Shown here: positions 1 through 47,251 of the stretch, piece by piece
How the letters are laid out: each line of letters starts with the position of its first letter
How positions within the stretch are numbered: the first letter of the stretch is position 1
Assembly: GCA_946415785.1 (NCBI GenBank)
Contig: CAMKTV010000007.1
Coordinates: forward strand, 1 to 47,251
Direction: 5' to 3'
Origin: an uncultured Solobacterium sp.
Lineage (GTDB): Bacteria > Bacillota_I > Bacilli_A > Erysipelotrichales > Erysipelotrichaceae
Length of the DNA: 47,251 nt
Made by a program: the position numbers and the translations under genes
The notes under the pieces: model-generated
Told to the model about the DNA's origin: nothing
What the model saw: only the letters and a program-made list of their open reading frames with translations
Databases searched by the model: none

Positions 1-1
1 A

Positions 2-73
2 ATATATGGCGATATTTTAGATGGTGATATTGACAAGATAAATCGAATAGAAATTTATTATGACAATAAATAA
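2..73 (+). CDS. 3' end of an upstream gene (partial)
   Basis: An open frame enters from the left edge and ends at TAA 71-73; the visible tail reads ...INRIEIYYDNK. The next gene's ATG at 60 lies inside it, a 14-base overlap that would fit translational coupling. Too short to identify; it could be a chance open frame. Confidence 0.4.
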   Translation: MYGDILDGDIDKINRIEIYYDNK

Positions 74-1490
74 TAAGAAGAAATATCTTTTACTAGGAAT
101 AATTTCCATTGTGGGCATTGTGCTGCTTATACTTTTGTTATGTCCAAAGATTCATTTTGATAAGGATAAAAAGATATTAGAAAAAGATATTGAGTACAAA
201 GCAATTGATTTAGTTTTAAGAAGTAATGGTGAAGTCATCATTGAAGATGAATATCTAGATACAAGTAAAGTTGGAAAAAATGAATATCATTTTAAAGTTA
301 AAAAAGGAATATTTGAAAGAAATATTACTTATAAATATGAAGTAGTTGATACAACACCACCAGTTATTGAAATTAAACGCAAAACTCTTTATGTAAATCC
401 AAATAAAGAATATGGATTAGAAGAAATAGAAAAGAATGTCGTTATAAATGAAGGAAGAATAGAATATGATATACATAATGGTCATGATGAGGGCGAATAT
501 ACAGTTATCATTAGAGCCATTGATGATTATAATAATATTTCATTTGCGAGCTATGGATATTTCACAATCGATAATGAAGCTCCTGTTGTATTAAGAAGTG
601 GAAATGGTAGAAAGATTCTAAAGGGCAGTGATTTTGATATAAACAATATCATTGGCTATGGTGATAATCTTGATAGAGAACCAACACTTATTATTGAAGG
701 TGAAGTAGATACAAATAGAATTGGTTATTATCCACTACATGCAACATTAACGGATGCATCCAATAATCAAACGCAATGGGATTTTACTGTTGAAGTTGTA
801 AATTCAATTCGCGATGATGAAGATGAAGATTATTATTTATTTGAAGATTTTATTTTAGATTATGCGGATAGTGATCATCGCTTTGGTATTGATGTATCTG
901 AGTGGCAAGGTGATATCGATTTTGATGTGGTAAGAGATGCAGGATGTGAATTTGTCATTATGAGAGTTGGCTGGTCTTTTAAGGGCGAACTTCATATAGA
1001 TAAAAAGTTTACGCAAAATCTAGAAAGAGCTAAAATGGCCGCATTACCAATAGGCATTTATTTATTTAGCTATGATAATAATGAAGAAGATTTGAAAGCA
1101 GCTTTATCACAGATGTTTGAATTAATAGAAGGAGAAGAATTAGAACTACCTATCATCTTTGATTGGGAAAATTTTTTGAATTATCAAGAATATCAAATGA
1201 GTTTTGAAGAATTGAACTATTTATATGATGTCTTTGAAAAGGAAGTGACAGCTAAAGGATATGAAAGCATGTTGTATGGCAGCAAATATTATCTAGAAAA
1301 TATCTGGGGAGAAAAAGAAGATAGACCTGTTTGGTTAGCACATTATGCAAACTATACAACTTATGCTTATCCGTATGATTATTGGCAAGTTTCTGATCAA
1401 GGAAAAATAGATGGCATTGATGGACCAGTAGATTTTAATATAAAGATGATAAAGAAAAACTATTCAAGCTGTTTAACTTGCCAAGGATAA
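60..1490 (+). CDS. Membrane-anchored GH25 lysozyme-like hydrolase with Ig-like repeats
   Basis: Probable cell-wall muramidase acting outside the membrane. Residues about 8-28 form one hydrophobic segment (signal anchor). Residues about 35-250 hold Ig-like/DUF5011-type repeats, each opening with a D-x-x-PPV or D-x-EAPVV boundary. The C-terminal domain from about residue 272 is GH25: GIDVSEWQG with D278, and the catalytic-type motif FDWEN with D368 and E370. Family knowledge: GH25 enzymes cleave the MurNAc-GlcNAc bond. There is no Shine-Dalgarno before ATG 60, which overlaps an upstream frame, so the start fits a coupled operon gene. The protein ends shortly after the GH25 fold with no LPXTG. 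The role in growth or lysis is inferred. Confidence 0.88.
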   Translation: MTINNKKKYLLLGIISIVGIVLLILLLCPKIHFDKDKKILEKDIEYKAIDLVLRSNGEVIIEDEYLDTSKVGKNEYHFKVKKGIFERNITYKYEVVDTTPPVIEIKRKTLYVNPNKEYGLEEIEKNVVINEGRIEYDIHNGHDEGEYTVIIRAIDDYNNISFASYGYFTIDNEAPVVLRSGNGRKILKGSDFDINNIIGYGDNLDREPTLIIEGEVDTNRIGYYPLHATLTDASNNQTQWDFTVEVVNSIRDDEDEDYYLFEDFILDYADSDHRFGIDVSEWQGDIDFDVVRDAGCEFVIMRVGWSFKGELHIDKKFTQNLERAKMAALPIGIYLFSYDNNEEDLKAALSQMFELIEGEELELPIIFDWENFLNYQEYQMSFEELNYLYDVFEKEVTAKGYESMLYGSKYYLENIWGEKEDRPVWLAHYANYTTYAYPYDYWQVSDQGKIDGIDGPVDFNIKMIKKNYSSCLTCQG

Positions 1491-1534
1491 GTAACAATCA
1501 ATAAAAAGATTCAATTAAACTAAAATGATAAAAA

Positions 1535-1549
1535 TATACTAACAGTATA
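1535..1549. promoter_or_regulatory. Operator-like inverted repeat (6-3-6)
   Basis: TATACT-AAC-AGTATA is a perfect inverted repeat about 25 bp upstream of a TATACT -10 element at 1573-1578. Palindromes of this size are typical XRE binding sites, and an XRE gene lies just downstream, so autoregulation is plausible but inferred. Confidence 0.4.
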
Positions 1550-1600
1550 CTTTTATTTTATTTTTAATTTGTTATACTAATTTCGTAAGGAGTAAATAAT

Positions 1601-1717
1601 ATGAAAGTCAGAATGATACGTACTTTAAATTATTGTATGCATGAACCTCAACTATCTATTAGTTTTGATCATGATTTTTTCAGTACGTATTCTGCTTCAG
1701 TTTTAATTAGGCAATAG
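1601..1717 (+). CDS. Possible 38-residue peptide
   Basis: Short frame from ATG 1601 to TAG 1715-1717 with a good ribosome site (AAGGAG about 8 nt upstream) and a TATACT -10 box at 1573-1578. The peptide (MKVRMIRTLNYC...) is not recognised, has no membrane segment, and is rich in His, Ser and Phe in its second half. It may be a real small gene, a leader peptide, or a truncated remnant. The RBS and promoter are the only support. Confidence 0.35.
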   Translation: MKVRMIRTLNYCMHEPQLSISFDHDFFSTYSASVLIRQ

Positions 1718-1746
1718 ATTTATAATCTTAATAATCTTGGATAATG

Positions 1747-1780
1747 ACCGCTCACTGTTGCAGAATGGTGAGCGGTTTTT
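1747..1780 (+). terminator. Intrinsic terminator/attenuator before the XRE gene
   Basis: Stem ACCGCTCAC / GTGAGCGGT (9 bp, 12-nt loop) followed by a T run. It sits directly before the ribosome site of the XRE gene and downstream of a TATAAT at 1721-1726, so it may act as an attenuator in that gene's leader. Confidence 0.7.
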
Positions 1781-1800
1781 GTTTAAGGAAGGTGATTTAT

Positions 1801-2028
1801 ATGGTGTTAATAAAATTAAATATGATAGAAACGGGAAACAATATATCTCGTTTAAGAAAAGAAAAAGGTTTGTCTATAAAAGAAATACAAGAGGCAATGG
1901 GCTTCAATACTCCACAAGCGATATTCAAGTGGCAAAGAGGTGAAACATTACCTAGCGTAGATAACTTAGTTGTTTTAGCTCAGTTGTTTGAAACCACTAT
2001 AGATGAAATAATCGCAAAAGAAAAATAA
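1801..2028 (+). CDS. Small XRE-family helix-turn-helix regulator
   Basis: A 75-residue DNA-binding protein. The HTH_3 fold runs from about residue 12 to 70, with ISRLRKEKGLSIKEIQEAMG as helices 1-2 and PQAIFKWQRGETLPSVDNL as the recognition region. I start at ATG 1801 because AAGGAAGGTG lies 8 nt upstream; a longer frame from 1744 would read through a terminator hairpin. Single-domain regulators of this size commonly repress their own promoter or a neighbouring mobile gene. A 15-bp inverted repeat at 1535-1549 is a candidate site. Targets are unknown. Confidence 0.85.
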   Translation: MVLIKLNMIETGNNISRLRKEKGLSIKEIQEAMGFNTPQAIFKWQRGETLPSVDNLVVLAQLFETTIDEIIAKEK

Positions 2029-2046
2029 TTCTTTTAAGAAGATTTA

Positions 2047-2080
2047 GGGAAGATAGTAGCAGTCGGTAAACTATCTTCCC
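2047..2080. other. Hairpin ahead of the tRNA array
   Basis: GGGAAGATAG and CTATCTTCCC form a perfect 10-bp stem with a 14-nt loop between the XRE gene and the first tRNA. There is no T run after it, so it is not a classic terminator. It may separate the two units or protect a processed 5' end. Confidence 0.5.
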
Positions 2081-2095
2081 CTAGGCTAAGTATAT

Positions 2096-2170
2096 GTAGA
2101 CTATAGGCCAATGGTAGGCCAATTGATTGTGGCTCAATAGATTTCGGTTCGATTCCGAATAGTCTGCCCA
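2096..2170 (+). tRNA. tRNA-His(GTG)
   Basis: Cloverleaf folds cleanly: anticodon loop TTGTGGC on stem ATTGA/TCAAT, T loop TTCGATT. The extra G at -1 faces C73, the tRNA-His identity pair. CCA is encoded. First of 16 tRNAs in the array. Confidence 0.93.
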
Positions 2171-2173
2171 GAT

Positions 2174-2249
2174 AGCCTCTTGGCGAAATGGTTAACGCAT
2201 ACGGCTTTGAACCGCACACATGCAAGTTCGAGTCTTGCAGAGGCTGCCA
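2174..2249 (+). tRNA. tRNA-Gln(TTG)
   Basis: Acceptor AGCCTCT/AGAGGCT, D stem GCG/CGC, anticodon loop CTTTGAA, G73, CCA encoded. The anticodon stem has one A-C mismatch (28-42). Confidence 0.88.
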
Positions 2250-2254
2250 AATAT

Positions 2255-2331
2255 CTAGAAGTAGCTCAGTTTGGAAGAGCCATCGGTCTGGAGCCGAGAG
2301 GTCAAGAGTTCAAATCTCTTCTTCTAGACCA
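2255..2331 (+). tRNA. tRNA-Pro(TGG), C33
   Basis: Acceptor CTAGAAG/CTTCTAG with C1-G72 and A73 (Pro-like), D stem GCTC/GAGC, T stem AAGAG/CTCTT, CCA encoded. The anticodon loop TCTGGAG has C rather than the near-universal T at position 33. The outer anticodon pair 27-43 is A-G. Confidence 0.82.
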
Positions 2332-2333
2332 AT

Positions 2334-2407
2334 AGAAGTGTCGTCTAATGGCAGGATAATAGCCCCCAAACCTATTTATCTTCGTTCAAGTCGAAGCACT
2401 TCTGCCA
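2334..2407 (+). tRNA. tRNA-Trp(CCA), C33
   Basis: Acceptor AGAAGTG/CACTTCT, G73, CCA encoded, T arm CTTCG-TTCAAGT-CGAAG. The anticodon loop CCCCAAA has C33 where CTCCAAA is usual, and pair 31-39 is C-C. Otherwise Trp-like. Confidence 0.8.
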
Positions 2408-2409
2408 AT

Positions 2410-2486
2410 GAGCGAGTATGCGAACAGGTTTAGCAAATAGTCTTAGAAACTATTGTTTGTGAGTTCGAATCTCACCTCGTTCACCA
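2410..2486 (+). tRNA. tRNA-Leu(TAG) with short variable loop
   Basis: Acceptor GAGCGAG/CTCGTTC, A73, anticodon loop CTTAGAA on ATAGT/ACTAT, T arm GTGAG-TTCGAAT-CTCAC, CCA encoded. The D arm is large, as in class II tRNAs, but only five bases (TGTTT) separate the anticodon and T stems, so the long variable arm expected of bacterial tRNA-Leu is absent. Confidence 0.8.
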
Positions 2487-2488
2487 AC

Positions 2489-2563
2489 GGTCTTGTCGTA
2501 TAACGGCTAATATGTTTGACTGTCTATCAAAAGATAAGGGTTCAACTCCCTTCAGGACCGCCA
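2489..2563 (+). tRNA. tRNA-Asp(GTC)
   Basis: Acceptor GGTCTTG/CAGGACC, G73, anticodon loop CTGTCTA on TTTGA/TCAAA, T arm AAGGG-TTCAACT-CCCTT, CCA encoded. A regular Asp tRNA. Confidence 0.92.
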
Positions 2564-2564
2564 T

Positions 2565-2638
2565 AGGAGCTTAGTTTAATGGTAAAACGCACGATCGATA
2601 ATCGTGTGATGCAAGTTCGATTCTTACAGTTCCTACCA
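2565..2638 (+). tRNA. tRNA-Ile(GAT), C33
   Basis: Acceptor AGGAGCT/AGTTCCT, A73, D stem GTTT/AAAC, CCA encoded. The anticodon loop TCGATAA carries C33 (CTGATAA is usual). The T stem GCAAG/CTTAC has one C-A mismatch. Confidence 0.82.
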
Positions 2639-2640
2639 AC

Positions 2641-2715
2641 ATCCCTATAGGCTAATGGAAAAACTATTTGGCTAAAAACCAATTATTGCACGTTCAAATC
2701 GTGCCAGGGATACCA
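2641..2715 (+). tRNA. tRNA-like gene with anticodon AAA
   Basis: The T arm GCACG-TTCAAAT-CGTGC and encoded CCA are intact, but acceptor pair 7-66 is A-C, the D stem GGCT/AACT has a mismatch, and anticodon pair 27-43 is T-T. The loop CTAAAAA gives anticodon AAA (nominally Phe UUU), which bacteria do not normally use; a regular tRNA-Phe(GAA) lies nearby. It is one base away from a Leu(TAA) loop, so it may be a degenerate copy. Confidence 0.65.
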
Positions 2716-2717
2716 AT

Positions 2718-2792
2718 ACCCTCATCGTATAACGGATAATACACGAACCTTCTAAGTTTGCAATCTGGGTTCAATTCCTAGTGAGGGTGCCA
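2718..2792 (+). tRNA. tRNA-Arg(TCT)
   Basis: Acceptor ACCCTCA/TGAGGGT, G73, D stem GTAT/ATAC, anticodon loop CTTCTAA on CGAAC/GTTTG, T arm CTGGG-TTCAATT-CCTAG, CCA encoded. Confidence 0.92.
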
Positions 2793-2795
2793 AAA

Positions 2796-2870
2796 GATGT
2801 TATCGAATAAAGGTTAGTTCACCAGATTTTCAATCTGGCAATCCGGGTTCAAGTCCCGGTAACATCACCA
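2796..2870 (+). tRNA. tRNA-Glu(TTC)
   Basis: Acceptor GATGTTA/TAACATC, A73, anticodon loop TTTTCAA on CCAGA/TCTGG, T arm CCGGG-TTCAAGT-CCCGG, CCA encoded. All stems pair. Confidence 0.92.
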
Positions 2871-2873
2871 AAT

Positions 2874-2963
2874 GATAAGTTGGCCGAGTCTGGTTTATGG
2901 CGACAGTCCTGAAAACTGTTGTATCGAAAGATACCGTGGGTTCAAATCCTACACTTATCGCCA
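2874..2963 (+). tRNA. tRNA-Ser(TGA), C33
   Basis: Class II tRNA: variable arm GTATC-GAAA-GATAC, acceptor GATAAGT/ACTTATC, G73, CCA encoded. The anticodon loop CCTGAAA on ACAGT/ACTGT carries C33 (CTTGAAA is usual). Confidence 0.86.
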
Positions 2964-2965
2964 AT

Positions 2966-3049
2966 GGGCAGGTGGCAGAGTGGTCGATTGCGCCAGACTG
3001 TAAATCTGGTCTTAACAGCACGATAGTTCGAATCTATCCCTACCCACCA
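2966..3049 (+). tRNA. tRNA-Tyr(GTA)
   Basis: Class II tRNA with medium variable arm, D stem GCA/TGC, anticodon loop CTGTAAA on CCAGA/TCTGG, A73, CCA encoded. Acceptor pair 4-69 is C-A; otherwise regular. Confidence 0.9.
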
Positions 3050-3052
3050 AAC

Positions 3053-3128
3053 GGATCTGTAGCTCAGTTGGTAGAGCAGAAGATTGAAGGTCTTTGTGTC
3101 AGTGGTTCGAACCCACTTGGATCCACCA
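3053..3128 (+). tRNA. tRNA-Phe(GAA)
   Basis: Acceptor GGATCTG/TGGATCC (two G-T pairs), D stem GCTC/GAGC, anticodon loop TTGAAGG on GAAGA/TCTTT, A73, CCA encoded. Confidence 0.92.
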
Positions 3129-3131
3129 AAT

Positions 3132-3205
3132 GATTCTGTAGCCAAGAGGAAAGGCGAGGCGCCGCAACCGCCTAATCGTGAGTTCAAATCTCACCGGAAT
3201 CTCCA
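3132..3205 (+). tRNA. tRNA-Cys(GCA), C33
   Basis: Acceptor GATTCTG/CGGAATC with T73 (Cys identity base), D stem GCC/GGC, T arm GTGAG-TTCAAAT-CTCAC, CCA encoded. The anticodon loop CCGCAAC on AGGCG/CGCCT has C33. Confidence 0.87.
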
Positions 3206-3210
3206 TATGT

Positions 3211-3300
3211 GCAAAGATACTCAAATGGTAAAGAGGACAGCTTGCTAAACTGTTAGATTACAAAAGTGATGCGAGGGTTCAAATCCCTCTCTTTGCGCCA
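3211..3300 (+). tRNA. tRNA-Ser(GCT)
   Basis: Class II tRNA: acceptor GCAAAGA/TCTTTGC, G73, long variable arm, anticodon loop TTGCTAA, T arm GAGGG-TTCAAAT-CCCTC, CCA encoded. Anticodon pair 31-39 is C-A. Confidence 0.9.
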
Positions 3301-3304
3301 AAAT

Positions 3305-3379
3305 AGAAGCATAGTTTAATGGCAAGAACAAGCGCCTTATAAGCGCTAAATTCAAGTTCAATTCTTGATGCTTCTACCA
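3305..3379 (+). tRNA. tRNA-Ile(TAT)
   Basis: Acceptor AGAAGCA/TGCTTCT, A73, anticodon loop CTTATAA on a perfect AGCGC/GCGCT stem, T arm TCAAG-TTCAATT-CTTGA, CCA encoded. The anticodon TAT reads AUA directly; most bacteria instead use a CAT tRNA modified by TilS. Last tRNA of the array. Confidence 0.88.
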
Positions 3380-3447
3380 AAATAATTTAATAATTTTTTA
3401 CTAATAAAATGTTTAAACTATTATTTATTTCTCTAATTATTTCAAAG

Positions 3448-3488
3448 AAAAAGATGATTAATTGAATAATTCGTTAATCATCTTTTTT
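3448..3488 (-). terminator. Terminator at the 3' end of the GT4 gene
   Basis: AAAGATGATTAA and TTAATCATCTTT form a 12-bp stem spanning the stop codon of the minus-strand GT4 gene, with T runs on both strands, so it could also stop transcription leaving the tRNA array. Confidence 0.7.
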
Positions 3489-4615
3489 GAAATAGTGTTA
3501 TTTGTTAATTCTTTTTTCTTTGTTTTATAGATATCAATAATTGTATGATCATTAATTATTTCTTTTAATTTTTCATATAATGCTTCTTCATTATTATCGA
3601 TAATGATTCCGTATTCATTATTTCCTAACTGTTCAACAATACCAGAGACCTTTGTTGAAACAATAGGAATGTTTCCAATCGTCAATGCTTCATAAACAAC
3701 TGTTGGCACACCTTCATATAAACTTGGTAATAAGAATAAATCACAATTCTTAATATACTTATATGGATTTGTATCATAGCCAACAAGATGAACATTAGAT
3801 AAATTGTATTCTTTAATTTTTTCTTCAATAGCTTTTCTTTCTTCGCCATCACCTACAATATAGAAATCATATTTTAAATCGTCATTATTTAATCTACGAC
3901 ACACTTCCATCATTCTAAGATTGGCCTTTTGCGGATGAAGTCTACCAACAGTTACAATATTAAAATCATTTGTAGGATAATGATACTCTTCCCTAGCTTT
4001 TTCTTTGATCAATTCTTCATCAATGAAATTATTAATCACTTTAATATCACTATTTAAATTAAATACTCTTTTATAGGCTTCACCAGCATCTTTTGAAACA
4101 GCAACTATTTCGTCGATATTGTTTAAAGCCTTTTTAACTAGAGCCATATGATTCTTTGAGTAATTATTCTTTTCATAATCGACATGGACCCAACTAATTT
4201 TTTTCTTACTATCACCATCAGCTACAAAGACAGTACAGAAGCCATCTTTATAAGCTATTTCTACATCATAATTTTCTTTAATGATTTTCTTTCTTTCTTT
4301 TTTTATATAGTGATGAATCAAACCTGTTTTCATTAATAAAAAGAAAATAATTCTTTTAAATGCTATTTTAAATCCTTGTTTAGACAAAGCATCATAAACA
4401 GGCAAATCACACATCTCAAAAAATGGAGTTGAGTCTAATACCTTATATTGTGAAGGAATATCTTTCATCATTTCTCCATGGGGATGAAGAATTAAGATAT
4501 CTATATCTGCATCTAAATCATCAATTTCTGAAAGCATATTGTTTAACACTCTGGCTACACCACCAGCCACCATTTCATCATTGACAATCAGTACTTTCTT
4601 TCTTTTTTCGTCCAT
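3458..4615 (-). CDS. Glycosyltransferase family 4
   Basis: Cytoplasmic GT-B sugar transferase, 385 residues. The N-terminal domain has the glycine-rich MVAGGVARVLNN region near residue 14. The C-terminal nucleotide-sugar domain shows TVGRLHPQKAN near residue 220 and the GT4 E-x7-E motif at E301-E309 (EGVPTVVYEAL). Family knowledge: retaining transfer from a nucleotide sugar. It heads the surface-polysaccharide region but is transcribed alone, toward the tRNA array, with its own terminator. A TATAAT lies 6 nt before the ATG, so the mRNA is probably leaderless. Donor and acceptor cannot be told from the sequence. Confidence 0.9.
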   Translation of the reverse strand: MDEKRKKVLIVNDEMVAGGVARVLNNMLSEIDDLDADIDILILHPHGEMMKDIPSQYKVLDSTPFFEMCDLPVYDALSKQGFKIAFKRIIFFLLMKTGLIHHYIKKERKKIIKENYDVEIAYKDGFCTVFVADGDSKKKISWVHVDYEKNNYSKNHMALVKKALNNIDEIVAVSKDAGEAYKRVFNLNSDIKVINNFIDEELIKEKAREEYHYPTNDFNIVTVGRLHPQKANLRMMEVCRRLNNDDLKYDFYIVGDGEERKAIEEKIKEYNLSNVHLVGYDTNPYKYIKNCDLFLLPSLYEGVPTVVYEALTIGNIPIVSTKVSGIVEQLGNNEYGIIIDNNEEALYEKLKEIINDHTIIDIYKTKKKELTNNTISKKMINELFN

Positions 4616-4621
4616 ATAATT

Positions 4622-4627
4622 ATTATA
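4622..4627 (-). promoter_or_regulatory. -10 box of GT4 gene, leaderless geometry
   Basis: On the minus strand TATAAT is followed by AATTAT and then ATG. Transcription should start at or next to the A of the start codon. No good -35 is visible. Confidence 0.55.
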
Positions 4628-4739
4628 TCATTGTGCCATTATTTGATTGTGAGTAATAGTGTTGTGTCAGTCTTGTTTTAATAAGATAAGAATAATTTTG
4701 TTGGCAAAGATATTAATAACTGATGCAACAATATCAGAA

Positions 4740-5072
4740 CTAAAACTCGCAATGAAATATGAAAGTGAATACAGGCCACCAAAAATAAAAAAGCAATTTC
4801 AATTCAAGATAGCATCGTCTTAGCTATTGGCTAAAGAAAGAAATTGGGTTTTACTTTCTGGAGATAGTGGATTAAGACAAGCGACTGTACTTGAGGGAGT
4901 TGTTTGTCATGGAACTCTTTGGGTATATGATGAATTATTGAATAATGAATTGCTATCTAGTGATGAATATTTAAAAGCTGTGAAACAATTATTAATAGCT
5001 GTTGAAGACAATAAAAGGTATTTGCCTAAAAAAGAAATATTAAAACGAATATGTTTTATAGAAAACATATAA
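4740..5072 (+). pseudogene. Broken PIN-domain protein gene
   Basis: The intact 3' part (from 4827, LAKERNWVLLSGD...) matches the C-terminal half of PIN-fold proteins: the acidic SGDSGLR strand, then VCHGTLWVYDELL and a helical tail. Upstream, the expected preceding residues DSIVLAIG are present near 4805-4822 but in another frame ending in TAA, and pieces further upstream fall in yet other frames. I read this as a degraded gene with at least two frameshifts and no usable start. PIN proteins are Mg-dependent RNases, often VapC-type toxins; function here is presumably lost. Confidence 0.6.
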
Positions 5073-5140
5073 CAATGAATAATAAACTAATTAAAGATAT
5101 ATTGTACTTAAATAGAATTAAAAAATTATTAGACAAGTAG

Positions 5141-5146
5141 TAAAAT
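5141..5146 (+). promoter_or_regulatory. -10 box before acyltransferase gene
   Basis: TAAAAT followed by 7 nt and ATG, with no Shine-Dalgarno; the same close-set geometry as several other genes here. Confidence 0.4.
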
Positions 5147-5153
5147 TGAATTA

Positions 5154-6266
5154 ATGAAAAACATAGATTATCGATTTAAATTATTATATTGTTTGGCAAT
5201 CATATTGGTTGTAGCAGGGCATACACAAGGCGGATCAATCAGATTATTTGAAAATTGGTTTCCACTTGGGGGTTTACATATCATGTTGTTTGTTTTTGCG
5301 TCTGGATATTTTTACCAAATTGAAAGTAATGAAAATGTCTTATATTATTTGATTAAAAAAATAAAGAAATTTATCATTCCACTTTTTATTTATAATATCT
5401 TCTACGGGTTATTTTCCAACATAATGATTAATAGAGGCTTTTATTTAAGCACGCCTTTATCGTTAAAATCGCTATTTGTTGATCCAATAATTAGTGGCCA
5501 TCAATTTGGTTACAATATGGGTTCTTGGTTTATCATTCCTTTATTAATGTGCGAAATATATAATATTTGTTTAAGATTTATCTTAAAGAAAACAAGTATT
5601 CCAGAAATTGCCTATTGGCTATTTAATACATTACTTGGAATAGTTGGCATTGGGCTGGCAATCAATGGCTACAACACAGGCTGGTATCTAGTGATTGTTA
5701 GATTCTTGTTCTTCTTGCCATTCTATGCGTTTGGTACTTTCTATAAACATACGTATGAAAAATACGATTTAAAGATTCCTAATCTTGTATATTTTTCAAT
5801 TATTATATTTATTAAATTATTAATATCTTTCTTTTTATTGAAGATGCCATATTATACACCATCATGGTGCAATGATTTTGTAGATGGTCCTTTAATTCCA
5901 ATTATCAATGGTTTAGTTGGAATATTATTCTGGTTTAGAATATGCCACATTCTTTCTTCATCGATAGGCAAAGGAAAATATATCAATATCATAGCTAATC
6001 ATACATATTCAATTATGATGAATCAGTTTTTAGGCTTCTTCCTAATTAAGTTTATCTTCTCATTAATTAGTCAATATACGCCTTTATTCCATGACTTTGA
6101 TCAAAACTTATATCACACCGATATCTTCTATTATTATTTGCCACATGGCCAAGAATTTATGTTGATTATATATGTATGTGCTGGAATTATTATTCCAATA
6201 TTTATTGATAAGATTATTGATTTGTTAAAAGAAAAAACTAATAAGCTTCTTTCCAGTAGAAAATAA
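5154..6266 (+). CDS. Acyltransferase-3 family membrane protein
   Basis: Polytopic O-acyltransferase (PF01757 type), 370 residues with about ten hydrophobic segments. The N-terminus RFKLLYCLAIILVVAGH carries the conserved histidine of the family (H23), followed by the LFVFASGYFY segment. Members O-acetylate or otherwise acylate extracellular glycans. It lies within the polysaccharide region, on the opposite strand to its neighbours, and its last 29 bp overlap the 3' end of the convergent DUF6056 gene. The start at 5154 has no ribosome site but a -10-like TAAAAT 7 nt upstream. The acyl group and target sugar are unknown. Confidence 0.88.
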   Translation: MKNIDYRFKLLYCLAIILVVAGHTQGGSIRLFENWFPLGGLHIMLFVFASGYFYQIESNENVLYYLIKKIKKFIIPLFIYNIFYGLFSNIMINRGFYLSTPLSLKSLFVDPIISGHQFGYNMGSWFIIPLLMCEIYNICLRFILKKTSIPEIAYWLFNTLLGIVGIGLAINGYNTGWYLVIVRFLFFLPFYAFGTFYKHTYEKYDLKIPNLVYFSIIIFIKLLISFFLLKMPYYTPSWCNDFVDGPLIPIINGLVGILFWFRICHILSSSIGKGKYINIIANHTYSIMMNQFLGFFLIKFIFSLISQYTPLFHDFDQNLYHTDIFYYYLPHGQEFMLIIYVCAGIIIPIFIDKIIDLLKEKTNKLLSSRK

Positions 6267-7737
6267 TATTTGTATCTTCATTTAGACCATAATATGCTTT
6301 GAAGGTTTCAAAGTGATAATCATCACCTTCTTCGATATCTCCACTATGAATGCTATAAATTGGCATTCTAGGCAGGTAGATATCTTTTTCTTCTGGATGG
6401 TTTTTATAATAATCAATAATTTCCAGTCTTTCATTATTTATTTGTGCAACAAGATTATATTTATGATAATATTCTCTGATTCGAATACCACTTAAAGCTA
6501 CCCAGATAATCATGATAACAATCATCCATACTTTTTCCTTTACGATGAATTCTTGATAGATAAGTGCTGTAGATACAATGATGAAATAAACAAAATATAA
6601 AGAAGATCTTGCACCAAATATTGGCGAAAGAAGCATTACTATATTACAAGAACCACCAATTGTAATAAAGAATAATACCTTTAATCTATCTTTTTCGTTT
6701 TCAATATTTCTAATAATTATAATGAATGCTATGGCAATATATATTAGCCAATATAACCAGATAAATACACTGTTTTGATTATTTAAATTACTAATAAAAT
6801 CATTATGTAAGATACTACCAATATTTAGACTAAATAATAAACCTAATGATATTAGTTGATAAATAATAAATGCATATTTCAATAATTTATTCTTTTCTTT
6901 AAAGAATGACAAACCAATTAGTGAACTGGTGAAAAAGGCGATTGTTAACTTATGTTCAATGAAACTATAATTAATGAAATTAGGCAAATTAATAATTATT
7001 TTTTCAGTTAATGAGAGGTTATTAAAATCTGAGTGGTCTCTTATTAGTCGATAAGTTGAACCAGGAGAAAGACGCATGATAATAAAACTTATCAAGCTTA
7101 TTATCATATTAACGATTAGAATCAATGGTATTTTTTTGTTCTTAATATAATAATAAATAATTAATAATAATTCACTGAATACTACAATAGCAGCGATATT
7201 TTCCATGGTTAAACCAATATAGAAACATATTATTACTGTGCAAATCTTTAAGATTAATGGCATTTTCTTTAAGTCATCAAAATTCTTAAAGATAATCACA
7301 AAATATAATAAGCTCAACGCCAAAGGCACAACATAAGTTGAACCCATAATCCAGGTATAGGTTTCCATTCTTATTTGACTAGAAACGTTAAGCATCATCG
7401 TAAAGATTAATAAAGCGCTGACGACACCAGTATTTTCTTTTTTATTAGCAATGATAAACATATATATAAACATTGATGAAAACAATAATGGATTTAAAAT
7501 ATTCCATAGCCATTTATTCTTAGCTACAATAAAGCCCCATAATTCAGAAAAGAAGCGGCCACTCCAAGTTTGATAAAAATTAAAAGCCTGAAGGATAGGG
7601 TTCCCTTTCATACCATTTAATGCATATCCCCAGTCATCACCTGCTAGAGGTGTCTTATAAGTGATAAAGAAAAAGATGCCAAATATTAATAAGGCAAAAA
7701 TTGCAGGTACCAATAGTTTTCTTCTTTTGTTTTCCAT
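6238..7737 (-). CDS. DUF6056-type polytopic membrane protein, GT-C-like
   Basis: Membrane protein of 499 residues with about eleven hydrophobic segments. Just after the first segment is PLAGDDWGYAL (D34, D35), then TWSGRFFSELWG. This acidic pair in the first extracellular loop is how lipid-linked-sugar GT-C transferases place their catalytic acid, and DUF6056 proteins share it. I infer a role in polymer glycosylation. Its ATG abuts the stop codon of the upstream GT2 gene with no gap, so the two form one unit. It overlaps the convergent acyltransferase gene by 29 bp. Confidence 0.75.
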   Translation of the reverse strand: MENKRRKLLVPAIFALLIFGIFFFITYKTPLAGDDWGYALNGMKGNPILQAFNFYQTWSGRFFSELWGFIVAKNKWLWNILNPLLFSSMFIYMFIIANKKENTGVVSALLIFTMMLNVSSQIRMETYTWIMGSTYVVPLALSLLYFVIIFKNFDDLKKMPLILKICTVIICFYIGLTMENIAAIVVFSELLLIIYYYIKNKKIPLILIVNMIISLISFIIMRLSPGSTYRLIRDHSDFNNLSLTEKIIINLPNFINYSFIEHKLTIAFFTSSLIGLSFFKEKNKLLKYAFIIYQLISLGLLFSLNIGSILHNDFISNLNNQNSVFIWLYWLIYIAIAFIIIIRNIENEKDRLKVLFFITIGGSCNIVMLLSPIFGARSSLYFVYFIIVSTALIYQEFIVKEKVWMIVIMIIWVALSGIRIREYYHKYNLVAQINNERLEIIDYYKNHPEEKDIYLPRMPIYSIHSGDIEEGDDYHFETFKAYYGLNEDTNIIFYWKEAY

Positions 7738-8703
7738 TTAACGTTTTCCTAATAAAAATAATAATAATTTAAATTTTTTTCTTTTAAATAAATAAAAGAA
7801 TATTCTCTTTTTAAAACCCATTTCTTTTATAAGATGATTCTTATACCAAGAAGGATAATAGCTTTCTAATATTTCTAAATTTTTATTTAGATATTTAATT
7901 TTTTCAGACTTATAATCAACTATTCTTAAAGTAGTTAAATTAGCCCCATGAATAATATAATAATCATTAAATTTTTCTTCAATATATTTTGAATCTTTAT
8001 AAAAAGACATTGATAATATTTCTTTTTTAACTTTATCAATCGCTTTATAGATATCAAAGATTCTTTCATCAATTCTGTGGACTATAGAACCACTTCTTTG
8101 GAAATAATGATAAAGCACTTTATCTACTTTAGAAATATAATTAGCACTGGCTAAAATAGTTGGTATACTGCCTAAATCTTCATACCACATGCCTTTAGGG
8201 AATCTATAATCAACAAATAATTTTTTAGAAAATAATTTATCGCAGGCAGAATTAGCGATAAAGATTAAATCATTGTTTTCTTTTGGATTACCTTTTTTAA
8301 AAAATGACACTTCATTCTGTTTAACAAAGCCACCTTCATAAACATAATCTAGATTGCAGACAACAACATCAGCATTATCTGTTGTTGCTTGATTGACTAA
8401 TAATTCGATGGCATCATTTTCAATATAATCATCGCTATCCACAAACATATAATAATCACCTGTTGCCTTATCTATGCCGTAATTTCTTGCATCAGATAAG
8501 CCACCATTTTCTTTAATATATGATTTAACATTCTGATATTTATTCGCATATTCATCAACTATTGTCTGGCTGTTATCTTTTGAGCCATCATTAATGCATA
8601 ATATTTCAATATCTTTATAGCTTTGATTAACTAAAGAATCTAAGCATTTTCTTAGATATTTCTCAACATTATAGATAGGAACAATAATACTGACTTTGGC
8701 CAT
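7738..8703 (-). CDS. GT2-family glycosyltransferase
   Basis: GT-A fold inverting transferase, 321 residues. IIVPIYNVEKYLRKCLDSL opens the domain, CINDGSKDNS binds nucleotide, and FVDSDDYI holds the metal-binding DxD-type motif. WYEDLGSIPTI is the usual acceptor-side acidic motif. The C-terminus is basic and probably membrane-associated. It is closely similar to the GT2 proteins encoded at 24753 and 25733. It is first in a two-gene minus-strand unit with the DUF6056 protein and has a TATAAT 6 nt before its ATG. Donor sugar unknown. Confidence 0.92.
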   Translation of the reverse strand: MAKVSIIVPIYNVEKYLRKCLDSLVNQSYKDIEILCINDGSKDNSQTIVDEYANKYQNVKSYIKENGGLSDARNYGIDKATGDYYMFVDSDDYIENDAIELLVNQATTDNADVVVCNLDYVYEGGFVKQNEVSFFKKGNPKENNDLIFIANSACDKLFSKKLFVDYRFPKGMWYEDLGSIPTILASANYISKVDKVLYHYFQRSGSIVHRIDERIFDIYKAIDKVKKEILSMSFYKDSKYIEEKFNDYYIIHGANLTTLRIVDYKSEKIKYLNKNLEILESYYPSWYKNHLIKEMGFKKRIFFYLFKRKKFKLLLFLLGKR

Positions 8704-8709
8704 ATATTA

Positions 8710-8715
8710 ATTATA
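8710..8715 (-). promoter_or_regulatory. -10 box of GT2 gene, leaderless geometry
   Basis: On the minus strand TATAAT-TAATAT-ATG, exactly the 6-nt spacing seen for the GT4 gene. The divergent flippase gene starts 65 bp away. Confidence 0.55.
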
Positions 8716-8767
8716 TGAAATTGCCACAAATATTAACATTATTTATAATTATTTAAGAGGTGACATC

Positions 8768-10225
8768 TTGGATAAAAAGTTATTTACGAATTATTTCTAC
8801 AATATTCTATATCAAGTATTTACAATTTTAGTTCCTCTTATTACTGTTTCTTATACTACAAGAGTATTAGGTGACGCCCTAGGAGTAAACGCCTTTAGTG
8901 GTTCAGTCGTCCAATGGTTTGTCATCTTTGGAATCATGGGCATCAACAACTATGGTATTAAAACAGTTGGTGCTGTAAGAGATGATAAGAATATCCTAAG
9001 TAAGACCTTCGCTGGCATCTTTTTAATGCAGTTAATTAATATGCTGCTTGTAATGGTTATATATATTATCTTTATATCTATATCAACATTTGAATATAAG
9101 ATTATCTATTTCATTCAGGCATTAACTATCATGGCAACGATGTTTGATATTTCTTGGTTCTATTTAGGAATTGAAGATTTTAAGATTAATGCCATTAGAA
9201 ATATTATTGTAAGAACAATTGGTATCATATTAATTTTCCTAGTTGTTAAGAAACAAGAAGACTTATGGCTATTTGTATTAATTAATGCTGGTGTTGCGGT
9301 ATTAGGACAAATGATCATGTTTGTTCAATTACCAAGACATATTGATTTTGTAAAGGTAAGCATTAAGGAAGCATATCATGAACATTTTAAAGAAAACATG
9401 ATTTTGTTTGTTCCACAATTAGCGACAAGCGTATATAACATCATGGACCAAACATTAGTAGGAATTTTTGCTTCTGATTGGGAAGCCCAAAGTGCCTATT
9501 ACCAACAGGCTATTCGTTTTGTGCGCATGTTCTTATATTTAATAACTTCTATTGGTTCAGTTATTATGCCACGTATATCAAATGTTTTCCATAAAGGCAA
9601 TAACGAGCAGATTAAGGCATATCTATCAATAACTTTAAAATTAGCGATTTATCTGTCTATCCCAATTATGTTTGGAACAGCTGCTATAGCACCAAGTTTG
9701 GTTCCTTGGTTAATGGATGAAAGTTTCCACAGTGTAAGTTATTTAATTCCAATCGCCTGTCCAATAATTATTCTTGTTTCATTAAGCAATGTTTTTGGTA
9801 TTCAATATTTATTACCAACTGGCAAAACAAAAGCATATTCAACAACGGTTGTAATAGGTGCAGTTGTCAATTTGATTAGTAATGCGATTTTAATTCCAAA
9901 GTTAGGTGCATTAGGAGCTTGTATATCAATTGTCTTAGCAGAAGGGAGTGTCACTTTATTACAAATAATAATCGTCAAGAAAATAAAACTAGATTTAGAT
10001 TTCAATATAAAGACCTTTATTATCTATTTGTTAGATGGCATTATAATGTGTGCTGTGGTGCTATTAATAGGTAAGGTTTTAGGCCCTGGTCTAAAAACTA
10101 ATGTGATTCAAATATTAGCAGGCGTCATTGTTTATCTTGGCTTACTTACAATCATTAAAGATGATTTCCATCTTGATATAATTAATAAAGGAATAAAACT
10201 GATAAAAGGGAATGATAATAAATAA
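8768..10225 (+). CDS. Wzx-like polysaccharide flippase
   Basis: MATE/MOP-superfamily oligosaccharide translocase, 485 residues with about 12-14 hydrophobic segments. The N-terminus NYFYNILYQVFTILVPLIT and the YTTRVLG stretch match PST/Wzx proteins. Family knowledge: flips undecaprenyl-linked repeat units to the outer face of the membrane. The start is TTG 8768, chosen because AAGAGGTGA lies about 6 nt upstream and no ATG is better placed. It begins a plus-strand run with two further polytopic proteins, consistent with a Wzx/Wzy-type pathway. Confidence 0.9.
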   Translation: MDKKLFTNYFYNILYQVFTILVPLITVSYTTRVLGDALGVNAFSGSVVQWFVIFGIMGINNYGIKTVGAVRDDKNILSKTFAGIFLMQLINMLLVMVIYIIFISISTFEYKIIYFIQALTIMATMFDISWFYLGIEDFKINAIRNIIVRTIGIILIFLVVKKQEDLWLFVLINAGVAVLGQMIMFVQLPRHIDFVKVSIKEAYHEHFKENMILFVPQLATSVYNIMDQTLVGIFASDWEAQSAYYQQAIRFVRMFLYLITSIGSVIMPRISNVFHKGNNEQIKAYLSITLKLAIYLSIPIMFGTAAIAPSLVPWLMDESFHSVSYLIPIACPIIILVSLSNVFGIQYLLPTGKTKAYSTTVVIGAVVNLISNAILIPKLGALGACISIVLAEGSVTLLQIIIVKKIKLDLDFNIKTFIIYLLDGIIMCAVVLLIGKVLGPGLKTNVIQILAGVIVYLGLLTIIKDDFHLDIINKGIKLIKGNDNK

Positions 10226-10227
10226 AG

Positions 10228-11787
10228 ATGAAAAAACTGATTGAAAAAATAAAAAGTCTAGATAAGAAAGACTTTACCAAGATTTATATCGCAACATTGG
10301 CGATGATTATTGTGCTTGATTGTGACGAATATTTATATTCATTCTTTCAATCAATTCATTTGCCTTTGCCACATACAATATTAACTTTTATTTGGTTGCC
10401 AATATTAATATTATTAGTTTTCTATCGTTTAGAAGATAATAAGAAAAAAGTTTTAATTGCTGCAGTTATAATTGCCGCTGTATATGGAATATATTTTGTA
10501 TTGCATCATTTAAGTGCACACAATCTTGTGCCCCAATTAAAATTACCAGAAAACTATTATTACAATCTTTATCAAGAAATCATCTATTATGCAACGATGA
10601 TATTGCCTTTAATATTCATTTATGTTGCCTATAAGATTGATTTTGAAATGGAAGATTTTGAAAAGATGATTATTATCATCAGTGCTTTAATAGCAATTCC
10701 TATTTTAGTTACAAATATATTTACCTGTTCACCATCTACATATGAAGGCTGGACAAAAGCAAATTTCTTAACCTGGTTTACTGGCATCTATGATACATAT
10801 ACGCCACGAGAAATTGCGACATCATTCTTCTTCTCTGAAGGCAATACCACAGGTATGGTTATGTTTATGACATATCCAATACTATTAAACATTACTAGAA
10901 AGAAGAATTGTAATTATAAATATGTATTATTATTAATTGTTCAAGGCATTGCCATGTATTGTCTTTCAACAAGAGTTGCAACCTATGGCGTAGTGCTTAT
11001 GATTAGCGCTTATTTAGTTATTTATATTATTTCTTTAATATTTAAGAAAGTTAAGTTTTCAGCCAAATTAGTAATAATCTATGTGCTATTACTTGGAATG
11101 TTTTTATTAATACTTCCAAAATCACCAGCATACGTGAACCAACAAATCAATCATCAAAACGATATGTATATTTTTGAAAATGAGGAAATGCGTAGAGAAA
11201 TTGGCAATTCTTTAGAGGAGATAGATTTAGATCCTGATAGTGAAGAATATAAGAATTATTGGTCATTTATTTTTAAACAATACTCATTCTTCTTACCGAT
11301 TCCTAAAGAGTATTTCATGGATTTCTATTATTATCGTTTTGATCCGAAATTCTGGGTTGATATTATCTTTGACTACGATTTTTATGATAGAGATAGCGGC
11401 AGAGATATCGAAAATATCTTCACTCAATATAAGTGGCAAAGATTAACAGATAAACAAAAACTCTTTGGCATGTCTTTTTCAATCCCAATGGAAGGTGGTA
11501 TTGTCATTGAACAAGACTTTGTTTCTCAATATTATACCCATGGAATAATAGGTGATTTCCTGTTATGTAGTCCTTGGATTATTGGTTTAGTTGTGGTAGT
11601 TGTCCTGGCAATTAAGAATTTCAAAAAGATAATTGGTCCAGATATATTGACAATAGGTCTATCCTTTGTGGGAGGACTTGGTACTGCATATTATTCAGGG
11701 CATTTATTGGCTGAAATATTTGGCTCAATCTTGTTGGCGACTTTGCTTGCGATGTTGCTAAGAATGCTTATAAAAAATAATTCTTAA
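10228..11787 (+). CDS. Polytopic membrane protein, possible Wzy-like polymerase
   Basis: 519 residues with about twelve hydrophobic segments and one long extracellular loop (roughly residues 295-415, rich in Asp, Glu, Tyr and Phe). I do not recognise a family by motif. Its position two bases after the flippase stop, the hydrophobic layout and the single large loop are what O-antigen polymerases and ligases look like, so that is my inferred role. Other options are a GT-C transferase or an uncharacterised transporter. Confidence 0.6.
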   Translation: MKKLIEKIKSLDKKDFTKIYIATLAMIIVLDCDEYLYSFFQSIHLPLPHTILTFIWLPILILLVFYRLEDNKKKVLIAAVIIAAVYGIYFVLHHLSAHNLVPQLKLPENYYYNLYQEIIYYATMILPLIFIYVAYKIDFEMEDFEKMIIIISALIAIPILVTNIFTCSPSTYEGWTKANFLTWFTGIYDTYTPREIATSFFFSEGNTTGMVMFMTYPILLNITRKKNCNYKYVLLLIVQGIAMYCLSTRVATYGVVLMISAYLVIYIISLIFKKVKFSAKLVIIYVLLLGMFLLILPKSPAYVNQQINHQNDMYIFENEEMRREIGNSLEEIDLDPDSEEYKNYWSFIFKQYSFFLPIPKEYFMDFYYYRFDPKFWVDIIFDYDFYDRDSGRDIENIFTQYKWQRLTDKQKLFGMSFSIPMEGGIVIEQDFVSQYYTHGIIGDFLLCSPWIIGLVVVVVLAIKNFKKIIGPDILTIGLSFVGGLGTAYYSGHLLAEIFGSILLATLLAMLLRMLIKNNS

Positions 11788-11789
11788 CT

Positions 11790-13268
11790 ATGAAAGACAA
11801 AATCATTAATATTTTTAATAAGACAATAAATACATTTAATCTGATAATAATATCTTTTATCTTAATATTAATTTTATTTTTTAATAGGCTTAATTATTCC
11901 TTAAGAAATGATTATAAATTGTCGTTTATATTATTAGGGATAATATTTTTAGTGCTTATTATTTTATTGACAAATAAAATAAAAATAAACAATAAAATAT
12001 TTTATATTGTTTGTGTTTTGCTTTTCATTATTGAAACATATTTTGTTTATAATTATTATTTTTATACAGGATGGGATGCTGGCTATATATATTCTTTTAG
12101 CAGTGATTTAATACATGCTGAATGGATTAAAGATGTATCATATTTTTCGATTCATCCAAACAATATATTGATTGTATATTTTTATCAATTGATAATTAAG
12201 TTATTTCACTTTATCAATCTTCATGCCTTTGAATATCAATCATTATTAATTTTAAATTTACTAATTTCTACAGCCACTGGTATTTTAGTTTACAAGATAT
12301 TAAACATTCTTTTTAAAGATAAGAATTATGCCTTTATAGGTTTCATATTTTTTCACTTGTTGGTCGGCTTATCGCCTTTTATTTCTATACCTTATAGTGA
12401 TTGTTTTGGGCTAATGTTTCCTACGTTAGCTATTTATTTATATGTTAGATATAAGTCAAACCTTAAGTATTTATTCATTTTTCTGATATCTGTTTTTGCG
12501 TTATTTATTAAACCGCAATCATTCATTGTTTTTATCGCTATATTAATTGTCACAATTATTTCATTTATCAAAAATGACATGAAAAGCAATGTTTTTGCAA
12601 CTTTTTACATTATTATTGGAATTGTAATCTCTTTGTTAGGAACAAATTTGTGTGTAAAAAACGTTAAAGATACAACAGCAAAATATGAAAATATTATTAA
12701 CGACTCAACAGATAAGCTTGGTTTAGCTCACTATTTTATGATGGGTTTAAATGACTCAAACGGAGTTTATGATTTTAATGATGAGTTGTTCTCTATATCT
12801 TTTAAAACAACAAAGGAAAGAAACGACGCAAATATGCAAGAAGCGTTGAAACGCATAAAAGAAAAGAATATACTAGAACACCTAGTTAAAAAAACTTTAA
12901 CCAATTATAATGACGGGTCTTTTGCGTGGTCTAAAGAAGGAAACTTCTATAAAATGGTTATTCAAGAAAAGAATAGTACAATATCACCTTTATTAAGAAA
13001 TATTTATTATGACACAGGATTATATTATGATTATTATTTAAGTTTTACTCAAGGCATATGGCTTGGCGTATTAATACTTATTTTTATATCTTTATTTCAA
13101 AAAACATCAAATATAAAAACCATTCTCAATTTAGTCTTTATTGGCTCCTTTATGTTTTTAACTTTATTTGAAGCGCGATCTAGATATTTATTTACTAATG
13201 TACCTTTATTTATTATTTTGGCTATTTTTGGGATTGATTTTTTGTTTTACAAAAAAGAAATCAATTAA
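11790..13268 (+). CDS. GT-C (family 39-like) membrane glycosyltransferase
   Basis: 492 residues with about eleven hydrophobic segments. The first large loop has YTGWDAGYIYSF with D96 and then YFSIHPNN. An acid shortly after the first segments and an HPNN/YPNN stretch are shared with mannosyl/arabinosyl-type GT-C enzymes that use polyprenyl-phosphate sugars. It follows the preceding gene by two bases and overlaps the convergent glf by four. The likely role is adding a sugar to the polymer outside the cell. Substrate unknown. Confidence 0.7.
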   Translation: MKDKIINIFNKTINTFNLIIISFILILILFFNRLNYSLRNDYKLSFILLGIIFLVLIILLTNKIKINNKIFYIVCVLLFIIETYFVYNYYFYTGWDAGYIYSFSSDLIHAEWIKDVSYFSIHPNNILIVYFYQLIIKLFHFINLHAFEYQSLLILNLLISTATGILVYKILNILFKDKNYAFIGFIFFHLLVGLSPFISIPYSDCFGLMFPTLAIYLYVRYKSNLKYLFIFLISVFALFIKPQSFIVFIAILIVTIISFIKNDMKSNVFATFYIIIGIVISLLGTNLCVKNVKDTTAKYENIINDSTDKLGLAHYFMMGLNDSNGVYDFNDELFSISFKTTKERNDANMQEALKRIKEKNILEHLVKKTLTNYNDGSFAWSKEGNFYKMVIQEKNSTISPLLRNIYYDTGLYYDYYLSFTQGIWLGVLILIFISLFQKTSNIKTILNLVFIGSFMFLTLFEARSRYLFTNVPLFIILAIFGIDFLFYKKEIN

Positions 13269-14431
13269 TCTTTGATTTCTTTGTATTTATCTAAGGCAGC
13301 TTTGACGATAGCGTCCATATTGTAGTATTTAAATTCAGCGAGTCTTCCTAAAAGAATTAGATTATCAAATTTAGCTAATTCTTTTTTATATTTCTCGTAG
13401 CGTTCAACATTTTCTTTCACGAATACCGGATAATAAGGAATGTTTCCTTTTTCGTTATTTGCATCATAAGCGTATGGATATTCAATATGAATAGTTGAAG
13501 CTTGAGGCTTATTTTCCATGATGTGTTTATATTCGCTAATTCTTGTGAAAGGATGTTCTTCCTTTGGCGTAGGATAGTTACATGTCGTTACACTTTGATA
13601 TTCACCATCTAACTGCTTTTTCTCAAACCATAATGAACGGTATTCCAATTTACCATATTTATAATCTAATAATTCATCAACTAATCCCGTATAGATTACT
13701 TTTCCTTCAAAGGCTTCATTTTCAAAATAGATTTTTGAATTTTCAAAGTCGAATTTTAAAACATCTTTTAATTCTGTATTAAGTTTTATATCAATATTAG
13801 GATTGTCTAAGATTTTTTCAAACATCTTTGTGAAACCTTCTTTAGGCATCATCTGATATGTATCCTGGAAATAACGATCATCATATGAAACAAAAACAGG
13901 GACACGATCAGAAACCTGATTAGATAATTCTTCAATCGAATAATCCCATTGTTTCATTGTGTAATATTTAAAAACCTTTTCAAAAATAAATTCAGCCAAT
14001 TCTTTGATGTCTGTATTTTCACTTTTTCTAAGTTCAAGAATAGGAACTTTCTTTTCCATTCCGTATTCTTTAATTAATTCTTCTTTAAGATAATCAGCTT
14101 TTTCTTTATCAAACAATTCTTCTATTGAACTAAGATTAAAAGGAATAGGCACAAAGACATTATTGATTAATCCTCTTACTCTATGTTCATAAGGATAGAA
14201 AGATGTATATTTACTTAAATAATCGACAACTTCTTTAATGTTTGTATGGAATAAATGAGGTCCATATTCATGAACTAAAACGCCGTTATCATCAAGATAA
14301 TCATAAGCATTACCGCCAATATGATTTTTCTTTTCAATCAATAATACTTTTTTATTATCATTTGCGTATTGGTTTGCCATTACGCTGCCTGCAAAACCTG
14401 CACCAACAATGATTACATCATAAATTTTCAT
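13265..14431 (-). CDS. glf: UDP-galactopyranose mutase
   Basis: Flavoprotein converting UDP-galactopyranose to UDP-galactofuranose in the cytoplasm. Clear family features: FAD-binding VGAGFAG at residues 9-15, GGNAYD, YGPHLFHT in the substrate loop, TTCNYPTPKEEHPFTRISEY in the centre, and GRLAEFKYYNMDAIV at the C-terminus. Length 388 is normal. Its presence means the surface polymer probably contains galactofuranose, and some of the GT2 genes here may transfer it. Monocistronic on the minus strand; a TATAAT lies 11 nt before the ATG with no ribosome site. Overlaps its convergent neighbour by 4 bp. Confidence 0.96.
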   Translation of the reverse strand: MKIYDVIIVGAGFAGSVMANQYANDNKKVLLIEKKNHIGGNAYDYLDDNGVLVHEYGPHLFHTNIKEVVDYLSKYTSFYPYEHRVRGLINNVFVPIPFNLSSIEELFDKEKADYLKEELIKEYGMEKKVPILELRKSENTDIKELAEFIFEKVFKYYTMKQWDYSIEELSNQVSDRVPVFVSYDDRYFQDTYQMMPKEGFTKMFEKILDNPNIDIKLNTELKDVLKFDFENSKIYFENEAFEGKVIYTGLVDELLDYKYGKLEYRSLWFEKKQLDGEYQSVTTCNYPTPKEEHPFTRISEYKHIMENKPQASTIHIEYPYAYDANNEKGNIPYYPVFVKENVERYEKYKKELAKFDNLILLGRLAEFKYYNMDAIVKAALDKYKEIKD

Positions 14432-14442
14432 ATTACAAACAA

Positions 14443-14448
14443 ATTATA
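14443..14448 (-). promoter_or_regulatory. -10 box of glf
   Basis: TATAAT 11 nt upstream of the glf ATG on the minus strand, giving a leader of only about 4-5 nt. Confidence 0.5.
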
Positions 14449-14490
14449 ACACAACAAAGCTTATCACAATTTATGCCTAATCTTTCTTTG

Positions 14491-14506
14491 CATGACAATG
14501 CAAATT
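14491..14506. promoter_or_regulatory. Short inverted repeat between glf and the LtaS-like gene
   Basis: TTGCAT-GACA-ATGCAA is a perfect 6-4-6 inverted repeat upstream of the glf promoter. It could be an operator; no regulator is obvious nearby. Confidence 0.3.
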
Positions 14507-14553
14507 ATAATCTGTGCTTAATAACAGAACACTGAATAAGGGCTGAGCCACTT

Positions 14554-16461
14554 TTAAGAAGCATCATTATTTAATCTTTTAAAGTAATCTGATTTAAAAA
14601 TATTATTACTAATTTTTTGATATAAATGGTATCGTTCAATTTCTTTTTTAGCTTTGTTTTCATCAATCTTAAGATTAGTAAAGCCATCTTTAAGAGAATA
14701 TGTATAATTATCAGTTGTGATAGTCCATGTCGAATTAAAACTGAAACCATGGTAATTATCGTCAAATATATCATTGCCTAATATGGTGTTTTTGTCATAT
14801 TCAATATTAAACATATTAAATAAGGTTGGCATGATATCGATATTTGTACAATTCTTTTCGATAACTTGTCCTTGAGTAGCTGAATTGTAAATCACAAATG
14901 GAGTATCGTTGATATGAACGCCTGTTTCTTCATAAATTGTGTCATCATCAAAATCGCCTTTAGGGAAATGGTCTCCATAAATAGCTATTACTAAATCATC
15001 AAGTTTTCCTGCAATTTCATAATTTTTTATTAGAAACTCAAGAGCACGATCAAGCGAAATATTTTTTGCGATATATACCTGTACTTCTTCTTGAAGATTA
15101 GGAAAGTAATCTTTAACTATTTTTAAATATTCAGTATATTCGTTGTGTGTATTTTCGTTGCCTTCTTTATCAATTGAATCAGCTGTATATGGCTGATGGC
15201 CACTATAGGTTATCCAAAATGAAAACGACTTATCCATACTAACAGTAATATAAGTAATAGGTTTTACCATTTCTAAATCACTAGATCCAGGTTCAATAAG
15301 CAATTCTGTAGGTCCAAACATAGCGTCATAACCCAGATTTGGAAAGAATTTATCTCTACTATAATACTTCCAATATCCAACATGAAAAGACATGGCGTTA
15401 GGATATCCTGCCTTTAAAAAGCCTTTAGCTAATGTAGTAGGGTAATAATTATCATAATATTTGTGTGATACGATAGCGCCACTATTAACAGGAATTAAAG
15501 AGGTGTTAGACATAACTTCAGCGTCACTTGTTGAACCCATTAATGTTGGAGCTAAAAAATTAGTAAAGTTTAGTCCTTCATCAAAAATTCGATATAGAGT
15601 TGGTGTAAGATCCTTATTAATAGCAAGTGCATTCAATGATTCAGCTTCAATTAATAAAAGGTGCTTGCCTTCGAATATTCCAGTATACTCATTACTTTCA
15701 CATGGTAAATTTGAATTTAAAAATTCATCAATTTCTTCTATTTCTTTATTACTTATCTCCTGAATTTTAAGGATATTTTTTTCAACATCTTTAACAAGAA
15801 ATTCTTCTATGCCAAACAGTTCAACAAATCTTTCACTACTTGGAATTGTTTCGTATACATAGTTATCAGAATCGGTATAGCTATTGAAAAAAGGATCTAA
15901 ATAAGCATCATCAAGTTTTTTATTATTCTTTTCTACAAGCAATAATGACATTCCACAAATAATCAAAGACGATAAAACCATAACAGGAATACAAAGCTTA
16001 TTGTATTTTTTCTTTTTACCTATAATCCAAATAAGCACAAGTACCAATATCAACAATCCTAAAGTCAATATCTCTTTTGAAGTAAAATTCCTAAAAAAAT
16101 CATTGCTGTAATCTTTAGCTTCTCCAAATAAATCAAAAGCAGAGCTTATATAGATATATTGTTTAAAGAAAATATAATACGTTCTTTGGCCAATATAATA
16201 CACAGTATAGAGAATTAACATAGTGCTGATAACAATCTTATCAACGATATATGGAAGTATTAAATAAATTGCTTCAAACATCAACAAGAAGATTAAAGCT
16301 GGTAAGTCTCCATACTTTGGCACATCAAAGTAGCTTTTCTGAAGATAGAAAATAAACAATCCTACAAAAAGCATGCCTATTAACTTATATAGAATTATAT
16401 GAAATTGAAACTTTTTCATTTTATTAATAAAATCCTTTCCAATAGAAAACGGCTTTCGCAT
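14554..16461 (-). CDS. LTA-synthase-family membrane sulfatase/phosphotransferase
   Basis: 635 residues. Five hydrophobic segments within about the first 165 residues, then a large extracellular alkaline-phosphatase-fold domain. Metal and catalytic residues align with LtaS: E274 (LLIEAESLN), nucleophile T311 (MGSTSDAE), and D497-H498 (AIYGDHF). Family knowledge: transfers glycerol-phosphate or related head groups to lipoteichoic acid or other glycans. Its place among polysaccharide genes suggests it may decorate that polymer with phospho-alcohol groups, but it could be the cell's LTA synthase. The start at 16461 has no clear ribosome site; Met15 with GGAAAGGA upstream is an alternative. Confidence 0.85.
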   Translation of the reverse strand: MRKPFSIGKDFINKMKKFQFHIILYKLIGMLFVGLFIFYLQKSYFDVPKYGDLPALIFLLMFEAIYLILPYIVDKIVISTMLILYTVYYIGQRTYYIFFKQYIYISSAFDLFGEAKDYSNDFFRNFTSKEILTLGLLILVLVLIWIIGKKKKYNKLCIPVMVLSSLIICGMSLLLVEKNNKKLDDAYLDPFFNSYTDSDNYVYETIPSSERFVELFGIEEFLVKDVEKNILKIQEISNKEIEEIDEFLNSNLPCESNEYTGIFEGKHLLLIEAESLNALAINKDLTPTLYRIFDEGLNFTNFLAPTLMGSTSDAEVMSNTSLIPVNSGAIVSHKYYDNYYPTTLAKGFLKAGYPNAMSFHVGYWKYYSRDKFFPNLGYDAMFGPTELLIEPGSSDLEMVKPITYITVSMDKSFSFWITYSGHQPYTADSIDKEGNENTHNEYTEYLKIVKDYFPNLQEEVQVYIAKNISLDRALEFLIKNYEIAGKLDDLVIAIYGDHFPKGDFDDDTIYEETGVHINDTPFVIYNSATQGQVIEKNCTNIDIMPTLFNMFNIEYDKNTILGNDIFDDNYHGFSFNSTWTITTDNYTYSLKDGFTNLKIDENKAKKEIERYHLYQKISNNIFKSDYFKRLNNDAS

Positions 16462-16608
16462 TAGGTTTTAATCTAAAGAGTAATGCTGCTTTTTGATAGA
16501 ATATCTTTCATGCTTAATTATATTACATTAATTGTCAGTCAAAAGGTTTATAGTTAAAACCTATTTAGTCTTAAAAGATAGTTGCGCTATTTTTAAATAG
16601 TTTTAAAC

Positions 16609-16626
16609 GCAATTAGGGCTAATTGC
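16609..16626. promoter_or_regulatory. 18-bp palindrome over the MBOAT promoter
   Basis: GCAATTAG-GG-CTAATTGC pairs perfectly over eight bases per arm and lies just upstream of the extended -10 TGCTATAAT (16631-16639). A repressor bound here would block RNA polymerase. The binding protein is unknown. Confidence 0.45.
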
Positions 16627-16630
16627 AATA

Positions 16631-16639
16631 TGCTATAAT
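16631..16639 (+). promoter_or_regulatory. Extended -10 promoter of the MBOAT operon
   Basis: TGCTATAAT (TGN plus TATAAT), 10 nt before ATG 16650, predicting a leader of about 3-4 nt. This is why I start the gene at 16650 and not at TTG 16623. Confidence 0.55.
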
Positions 16640-16649
16640 CGACTTAGAA

Positions 16650-18038
16650 ATGAATATTACTAGTGTTCTTTTTATTTTTTATTTCTTACCTTTCGTTATT
16701 TTTGGCAATTATCTATTTAATCGCTATTTTAAAAAAGCACAAAATCTTTTTTTGATTATAACCAGTTTATTATTCTATGCCTTTGCTGGTTATAAACTGT
16801 TTTTATTTGTATTATTAGTAACACTATTGCTTTATATTTATAGTTTGTTAATTAAAAAATACCATAAACGCTCAATTCTGTTTGTATTTATTATTTTATT
16901 AGTATTAATTCTTTCATATTTTAAATATACAAATTTCTTAATTAATAATCTAAATCGCTTCTTGCATTTAGCAATTGCCCCTAAAGAATTAATAGTACCG
17001 CTTGGAATATCTTTTGTAACATTTGAAGCTATTTCTTATTTAGTTGATGTCTATAAGGGGGAAGATAGTGGAAATTTATTCGATATTCTTTTATTCGTTT
17101 CATTCTTTCCTAAAGTATCATCAGGCCCAATTATCACTTGGCATAAATTTAATATACAAAGTCATGACCACTCATTTTCTTTTGATAAATTAATTGATGG
17201 ATTAGAAGAATTCATCAAAGGCCTAGCCAAGAAAGTGTTGATTGCTGATGTTCTTGGAACTGTTGTTAATAGTATTCTTTATCGCTATGAAAACAATACC
17301 ATTGACTCTTTCAGTGCTATTTTGGCCGCTCTTTGTTTTATGTTTGAACTCTATTATGATTTTGCTGGTTATTCAAATATGGCAATTGGTATTTCTAAAA
17401 TGTTAGGCTTTGAATTTCCAAAGAATTTTGATGAGCCATATAGATCAACTTCAATCAGTGAATTCTGGCGTAGATGGCATATTTCTTTGGGCGCCTGGTT
17501 TAGAGAATATATCTATATACCTTTAGGTGGCAATCGTAAGCATGTATATTTCAATTTATTTGTTGTCTTCTTGTTAACTGGTATTTGGCATGGTGCAGGT
17601 TTTAATTATATTTTGTGGGGGATAGCTAACGGCTTGTTAGTAATTATTGAGAGATCAATAAGAGATAAAAAATGGTACCAAAAAATACCAAATATATTTA
17701 AACAATTATTCGTCTTAATATTTATTTATTTCTCTTGGACTTCATTCTGCTTTGCGGCTTTAGGAGATGTTTTTAATTTTGAAAAGTTGATGTTTGTTCC
17801 TCAGACAAGTTTTGTGAATTTCACATACCAGCATTATTTAACTGCACCAATAATCATTGCTTTATTATTCGCTTTGATTAATGATATTTTGTTACCACTT
17901 AAATATAAAGAAAAAATTAAAATTTATCTTAACAATCATCAAGTTATTAAATATTTATTATTGATTATATTGTTTGTTGTATCACTTATTTGGTTAGTCA
18001 ACTCATCGTATAACCCGTTTATTTATTACAAGTTCTAA
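16650..18038 (+). CDS. AlgI-like MBOAT O-acyltransferase
   Basis: 462-residue membrane-bound O-acyltransferase. The core shows EFWRRWHISLGAWFREYIYI, then PLGGNR, and the catalytic histidine H314 in LLTGIWHGAGFNYILWG. Family knowledge: AlgI, DltB and PatA-type proteins move an acyl group across the membrane to an extracellular acceptor, working with a SGNH/AlgJ-X partner. That partner is the next gene, 9 bp downstream. Together they probably O-acetylate the surface polymer. DltB is less likely because no dltA/C/D genes accompany it. Confidence 0.92.
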   Translation: MNITSVLFIFYFLPFVIFGNYLFNRYFKKAQNLFLIITSLLFYAFAGYKLFLFVLLVTLLLYIYSLLIKKYHKRSILFVFIILLVLILSYFKYTNFLINNLNRFLHLAIAPKELIVPLGISFVTFEAISYLVDVYKGEDSGNLFDILLFVSFFPKVSSGPIITWHKFNIQSHDHSFSFDKLIDGLEEFIKGLAKKVLIADVLGTVVNSILYRYENNTIDSFSAILAALCFMFELYYDFAGYSNMAIGISKMLGFEFPKNFDEPYRSTSISEFWRRWHISLGAWFREYIYIPLGGNRKHVYFNLFVVFLLTGIWHGAGFNYILWGIANGLLVIIERSIRDKKWYQKIPNIFKQLFVLIFIYFSWTSFCFAALGDVFNFEKLMFVPQTSFVNFTYQHYLTAPIIIALLFALINDILLPLKYKEKIKIYLNNHQVIKYLLLIILFVVSLIWLVNSSYNPFIYYKF

Positions 18039-18047
18039 GAGGTATTT

Positions 18048-19424
18048 ATGAAGAAAGTATTTTTATCAGTTGTGATTATTATCATTCTAGTTCCTCTTTT
18101 CTTAATGAACACAAAGGAGGATTATTATTCAGAAGTTGATAACCGCAATTTAGCACAAATAAATGAAATTAATAATTTTGATAGTTTTGTTGATGATCTA
18201 TATGAATATACAGATGATCGAATTGGTCTAAGAGAACAGATGTTATTTCTTTATCATAATTTTAATTTCCATGTTTTGAATTATTCTTCTCATCCAGATT
18301 ATGAATTTGGAAAGAACGGGGAATTATTTCCATCTATTGCTGATAATCAAGATTATGATGAGTATAAACAAACATTCACTCAAACAATTATCAAATTAAA
18401 TGAATATTGTAAAAGCCATGGCATTGCTTTTTACGTGATGTTTAATCCAAATAAGATCTCTATCTATAAAGAAAATATTCCTAGTGGCATCAATTATAAC
18501 AATGAATGGGTTTCAATGATGCTTAATGAATTAAAAAGCAATGAAGTTAAAGTAGCTGATAATTACAATTATTTTTTAAGCATCAAAAATGAGAACATCT
18601 ATAATTCTCTTGATGATGTTACCCACTGGAATGATTATGGTGCTTTGAAGGGCTGCAATAATTTATTGTCTTTAATTAAAGAAGATTTCCCTAATGTTGA
18701 GACTAATAATTTAGAAATCTCGACAATGATAAAAAAATATATCGATAACACTAATATCATCATTAATGAAGAAATTCCAACAATTAAGATGGAACCAAAT
18801 ATGATTGAAAGTCCTGATAGAACTAAAGAAAGGGAAGCTTTATCTACTGATTATACATTTGCCAATTATGTCCATAAAATTACAAATTCATCTGATAATT
18901 CTTCTAAACCAAAAGTATTAGCTTTTGAAGGTTCTTATCTATTTGGTAGGGATCATCAAGCTTTAATCAGCAATCAATGTAGAGAATTTATTGGCGTTCA
19001 TAACTACCGCAATATTTTGAATTTACCATATTATGTAAATATCTTTAAACCAGAAATTGTAATCTTTGATATTGCTGAATTTGTCATTGCTGATTATTTC
19101 TTTCCACTTGAAACAATGCTTAATATAGATTACCCTGATGGTCTTAATGTTCATGATTATCAATATGTCAAAACAGAAATGGCCAATCTAAATACAAATA
19201 TTTTTAATGATGTTTATTTAGAGTTATTCTTTAATTGTTCGAATGATAAACAAGCATATTTAATTGTAGAGGATACATATTATGATTTAACAAATAAAGA
19301 AGACTGTTATTATTTATATACTTTAAAGGCTAATATTGATAATAATACTAATTGTCGTTTAGTCGTGGTTGATGAAGTAAATGAACAATTTTTATATCAA
19401 GATTTTATGATTACATATAATTAG
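18048..19424 (+). CDS. AlgX/AlgJ-like (DHHW-type) SGNH acetylation partner
   Basis: 458 residues with an N-terminal hydrophobic anchor (about 3-20) and an extracellular domain. NRNLAQ near residue 31 and DDVTHWNDYG (D190, H193-W194) match the DHHW/ALGX family, whose D-x-x-HW pair is the SGNH Asp/His. FEGSYLFGRDHQ near residue 297 is the likely block carrying the nucleophilic serine. Family knowledge: accepts acetyl from the MBOAT partner and passes it to the polymer. An AGAGG site 6 nt before ATG and the 9-bp gap place it in the MBOAT operon. Confidence 0.82.
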   Translation: MKKVFLSVVIIIILVPLFLMNTKEDYYSEVDNRNLAQINEINNFDSFVDDLYEYTDDRIGLREQMLFLYHNFNFHVLNYSSHPDYEFGKNGELFPSIADNQDYDEYKQTFTQTIIKLNEYCKSHGIAFYVMFNPNKISIYKENIPSGINYNNEWVSMMLNELKSNEVKVADNYNYFLSIKNENIYNSLDDVTHWNDYGALKGCNNLLSLIKEDFPNVETNNLEISTMIKKYIDNTNIIINEEIPTIKMEPNMIESPDRTKEREALSTDYTFANYVHKITNSSDNSSKPKVLAFEGSYLFGRDHQALISNQCREFIGVHNYRNILNLPYYVNIFKPEIVIFDIAEFVIADYFFPLETMLNIDYPDGLNVHDYQYVKTEMANLNTNIFNDVYLELFFNCSNDKQAYLIVEDTYYDLTNKEDCYYLYTLKANIDNNTNCRLVVVDEVNEQFLYQDFMITYN

Positions 19425-19458
19425 CATTCGGCAGCGGCCTGATGTAAATGCTTCTCTA

Positions 19459-19467
19459 TGGTATAAT
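19459..19467 (+). promoter_or_regulatory. Extended -10 promoter of the LCP operon
   Basis: TGGTATAAT with the predicted start about 16 nt before ATG 19490; here a ribosome site is present. It probably drives the gene of unknown function, the LCP gene and the GT2 genes as one operon. Confidence 0.55.
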
Positions 19468-19489
19468 AATAAAACGTGGAGAAGAAGAA

Positions 19490-20221
19490 ATGAAGAAAAA
19501 CAAAAAATCACGTCGAGTGTTTCAAATATTGATGTTAGTACTATTAAATGTACTGGTTGTTTGTATCTTGTTGGCGATTATCAACCTGAAGAAACAAGCA
19601 AATCAAACCGATGATAATACTAATGTCGAATCAAACGGATTATATGTTGCTCCAAGCAATATGACGGATTATCAAAAAGAACTATATGAAGAACTTTCAG
19701 TAATTGTTTCTAATATCAAAGATATTGAAAATGAAGATTTAAGTGACTTATCTGCATCAGTCGCAAAGAACTTTATTGCTGATTATTTCTCATGGGGAAA
19801 TAAGAGAGGTTCTTATGATATTGGTGGTATTGATTTTGTTTATGGTCCTTATCATAACAATTTCGCTTTTAATGCTCGTGATTATTTTTATAATGATTTA
19901 GATTTAATACTAAACCAATATGGTAGTGAAAACTTACCACTTGTCGATAATATCGTCATCGATTCTGTAGAGAAACAAGATGAAAAGTATTTGGTATCAA
20001 TCCTAGTTCATGATTACACTAATGATACTGATTATTATGAAGACAATTATTATGATGCTTATCTTGTAAAAGCTCATTGGGATTATAAGATACCAACAGA
20101 TTCATCTTTTGATCTTTCTAAATTCCCAACTAATGGTAATTTGATGATGGTTCTAAGAGATGGTCGAATCGAACTTGGTTATTTCCATGAAAAATGGATA
20201 AGGGAGCTTGGCGATGAATAA
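19490..20221 (+). CDS. Membrane-anchored extracellular protein of unknown function
   Basis: 243 residues. One hydrophobic segment at about 10-33 after a basic start (KKNKKSRR), then an acidic, Asn/Asp/Tyr-rich outside domain with no motif I recognise. ATG 19490 is preceded by GTGGAGAAGAAG; the longer frame from 19448 would start before the transcription start. Its stop overlaps the LCP gene's start by 8 bp, so the two are translationally coupled and it may act in polymer attachment. Confidence 0.75.
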   Translation: MKKNKKSRRVFQILMLVLLNVLVVCILLAIINLKKQANQTDDNTNVESNGLYVAPSNMTDYQKELYEELSVIVSNIKDIENEDLSDLSASVAKNFIADYFSWGNKRGSYDIGGIDFVYGPYHNNFAFNARDYFYNDLDLILNQYGSENLPLVDNIVIDSVEKQDEKYLVSILVHDYTNDTDYYEDNYYDAYLVKAHWDYKIPTDSSFDLSKFPTNGNLMMVLRDGRIELGYFHEKWIRELGDE

Positions 20222-22772
20222 GAAAATTAAAATTATCGATATTTTTTCAATATTATTTTCATTAGTACAAACTGTACTAGGTGTATATTTTATTACTTTA
20301 GTACTTAAGTATGCCACTTTCTCAAAGGCAACTATTATTTTAGCTTGTTGTGCATTAGGATTAATGTTTTTGTTGATTGATTTGTTATGCTTCTATAGCA
20401 TTTATTATCAACGTTTTGCTGCTAAGATTGCCACTTTGATTGTTTCAGTAATTATTATTGGCTTAAGTATTTTTGGAATTAATTATTTACAACGTATCAA
20501 TAAATCAGTTGATAATATCATTACTGTTAACGACAAACAGTTTGAAACTAGTACTGTTGCCTTTGTTACTTATGACAACGACAAAATTAATAGTATTGAA
20601 GATATTAAAGGCAATGTTAAATTTGGTTATATAGATAACGAATCATTTATTGCCGGAAATGTTTTAGCTTTAGAAGTTGTCAAAGATAATGGCTTAAATA
20701 TGGAAATGTTTCCTTATGATTCATATGGCAATTTAATCTTGGCTTTATTCTCTGAAGAAGTTGACATTGCAGCTTTACCAGATAATTATTATCAGATGTT
20801 CTCAGTTGATGATGGCTATGAAGAATATTTGGTTAAGACAAAGATTATTCATACATATTCTAAACAGGTTGAAGTAACAACTTTATCTGGCAATAATAAA
20901 GATTTAACTAAAGATCCATTTACAGTTCTTTTAATGGGCATTGATGAACAGAGAACCGATTCTTTAATGGTTGCCACTTTCAATCCACAAAGAATGATTG
21001 TGACAATGACTTCAATTGCTAGAGATAGTTATGTACCAATTGCTTGTTATTCGGGAGGAGCTAGAGATAAAATCAATCATGCTCGTACTGTTTCAAGGCA
21101 ATGTACTATTGATACTGTTGAAGATTTAATGGGAATAGAAATAGATTTCTATGTTGAAGTTAACTTCTATGGCGTTGTTAAAATGGTTGATGCAATGGGT
21201 GGCTTAGATTTATATTCACCTGTAACTTTTATTGGCCAACAGGCAGGCTATGAAAATGATGAAAACGGTCGTGGTTATTTCACTGTTTGGGTAGGTGAAG
21301 GTTATTTACATCGTGATGGTCAACAGACTTTAGCGTTGGCTAGAGAAAGACATGCAATGCCTGGTGGTGATTTTGGCCGTCAAGAGAATCAACAAAAAAT
21401 CATTCGTGCTATGGCTGAAAAAATGCTTAGTACTAGAGATTTAAATCAGATTATCAGTGTCATTGAAGCTGCTGGAGATAATATCAAGACAAACTTCTCT
21501 TTAGATCAGATATCGCAGCTTGTAAACTTCGGCATCAAGATGCTTAATTCTACTTATGAAGGTAAAAACGATGGTGTTGATGGAATCTTCAAATTCTATT
21601 CGTCTCGTGTAACAGGCTATGCATCGTGGACTTATAATGAATCATTATCTTTACCGCTTTGGATTTATGTACCATTTAAAGGCTCTATCGCTGATAACCA
21701 GGCACTCATTTATCGTAACTTACAAATTAATTCAACTCCAAGAAATGATTATCAGTATGATTATGATACTCTTTATCCTTATTACGATGAATTTGAGGTC
21801 AAAGATACCTATAACGAAAAAAGAGAACATGAAGAAATACCAGATATCATCCCTTATTTCACTAATGGTTATTCACTTGAAGATGTTCGTATTTGGCTAA
21901 AGGATCGTTCTTGGATTAATTTGACTATTGTGGAAGTTCGTGAAGGTGATGCAGGTTTCTCTTCTTCGTATAGTCATAATCAGGTTATTAATCAAAGTGT
22001 TGCTTATGGCAAGAAAACAGCTAATGTAAAAGAATTAACTATTTGGGTTGCTAAACATTCTGTTGATTGTAAGATTGAATCATATAGAGCATATGATGAT
22101 TGTAGTGATGCCTATGTAGTGCCTAATTTTGTAGGAATGAATTATTCTGAACTTATGACATGGAAAACTAATCACCCAGATGTTTTATTAAATATTACTG
22201 TGATAACTGATAATCAATCTTCATATAATGCAAATTATGAAAATAAAGTTTCATATCAATCTGTAGAAGCGTGGACATTCTTAAGAGATTTAAGTGGTCC
22301 AATTAATATAAACTATAATAAAAAAGTTTCAGTACAATTAGGTTTAGAAGCACTATTCTCATATACAAACAGTAGTGATATCGTTTATTGGTTTAGTAGC
22401 AACGGCTTTACAAATGTGACATATGAAGATGTCTATAGCGACAGTGTTCCTGCAGGACATCTAATTTCGGCTGGTGGATATACAAGTGCTTCAGGCAGTC
22501 CAACAGTATCAACAGATAATGCAATTAAAGTTATTATTTCTAAGGGAAGCGAACCAGTAGTTGATGTACCTACTTTTGAAAGAGAAGATGATTATATTAA
22601 TTTCTGTAATCAAAACGGTCTAGTTCCTAACGTTATTTATGCTGATACAGCCGATTCATCATTAAATGGACAAATAATAAGTCAGTCATTATCATCTGGA
22701 TCATATAAAATATCGGGATTAGCTGGATTAAGTATAAATGTCTATCGTTATGTTGGCGAGGGTGAAGAATAG
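20214..22772 (+). CDS. LytR-CpsA-Psr (LCP) ligase with binding-protein-like and PASTA-like regions
   Basis: Enzyme that transfers undecaprenyl-linked polymer to peptidoglycan, 852 residues. About three to four N-terminal hydrophobic segments (8-100) are followed by a solute-binding-like region at about 115-225 (VAFVTYDNDKINSIEDIKG... EEVDIAALP). The LCP catalytic domain at about 240-460 has LLMGIDEQRTDSLMVATF, SIARDSYVPI, KINHARTVS and LARERHAMPGGDFGRQENQQ, which carry the family's conserved Asp and Arg residues. The C-terminal 300 residues hold three or four PASTA-like repeats (for example VVPNFVGMNYSEL). Start ATG 20214 with AAGGGAG upstream. Much longer than a usual LCP protein (300-400). 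Confidence 0.9.
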   Translation: MNKKIKIIDIFSILFSLVQTVLGVYFITLVLKYATFSKATIILACCALGLMFLLIDLLCFYSIYYQRFAAKIATLIVSVIIIGLSIFGINYLQRINKSVDNIITVNDKQFETSTVAFVTYDNDKINSIEDIKGNVKFGYIDNESFIAGNVLALEVVKDNGLNMEMFPYDSYGNLILALFSEEVDIAALPDNYYQMFSVDDGYEEYLVKTKIIHTYSKQVEVTTLSGNNKDLTKDPFTVLLMGIDEQRTDSLMVATFNPQRMIVTMTSIARDSYVPIACYSGGARDKINHARTVSRQCTIDTVEDLMGIEIDFYVEVNFYGVVKMVDAMGGLDLYSPVTFIGQQAGYENDENGRGYFTVWVGEGYLHRDGQQTLALARERHAMPGGDFGRQENQQKIIRAMAEKMLSTRDLNQIISVIEAAGDNIKTNFSLDQISQLVNFGIKMLNSTYEGKNDGVDGIFKFYSSRVTGYASWTYNESLSLPLWIYVPFKGSIADNQALIYRNLQINSTPRNDYQYDYDTLYPYYDEFEVKDTYNEKREHEEIPDIIPYFTNGYSLEDVRIWLKDRSWINLTIVEVREGDAGFSSSYSHNQVINQSVAYGKKTANVKELTIWVAKHSVDCKIESYRAYDDCSDAYVVPNFVGMNYSELMTWKTNHPDVLLNITVITDNQSSYNANYENKVSYQSVEAWTFLRDLSGPININYNKKVSVQLGLEALFSYTNSSDIVYWFSSNGFTNVTYEDVYSDSVPAGHLISAGGYTSASGSPTVSTDNAIKVIISKGSEPVVDVPTFEREDDYINFCNQNGLVPNVIYADTADSSLNGQIISQSLSSGSYKISGLAGLSINVYRYVGEGEE

Positions 22773-23740
22773 TGAAAGTTAGCGTCATTGTAGCTATCTA
22801 TAATATAGAAAATTATTTAAATAAATGTTTGGAGTCATTACGCCTTCAAACATTTTTAGATTATGAAGTATTATGTGTCAATGATGGTTCAAAAGATAAC
22901 AGTAAAAAAATCATTGAAGAGTATTGTAAAAAAGACGAACGTTTTATCTTAATTGATAAAGAAAATGGTGGTTTATCTGACGCAAGGAATGAAGGCATGA
23001 AACACGCCAAAGGTGAATATGTAATGTTTGTGGATGGCGATGATTTTGTGGAACCAAACTTCATTGAAGAAGCATACAATCATATAAATTATTATGGCTT
23101 AGATATCGTTGTCTTTGATTATAATCAATATTATCTGGCAGATAATAAAAAAGAATTAATTCATCTTCCTTTTGAAGAAAGAAAGATTTATTCATTAAAA
23201 GAAAATAAAGAACTGTTATGTAAGATAGGAAACAGTGCCTGGAATAAAATCTATCGTTTAAGCCTGTTTAAAGATAATAATATTGAATATCCTAAAGGCT
23301 ATATTCAAGAAGATTTGGGCACAACACCTAAACTGTTATTAATGGCTAAAGGCATTGGCTTTGTAAATAAACCTCTATATAACTATTTAATTGATCGACC
23401 AAATAATATATCTCAAGAAAGAAATGAAAGAATATATCATATCTTTGATATGTGTGATAGTTTTCTTTCTTTCTATAAAGAAAAAGGCGTCTATGATGAT
23501 TATTATGAAGAACTGGAATGCTTATGTTTAATTAATATTATTTGGACATTAAAGAAACTTGTACATTATACAGATAAAAAGTTTGTGAATAAATTTATTG
23601 ATGATACATTCGCTTATATTGAAAGATATTTCAGCGATTTTTCTAAATGTAAGTATTCATTATATACTTATAAAGTAGATAGAATTTATCTGAATAAGAC
23701 ATTATTAAAAATCTATCTTGCCTACAAGAGATTAATATGA
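22772..23740 (+). CDS. GT2-family glycosyltransferase
   Basis: 322 residues. VIVAIYNIENYLNKCLESL, CVNDGSKDNS and FVDGDDFV mark the GT-A core, with YIQEDLGTTPKLL on the acceptor side. The start is GTG 22772, sharing bases with the preceding TAG (TAGTG). First of four consecutive GT2 genes behind the LCP gene. Likely adds a sugar to the lipid-linked repeat unit in the cytoplasm; donor unknown. Confidence 0.9.
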   Translation: MKVSVIVAIYNIENYLNKCLESLRLQTFLDYEVLCVNDGSKDNSKKIIEEYCKKDERFILIDKENGGLSDARNEGMKHAKGEYVMFVDGDDFVEPNFIEEAYNHINYYGLDIVVFDYNQYYLADNKKELIHLPFEERKIYSLKENKELLCKIGNSAWNKIYRLSLFKDNNIEYPKGYIQEDLGTTPKLLLMAKGIGFVNKPLYNYLIDRPNNISQERNERIYHIFDMCDSFLSFYKEKGVYDDYYEELECLCLINIIWTLKKLVHYTDKKFVNKFIDDTFAYIERYFSDFSKCKYSLYTYKVDRIYLNKTLLKIYLAYKRLI

Positions 23741-24756
23741 AAAAAATAACTGTAATCATACCTGTATATAACGTTGAACAATATATTCGTAAATGTTTAG
23801 ATTCTTTAATATGCCAAGATTATGATAATTTTGAAGTCTTAGTTATTAATGATGGTTCACCTTATAATGAACAAGTCATCATAGATGAATATGCAAAAAA
23901 ATATCCATTCATAAAATCAATTGTCAAAGAAAATGGTGGCTATGGCTCTGCCTTAGAATTAGCGATTAAAGAAGTTAAAACACCATTTATTCTAGTATGT
24001 GATCCAGATGATTATTTATATCCTTATAGTCTAAAAGAATTAGCTTCCTTACAAGAAATAAATGACAGTGATATTACAATTGGTGCTAAAACATTAATCT
24101 TTTCTGATAATAATGAAGAAAAATATGACAAGTCATTTAATGATGCTTACGCTAATCTTATTGATAAGAAATGTTATTTAAAAGATGATGAAGATTTTAA
24201 TGATTTATATTTCATTGATCCTAGTCCTCATAGTAAGTTATATCGAGTTGAGCTATTAAAAGAAACAGTCTTCCCTCATAAAGTTTCTTTTACAGATAAT
24301 ATCTTATATTTCTGTGCCTTAAATAGAGCTCAAAAAGTCTTATATACTAATAAGCCTTATGCGTATTATTTAATAAACAGGGTTGGCAATACAATGTCAG
24401 ATATCAAACCAAAAGCTATAGATGCGGAAGCTTTAGTATTATGTGAAAATATTAAACAGAATAAGAATGCCAAAGACATTTTCTATTATCGAATGTTTGA
24501 AGCATATAAATATATCATTAATGACAAGATCAATCATGTAAGTGGAAGCAATGAAGAAAAGAAAGAAAAGTTATTGCGCTTATATGGTGTTATTAATGAA
24601 TTATTGCCATATAAAAAAGCAATTTTAAAATATTATAAAAAATATAATAAATATAAAATAATTGAAAAATATAAAGATAGATTATTATTAAATAAAATAA
24701 GTTCTAAATTAATCTATAAAAATATTATCAATAAAAAATTAAGGAGCGAAAGATGA
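23737..24756 (+). CDS. GT2-family glycosyltransferase (divergent)
   Basis: 339 residues, ATGA overlap with the gene before and after. VIIPVYNVEQYIRKCLDSL and VINDGSPYNEQ are standard, but the next blocks differ from its neighbours: ENGGYGSALELAIK replaces the usual LSDARN stretch, and the DxD motif is VCDPDDYLY. The acceptor-side motif is SFTDNILY. It therefore probably uses a different donor or acceptor from the other GT2 enzymes in the cluster. C-terminus very Lys/Tyr-rich. Confidence 0.88.
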   Translation: MKKITVIIPVYNVEQYIRKCLDSLICQDYDNFEVLVINDGSPYNEQVIIDEYAKKYPFIKSIVKENGGYGSALELAIKEVKTPFILVCDPDDYLYPYSLKELASLQEINDSDITIGAKTLIFSDNNEEKYDKSFNDAYANLIDKKCYLKDDEDFNDLYFIDPSPHSKLYRVELLKETVFPHKVSFTDNILYFCALNRAQKVLYTNKPYAYYLINRVGNTMSDIKPKAIDAEALVLCENIKQNKNAKDIFYYRMFEAYKYIINDKINHVSGSNEEKKEKLLRLYGVINELLPYKKAILKYYKKYNKYKIIEKYKDRLLLNKISSKLIYKNIINKKLRSER

Positions 24757-25730
24757 ACTATAAAGTAAGTATTATCGTTCCTGTTTATAATGTTGAAAAA
24801 TATCTGAGACAATGTTTAGATTCTTTAGTAAACCAAACATTAAAAGATATTGAAATTATCGTTGTAAATGACGGCAGTCCTGATGGAAGTCAAAAAATCA
24901 TAGATGAATATGTAACTAACTATTCAGATGTAAAATCATATATTAAAGAAAATGGCGGTCTAGGCAGTGCTAGAAATTATGGCATTAAAAAAGCGACAGG
25001 TGAATATCTGGGCTTTGTGGACAGCGATGATTATGTAAAAGAAAACATGTTTGAACTTTTATATGAGAAAGCAATTAAAGAAGATGCTGATTATCTAACA
25101 TGTGATTTTATTAATACCTATGATAATCATGAAAAAGAAGATTCATTGACGCTTGGAATGAAAAGAATAAATGGCAATTATAAAAAAGATGGTCTTCTAT
25201 CTCCTTTATATGCCTGGTCAAAATTTGTAAAAAGAGATTTCTATATTAATAGTGGTTTAGAGTTTTCTGAAGGTCTATGGTATGAAGATTTACCAGTGAC
25301 CACAAGCCTATTCGCATTAGCTAATAAAGTTTCTTATTTAAATGAAGCAGTATATTATTATCGTCAAAGAAGTGGCAGTATTATGAATTCTTCATACAGC
25401 CCTAAAATGTATGATATTTTTGAAGCTTTAGAAAGAGTATATAAATCATTTGAAGAAAGAGATTTGTTAAATGAATATCGTGATGAAATAGAATATTTAT
25501 TTGCGGAACATCTAATGATCTATGGAGCATATCGTTTTTTAAGAACCAATCATTATAAAGAATTATTATCAAAGGCAAATGAAGTTATTAATTCAAGATT
25601 TCCAAAATGGAAGAAAAATAAATATTTAAAACAGATATTCAATATTAAAAATCGTCTTTTCTATTTAACAAATTCACCATTAACTTATAAATTATGGAAA
25701 AAGATTATCACAAGACGTGATCACAAATAA
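24753..25730 (+). CDS. GT2-family glycosyltransferase
   Basis: 325 residues, ribosome site AAGGAGCG 6 nt before ATG, 4-bp overlap with the previous gene. VVNDGSPDGSQ, GFVDSDDYV and WYEDLPVTTSL mark the family. The first half is nearly identical in places, at DNA level too, to the following GT2 gene, with a shared run longer than 30 bp around 24819-24850 and 25799-25830. This points to tandem duplication followed by divergence of the acceptor half. Confidence 0.9.
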   Translation: MNYKVSIIVPVYNVEKYLRQCLDSLVNQTLKDIEIIVVNDGSPDGSQKIIDEYVTNYSDVKSYIKENGGLGSARNYGIKKATGEYLGFVDSDDYVKENMFELLYEKAIKEDADYLTCDFINTYDNHEKEDSLTLGMKRINGNYKKDGLLSPLYAWSKFVKRDFYINSGLEFSEGLWYEDLPVTTSLFALANKVSYLNEAVYYYRQRSGSIMNSSYSPKMYDIFEALERVYKSFEERDLLNEYRDEIEYLFAEHLMIYGAYRFLRTNHYKELLSKANEVINSRFPKWKKNKYLKQIFNIKNRLFYLTNSPLTYKLWKKIITRRDHK

Positions 25731-25732
25731 TT

Positions 25733-26689
25733 ATGAAAGAGAAAGTAAGTATTATTGTACCTATTTATAATACCCAACAATATCTAAGAAAGTGCTTAGA
25801 TTCTTTAGTAAACCAAACATTAAAAGACATTGAAATACTTTGTATCAATGATGGAAGCACAGATGATAGTCAAAAGATTGTTGATGAATATACCAAGAAA
25901 TATGCAAATGTAAAATCATATATTAAAGAGAATGGTGGCATCTCTAGTGTTAGAAATTATGGCATTAAACTAGCACAAGGTGAATATATTGGCTTTGTGG
26001 ATAGTGATGATTACGTTGAATTAAATATGTATGAAAAGTTATATGATTTCGCTGTTTCAAAAGATTTAAATGTCGCTGTCTGTGCCTATTATTTAGATGA
26101 AGGAAATAAAAAGACGATTTATAAAGAATATCATTATCAAGATACCAAAGAAATGCTTACAAGATTCTATGGTGTTCTTTGGAATAAGATGTATAAAAAA
26201 TCATTCATTGATTCTTTAGATTTTGATTTCCCATTAGGCAAGCGTTTTGAAGATAGCTATTATTTAACACACATGGCTTTACATATTGATAAGATTGACT
26301 TTATTGATGAGGCATTGATTCATTATGTAATGCATTCTGATTCATTAACTAATACAAGAAGTAAGACTACATTAGATGCGATAGATATGATGGACTGCTT
26401 AAGAAAGTATTATCAAGATAAAGATGTTGAAGCAGATTATTATTATGAATTGGAATATGTTTTCATCCGTTTCTCTTTAGGAAATCCTTTTGTGACTGCA
26501 AGTAAGATTAAAGACTCAAAAGATCGCAAGTTCGCTTTAGAATCGTTATGGGCTCACCTTATTGCAAACTATCCAGATTTTAAAAACAACCCATATTTAG
26601 TAACTTTACCTGGTTTAAAGAACAGATATTTTAAGATGATGAATAAACCTTTATATAAATTAAGTTCATTCATTCAAAGAATCATTTAA
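25733..26689 (+). CDS. GT2-family glycosyltransferase
   Basis: 318 residues, two bases after the previous gene. CINDGSTDDSQ and GFVDSDDYV in the GT-A core; ISSVRNYGIK replaces the LGSARNYG of its paralogue; RFEDSYYLTHM on the acceptor side. Last gene of the polysaccharide operon, closed by a terminator. Likely adds the final or a repeated residue of the unit; specificity unknown. Confidence 0.9.
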   Translation: MKEKVSIIVPIYNTQQYLRKCLDSLVNQTLKDIEILCINDGSTDDSQKIVDEYTKKYANVKSYIKENGGISSVRNYGIKLAQGEYIGFVDSDDYVELNMYEKLYDFAVSKDLNVAVCAYYLDEGNKKTIYKEYHYQDTKEMLTRFYGVLWNKMYKKSFIDSLDFDFPLGKRFEDSYYLTHMALHIDKIDFIDEALIHYVMHSDSLTNTRSKTTLDAIDMMDCLRKYYQDKDVEADYYYELEYVFIRFSLGNPFVTASKIKDSKDRKFALESLWAHLIANYPDFKNNPYLVTLPGLKNRYFKMMNKPLYKLSSFIQRII

Positions 26690-26712
26690 TGCCAGTAATG
26701 CTGGTATTTTTT
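26689..26712 (+). terminator. Terminator of the polysaccharide operon
   Basis: ATGCCAG-TAATG-CTGGTAT (7-bp stem with one G-T) followed by TTTTT, directly after the last GT2 stop codon. Confidence 0.75.
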
Positions 26713-26729
26713 ATGCTCAAGTGAATGAT

Positions 26730-26735
26730 TATAAT
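26730..26735 (+). promoter_or_regulatory. -10 box of the DUF2130 gene
   Basis: TATAAT 23 nt before ATG 26759, followed by CAGGAGGAT as ribosome site. A conventional leadered promoter. Confidence 0.5.
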
Positions 26736-26758
26736 GTGATATGCAGGAGGATAGACAA

Positions 26759-28057
26759 ATGAAAAATGAAATCAGATGCCCAAAATGTGGTGAAGTATTC
26801 CAAATTGACGAATCAAACTATGACTCGATTGTTAAACAAGTTAGAGATCATGAATTTAATGAAGAATTAGCCAGAAGAGATAAGGAACATAAGAAAGAAT
26901 TAGAAACAGCAATCGAATTAGCAAAAACTCAAACTGTTAATATTTCTAAAGATGAATTAGCTAAGAAAGAACTTAAAATTAAAGAACTGGAAGCTGAACT
27001 TAAATCTAAAGAAGAGTTAACCGCATCTAAAATTAATGAAGCTTTAAATTCTTCAAAAGATAGAATTAATGAATTAGAACTAAAGATTAATACATTAAAT
27101 AATGAAATAAATCTAAAAGAAGTAGAAACAAAAAATAAAATATCAGATGCTGTATCTAAAAAAGATAAAGAGATTTTAGAACTTAAATCTAAATTAGATA
27201 TTAATGATAAAGAAGCGAAATTGAATGAACAGAATATTAAAAACAAATATGAAGCAGATATCAATGCTTTAAATCAGGAAATTCAATTCTATAAAGACTT
27301 TAAAGCTAAACAGTCAACTAAGATGGTTGGCGAATCTCTTGAACAGCACTGTTCATATGAATTTAATCGTTTAAGACCAACAGCCTTTAAGAATGCATAT
27401 TTTGAAAAAGACAATGATGCGAAGGGTGGCTCTAAAGGAGACTTCATATTTAGAGATTATGATGATGATAAAGCTGAAATCATTTCAATTATGTTTGAGA
27501 TGAAAAATGAAAATGATACTACTGCTACTAAACATAAAAACGAACACTTCTTTGAAAAATTAGATAAAGATAGAAATGAAAAGGGTTGTGAATATGCGAT
27601 TCTTGTATCAATGTTAGAAGGTGATAATGATTTATATAACGAAGGAATCGTTGATGTATCTTATAAATATCCAAAGATGTATGTTGTTAGACCTCAATTC
27701 TTTATACCAATTATCACTATCTTAAAGAATGCTGCACTAAATTCTTTAAATTATAAAAAAGAATTAGCTTTAGTTAAAAACCAGGATTTAGATATTTCTC
27801 ATTTTGAAGAAAACATGAATGCCTTTAAAGAAGCGTTTGGCAGAAATTACGAATTAGCAGCCAAGAAATTCGATGATGCCATAAGTGAAATTGATAAATC
27901 AATCGACCATCTTCAAAAGATAAAAGCTGCCTTGACAGGTTCCAGCAATCAATTAAGATTGGCTAATGACAAAGCACAGGATTTATCTATTAAGAAATTA
28001 ACTAAAGATGCGCCAAGCGTAAGAGAGAAATTTGAGAAGGTAAAAAAAGATAAATAG
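26759..28057 (+). CDS. DUF2130 family protein
   Basis: 432 residues. An N-terminal half zinc ribbon (RCPKCGEVFQI) is followed by a long highly charged coiled coil (about 25-180) and the C-terminal DUF2130 domain, including KMVGESLEQHCSYEFN, KGGSKGDFIFRD and the acidic/Lys MFEMKNENDTTATKHKNEHFF block, which resembles a nuclease-type core. Function is not established for the family; an endonuclease-like fold has been suggested by its motif pattern, and I can only infer. The start at 26759 has AGGAGG upstream; the frame at 26741 would begin inside the leader. Single-gene unit with its own promoter and terminator. Confidence 0.85.
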   Translation: MKNEIRCPKCGEVFQIDESNYDSIVKQVRDHEFNEELARRDKEHKKELETAIELAKTQTVNISKDELAKKELKIKELEAELKSKEELTASKINEALNSSKDRINELELKINTLNNEINLKEVETKNKISDAVSKKDKEILELKSKLDINDKEAKLNEQNIKNKYEADINALNQEIQFYKDFKAKQSTKMVGESLEQHCSYEFNRLRPTAFKNAYFEKDNDAKGGSKGDFIFRDYDDDKAEIISIMFEMKNENDTTATKHKNEHFFEKLDKDRNEKGCEYAILVSMLEGDNDLYNEGIVDVSYKYPKMYVVRPQFFIPIITILKNAALNSLNYKKELALVKNQDLDISHFEENMNAFKEAFGRNYELAAKKFDDAISEIDKSIDHLQKIKAALTGSSNQLRLANDKAQDLSIKKLTKDAPSVREKFEKVKKDK

Positions 28058-28062
28058 AATTC

Positions 28063-28085
28063 AAAAGGACTGACAAGTCCTTTTT
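28063..28085 (+). terminator. Terminator after the DUF2130 gene
   Basis: AAAAGGACT-GACA-AGTCCTTTT stem followed by T residues, 6 nt after the stop codon. Confidence 0.8.
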
Positions 28086-28171
28086 ATATGCTTGAACTGA
28101 ATTATAAAAGATTATAAAAATGAAATCTTCTGTAATAATTTGATGATGTCTAAAAATATTTTTTAATTGTA

Positions 28172-28177
28172 TATAAT
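28172..28177 (+). promoter_or_regulatory. -10 box of the VOC gene
   Basis: TATAAT 22 nt before ATG 28200, with GGAGG as ribosome site in between; conventional leadered promoter. Confidence 0.5.
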
Positions 28178-28199
28178 TATGGTGTATGGAGGATTATCT

Positions 28200-28652
28200 A
28201 TGTTAGAAAAAGTGGAAGAATTATATAAACAAATCGCAAATGAAGAAAGCGAAACAAGGGTAAAGCAATCCCAAGATAAAGAAAAAGCCATGTTGTCAGA
28301 AATATACAATAAGTTAGACATTAGAATTAAGCACATTGGCTTAAATGAAGAAAACGGCAATGCTCTAGAACTTGCAGAAGCTTATGCAGCTTTCTTTAAT
28401 GGTGCAGTTCGTAAAACTTCTAAAGGATATTTTGGCAGTGAACTTGTAGAAATCATGAATAATGAAAAAGCTAAAGGAAGACATGGCCACATTGGCTTAT
28501 ACTGCAAAGATATTGATTTAGCTAAAAAATATTATGAATTATTAGGCTATCACTTCGATGATGCATCAGCGACTTTTGATGATGAAGGAAAGATGAAATT
28601 CATTTATTTTAAAGATGAAATTGGTGGCTTTGCGATTCATTTTGTGAAATAA
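28200..28652 (+). CDS. Stand-alone VOC-domain protein
   Basis: 150 residues. After an N-terminal helical, charged stretch (1-45), residues 46-150 (IRIKHIGLNEENG... GHIGLYCKDIDLAKKYYELLG... FKDEIGGFAIHFV) form a glyoxalase/VOC fold. This stretch looks like the VOC extension found at the C-terminus of some KHG/KDPG aldolases, but no aldolase domain is present here. Metal ligands would be His and Glu of that fold; enzymatic activity is unknown. ATG 28200 chosen for its GGAGG site. Confidence 0.75.
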   Translation: MLEKVEELYKQIANEESETRVKQSQDKEKAMLSEIYNKLDIRIKHIGLNEENGNALELAEAYAAFFNGAVRKTSKGYFGSELVEIMNNEKAKGRHGHIGLYCKDIDLAKKYYELLGYHFDDASATFDDEGKMKFIYFKDEIGGFAIHFVK

Positions 28653-28669
28653 AAAATAAAAGTATCTAT

Positions 28670-28677
28670 GATAAAAT
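28670..28677 (+). promoter_or_regulatory. -10 box of the YhhN gene, leaderless geometry
   Basis: TAAAAT at 28672-28677 preceded by TG (extended -10), then ATTGAT and ATG: 6-nt spacing, no ribosome site. Confidence 0.5.
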
Positions 28678-28683
28678 ATTGAT

Positions 28684-29334
28684 ATGAAGTATATCTTTTT
28701 AGCGATATTCATCATTATCATAGGCATTCATTTATATGCCTCATTAAAACAAAATAAGCCCTTAAGAGATAAAACAAAACCTTTTATCCTGTTATCTTTA
28801 ATGGGCTTTTATTGTTATAGCGTGGATACAATTGTTTGTAGTGTCTTATTAGCGTTATTCTTTTCTTGGCTTGGTGATATCTTACTAATTCCAAAAGGCA
28901 TCAAATGGTTTACAGCAGGAGGAGTTTCATTTTTAATTGGGCATATCTTCTTTATCATCAGCTATGCAAAATTTGTGAATTATGAAGCCGTTGGGAAAGT
29001 ATTAATTATTCTTCTACCAATCTTGTTTATATGTACATCAATTATGGTTTTTAAATGGCTTAAGCCATATTTACCAAAAGTAATTTTTTATCCAATGTTT
29101 ATCTATTTAATAACTAATGGCTTAATGAATTGTTTTGCTTGGTTTAGAGCTTTAAGCATTAGTGGTATAGCTTCTTTTATTACAGCTTTTGGTGCTTTAT
29201 TATTCTATATATCAGACTGTTCATTATTCTTTGTAAGATTTAAGAAAGATTCAATTTTAAAGACACATTTTCTCGTCATGCTTACATATTCAATTGGCGA
29301 ACTACTTATAATATTAGGCTTAATCATGGGCTAG
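28684..29334 (+). CDS. YhhN/TMEM86-type lysoplasmalogenase
   Basis: 216 residues, about eight hydrophobic segments. FFSWLGDILLIPKGIKWFTA and LIGHIFFIISY contain the conserved Asp and His of PF07947. Family knowledge: hydrolyses the vinyl-ether bond of lysoplasmalogens in the membrane. The next gene is a lipid kinase, which fits a membrane-lipid pair. Probably leaderless. Confidence 0.85.
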   Translation: MKYIFLAIFIIIIGIHLYASLKQNKPLRDKTKPFILLSLMGFYCYSVDTIVCSVLLALFFSWLGDILLIPKGIKWFTAGGVSFLIGHIFFIISYAKFVNYEAVGKVLIILLPILFICTSIMVFKWLKPYLPKVIFYPMFIYLITNGLMNCFAWFRALSISGIASFITAFGALLFYISDCSLFFVRFKKDSILKTHFLVMLTYSIGELLIILGLIMG

Positions 29335-29343
29335 GAGGAAAAA

Positions 29344-30153
29344 ATGAAATATTATTTATATAACCCAAAAGCAAACAATGGAATTTCAATGGAAATTGAA
29401 GGTGTTGAATTTGTAGATGCATCTAAGATTGATTATCCAGAATTTTTTGGAAACTTAAAACCAGAAGATGAAGTTGTTTTAGTAGGTGGTGATGGCACAA
29501 TCAATTACTTCATCAATGCGCTTGATTTAGAAACGATTAAAAATAATGTATATGTCTATGGTGGTGGTTCAGGCAATGATTTCTTAAATGATATTAATGA
29601 AAGTCATTTTAAGGAAGTATTATTAAATCCATATATTAAGAATCTACCAATAGTAGATGTTAAAGGAATGAAGAAAAGATTCATTAATAATATGGGCCTA
29701 GGATTTGATGGCTATGTTTGTGAAGTAGCTGATGAAATAAAAGTTAAAAAACCACAAAAGAAAATCAACTATACATCTATTGCGATTAGATGTATCTTGT
29801 TTGGGTTTAAACCATTTAGTGCGAAAGTTGATGTAGATGGGGAAGTTTCTGAATATGATAATGTTTGGCTAGTTCCAACAATGAAAGGCAGATGCTATGG
29901 TGGAGGTATGATGATGGCTCCTAACCAAGATCGTAATTCTGATATCTTAACAACTGTTGTCGTAACCTGCAAATCAAAACTAAAAATCTTAATGCTATTC
30001 CCTTCAATATTTAAAGGTGAACATCTTAAGAATACTGATGTTGTTAAGGTATTTACTGGTAAAAAAGTACATGTGAAATTATCTAATCCTACTTCATCAC
30101 AAATTGATGGCGAAACAGTGCTGGCAGTAGATGAATATTGGGCTGCTATATAA
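29344..30153 (+). CDS. Diacylglycerol/lipid kinase family protein
   Basis: 269 residues of the YegS/DgkB lipid-kinase fold. ATP-binding GGDGTIN at 48-54, GGGSGNDFLND at about 74-84, and LGFDGYVCE in the second domain. RBS AGGAGG 6 nt before ATG; 9 bp after the lysoplasmalogenase gene. Likely phosphorylates diacylglycerol or a related lipid at the inner membrane face. Confidence 0.9.
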   Translation: MKYYLYNPKANNGISMEIEGVEFVDASKIDYPEFFGNLKPEDEVVLVGGDGTINYFINALDLETIKNNVYVYGGGSGNDFLNDINESHFKEVLLNPYIKNLPIVDVKGMKKRFINNMGLGFDGYVCEVADEIKVKKPQKKINYTSIAIRCILFGFKPFSAKVDVDGEVSEYDNVWLVPTMKGRCYGGGMMMAPNQDRNSDILTTVVVTCKSKLKILMLFPSIFKGEHLKNTDVVKVFTGKKVHVKLSNPTSSQIDGETVLAVDEYWAAI

Positions 30154-30154
30154 T
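30149..30154 (+). promoter_or_regulatory. -10 box before the GtrA gene, leaderless geometry
   Basis: TATAAT overlapping the stop codon of the lipid kinase gene, 7 nt before ATG 30162, no ribosome site. Confidence 0.35.
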
Positions 30155-30161
30155 ATTATCT

Positions 30162-30572
30162 ATGAATAAAATAAAAGAATTATATATTAAAAATAAAGAA
30201 GTAATAAATTATCTCTTTTTTGGCGGATGTACTTTTTTAGTTAGTATTATTTCTTTTTATTTATTAAATAAAATATTAAATCTTAATACGCATATTTCTA
30301 ATATAATAAGCTGGATATTGGCAGTTACTTTCGCCTATATCACAAATAAACTATTTGTATTTGAATCAAAGACCACAAAGGCCAAAGATATCATAAGGGA
30401 AATACTGTCATTTTTCTCGGCAAGATTATTGACTCTAGGACTTGAAGAATTAATCATCTTTATAGGCTGTGATTTATTGAATATCGATTCAATGATCATT
30501 AAAATTGTTGGCCAAATTGTTGTCATTGTTTCTAATTATTTTCTATCTAAATTATTTATCTTTAAAAAATGA
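30162..30572 (+). CDS. GtrA-family membrane protein
   Basis: 136 residues with four hydrophobic segments. The NYLFFGGCTFLVSIISFYLL start and the AYITNKLFVFESK block are GtrA signatures. Family knowledge: small proteins that help flip polyprenyl-linked sugars for glycan decoration. I use ATG 30162, not 30138, which lies within the previous gene. Overlaps dtd by 4 bp. Confidence 0.85.
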   Translation: MNKIKELYIKNKEVINYLFFGGCTFLVSIISFYLLNKILNLNTHISNIISWILAVTFAYITNKLFVFESKTTKAKDIIREILSFFSARLLTLGLEELIIFIGCDLLNIDSMIIKIVGQIVVIVSNYFLSKLFIFKK

Positions 30573-31018
30573 AATTAGTAATTCAAAGAGTAAAAGAAGC
30601 GTCATGCACAGTAAATAATTCAATAACTGGTCAGATTGATCAGGGCTTTATGGTACTTGTGGGTATTGGCTTAGATGATGATGAACAAATCGTGATGAAG
30701 ATGGCTAATAAATTAGCGAAATTACGTATATTTGATGATGGACAAGGGAAGATGAATCTTAGCTTAAATGATGTTGGTGGGAAGATCCTATCTATATCAC
30801 AGTTTACTTTATATGCTGATAGTGCTAAAGGCAATAGGCCATCATTTACTGATGCTGCCAAAGGTGAAATGGCTAAGCATTTATATGATTGTTTTAATAC
30901 ATATTTAAGACAATTAGATTTGATTGTTGAAGAAGGAATCTTTGGTGCTGATATGAAAATCAGATTATTGAATGATGGACCAGTAACAATTATTTTGGAT
31001 TCAAAGGAGTTATTTTAA
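30569..31018 (+). CDS. dtd: D-aminoacyl-tRNA deacylase
   Basis: 149 residues, full family length. Removes D-amino acids (and glycine from tRNA-Ala) wrongly attached to tRNA. Conserved SQFTL at 77-81, GNRPSF at about 88, and GPVTIIL near the C-terminus. ATGA overlap with GtrA and TAATG overlap with the next gene, so it sits in a coupled housekeeping operon. Confidence 0.95.
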   Translation: MKLVIQRVKEASCTVNNSITGQIDQGFMVLVGIGLDDDEQIVMKMANKLAKLRIFDDGQGKMNLSLNDVGGKILSISQFTLYADSAKGNRPSFTDAAKGEMAKHLYDCFNTYLRQLDLIVEEGIFGADMKIRLLNDGPVTIILDSKELF

Positions 31019-31224
31019 TGATTGAAAATTATGACTTAAATGACATTGTTCAAATGAAGAAAGACCATCCATGCTACAAATCACATTATTGGAAGATTAT
31101 CAGAATGGGTGCTGATATTAAGATAAAGTGTGAAGGCTGTGGTGCAGTTGTCATGATGGAAAGAAGAGAATTTGAACGCAAATGTAAAAAGATGATCAAA
31201 AAAGCTGATGAGGAAGCTCAATGA
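31018..31224 (+). CDS. DUF951 family small zinc-ribbon-like protein
   Basis: 68 residues: DIVQMKKDHPC, then KIKCEGCGAVVMMERREFERK. The three cysteines around CEGCG suggest metal binding. Conserved in Bacillota, often between translation-related genes; function unknown. Coupled on both sides (TAATG with dtd, ATGA with the HAD gene). Confidence 0.85.
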   Translation: MIENYDLNDIVQMKKDHPCYKSHYWKIIRMGADIKIKCEGCGAVVMMERREFERKCKKMIKKADEEAQ

Positions 31225-31925
31225 TCAAAAACATTTTATTTGATTTAGACGGCACTTTATTGCCAATGAATCAAGATATTTTTGTTGAGGGTTATTTTAA
31301 ATTATTGATTAAAAAAATAACTCCGTATGGCATAAATGGAGAAGAATTAATAAAAGCTATTTGGCATGGCACAGGAGCCATGATAAATAATAATGGACTT
31401 TTGACGAATGAAGAAGTCTTTTGGAAAGATTTAAAAGATAATTATAAAGACTATTCTTTAACGATAGAAAAAATATTAAATGAATTCTATTCTGATGATT
31501 TTGAGAATGGAAGAATTTTTTGTGGTTACAATCAAGAAGTTAAAGAAATCATTGATGATCTTTCAAAAAGAGGCTTCACATTAATATTGGCGACCAATCC
31601 TATCTTTCCTTCTGTGGCAACGGAAAGGCGAATTAAATGGGCTGGCTTAAATGTTGACGATTTTGTTTTATATACAACATATGAAAATAGTCATTATTCA
31701 AAACCGAACATCAAATATTATGAAGAGATTTTAAATAAACTAAATATAAAGGCCAATGAATCTTTGATGGTTGGCAATGATGTAAATGAAGACATGGTAG
31801 CTAGTGAACTAGGTATGGATACATTTTTATTAACTGATTGTTTAATTAATAAAAATAATGTTGATATTAACAAATATCATCATGGCAGTTTTAAAAACCT
31901 TTGTGATTATTTAAATAAGATTTAA
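31221..31925 (+). CDS. HAD-family phosphatase
   Basis: 234 residues. Motif I LFDLDGTLLP with nucleophile D8 and acid/base D10; motif II region LILATNPIFP; Lys of motif III in HYSKPNIKYYE; motif IV MVGNDVNEDM. Closest in pattern to the phosphoglycolate-phosphatase-like branch. Substrate unknown. Coupled to DUF951 by a 4-bp overlap. Confidence 0.88.
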   Translation: MIKNILFDLDGTLLPMNQDIFVEGYFKLLIKKITPYGINGEELIKAIWHGTGAMINNNGLLTNEEVFWKDLKDNYKDYSLTIEKILNEFYSDDFENGRIFCGYNQEVKEIIDDLSKRGFTLILATNPIFPSVATERRIKWAGLNVDDFVLYTTYENSHYSKPNIKYYEEILNKLNIKANESLMVGNDVNEDMVASELGMDTFLLTDCLINKNNVDINKYHHGSFKNLCDYLNKI

Positions 31926-31933
31926 GATTGAAT

Positions 31934-31939
31934 TATAAT
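31934..31939 (+). promoter_or_regulatory. -10 box of ktrB, leaderless geometry
   Basis: TATAAT-ATTATTA-ATG: 7-nt spacing, no ribosome site. Confidence 0.5.
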
Positions 31940-31946
31940 ATTATTA

Positions 31947-33281
31947 ATGAATAAAATTAGTTTAAAAAAAGAACTATCTTCTTTTCAAATAATAATCATT
32001 GGCTTTTTTAGTTTGATTATTATTGGAACTATATTATTGATGTTACCTATTTCCACAAGAAGTGGGCAATGGGCATCTTTTGAAACTGCATTATTTACAT
32101 CAACATCTGCTGTTTGCGTAACGGGTTTAGTAATTAAAGATACAGCATTATATTGGTCAACATTTGGCCAAGCAATCATTCTAATAATGATTCAAATAGG
32201 CGGGCTAGGAATTGTGTCGGTAGCTGTATTTATTGCGATGCTTTCAGGAAGAAAGATTTCTTTATTAGAACGAAGTGTCTTACAAGATAGTATCTCAGCT
32301 TATCAAATAGGTGGAATTGTTAAATCACTCATTAAAATATTTAGGATTGCTTTTATTGTTGAATTTGTTGGGGCTTTAATATTAATGCCCTCATTTTGTA
32401 AAATTTATGGAACTTCAGGAATATGGATGTCATTCTTCCATTCAATTTCAGCTTTTTGCAATGCTGGTTTTGACATTATGGGAGATAAAAGCGGAGCCTT
32501 TTCTTCACTTACATTCTTTGCACATAATATCGCTGTCATCTTACCAATCTGTTTATTAATCATTATTGGTGGCATTGGCTTTTTAACCTGGGATGATTTT
32601 TATACAAACAAATTCCATTTAAAAAAATATCGTTTGCAAAGCAAAACGATTATTATTTCAACTATTGTTTTAATATCTGTTCCGGCAATCCTATTATTCT
32701 TAAATGAATTTAAAGGGCTACCAACAAGCGAAAGTATTTCATTATCTTTATTTCAAGCAATAACACCAAGAACGGCTGGTTTTAATACCGCAAATTTAGT
32801 GAGTCTTTCTGGGGCAAGTAAGATGCTCGTGATTGTTTTAATGATGATAGGTGGATCACCTGGTTCAACTGCCGGCGGCATGAAGACAACAACAATTGCC
32901 GTATTATTCGCTAATCTGTTCAGTATCATTCATCATAAGAAAAATGCACATATGTTTAAAAGAAGAATTGAAGATAGTGTAATTAAATTGGCGACAACGT
33001 TGCTATTCTTATATATATCATTAGTGTTGATAAGCGCCTTCGTCATCAGTACTATTGATAATCTTCCAATTGGAACATGTTTATTTGAAACAGCATCGGC
33101 TATTGGTACTGTCGGTCTATCACTTGGAATCACGCCATCATTAAGTTTCGTTTCTCATTTAATTTTAATATTCTTAATGTTCTTTGGCAGAGTTGGTGGT
33201 TTAACCTTACTCTTTGCGGCAATCAATAAAAAGGAAATAGAAGTATCACAATATCCTGTTGAAAAAATAAATGTAGGCTAG
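31947..33281 (+). CDS. ktrB: KtrB/TrkH-type potassium uptake channel subunit
   Basis: 444 residues, eight membrane helices in four M-P-M repeats. The four pore loops are visible: SAVCVTGL, SAFCNAGFD, TPRTAGFN and SAIGTVGLS. Together with the downstream KtrA-like gene it forms a K+ (often Na+-coupled) transporter. GGSPGSTAGGMKTTT is the gating-loop region after the third pore. Its promoter appears leaderless; ktrA follows after 10 bp. Confidence 0.94.
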   Translation: MNKISLKKELSSFQIIIIGFFSLIIIGTILLMLPISTRSGQWASFETALFTSTSAVCVTGLVIKDTALYWSTFGQAIILIMIQIGGLGIVSVAVFIAMLSGRKISLLERSVLQDSISAYQIGGIVKSLIKIFRIAFIVEFVGALILMPSFCKIYGTSGIWMSFFHSISAFCNAGFDIMGDKSGAFSSLTFFAHNIAVILPICLLIIIGGIGFLTWDDFYTNKFHLKKYRLQSKTIIISTIVLISVPAILLFLNEFKGLPTSESISLSLFQAITPRTAGFNTANLVSLSGASKMLVIVLMMIGGSPGSTAGGMKTTTIAVLFANLFSIIHHKKNAHMFKRRIEDSVIKLATTLLFLYISLVLISAFVISTIDNLPIGTCLFETASAIGTVGLSLGITPSLSFVSHLILIFLMFFGRVGGLTLLFAAINKKEIEVSQYPVEKINVG

Positions 33282-33291
33282 GGGGGTCAAT

Positions 33292-33942
33292 ATGAAATCT
33301 ATATTATTAATTGGTTTAAATCGTTTTGGGACATTAATGGCCCAAGAATTAAATGCTTTAGGACATGAAGTAATGGCTATTGATAAAGATGAAGAAAGAG
33401 TTAATAGCATTCTTCCATATGTTACTAATGCACAAATTGGTGATAGCACTAATGAAATGTTTCTAAGATCGCTGGGTATTGATAATTATGATGTTTGCAT
33501 CGTTACTATTGGAGGCGATTTTCAAAGCTCTTTAGAAACAACTTCGTTGTTAAAGGAATTAGGCGCAAAACTAGTTGTATCTAGAGCTGATCGAGATGTT
33601 CAAGCTAAATTCTTATTAAGAAATGGCGCTGATGAAGTTATCATTCCTGAAAAACAGGTCGCTAAATGGGCAGCCATTAGATATGCATCAAATCATGTTT
33701 TAGATTACATCAAATTAGATGAGGAACACGCCATCTATGAAGTTGATATTCCAAAAGAATGGCTAGATAAGAGTATTGTCCAAATTGATATTCGTAAAAA
33801 ATATGATATTAATATTGTAGCTGTTAAAGAAGATGGCAAGATGAATTTAAGTGTAAAACCAGATATGGTTTTAACTAAAGATAAATCATTATTAGTTTTA
33901 GGTGAACAAAAAGCCATCCAAAAATGCTTCCATATGCTATAA
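33292..33942 (+). CDS. ktrA: KtrA/TrkA-type potassium transporter regulatory subunit
   Basis: 216 residues. Rossmann RCK_N domain with GLNRFG near residue 7 and the acidic AIDKDEERV strand end that holds the nucleotide ribose; the RCK_C domain covers about 135-216. Family knowledge: a cytoplasmic ring that gates KtrB in response to ATP/ADP and cyclic-di-AMP. GGGGGG-rich ribosome site 6 nt before ATG. Confidence 0.93.
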   Translation: MKSILLIGLNRFGTLMAQELNALGHEVMAIDKDEERVNSILPYVTNAQIGDSTNEMFLRSLGIDNYDVCIVTIGGDFQSSLETTSLLKELGAKLVVSRADRDVQAKFLLRNGADEVIIPEKQVAKWAAIRYASNHVLDYIKLDEEHAIYEVDIPKEWLDKSIVQIDIRKKYDINIVAVKEDGKMNLSVKPDMVLTKDKSLLVLGEQKAIQKCFHML

Positions 33943-34020
33943 ATTAGCCAAATATTGCATTTTTTATTGTAAAAGGGCATAAAAAGTTATAAAATTAAAA
34001 CACGCTTTAAGAGGTGAATT

Positions 34021-34245
34021 ATGTTAAGAGCTATATTATTAATTATCGCAATATTACTTATATTAGTATCTTTATTACAAAGTGGAAAGTCTGATGGACT
34101 TAGTGCTTTTACAGGATCTGGTGATTTAGGTTTATTCCAAAATGTCAAAGAAAGAGGACCTGAGAAAATTATTTCCCTAGTTACAATGTTACTAGGAATT
34201 ATCTTCTTTGTCTTAGTTATAATCATTAGAATTGTGGAAGGGTAA
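34021..34245 (+). CDS. secG: Preprotein translocase subunit SecG
   Basis: 74 residues, two hydrophobic segments (2-20 and 49-70) separated by the conserved LLQSGKSDGLSAFTG loop. Non-essential third subunit of the SecYEG channel. Ribosome site AAGAGGTG 6 nt before ATG. The usual Bacillota order secG-rnr-smpB is kept except that no rnr (RNase R) gene lies between. Confidence 0.93.
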   Translation: MLRAILLIIAILLILVSLLQSGKSDGLSAFTGSGDLGLFQNVKERGPEKIISLVTMLLGIIFFVLVIIIRIVEG

Positions 34246-34259
34246 TAAATACCCTTTTT
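34238..34259 (+). terminator. Terminator between secG and smpB
   Basis: AAGGGTA-ATAAA-TACCCTT stem with TTTTT; it includes the secG stop codon. smpB starts only 7 nt after it without a clear ribosome site, so smpB expression depends on read-through or an unseen promoter. Confidence 0.8.
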
Positions 34260-34265
34260 ATTACT

Positions 34266-34712
34266 ATGGGAATTAAAGAAGTAGCTATCAACAAAAAAGC
34301 ATTTCATGATTATGAAATTATCGAAAGATTTGAAGCAGGTATTTCTTTATTAGGAACTGAAATCAAATCAGTTAGAAAAGGCAAGGTTCAATTAAAAGAA
34401 TCATTTGTCTCTTTTGTGGGTGGTGAAGCAATTATTAAAGGAATGAATATTGCTCAATATGATTTAGGCAACAGATTTAATCATGATGAAACAAGAGAAA
34501 GAAAACTTTTACTACACAAAGCAGAAATAAACAAACTCGCAAAGAAAGTTAAGCTACAGGGACTTACTGTTATTCCTTTAAAAATGTATTTAAAAGATGG
34601 AAAAGCAAAATTAGAAATAGCATTAGCTAAAGGTAAGACCCTTTATGATAAAAGAGAAAGCGAAAAATTAAAGACAATGGAAAGAGCTGCTAAGAAAGCG
34701 ATTAAAAGATAA
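34266..34712 (+). CDS. smpB: SsrA-binding protein SmpB
   Basis: 148 residues. Binds tmRNA and delivers it to stalled ribosomes. Conserved NKKAFHDYEIIERFEAGI, GTEIKSVRKGKVQLKESFV and the basic C-terminal tail with GKTLYDKRES. Its partner ssrA is 1.2 kb downstream on the same strand. Confidence 0.96.
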   Translation: MGIKEVAINKKAFHDYEIIERFEAGISLLGTEIKSVRKGKVQLKESFVSFVGGEAIIKGMNIAQYDLGNRFNHDETRERKLLLHKAEINKLAKKVKLQGLTVIPLKMYLKDGKAKLEIALAKGKTLYDKRESEKLKTMERAAKKAIKR

Positions 34713-34987
34713 TGAAAAAAATTACAAGTGTTTTATATATCATCATTCTTATTTGTTTTATTGGTATTACTGCATTGCTGGGATATCGCTTTTTAAATTT
34801 GAAAAATGAAAACAATTCACTAATTCAAGAAATAGATAAAGGAAAATCAGATATTGATGAATTAGATAGAGAGATAAATGATTTAGATAAAGAAATCAAT
34901 ATTTTACAAGAAGATAAAAAAGATTTATTTACGGAGTATCAGAATTGGCTAAGACAAAACAAGAAACTAGAAGAAGTACTCAAATAA
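34712..34987 (+). CDS. Small membrane-anchored coiled-coil protein
   Basis: 91 residues: one hydrophobic segment (5-26), then a heptad-patterned acidic/basic helix to the end (NLKNENNSLIQEIDKG...). The shape recalls FtsL/DivIC-type septal proteins, but no specific family motif is visible. Its start shares bases with the smpB stop, and its 3' end overlaps the next gene by 43 bp. The downstream deacetylase has the same anchor-plus-coil layout, so the two may pair. Confidence 0.7.
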   Translation: MKKITSVLYIIILICFIGITALLGYRFLNLKNENNSLIQEIDKGKSDIDELDREINDLDKEINILQEDKKDLFTEYQNWLRQNKKLEEVLK

Positions 34988-35874
34988 TTATCGCAATTTC
35001 AATTGCCATAATTTGTTTATTACTTAGTGGAATAAGTATCTATTTTTATTTGTCTTTAAAAGGATTAAATGAAGAAATAATCAAACATAAAGAAGATTTA
35101 AATATCATCAATGAAACTTTAAATGAAAAACAGACAAATCTTGATTCATTGATACAGACAAAGGAAGATCTAGATAATATTGAAAGTAAAATTGATGAGA
35201 TTAAAAGTATCTATTTTACCAATGCAGTAAAGGCAGAGGAATTAGCCAGAAGTGGCCAGGCAAATTTCAAAGTTTGTTATTTGACATTTGATGATGGGCC
35301 ATATTCAAAGACAACGCCAGGTTTTCTTGATGTCTTAGAAGAATATGATGTTCAAGCTACTTTCTTTTGTTTGGAAAAAGAAGGTGTTGATGATATCTAC
35401 AAAAGAGAAAAGATGAACTGTCATACGATAGCTAATCATACCGCAAGTCATGCGATTAGTTATATTTACAGCAATATTGATTTATTCATTAATGATTTAT
35501 TAGAAAACAGAAAATTTATTGAAGATCTTTTAGGAATAAAAACAGATGTTATGCGTTTTCCTGGCGGTAGTCCTCAGGTATCATATAGTGGTTTAAACAG
35601 TGCAGCGATGGTTGAAAGATTAAGAGAAATTGGCTATGGATATATTGATTGGACTTTAACGACAGGTGATGGTGGTGGGCCAACTTATTTAACACCAGAA
35701 CAATTTATGCATAATGTTACAGATTATTCCAGTGAGTTTGATGTAATATCTGTTTTAATGCACGATTACAGCACTAATACATTAATATGTTTACCAGATA
35801 TGATTGAAGAATTAACAGCACAGGGATATATATTCTTACCGTTAAGTTATGATGCGCCAATTGTAAGAAAATAG
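34945..35874 (+). CDS. Polysaccharide deacetylase (NodB family), membrane anchored
   Basis: 309 residues. Hydrophobic anchor at about 13-37, coiled coil at 40-95, NodB domain from about 108. Motifs: TFDDGP at 114-119, metal ligands H165 and H169 in NHTASHA, R204-FPGG, and LMHDYS near the end. Probably deacetylates cell-wall GlcNAc or a surface glycan outside the membrane. The start is TTG 34945 (GGAG 9 nt upstream), within the preceding gene. Confidence 0.88.
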   Translation: MAKTKQETRRSTQIIIAISIAIICLLLSGISIYFYLSLKGLNEEIIKHKEDLNIINETLNEKQTNLDSLIQTKEDLDNIESKIDEIKSIYFTNAVKAEELARSGQANFKVCYLTFDDGPYSKTTPGFLDVLEEYDVQATFFCLEKEGVDDIYKREKMNCHTIANHTASHAISYIYSNIDLFINDLLENRKFIEDLLGIKTDVMRFPGGSPQVSYSGLNSAAMVERLREIGYGYIDWTLTTGDGGGPTYLTPEQFMHNVTDYSSEFDVISVLMHDYSTNTLICLPDMIEELTAQGYIFLPLSYDAPIVRK

Positions 35875-35924
35875 AATAAAAAACTATTGCATTTTATAAA
35901 TGAATATAGTTTAATAGAGTATCC

Positions 35925-36272
35925 GGGGATGTCATGGTTTCGACAGGTCTATGCTGGATTTTAACTGCAGTGGAGTGATGACCTTATCATCAAAACAAAA
36001 TATTCGGCAATAACGAATTAGCATTTGCTTAATTGGTCGAGCATAGCTCCCAAAAGCAGCGTTCTGATTGTGATGTTCATAGCAATCAGCCGTAATCATG
36101 AACTAGGTGAAAGTAGTTAGCCTGTACCTACTTAACCGAAAACCGAAAAGGCAAATTCAATACTTGGTAGTTTAAGCCATCAGTATTGTCTTATTAAAAG
36201 TTAAACTAAACTGTAGACGTTAAAATGTGGGGCTATTCTTGGACAGGGGTTCGATCCCCCTCATCTCCACCA
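35925..36272 (+). ncRNA. ssrA: tmRNA
   Basis: The 5' GGGGATG pairs with CATCTCC before ACCA at the 3' end; the T arm is GGGGTTCGATCCCC. The tag frame ends at TAA 36030-36032 and reads ...GNNELAFA, a hydrophobic tail suited to proteases. The codon where translation resumes is unclear; no Ala codon is obvious in frame upstream. The start GGGGATGTCATGGTTTCGAC is the standard tmRNA opening. Confidence 0.95.
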
Positions 36273-36619
36273 ATTAAAAAATTATATCTTAGAACAAACC
36301 AATTTCCTCTCAAAAGGGTAATCTAGTTTCTTCTCAAGATTTACAAAGATATTGAAAAATACTTGAATGAATGACTTCGTAAGAGGTCATTTTTTCATTG
36401 AGGCAGAAGGGAAGACGCTCGGCTACGTGTCGCTGGACTTACGCTTAAATAAAGACTATTTGAGACACATCTAGAAAGAACCGGAAATGACTAAATAAAA
36501 CTAGAAGCGAGTGAGCGAACCACAATCGAAACCATAATAAGAAAATTGATTGGTTTAATGGAAAGAAAAGTATTTAGACTTTGACAAAATATCAGTCAAA
36601 GAAAAGGCTATAAAACATG
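36273..36619. other. Gene-free stretch after ssrA
   Basis: No credible ORF. It contains the terminator at 36370, then a GC-richer block (36400-36540) with complementary CGCTC (36416-36420) and GAGCG (36513-36517), and a CTTTGAC/GTCAAAG hairpin at 36579-36601. The block may be part of a structured RNA or a remnant of a mobile element. Confidence 0.5.
36370..36395 (+). terminator. Terminator downstream of ssrA
   Basis: AATGACTTC-GTAA-GAGGTCATT: 9-bp stem (one T-G pair), GNRA-type tetraloop, then TTTTTT. Probable end of the tmRNA precursor. Confidence 0.85.
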
Positions 36620-36749
36620 TGGCCGGATGCACGTTAGTAATGGTTACCAACTTTAATGGTGTAAAGAGGCCTACCATTCAAGGTACGTAAAGCTAGAAGA
36701 ACTTCAGGAAGACTTCCTGCCAGTGAGGATTGGACCTCACTTTTATTTT
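36620..36749 (+). ncRNA. Candidate structured small RNA, family not recognised
   Basis: About 130 nt starting after a TATAAA box (36609-36614) and ending in a strong terminator. A 50-nt domain is closed by GGCC (36621-36624) and GGCC (36668-36671). Three hairpins follow: TACC-ATTCAA-GGTA (36672-36685), CAGGAA-GAC-TTCCTG (36705-36719) and the terminator. GC is higher than in the flanks and no ORF is present. I cannot match it to a known riboswitch, 6S or T-box. Confidence 0.45.
36722..36749 (+). terminator. Terminator of the candidate small RNA
   Basis: AGTGAGG-ATTGGA-CCTCACT (7-bp stem) followed by TTTATTTT. Confidence 0.85.
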
Positions 36750-36793
36750 GTTAAGTATATAGTTAAGCATAAATGGTTACGTTCGGGAATATA

Positions 36794-36822
36794 TTGAAAA
36801 TACAAGAAAAACCGAATATAAT
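36794..36822 (+). promoter_or_regulatory. Promoter of the ATPase gene, leaderless geometry
   Basis: TTGAAA (36794-36799), exactly 17 nt, TATAAT (36817-36822), then CTAATT and ATG 36829. The best-formed of the leaderless promoters in the window. Confidence 0.7.
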
Positions 36823-36828
36823 CTAATT

Positions 36829-38103
36829 ATGATAAAAAGAGATGAATATTTACAAAAACTAATTGATTCTCTAGATATTAGAAAAATCAAGATAATTACA
36901 GGAATAAGAAGATGTGGTAAAAGTTTCTTGCTTTTCAATATTTTTAAAAAGTATTTACTATCATCAGGCATAAAAGAAGATCAGATAATTGAAATAGAAC
37001 TTGATAAGAAAAAAGATGAAGAGTTTAAGGATCCAGAAAAACTAGTTAATTATATTGATTCAAGATTAGATAAAAGAAGAAAAATGTTTTTATTCATTGA
37101 TGAGATACAATTGATAAAAGGAATAAGAAAGAATTCTGGGCTGTTATATTCGATTTTGAGAAACTATGATGGCATAAACAATTTAAATGTCTTTATCACA
37201 GGTTCAAATTCTAAATTTCTATCAAAAGATGTAGAAACCGAATTTAGAGGCAGAGGCCATATCATTAGAATACATCCTTTATCATATAAAGAATACTATG
37301 AGTACATACCAAACAAAAATAGAAAGAACGCTTTAAAAGATTATGCTACTTATGGAGGAATGCCAGGGATATTCCAATTTAACACCAACGAAGGGAAAAC
37401 AGAGGAGTTAAGTAATTATTTTAAAAATATTTATATAAACGACATCGTTGAAAGATATCAAATTGAAAACCCGCATTATTTAGATTTGATAATTAATGAA
37501 CTATCATCATCTATTGGATCGTTTGCTTCTCCAACATCGATTTATAAGTCTTTAGCAGCAAATGGATATAAAGATATTTCTGTTGATACAGTCGCAAATT
37601 ATTTTATTTATCTTGAAGAATCATTCCTTTTTTCAAAATGTATTCAATATAACATTAAAGGTAAAGAATACTTTAAGACTAAATATAAGTTTTATATAGA
37701 AGATATGGGTCTAAGAAATTCAAAGCTCAACTTTAGACAGCTAGAACCTACACACATTTATGAAAACATCGTTTATTTAGAACTTATAAGAAGAGGTTAC
37801 AGCATAGATGTTGGGGTTGTTCCAAAATACGAAAAGAATAAAGAAGAAAAGACCGTCTTAAAAGAATATGAAGTTGATTTTATTATTCAAAATCCAACAC
37901 AAAAGAAATACATTCAATATGCATATCATATAGAGAATAAAGAAAAATATATCCAAGAGACAAAATCTTTTAGGAATATAAATGATGGGTTTAAAAAGAT
38001 TATAATCACAAATGATGAAGTATTAACAAACACTACAACAGATGGCTATGCACTGTTAAATATTGAAGACTTTTTATTGGATAAAAAATCATTAGAAAGA
38101 TAA
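36829..38103 (+). CDS. AAA_14/DUF4143 ATPase
   Basis: 424 residues. Walker A GIRRCGKS at 25-32, Walker B MFLFIDEIQ at about 90-98, sensor FITGSNSKFL and arginine REFRGRG-type stretch at about 140-150. The C-terminal DUF4143 domain (from about 210) ends with the YEVDFII block of a nuclease-like fold. Family members are common accessory genes in gut Bacillota and Bacteroidota; the biological role is not settled. It sits alone between ssrA and the sugar locus with its own promoter and terminator, suggesting an inserted cassette. Confidence 0.9.
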   Translation: MIKRDEYLQKLIDSLDIRKIKIITGIRRCGKSFLLFNIFKKYLLSSGIKEDQIIEIELDKKKDEEFKDPEKLVNYIDSRLDKRRKMFLFIDEIQLIKGIRKNSGLLYSILRNYDGINNLNVFITGSNSKFLSKDVETEFRGRGHIIRIHPLSYKEYYEYIPNKNRKNALKDYATYGGMPGIFQFNTNEGKTEELSNYFKNIYINDIVERYQIENPHYLDLIINELSSSIGSFASPTSIYKSLAANGYKDISVDTVANYFIYLEESFLFSKCIQYNIKGKEYFKTKYKFYIEDMGLRNSKLNFRQLEPTHIYENIVYLELIRRGYSIDVGVVPKYEKNKEEKTVLKEYEVDFIIQNPTQKKYIQYAYHIENKEKYIQETKSFRNINDGFKKIIITNDEVLTNTTTDGYALLNIEDFLLDKKSLER

Positions 38104-38154
38104 ATCAATCTTTATCGAATCACTCCAGTTTTTATAAAATAACCATATATTACT

Positions 38155-38185
38155 AGGGGTTCGTTTGAGCCCTCCTTTGCTCCAA
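38155..38185 (+). repeat. Degenerate copy of the ssrA 3' end
   Basis: AGGGGTTCG is identical to tmRNA 36245-36253, and the following CCCTCCTTTGCTCCAAT resembles the rest of the tmRNA end. It could be the far attachment-site copy of an element once inserted at ssrA. The match is short and partly degenerate. Confidence 0.3.
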
Positions 38186-38200
38186 TAGAATAGTAGAATA

Positions 38201-38230
38201 GGTTTAATGCCATAGGTATTAGGCCTTTTT
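38201..38230 (+). terminator. Terminator after the ATPase gene
   Basis: GGTTTAATGCC-ATA-GGTATTAGGCC: 11-bp stem with three G-T pairs, then TTTTT. It just touches the 3' end of the convergent SorC gene. Confidence 0.8.
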
Positions 38231-39191
38231 AGTAATCGATTGTCGTACCGTTTTCAATTAAGATATTTAATGCCGTAAGTTGATCAATAATCAGGACATC
38301 GATGAAACCTCCTCGTAATGCCCCTAATACAGGCAAGACCTTTGTAGGGCCATAAGCTATGCCAATGACATTCTTTTCAATAATCTTTTTAAAGTCAAGA
38401 CCAATGATATATTTATCGATACTGGTCTCAATGACAGTACCATTACCATCATAATATGTTCCGCAGATAAGCCCTATTGCACCTTTTACAACTAAGTCTT
38501 TTTTCTCTTCTTCATTGAGATAAGAATTGGAAATAATATGTTTATCATCAGCGGAATAGGCGCCAATAGAAGTAATAACCATATCTGCTTTTTCAGCCAT
38601 TTCTAAAGTCTTTCCTACAGCGGCATACTGAAGAAAGACTTCTTTTACTTTTTGGTCTTCTATGATGAATGGAGAATAGAGATTATAATAATCGCCACCG
38701 TATTTACTCGCAAAAGTCTTCGCGATTTCCATTTCGTCATCATTCTTTTCTGGATTGTTCATCAATCCAATCAACTGCACAACAGAAATCGATAATTTTC
38801 GTGAAGGATTAATAGCTTTAACAACATTCTTCATCGTATTACCGCGAGATATCGCAATGATTGAGTTTTCTTTCAAACAGTTATCAATATAATGCGAAGC
38901 TGCCTCAGAGACAAGATCGGCCGTTTCCTTTTGAGAATTAGTAAAGGTGATGATTGCTTTATCTAGACCGAATTCCTGTTCAAATATTCTCTCTAATACA
39001 GAACAGCACGAGATTCTCTTTTCATTGACAGTGATTTGGACTATATTCTTATCCCGAGCCAGTTTCAATAAGCGGCAGACCGATGAACGGGAAATATATG
39101 TTTTCTTGGCTATCTCGGATTGGCTCATGCCGCGGTTATAGTAGTAATCGACGCAGGTACGCATTAGTTCTTCCTGGTTTTCAAAAGACAT
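38229..39191 (-). CDS. SorC-family sugar-responsive transcription regulator
   Basis: 320 residues. N-terminal HTH (about 8-55) with GMSQSEIAKKTYISRSSVCRLL, then the SorC effector domain (about 60-318, including AISRGNTMKNVV, IVQLIG-type stretch and the GICGTYYD-like LICGTYYDGNG). Family knowledge: binds phosphorylated sugars and controls sugar operons. It is last in a minus-strand pair with the PLP enzyme, overlapping it by 28 bp with its own strong AAAGGAGG site. It probably controls the divergent PTS/isomerase operon. Confidence 0.9.
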   Translation of the reverse strand: MSFENQEELMRTCVDYYYNRGMSQSEIAKKTYISRSSVCRLLKLARDKNIVQITVNEKRISCCSVLERIFEQEFGLDKAIITFTNSQKETADLVSEAASHYIDNCLKENSIIAISRGNTMKNVVKAINPSRKLSISVVQLIGLMNNPEKNDDEMEIAKTFASKYGGDYYNLYSPFIIEDQKVKEVFLQYAAVGKTLEMAEKADMVITSIGAYSADDKHIISNSYLNEEEKKDLVVKGAIGLICGTYYDGNGTVIETSIDKYIIGLDFKKIIEKNVIGIAYGPTKVLPVLGALRGGFIDVLIIDQLTALNILIENGTTIDY

Positions 39192-40324
39192 TGCCGGTCC
39201 TCCTTTCCTTGAATATATTCTTTTAACGTCTTACATAAAGTGATGACGTCTTCTTCGGTATTTTCATAAGAGAAACTGATACGAAGCACACTATTGATGA
39301 TATCCGGAGAATAGCCGCAAGCTTTTAAGACATGACTCCGTTGGTCCTTATTGCAGGCAGAGCCAGCAGAGACATAAATGCCCCGGTTGCCTAAATAATC
39401 AACCATATCATGAGAATCATGACCTAAAAGAGAGATACTGACGACATAAGGAAGATAGTTTTCTTTGCTGTTGATATGAATATCTGGTAGTTCTTTAATG
39501 TTATCTAGTAAGAATGATTTGAGATGAGTTACATGATGAAGACGTTCTTTCATAGTTTTCATGCAGATCTCGGAAGCCATTCCAAAACCGACGATGCCTG
39601 GAACATTTTCAGTACCGGGGGTATATCCTTTTTCTTGAGGGCCTCCATAAAACAGAGGCTGAAGTTTTACTCCTTCTTTAACATATAACATCCCTGTACC
39701 TTTTAAAGAACCAATCTTATGAGCGCTGGCTGTAAGAAGATCAACTTTCAGTTTATATAGTTCTATTGGTATCTTTCCATAGCTTTGAACACAATCTGAA
39801 TGGATTAGTATGGAAGGATGATGTTTCTTTATTTCTTCACAAACCTTTTCTACCGGAAGTATCTCGCCAGTCTCGTTATTGACATGCATAAGGGAAACAA
39901 GAATGGTATCTTCATTTACATAAGACAAGACATCTTCAGCTTTTATTTCTTTACTAATCGGATCTGGTTTGACATAGATGACTTCGAACCCTTTTTCTTC
40001 TAAACGTTTTAAAGGAGCTAATACTGAACTGTGTTCAATGGCTGTTGTGATGATGCGTCTTCCCCTCTCTTTATTGGCATAAACTACACCAAATAAAGCA
40101 ATATTATTACTGAAAGTTCCCCCATTTGTAAAGATTATTGAGGATGTCGGTGCTCCGATAAGATTAGCGACTTGTGCTCGGGCATTGGCGACAAGCTGAA
40201 AGGCATCCATACCAAAATGGTGTAAAGAGGAAGGATTGCCATAATTGTCGACAAATGTTTCATTTACGGCTTTGACAACTTTTTCGTTGACTTTTGTCGT
40301 AGCGCAATTATCGAGATATATCAT
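39164..40324 (-). CDS. Cysteine-desulfurase-like PLP enzyme (NifS/IscS class)
   Basis: 386 residues, class V aminotransferase fold. PLP lysine K203 in SAHKIGSLKGTG, catalytic cysteine C324 in SAGSACNKDQRSHVL, and the N-terminal YLDNCATTKVNE. It removes sulfur from cysteine to a protein persulfide in known members. No Fe-S scaffold (iscU/sufU) or thiI gene is nearby; instead it is paired with a sugar regulator. It may therefore act on a sulfur- or amino-bearing metabolite of this pathway, which is inference. A TATAAT lies 8 nt before ATG. Confidence 0.88.
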   Translation of the reverse strand: MIYLDNCATTKVNEKVVKAVNETFVDNYGNPSSLHHFGMDAFQLVANARAQVANLIGAPTSSIIFTNGGTFSNNIALFGVVYANKERGRRIITTAIEHSSVLAPLKRLEEKGFEVIYVKPDPISKEIKAEDVLSYVNEDTILVSLMHVNNETGEILPVEKVCEEIKKHHPSILIHSDCVQSYGKIPIELYKLKVDLLTASAHKIGSLKGTGMLYVKEGVKLQPLFYGGPQEKGYTPGTENVPGIVGFGMASEICMKTMKERLHHVTHLKSFLLDNIKELPDIHINSKENYLPYVVSISLLGHDSHDMVDYLGNRGIYVSAGSACNKDQRSHVLKACGYSPDIINSVLRISFSYENTEEDVITLCKTLKEYIQGKEDRQCLLKTRKN

Positions 40325-40332
40325 CTAATTTC

Positions 40333-40338
40333 ATTATA
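40333..40338 (-). promoter_or_regulatory. -10 box of the desulfurase-sorC unit
   Basis: Minus-strand TATAAT, 8 nt before the ATG, no ribosome site; near-leaderless. Confidence 0.5.
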
Positions 40339-40397
40339 GTTTATAAATATGAAATTCGTGGATAACTTTTCCAAAAATTATCCCTAAAGAGAAATTT

Positions 40398-40522
40398 TGT
40401 TCAAAAAGAAAAAAATACCAAAACAAGAGAAATAGACCATTCCCCGTGGGAATCCTCGCAAGCTAAATTTTATTTAATAAAATGAACTTGTCAGCAAGCA
40501 AACATATAAAATGTTGTTCATA
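40398..40522. promoter_or_regulatory. Control region between sorC unit and PTS operon
   Basis: Holds a perfect ATTCCC-CGT-GGGAAT repeat (40439-40453) and three TGTTCA/TGAAC half-sites (about 40399, 40483 and 40513), the last two facing each other across the probable -10 TATAAA. These are candidate SorC operators. AAAAAAGGAGG precedes the IIC start. Confidence 0.4.
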
Positions 40523-40547
40523 TTCCATTTAGAAAAAAGGAGGAAGT

Positions 40548-41897
40548 ATGCAGTATATCTTAAACTTATTGTTGAATCAGATTTTCACACAGCCTTTCCT
40601 TCTCATGGCTATTGTCGTCTTTATTGGCTATATGGCTATGGGCCAGAAATTTTCCAAGGCCCTTATTGGTGCTTGTAAAGCGGCCATCGGTATTCTTGTC
40701 ATGGGATTAGGCTCCGGTCCGTTATCAACAAACTTCGGTCACTTGCTAACGGTCTTAAAAGAATCTACCGGTTTACAGGGTGCAGGTTTAAATACCTATA
40801 CAACTATGACAGCTTCTATTGCCCGTATTGATGGGGTATTAGGAGATGGGGTTGGTACGAGTTGGTGTTTGTATTGCTTATTATTAGGCTTCATCTTTAA
40901 TATCATCCTTGTTGCCTTACGTAAGTATACGCGTATCAAAGCAATCTATCTAACCGGTAATTGTATGATTTGCCAGTGCGGTATCTCTGTCTTCCTTGTC
41001 TGGCATTTCTTAGGAACATCCATGATTCCAACAATCATCATCGCTGCTATCTTAACAGCTCTTTACTGGGGCATCTTTTCTACGATGTTGATTGAACCGA
41101 CGAAACAGATTACCGGCGGCGCCAATCTTACTATTGCTCACCAGAACATGCTAATGGACTGGGTATCTTGGAAAGTTGCTCCAAAAATCGGTAATCCAGA
41201 AGTTGACGATATCGAAAAGAAGAAATTACCAAAGGGATTGGGCTTCTTACAAGACTCTGTTTTAGCGACATTGTTGGTTATGTTTATTTCTACAGCCATC
41301 ATCATGCTAGTATGTGGATCTAGTGGTTTAGAGAGAATGCACGAATTATTCACAGCTGGTAGTGCATATAAGAACCCATTTATCTTCTTAGTATGGATTT
41401 CTGTTACTTTAACAGCGAATCTTTGGGTCTTATTGGCTGGAGTGCGTATGTTCGTATCAGAACTCATGATGTCCTTCAAAGGTATCTCTGAGAAACTATT
41501 ACCAGGTGCTGTTGCCGGTGTTGACTGTGCAGCGATTTACGGTTTTGCGCCAAAGTCTGTTGTCTTTGGCTTTTTAGTAGGTACTGTCGGCCAGTTATTG
41601 GCTGTCGCATTATTGGTTATCTTCAAGAGTCCTATCGTCTTAATTCCTGGCTTTATCCCATTATTTTTTGATAACGCTACTGTCGGTATTTTTGCGAATA
41701 AGTTTGGCGGTTGGAAAGCTTTAGTCTTAATTTGCTTCTTTAATGGTCTTATTCAGATCTTTGGTTCCGCTTTGGTTGTCGCTATGACAAACCTCAGCTG
41801 GTGGCAAGGTGTTTCCGACTACTCGACAATCTGGTTGGCAATCACTTGGATTCTTAAGACTGTCGGTGGTTTAATCGGCATCACACCAGTCGGCTAA
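40548..41897 (+). CDS. UlaA/SgaT-type PTS IIC sugar transporter
   Basis: 449 residues, about eleven hydrophobic segments. MAMGQKFSKALIGACKAAIG and GTSWCLYCLLLGFIFNI follow the ascorbate-PTS IIC family pattern, and IPLFFDNATVGIFANKFGGWKA is its conserved late block. Membrane channel component; the sugar is phosphorylated on entry by IIB. Codons are richer in G/C than those in the polysaccharide region. The IIB gene follows, but no IIA gene is in the window. Substrate need not be ascorbate. Confidence 0.9.
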   Translation: MQYILNLLLNQIFTQPFLLMAIVVFIGYMAMGQKFSKALIGACKAAIGILVMGLGSGPLSTNFGHLLTVLKESTGLQGAGLNTYTTMTASIARIDGVLGDGVGTSWCLYCLLLGFIFNIILVALRKYTRIKAIYLTGNCMICQCGISVFLVWHFLGTSMIPTIIIAAILTALYWGIFSTMLIEPTKQITGGANLTIAHQNMLMDWVSWKVAPKIGNPEVDDIEKKKLPKGLGFLQDSVLATLLVMFISTAIIMLVCGSSGLERMHELFTAGSAYKNPFIFLVWISVTLTANLWVLLAGVRMFVSELMMSFKGISEKLLPGAVAGVDCAAIYGFAPKSVVFGFLVGTVGQLLAVALLVIFKSPIVLIPGFIPLFFDNATVGIFANKFGGWKALVLICFFNGLIQIFGSALVVAMTNLSWWQGVSDYSTIWLAITWILKTVGGLIGITPVG

Positions 41898-41903
41898 TCG
41901 TAG

Positions 41904-41948
41904 CAGGAATTATTAGCCTACAGCTATTCCTGTAGGCTTTCTTCTTAT
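41904..41948 (+). terminator. Terminator/attenuator between PTS IIC and IIB
   Basis: AGCCTACAG-CTATTC-CTGTAGGCT (41915-41938) then TTCTTCTT is a 9-bp terminator-like hairpin. CAGGAAT (41904-41910) can instead pair with ATTCCTG (41926-41932), which would break it. Expression of the downstream genes may thus be tuned. Confidence 0.6.
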
Positions 41949-41963
41949 AGAAAGGAAATAAAC

Positions 41964-42263
41964 ATGATCAATATCGTATGTGTATGCCACAACGGCATGG
42001 GAACCTCCATGTTGGCAAAAATTAATATCAGTAATATCTGTCAAGCTAATAATATCGACGCAAATGTTGATGCTTGTGCTCATGGGGAAGTCATGTCCTT
42101 CTTACCAATGACAGATGTCATTATTACCACGCCGGAAATTGTAGAATTCATTCCGAAAAGTGATGTCAAAATCATTATCACTAAGAACATCTTGGATAAA
42201 GAAGAGACGGAAGAACTCTTAGTAACTTGTGTAAAGGAATACTTCCCAGGAAGTATCGGTTAA
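41964..42263 (+). CDS. PTS IIB component (ascorbate/lactose-type)
   Basis: 99 residues, full-length IIB. The phosphoryl-accepting cysteine is C8 in VCVCHNGMGTSML (C-x-x-G-x-G-T-S). It passes phosphate from IIA to the incoming sugar on IIC. Ribosome site AAAGGAAA about 7 nt before ATG. IIA must be supplied from elsewhere, or the pair works in another way. Confidence 0.92.
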   Translation: MINIVCVCHNGMGTSMLAKINISNICQANNIDANVDACAHGEVMSFLPMTDVIITTPEIVEFIPKSDVKIIITKNILDKEETEELLVTCVKEYFPGSIG

Positions 42264-42264
42264 G

Positions 42265-42735
42265 ATGAATATTCTCTACTATGCCATCGCTATTATAGCT
42301 ATATTTTTTATGGGCTATGAAGTGTATATGATTCTTTCTAGGAACAAGACAATTCTAATCAAAGGAAAAGACAGTTACTTCCTGTTTATGATTCTCTTAG
42401 GCATCTCTATGATTTTACTATCACCTGAAGAAGAAGCTCCTTTAGCTAGCGCTATTGCGAGTGTTTGTGTGCTAGCCGCTTTACTGTTTCAGTTAGCTAT
42501 AAAAAGAGGATTAACGGAAAAAGGTTTACAGAAGCTGTTCTATCGTATTTCTTATAGTGATATCAAGGAGATACGTATCGAAAGAATTTCGTTTTCTCGT
42601 GTCAAGGTAAATGCTTTTACGGATAACGGTTCTCGGAGTCTTCTTTTCTTGAATCGCGATCTTAAAGAGATTGTCCGTCTTTGTCAGAAGAAAGGGATTA
42701 AGGTATATTTGGAGAAAGAATTAAATATCGTGTAA
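42265..42735 (+). CDS. Small membrane protein of unknown function
   Basis: 156 residues: three hydrophobic segments (1-20, 38-56, 62-80), then a soluble tail of about 70 residues (ISYSDIKEIRIERISFSRVKVNAF...) whose strands resemble a PH-like (DUF5673-type) domain. Starts one base after the IIB stop, so it is in the PTS operon. Its role is unknown; it could modulate the transporter or be a passenger. Confidence 0.7.
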   Translation: MNILYYAIAIIAIFFMGYEVYMILSRNKTILIKGKDSYFLFMILLGISMILLSPEEEAPLASAIASVCVLAALLFQLAIKRGLTEKGLQKLFYRISYSDIKEIRIERISFSRVKVNAFTDNGSRSLLFLNRDLKEIVRLCQKKGIKVYLEKELNIV

Positions 42736-42849
42736 TGTGAAAGAATGCCAATAACTAAAATTCGATTCAAAAGGAAAGATTTCGTTTATCTTTTGTAAAG
42801 AGAAATCAGGCATTTTATCATCTTTTAATAGAAAAAAGGAGAATTAATT

Positions 42850-44295
42850 ATGTATGAAAATAGTATCGTTCAACAGAAACTTATTGTCCAACCAGTATTT
42901 ATCAGTTTAGTCCATATAAATGCTTTCATGGGTCCCTGCCGTTATGGTATCGGAGAAGAGTTGACCTATGACTATGAGAAAAGACAAGCACAGAAGACTT
43001 TCAGTGTCTTTAAGAACGATTGCGATACGTATTTAGATAGAAAATATGTCGAAGTCTTGGAACCGAAGTTCCTAGAGTGGCATGAAGATTTCGCTGTCTC
43101 TGAAGAAGTCTTACAGGAAGTATTAAAAGATAATTACCGTGCTGATGTTTATCTAATTTCTGGCACTCGTTTATTGGCTTATGTTTCTACTGTATTAGCG
43201 AAGAAAACAAAAAAGCCGCTCTTGTTCGTACCATTATCCAATGCTTTATATTCCCGTACTGGAGGATATGATGCTTCAGCCCACTTAACCGCTTTACATC
43301 AGGGCTATGAGACATTTAATGCGTTAGACTATGACGACCTCAATCGTTACTTCCGTATCTTACGCACAAGAAAAGCCATTGCGAAAATGAAGATTCTATA
43401 TGGTTTACGAAATAATGTCTTATCCTTTGGCTGTGTTTCTTCCTTTATCAACTTACAGGACGTCACAGATCGTTTTGGCACAGAAATCGTCAACTATAGT
43501 GCCAGAGAAATTTTAACAGTCATGGATGAACTGACAGATGAAGAGAACGCTGAAGCACAGGCTGTAGCGGACGAATTAATCAAAGAAGCCAACGGCGTTC
43601 ATTTGCCAGCAGAGACAATCATCAATGATGTCAAATACTGGCGCGCTGTGCGTAAAGTCATGAAAGCTTATGACTGCAATGCCTTTACACAACCTTGTTT
43701 TGAGATGTGTGCAACGATGGAACTAAACAGAAGACATTTGACATTCTGTTTAACACACTGTCTAAATAAAGATGACGGAATCCCATCGGCTTGTGCCTCG
43801 GATATCAACTCCATCATCTGTTACGCTATCATTATGAGTATTGCCCGTAAAGCGCCATATATGGGTAATACGATGGTACGTCTGCAAGATAAGACCCATC
43901 GCTCTTGCCGTATCTTACATGATATGTGTTCCAAGAAGATGAAAGGCTTCGATGAACCGAATCTTCCTATCGATTATGTTGCTTTTACTAAAGGTAATTG
44001 GGGCACCACAATGCGTTATGACTGGTCTTTAGACTGTGGAGAAGATATCACTTTGATTAATATATCTGCTGACATGAAGAAACTTCTTATCATCAAAGCG
44101 AAGATAACTGGATGTGATGATTTCCTTACCCAGGAATGCAAAGAAGCTTTAGTTTTTGAAGTATCCGATAATCGTGATCTTCATAAGAAGATTGTGGATT
44201 ATGGACATCATTGTTGTGTCGTTTATGGAGATTATACTCAAGACTTTAAAGCCTTTGCAAAACTCATGGGCATGAATGTCGACTACGTCGAATAA
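42850..44295 (+). CDS. L-fucose/L-arabinose-isomerase-like protein
   Basis: 481 residues. Two N-terminal Rossmann-like parts (VISGTRLLAY-type at about 100) and a C-terminal FucI/AraA-type domain: NAFTQPCFEMCATMELNRRH, GIPSACASDINSI, KAPYMGN, and terminal HHCCVVYGDYTQDFKAFAKLMG, which holds the family's metal-binding His region. Members interconvert aldoses and ketoses with Mn2+. FucI-type enzymes usually act on free sugar, whereas PTS delivers sugar phosphate, so the substrate here is unclear. Good AAAAGGAG site before ATG; 114-bp gap from the previous gene. Confidence 0.8.
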   Translation: MYENSIVQQKLIVQPVFISLVHINAFMGPCRYGIGEELTYDYEKRQAQKTFSVFKNDCDTYLDRKYVEVLEPKFLEWHEDFAVSEEVLQEVLKDNYRADVYLISGTRLLAYVSTVLAKKTKKPLLFVPLSNALYSRTGGYDASAHLTALHQGYETFNALDYDDLNRYFRILRTRKAIAKMKILYGLRNNVLSFGCVSSFINLQDVTDRFGTEIVNYSAREILTVMDELTDEENAEAQAVADELIKEANGVHLPAETIINDVKYWRAVRKVMKAYDCNAFTQPCFEMCATMELNRRHLTFCLTHCLNKDDGIPSACASDINSIICYAIIMSIARKAPYMGNTMVRLQDKTHRSCRILHDMCSKKMKGFDEPNLPIDYVAFTKGNWGTTMRYDWSLDCGEDITLINISADMKKLLIIKAKITGCDDFLTQECKEALVFEVSDNRDLHKKIVDYGHHCCVVYGDYTQDFKAFAKLMGMNVDYVE

Positions 44296-44317
44296 TATAC
44301 TCATTTACCCCCTGATT

Positions 44318-44346
44318 AAAGATGTATGTAATCATACATCTTTTTT
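44318..44346 (+). terminator. Terminator of the PTS/isomerase operon
   Basis: AAAGATGTATG-TAAT-CATACATCTTT, an 11-bp perfect stem followed by more T residues. Confidence 0.9.
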
Positions 44347-44461
44347 CATGCCAAGGATGCATGAAGAAAAGTGACAGCAGATAAAGTTATTAATAGCATG
44401 TCATATTATAAAGCAAAAGCATATGATTGAGACTTGAATCTTGCTGAATAATTTGTATTAT

Positions 44462-44486
44462 AATAGGCTCAATTTAAGCCTATTTT
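44462..44486 (+). terminator. Possible terminator
   Basis: AATAGGCT-CAATTTA-AGCCTATT (8-bp stem) then TT. No gene ends nearby, so it may belong to a deleted gene. Confidence 0.35.
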
Positions 44487-44696
44487 GACTTATGAAGTAA
44501 TATTTCAACTGCGTTAAAAATTTTATAATAATTTTAATGTATTATGAAATAAATGTTTTAAGAATCATTCTCATAGTATAAAATGACATTCTATGCATTT
44601 AATAGTAATTGAAATAGTAATCTTCTTGTTTAGATTTAATATAAATTATTATAATATAATTACTTCGGATAATTATAGCAATCTAAAAAAACCGAA

Positions 44697-44790
44697 ATGG
44701 AGATATTACGAAAGAAATTAAACGAGACAAATATTTAAACACGTTAGTAAACTTGCTTGAAAATATGAATTGTATAAATTTATGTGTAAG
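44697..44790 (+). pseudogene. Remnant of an AAA_14/DUF4143 ATPase N-terminus
   Basis: Frame 44711-44767 reads KEIKRDKYLNTLVNLLENM, closely like the start of the intact ATPase at 36829 (MIKRDEYLQKLIDSL). It then runs into unrelated sequence without a Walker A motif, and a terminator follows at 44853. TATAAT-rich DNA lies upstream. Probably a decayed second copy. Confidence 0.5.
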
Positions 44791-44852
44791 AAAAATTATA
44801 CTTTCTTGCTAAAAGCCAAAAATAGGATTATTTAAATATTCATGGGGTTTTT

Positions 44853-44880
44853 AGAACTACAGTAATGTAGTTCTTTTATT
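44853..44880 (+). terminator. Terminator in the accessory stretch
   Basis: AGAACTACA-GTAA-TGTAGTTCT, a perfect 9-bp stem with a GNRA tetraloop, then TTTATTT. Confidence 0.85.
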
Positions 44881-44907
44881 TATAGTTGTATTAGGAGGTT
44901 TTTTGTT

Positions 44908-45078
44908 ATGGAAACAGAAGTTATTCCTAATACAGGCTTATATGAAAAAGCTGATTGATTAATGAAGAAAACGATATCAACTAATAACAAAACAAAAAAC
45001 TCTTGGGAGGTGATTGATGGCTTTGCCATTAGGGGGAGAGCGCATATAAAAACTATTAAACAAAATTCAGAAATTTAA
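44908..45078 (+). pseudogene. Small ORF broken by an in-frame TGA
   Basis: AGGAGG lies 9 nt before ATG 44908. Translation reads METEVIPNTGLYEKAD, then TGA at 44956-44958, and continues in the same frame LMKKTISTNNKTKNSWEVID...IKTIKQNSEI to TAA 45076-45078. The intact frame after the stop suggests a recently inactivated 56-residue gene. Family not recognised; the context is mobile. Confidence 0.45.
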
Positions 45079-45102
45079 TAATGTTTAATAGTGATGTGGT
45101 TG

Positions 45103-45942
45103 TTATTTAGATATTAGTGGAAGAACTGAGTTTTTAATATATTTAATTGTATCTTCTAAAGAAACATCAACTTCAGTTTTCTTTTTCTTAACAAATGAAT
45201 TCCATCTAGTGATATGAACTGGACTTTTATAGAAATCGGGAGAGAAAGCATCAAAATTTATTGACAAGTCAGCATTTCTATTCTTAAACGTTTCAGTAAT
45301 AGCGTCACGCAATGATTCTTTATTAATAGAATAATTATTACCTAAAATATAAATATCATAGAAATCTTTATACCTACTATTATCAAATCCATTAGATACA
45401 ATTGCTTCTAGTTTTTCAGCAATAGCGGTTTCTACTGAATAAGCTTGAATCTTAGGTGCTTCATTATCAAGAATAGTAGGGAACTCAATTTCAATAGAAT
45501 CAGGATATATTACATCACCATAACCAATATCAATGGAAATAGGTATTTGTGTTTTATCTAGATATGTAAAGATTTTAACATTTAGTCCATGATAATCTTT
45601 AAATTCTGTAATATTAGTAACTGATAAAGAGTTTAGATCAAATTCTAATCCATCATCTACTTTTTGAGAAAATATATCTTCAAATACTTCTTTCATCTCG
45701 ACATCACTATTCGATATTCTTCTAGCTAATAAATCAATATCAGCAGTGGCTCTTAGGTAGTTTTTATCAAATAGGGCGTATAAAAATATTCCGCCTTTTA
45801 AAACAAAATGATTGGCATATTTTGATATTGAAATACGATAAATTGTTCTTTCGAGGCCATAATATGTCTGCATTTGTTGGACTGTTTTGTTTGAAGCGGT
45901 AGCTTCATTTCTTAATCTATCTTTTATTGATTGAACATTCAT
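45103..45942 (-). CDS. AbiEii-type nucleotidyltransferase toxin
   Basis: 279 residues of the AbiEii/AbiGii family. Nucleotidyltransferase core: HFVLKGGIFLYALF, then ATADIDLLARR with metal-binding D68 and D70; later AIAEKLEAIVSNG and SRYKDFYDIYIL match the family's Lys and Arg/Asp motifs. Related toxins block growth by modifying tRNA or other nucleotide-bearing targets, and AbiE gives phage abortive infection. Overlaps the antitoxin gene by 4 bp, so both are made from one mRNA. Confidence 0.92.
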   Translation of the reverse strand: MNVQSIKDRLRNEATASNKTVQQMQTYYGLERTIYRISISKYANHFVLKGGIFLYALFDKNYLRATADIDLLARRISNSDVEMKEVFEDIFSQKVDDGLEFDLNSLSVTNITEFKDYHGLNVKIFTYLDKTQIPISIDIGYGDVIYPDSIEIEFPTILDNEAPKIQAYSVETAIAEKLEAIVSNGFDNSRYKDFYDIYILGNNYSINKESLRDAITETFKNRNADLSINFDAFSPDFYKSPVHITRWNSFVKKKKTEVDVSLEDTIKYIKNSVLPLISK

Positions 45943-46517
45943 AGCAGCGCCTCCAGATAAGTTCTTAGAATTTTCTCACATCTAAGTTCTTTTGCATACC
46001 TATGAAGTTTATTAAAATCTCTATCTTTTCTATTTAGATAATTCTTAAGAACTTTTATTGTATCTTCAATAGATACTTTGTTTCTAAAAGACAGCATATC
46101 AATAACTATTTTTTCTTTGTCAAAGATTTTATATGAATTACCATTTTCACTTACTTCAATTACACCAATCGTCATCCTTTTGTCACTATAATAACGAAGT
46201 TCAATTGATGGATTCTTTGGAAGAGTAGAGACTTTCTTGTCTCTATCAATCGCAACATTGATATATGGTGGTACATAGTTTGATAGTCCATAATGATAAG
46301 CTGCAGAATATTCACATATTACACCATCTGGTATATATGCATTGGCAATACAAAAGTCATTATAATCACCTTTATAATTTACGTTCTCATATGTACTACG
46401 ATTGATCTTATTCAATTTTCCTTCTTCTACTAGTTTATTTATCTTGTAGTAAGAAAGACCTTTTTCTTTAAGATCATCAAGTGTTATAAATTGTGAATTA
46501 AACTCTATGTTTTCCAT
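45939..46517 (-). CDS. AbiEi-type antitoxin
   Basis: 192 residues. N-terminal winged-helix (about 10-60, FITLDDLKEKGLSYYKINKLVEEG) typical of the AbiEi DNA-binding domain, then a middle domain with EYSAAYHYGLS and a C-terminal helical part. Family knowledge: represses its own operon and counters AbiEii (type IV system). TATAAT lies 8 nt before ATG with a TTGAAT -35 17 nt further upstream. Confidence 0.9.
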   Translation of the reverse strand: MENIEFNSQFITLDDLKEKGLSYYKINKLVEEGKLNKINRSTYENVNYKGDYNDFCIANAYIPDGVICEYSAAYHYGLSNYVPPYINVAIDRDKKVSTLPKNPSIELRYYSDKRMTIGVIEVSENGNSYKIFDKEKIVIDMLSFRNKVSIEDTIKVLKNYLNRKDRDFNKLHRYAKELRCEKILRTYLEALL

Positions 46518-46525
46518 ACAAGAGT

Positions 46526-46554
46526 ATTATAATGACTTTTTTGTTATAATTCAA
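46526..46554 (-). promoter_or_regulatory. Promoter of the abiE operon
   Basis: Minus strand: TTGAAT (46554-46549), 17 nt, TATAAT (46531-46526), 8 nt, ATG. Near-leaderless. A CCGCA/TGCGG inverted repeat at 46562-46582, just upstream, is a candidate AbiEi site. Confidence 0.6.
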
Positions 46555-46582
46555 TAAAACACCGCAAATAATATAAATGCGG

Positions 46583-46816
46583 AAAACAAATGAAATACTA
46601 TTACATATAATATTACAAAAAGTTTACATTTAGCTTGTGTGATAATTTGAGAAAGTTGATTTTTAGTTGAAAAGCACACAAGGGGCTTCAATGCCAATTG
46701 TTTTTAACAAAAATTACGATAAATAAAGGATTTTTGTAAAAACCTTACATTTAAACTTAAATACTACAAATAGTAATCTTGTATAAAACGAATTAAAAAA
46801 GTTGAAATAAGTTATA
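46583..46816. other. AT-rich gene-free stretch
   Basis: Very AT-rich sequence between the abiE promoter and the IS end, with no ORF or repeat I can support. Confidence 0.6.
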
Positions 46817-46854
46817 AAACTCGAGTGCTTTTAGGTAAAAATCTCGAGTTTTTA
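46817..46854. terminator. Bidirectional terminator near the IS end
   Basis: AAACTCGAG and CTCGAGTTT form a 9-bp stem (17-nt loop) with T runs on both strands. It insulates the abiE region from the transposase. Confidence 0.65.
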
Positions 46855-46960
46855 TGTATTTAATCTTAATATAAAACATACTAAAAACATTTTTCATATT
46901 TGAAGATTTAATGGTTATTTAGACATTCACCTTGTATGCAGGTATGAGTCGTCCCTTTCT

Positions 46961-47251
46961 TTATCTATTCCAAGGTTTTAAAGTAACTTTTGATGGCTTT
47001 ACTTCCATAATGCCTAGTAATGACAATATAATTGAATTGTATTCCTTTTTAAATAGCTCGTAAGGAGTATGGTTTCCAAGAGAAGCTCTTGGATAAGAAT
47101 TGATATGCGAGAAGATCTCGTCTATTTCTTCCTGCACTAATGGGTAAAGTGAGGTTGATTTAGGATATATTCTCCTAAATAGGCCATGATTCTTCTCACA
47201 TTCTGCTTTCTGACAAAAACGATAAGGATCACAATAAAACACATTACATAT
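46961..47251 (-). CDS. IS30-type transposase, C-terminal part (runs off the window)
   Basis: The frame continues to the window edge (…ICNVFYCDPY), so the 5' part lies outside. The visible 96 residues match the end of IS30-family DDE transposases: FYCDPYRFCQKAECEKNHGLF contains the catalytic Glu, followed by HINSYPRASLGNHTPYELF. The insertion sequence's terminal repeat should be between about 46900 and 46960, but I cannot place it without the other end. Confidence 0.88.
   Translation of the reverse strand: MCNVFYCDPYRFCQKAECEKNHGLFRRIYPKSTSLYPLVQEEIDEIFSHINSYPRASLGNHTPYELFKKEYNSIILSLLGIMEVKPSKVTLKPWNR

Follow-up and report, generated by a model that had tools for sequence, protein, structure and literature searches.

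Two questions are raised by the tRNA genes that lie close to one end of a contig from an uncultured Solobacterium sp.: what a chromosomal array of this kind is for, and why several of its tRNAs have C at anticodon-loop position 33. The window, by which we mean the whole stretch of 47,251 nucleotides that was analysed, is the start of contig C7 in an assembly of 1.37 Mb that is 88% complete; the relatives of this assembly within the genus are Erysipelotrichaceae MAGs from rumen and gut. The array consists of 16 tRNA genes at 2097-3379 on the + strand, all of which were found by both ARAGORN and Rfam RF00005. Dense clusters of at least 20 tRNAs have been described as tRNA array units in Bacillota, phages and plasmids, with no description of their regulation (PMC5966550; definition of Tran 2016), and the present 16 genes in 1.28 kb reach the density of such a unit (at least 2/kb) but not the number of genes. 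An insurance array, mobile or phage-derived and resistant to tRNA-cutting toxins, had been proposed from the sequence alone.

Leader ORF, terminator and antiterminator upstream of the array

The region upstream of the array contains, in this order, a promoter palindrome, a leader ORF, an intrinsic terminator and an HTH gene, which is followed by the tRNAs (Table 1). The same order of palindrome and promoter, Shine-Dalgarno sequence, leader ORF, terminator, HTH gene and tRNA array is found in nearly every relative, the clear exception being L140, where RtcB lies just upstream of the HTH gene. The palindrome, as TATACY-N3-RGTATA or a close variant, occupies the same position before most leaders of Erysipelotrichaceae and Ruminococcus.

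Table 1. Positions of the upstream elements and tRNA genes in the window
Feature	Position	Strand	Remarks
Palindrome TATACT-AAC-AGTATA	1535..1549	.	Overlaps -35 region; candidate HTH operator, binding inferred
-10 box TATACT of predicted promoter	1573..1578	+	Read from sequence; TATAAT-like boxes in relatives
Shine-Dalgarno AAGGAGT of leader ORF	1587..1593	+	
Leader ORF, 38 codons, MKVRMIRTLNYCMHEPQLSISFDHDFFSTYSASVLIRQ	1601..1717	+	Cognate codons for 15/16 array tRNAs
Antiterminator strand ATTCTGC-TT-CAGT in leader 3′ part	1689..1701	+	Pairs with ACTG-TT-GCAGAAT at 1754-1766
Intrinsic terminator GACCGCTCACTGTT(GCAG)AATGGTGAGCGGTT with T-rich tail	1746..1783	+	-21 kcal/mol; same element in nearly all relatives
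Small Cro/C1-type HTH protein (HTH_3)	1801..2028	+	Pfam PF01381 E 2e-11; cistron between terminator and array; linked to tRNA arrays across Bacillota
tRNA-His(GTG)	2097..2170	+	T33; G-1 at 2096
tRNA-Gln(TTG)	2174..2249	+	
tRNA-Pro(TGG)	2255..2331	+	C33 at 2288; A37
tRNA-Trp(CCA)	2334..2407	+	C33 at 2365; C31-C39 mismatch; sole array tRNA without leader codon
tRNA-Leu(TAG)	2410..2486	+	Short variable arm; A37
tRNA-Asp(GTC)	2489..2563	+	U37
tRNA-Ile(GAT)	2565..2638	+	C33 at 2596
tRNA-Phe(AAA)	2641..2715	+	Unusual anticodon
tRNA-Arg(TCT)	2718..2792	+	
tRNA-Glu(TTC)	2796..2870	+	
tRNA-Ser(TGA)	2874..2963	+	C33 at 2909
tRNA-Tyr(GTA)	2966..3049	+	
tRNA-Phe(GAA)	3053..3128	+	
tRNA-Cys(GCA)	3132..3205	+	C33 at 3163
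tRNA-Ser(GCT)	3211..3300	+	
tRNA-Ile(TAT)	3305..3379	+	

The idea that the codons of the leader match the tRNAs of the array was set down before the leaders of any relatives were examined. In the window leader, which contains no Trp codon, 18 of the 22 codons at positions 9-30 are read by array tRNAs (background 0.55, p = 0.008). An uninterrupted run of 15 codons is read entirely by array tRNAs (CAT GAA CCT CAA CTA TCT ATT AGT TTT GAT CAT GAT TTT TTC AGT), and a run of this length was reached by 0 of 20000 random stretches of the window's own ORFs.

The same comparison was made across related loci, with leaders picked automatically by Shine-Dalgarno strength, start codon and length, blind to the content of the array, and with cognate codons assigned by wobble rules that respect amino-acid identity. 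An ORF with a Shine-Dalgarno sequence, whose translation is predicted, was found by this rule in 79 of 83 array loci, from which 31 non-redundant loci with leaders less than 50% alike were drawn. In these 31 loci, the leaders contain cognate codons for 153 of the 163 tRNAs of their own arrays. The fraction of codons read is 0.274 for the own leader-array pairing and 0.201 (sd 0.011) for permuted pairings (z 7.0, 0/100000), and at codons 9-30 the corresponding values are 0.388 and 0.244 (z 8.1). Four loci with a wrong or doubtful leader ORF were kept in the 31-locus permutation and, after inspection, left out of the 27-locus tests; their removal raises z to 8.1 for all codons and to 8.9 for codons 9-30. 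The enrichment over local codon usage has a combined p of 6e-37 in the 27 loci and falls mainly on codons 11-30, ahead of the antiterminator region, with a matched fraction that peaks at 0.56 at codons 16-20 and is 0.16-0.17 from codon 31 on.

The match is seen in Erysipelotrichaceae, Ruminococcus, Lachnospiraceae, other clostridia and phage contigs, and differing arrays are accompanied by differing leaders. The leader is SRKQGRGFTPIMNTRHEK for the array of L111 (Lys, Gly, Asn, Thr, Met, Arg, Pro and others), FQHEQFIEAIDFIIQDSDF for that of L112 (Gln, His, Phe, Glu, Ile, Asp), YLYSEHYEESFYHESEE for that of L134 (Glu, His, Tyr, Ser) and SLYLHSELSESLYSS for that of the phage locus L215 (Glu, His, Ser, Tyr). 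Three of the 10 tRNAs without a leader codon belong to L215, where the automatic choice of ORF was wrong; the evident leader of this locus, MTTFRSLYLHSELSESLYSSLAFQFACADNGKI, lists Ser, Tyr, His and Glu, which fits the array Glu-His-Ser-Tyr-Ser.

The terminator is present in 26 of the 27 loci tested, and in 26 loci the 3′ part of the leader (mostly ~codons 27-45) is complementary to the terminator 5′ arm and loop, with a mean z of -2.2 against dinucleotide-shuffled leaders. In the window, the segment that starts at ~codon 29 and stops just short of the terminator 3′ arm adopts the antiterminator fold at -16.0 kcal/mol, and the duplex of the window taken alone is only marginally better than shuffled sequence. 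In an alignment of 11 Erysipelotrichaceae loci (A3), the 12-pair antiterminator helix is 88% paired and 4 pairs are changed on both sides; 0 of 500 shuffles score as high for pairing and covariation, and slid versions of the helix pair at 35-53%. The codon list lies upstream of the antiterminator strand, which is the layout needed for a stalled ribosome to expose that strand. The sequence elements of an attenuator, namely a leader ORF with a Shine-Dalgarno sequence, product-related codons, an intrinsic terminator and a mutually exclusive antiterminator, are all found.

Distribution of the module and its RtcB and Ro60-like neighbours

A search with the window array revealed similar arrays in other genomes of the same genus, at different places, and an HTH gene precedes each array found in this way, with the exception of L054 and its single tRNA. 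Seven HTH proteins were aligned (A1), and the alignment retrieved 74 loci from named genomes, spanning Erysipelotrichaceae, Solobacterium, Ruminococcus flavefaciens and R. albus, Oscillospiraceae and Lachnospiraceae, and in most of these loci the tRNA genes begin a few tens to 350 bases downstream of the HTH gene. The HTH protein alone was rejected as a marker of the system; a broad search for this protein in the taxonomic class gives many distant paralogues without a tRNA array.

Within the genus, the HTH gene is present in 11 of 36 genomes, a patchy spread that indicates horizontal movement. The module is also carried by viral contigs, which include L215/L216 with tail sheath and homing endonuclease genes nearby, L205 and L210 with serine integrases, and L203 and L213 with ParB-like or shared genes. 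The part of the original prediction that called the array mobile or phage-derived is supported for the module as a whole, in view of its patchiness in the genus and its presence on phage- and integrase-bearing contigs, but not for the immediate surroundings of the window array, which is not in a phage genome: its flanks are GH25 lysozyme-like and glycosyltransferase-like genes, and no phage genes adjoin it within the window. A whole-array search of phage and plasmid records gave scattered single-tRNA matches, none resembling the whole array, and no further array came from rescanning viral sequences with an HTH alignment weighted towards phages.

In three genomes of the set (G011, G024 and G421; loci L055, L056 and L219), the array adjoins genes for a WYL-domain protein, a DUF2828 protein and the RNA ligase RtcB, and the same three genes lie beside a solitary Leu(TAG) gene in G008 (L054). 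Two clostridial MAG contigs, L140 and L115, have RtcB immediately before the HTH gene. In L115, RtcB is itself preceded by a leader ORF and terminator and followed by the HTH gene, and in the short remainder of this contig no array could be recognised. The DUF2828 protein matches PHROG 850, an RNA-binding protein, and the best PDB match of its model, a low-confidence one with a mean pLDDT of 57, is Ro60 of the Thermus phage phiLo; the sequence search did not establish the DUF2828 protein as Ro60. The association with RtcB is not tight: within the genus, RtcB is found in 6 of 11 genomes with the array (HTH) and in 6 of 25 others, and none was found in the window's own genome (88% complete).

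Additionally, the divergent DUF2828 and WYL genes flank a tRNA-like gene at L217:6525-6597 (within longer flanking repeats), L219:5984-6055 and L222:7707-7774. This gene is possibly a Y RNA with a tRNA-like domain; the Rfam YrlA model gave no match to the L217 stretch. L217 also carries an array beside RtcB without an HTH gene, in which a 77-nt tRNA at 8107-8183 with anticodon TCA and C33 is called SeC by ARAGORN.

A predicted attenuation mechanism and its alternatives

The anatomy of the locus, the match of codons to array, the complementary RNA elements with their conservation, and the gene linkages are read directly from the DNA, and they suggest an operon for tRNA replacement that is controlled by ribosome-mediated transcription attenuation, a reading to which we assign a probability of about 0.78. 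The promoter, probably bound at the overlapping palindrome by the operon's own HTH protein, would yield a leader RNA, and a ribosome would translate the 38-codon leader, the middle of which would serve as a list of codons for the downstream tRNAs. When the listed tRNAs are present, the ribosome would reach the end of the leader and cover the antiterminator strand (codons ~30-34); with that strand covered, the terminator would form and transcription would end before the HTH gene and the array. When any listed tRNA is missing, for example because an anticodon nuclease has cut it during phage conflict or the action of a toxin, the ribosome would stall within the list, the 3′ part of the leader would pair with the 5′ side of the terminator, and read-through into the HTH gene and the 16 replacement tRNAs would follow. 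Termination and read-through in vivo, the inducing signal, the role of the HTH protein, and the charging and use of the tRNAs are the parts of this mechanism that we infer.

The attenuators of amino-acid operons (trp, his, leu) consist of a short ORF with regulatory codons, an antiterminator strand in or near its 3′ part and an intrinsic terminator before the structural genes, and the array leader has the same anatomy. Ribosome stalling occurs with uncharged as well as with missing tRNA, and the sequence does not separate the sensing of the one from the sensing of the other. The leader could thus respond to uncharged tRNA, that is, to amino-acid starvation as in the trp and his operons, and the array would merely adjust tRNA supply. 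We nevertheless consider starvation sensing unlikely and favour a missing tRNA as the signal, because the list spans many amino acids (up to 12 at once, which sets it apart from the regulatory codons of the trp, his and leu leaders), because the output is cognate tRNA and not biosynthetic enzymes or transport, and because the recurrently linked genes encode an RNA ligase and a Ro60-like protein. The linkage of related operons to RtcB and the Ro60-like gene points to tRNA damage.

The HTH protein may instead be the true sensor, for example through derepression under stress, with the leader as a minor input. A conserved palindrome overlaps the promoter, and there is a precedent in the trn operon of Anabaena PCC 7120, a silent extra array of 26 tRNAs on a megaplasmid that is activated by translational stress and is repressed, as is rtcB, a member of the same regulon, by TrcR (PMC10272220). 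However, a sensor of this type cannot explain why leaders list the tRNAs of their own array, nor the complementary RNA elements, and we regard it as quite unlikely. The two systems share an extra tRNA array and an association with rtcB, whereas the Anabaena operon has an RHH repressor at its promoter and PMC10272220 mentions no leader, terminator or attenuation. It is most improbable that the array is an expressed, horizontally acquired aid to codon usage with an incidental leader and terminator: its tRNAs do read common codons (55% of the window's codons), but chromosomal copies of nearly all isoacceptors exist, and loci from Erysipelotrichaceae to phages have kept both the terminator and a matched leader.

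The attenuated tRNA-replacement operon can be further compared with two known responses to tRNA damage. Phage tRNAs that evade nucleases (PMC10264068, PMC11555353) are similar in tRNA replacement, in altered anticodon loops and in their occurrence on phages; these papers treat the tRNAs, whereas the present arrays carry their own predicted sensor of tRNA loss and also occur in bacterial chromosomes. The RtcR-controlled rsr-yrlBA-rtcBA operon (PMC7790460) likewise combines RtcB and a Ro60-like protein in a response to tRNA damage. RtcR senses tRNA fragments via a CARF domain (PMC7790460), whereas a WYL protein adjoins the present arrays; moreover, RtcB of L115 follows a tRNA-list leader and the window's genome is without RtcB. 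Among the known systems that were looked into, none is described as having a leader peptide that lists the tRNAs of its own array, and no relevant literature on tRNA arrays or operons with a leader peptide and attenuation was found in open-access PMC text, although an earlier description elsewhere is possible.

The system would be an attenuation variant in a new role. At the level of sequence, the proposal of an insurance array is strongly supported by the predicted tRNA-sensing leader and attenuator, the RtcB and Ro60-like linkage, the patchy presence in the genus and the phage and integrase contigs. We see somewhat better than even odds for the broader view that this is a widespread, horizontally moving surveillance of tRNA loss in bacteria and phages, in which one leader tests many tRNAs and its failure releases nuclease-resistant copies of exactly those tRNAs, with RtcB/Ro60-like repair in some versions. 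If true, such surveillance would serve phages as a counter-defence and let hosts recover from toxins that cut tRNAs. No function has been agreed on for the tRNA arrays of phages and bacteria in the decades since they became known, and their control is known for few; here, each array would carry a readable statement of its inducing signal, the leader listing the tRNAs whose loss should switch the array on. The matched leaders make the insurance idea directly testable, yield predictions of the tRNA targets in rumen bacteria and their phages, and tie tRNA arrays to RtcB and Ro60-like RNA repair.

Position 33 and other changes in the anticodon loop

The presence of C33 in Pro(TGG), Trp(CCA), Ile(GAT), Ser(TGA) and Cys(GCA), that is, in 5 of the 16 array genes, was confirmed, and the discriminator bases and intact T arms previously described for these genes were likewise borne out. 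Their anticodon stems are intact except in Trp (the C31-C39 mismatch) and Pro (an outermost A-G pair), and every gene of the array scores above the Rfam RF00005 gathering score of 29, at 44-68 bits. In the rest of the genome, for which a tRNA set was assembled from RF00005 searches and fetched regions, T33 versions of all five isoacceptors are present and C33 occurs in 1 of 34 tRNA genes, namely Gly(TCC); the difference between 5/16 and 1/34 has a Fisher p of 0.0098. The alternative that C33 is a conserved lineage trait of sole copies does not apply to the five isoacceptors, since their chromosomal copies are T33 in the window's own genome and also in G001, a relative (99% complete) that lacks such an array.

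The chromosomal Gly(TCC) gene with C33 (L065:6268-6341, on contig C9 of the same genome) has the loop CCTCCAA, and no second copy was found in the assembly. Gly(TCC) of G001 (L237:7910) is also C33, with no second copy found, as is one Met(CAT) gene of G001. Since the sole chromosomal Gly(TCC) is C33, this base need not abolish function; C33 is unusual, yet compatible with an essential tRNA in the genus.

Beyond the window, C33 is found in 26 of 306 distinct genes of HTH-linked arrays and in 3 of 116 non-array genes from three genomes (p = 0.03, for genes that are not mutually independent). It recurs in the array Pro(TGG) of several species and one viral contig (L104, L105, L107, L110, L111 and L213), in Ile(GAT) of L107 and L110, in Ser(TGA) of the phage arrays L215 and L216, in Phe(GAA) of R. 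flavefaciens arrays and in His of Oscillospiraceae arrays. A sequencing error is unlikely, given that other species have C33 in the same array genes, Pro(TGG) and Ile(GAT), and a viral contig has it in its array Pro. Many array anticodon loops also differ from those of their own chromosomal isoacceptors, as in Pro and Leu(TAG), where A37 replaces the chromosomal G37.

Mutations in phage tRNA loops have been proposed to evade VapC, PrrC and colicins (PMC10264068), and C33 with the other loop changes (A37 in Pro and Leu; positions 32, 37 and 38) may similarly have been selected for escape from nucleases. This is a tentative reading, to which we give less than even odds. The array loops diverge from the chromosomal copies while the chromosomal loops of G000 and G001 stay nearly identical, and the recurrence of C33 in Pro(TGG), Phe(GAA), His and phage Ser(TGA) is consistent with selection. 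On the other hand, the majority of the array tRNAs keep U33, the sole chromosomal Gly(TCC) is C33 even in the array-free G001, no nuclease or cut site has been identified for the array tRNAs, and position 33 is unmentioned in PMC10264068. The array tRNAs have moreover diverged along their whole length, and the loop differences also fit drift in a separately evolving gene pool. Escape through C33, a speculative addition, would add to the attenuation explanation and not replace it. That the C33 genes are degenerating pseudo-tRNAs is very unlikely: the mismatched Trp has the lowest score (44 bits) and Phe(AAA) and the short-arm Leu are odd, but all scores exceed the threshold, the stems are intact, as are the T arms, arrays of different species have C33 in common, and every C33 gene except Trp has a leader codon.

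Several further features were observed in the window and in related loci. The array Leu(TAG) gene is 77 nt long, compared with 83 nt for its chromosomal counterpart, and the short-arm form is also present in related arrays. The anticodon AAA of the first Phe gene is normally absent from bacteria, and the TTT codon occurs in the window leader. In L107, tRNA-length gaps without an ARAGORN gene, inside the array at L107:8300-8620, possibly hold divergent tRNA-like genes, and a tRNA-Sec-like match of 26.9 bits covers the His gene. In the window, an apparent gene remnant in two frames at 4653-5072 has no Pfam match, and a PIN-like reading of 4824-5069 was discarded for want of Pfam support. An AbiEi/AbiEii-like type IV toxin-antitoxin pair lies at 45103-46517 on the - strand (Pfam AbiEii E 1e-40).
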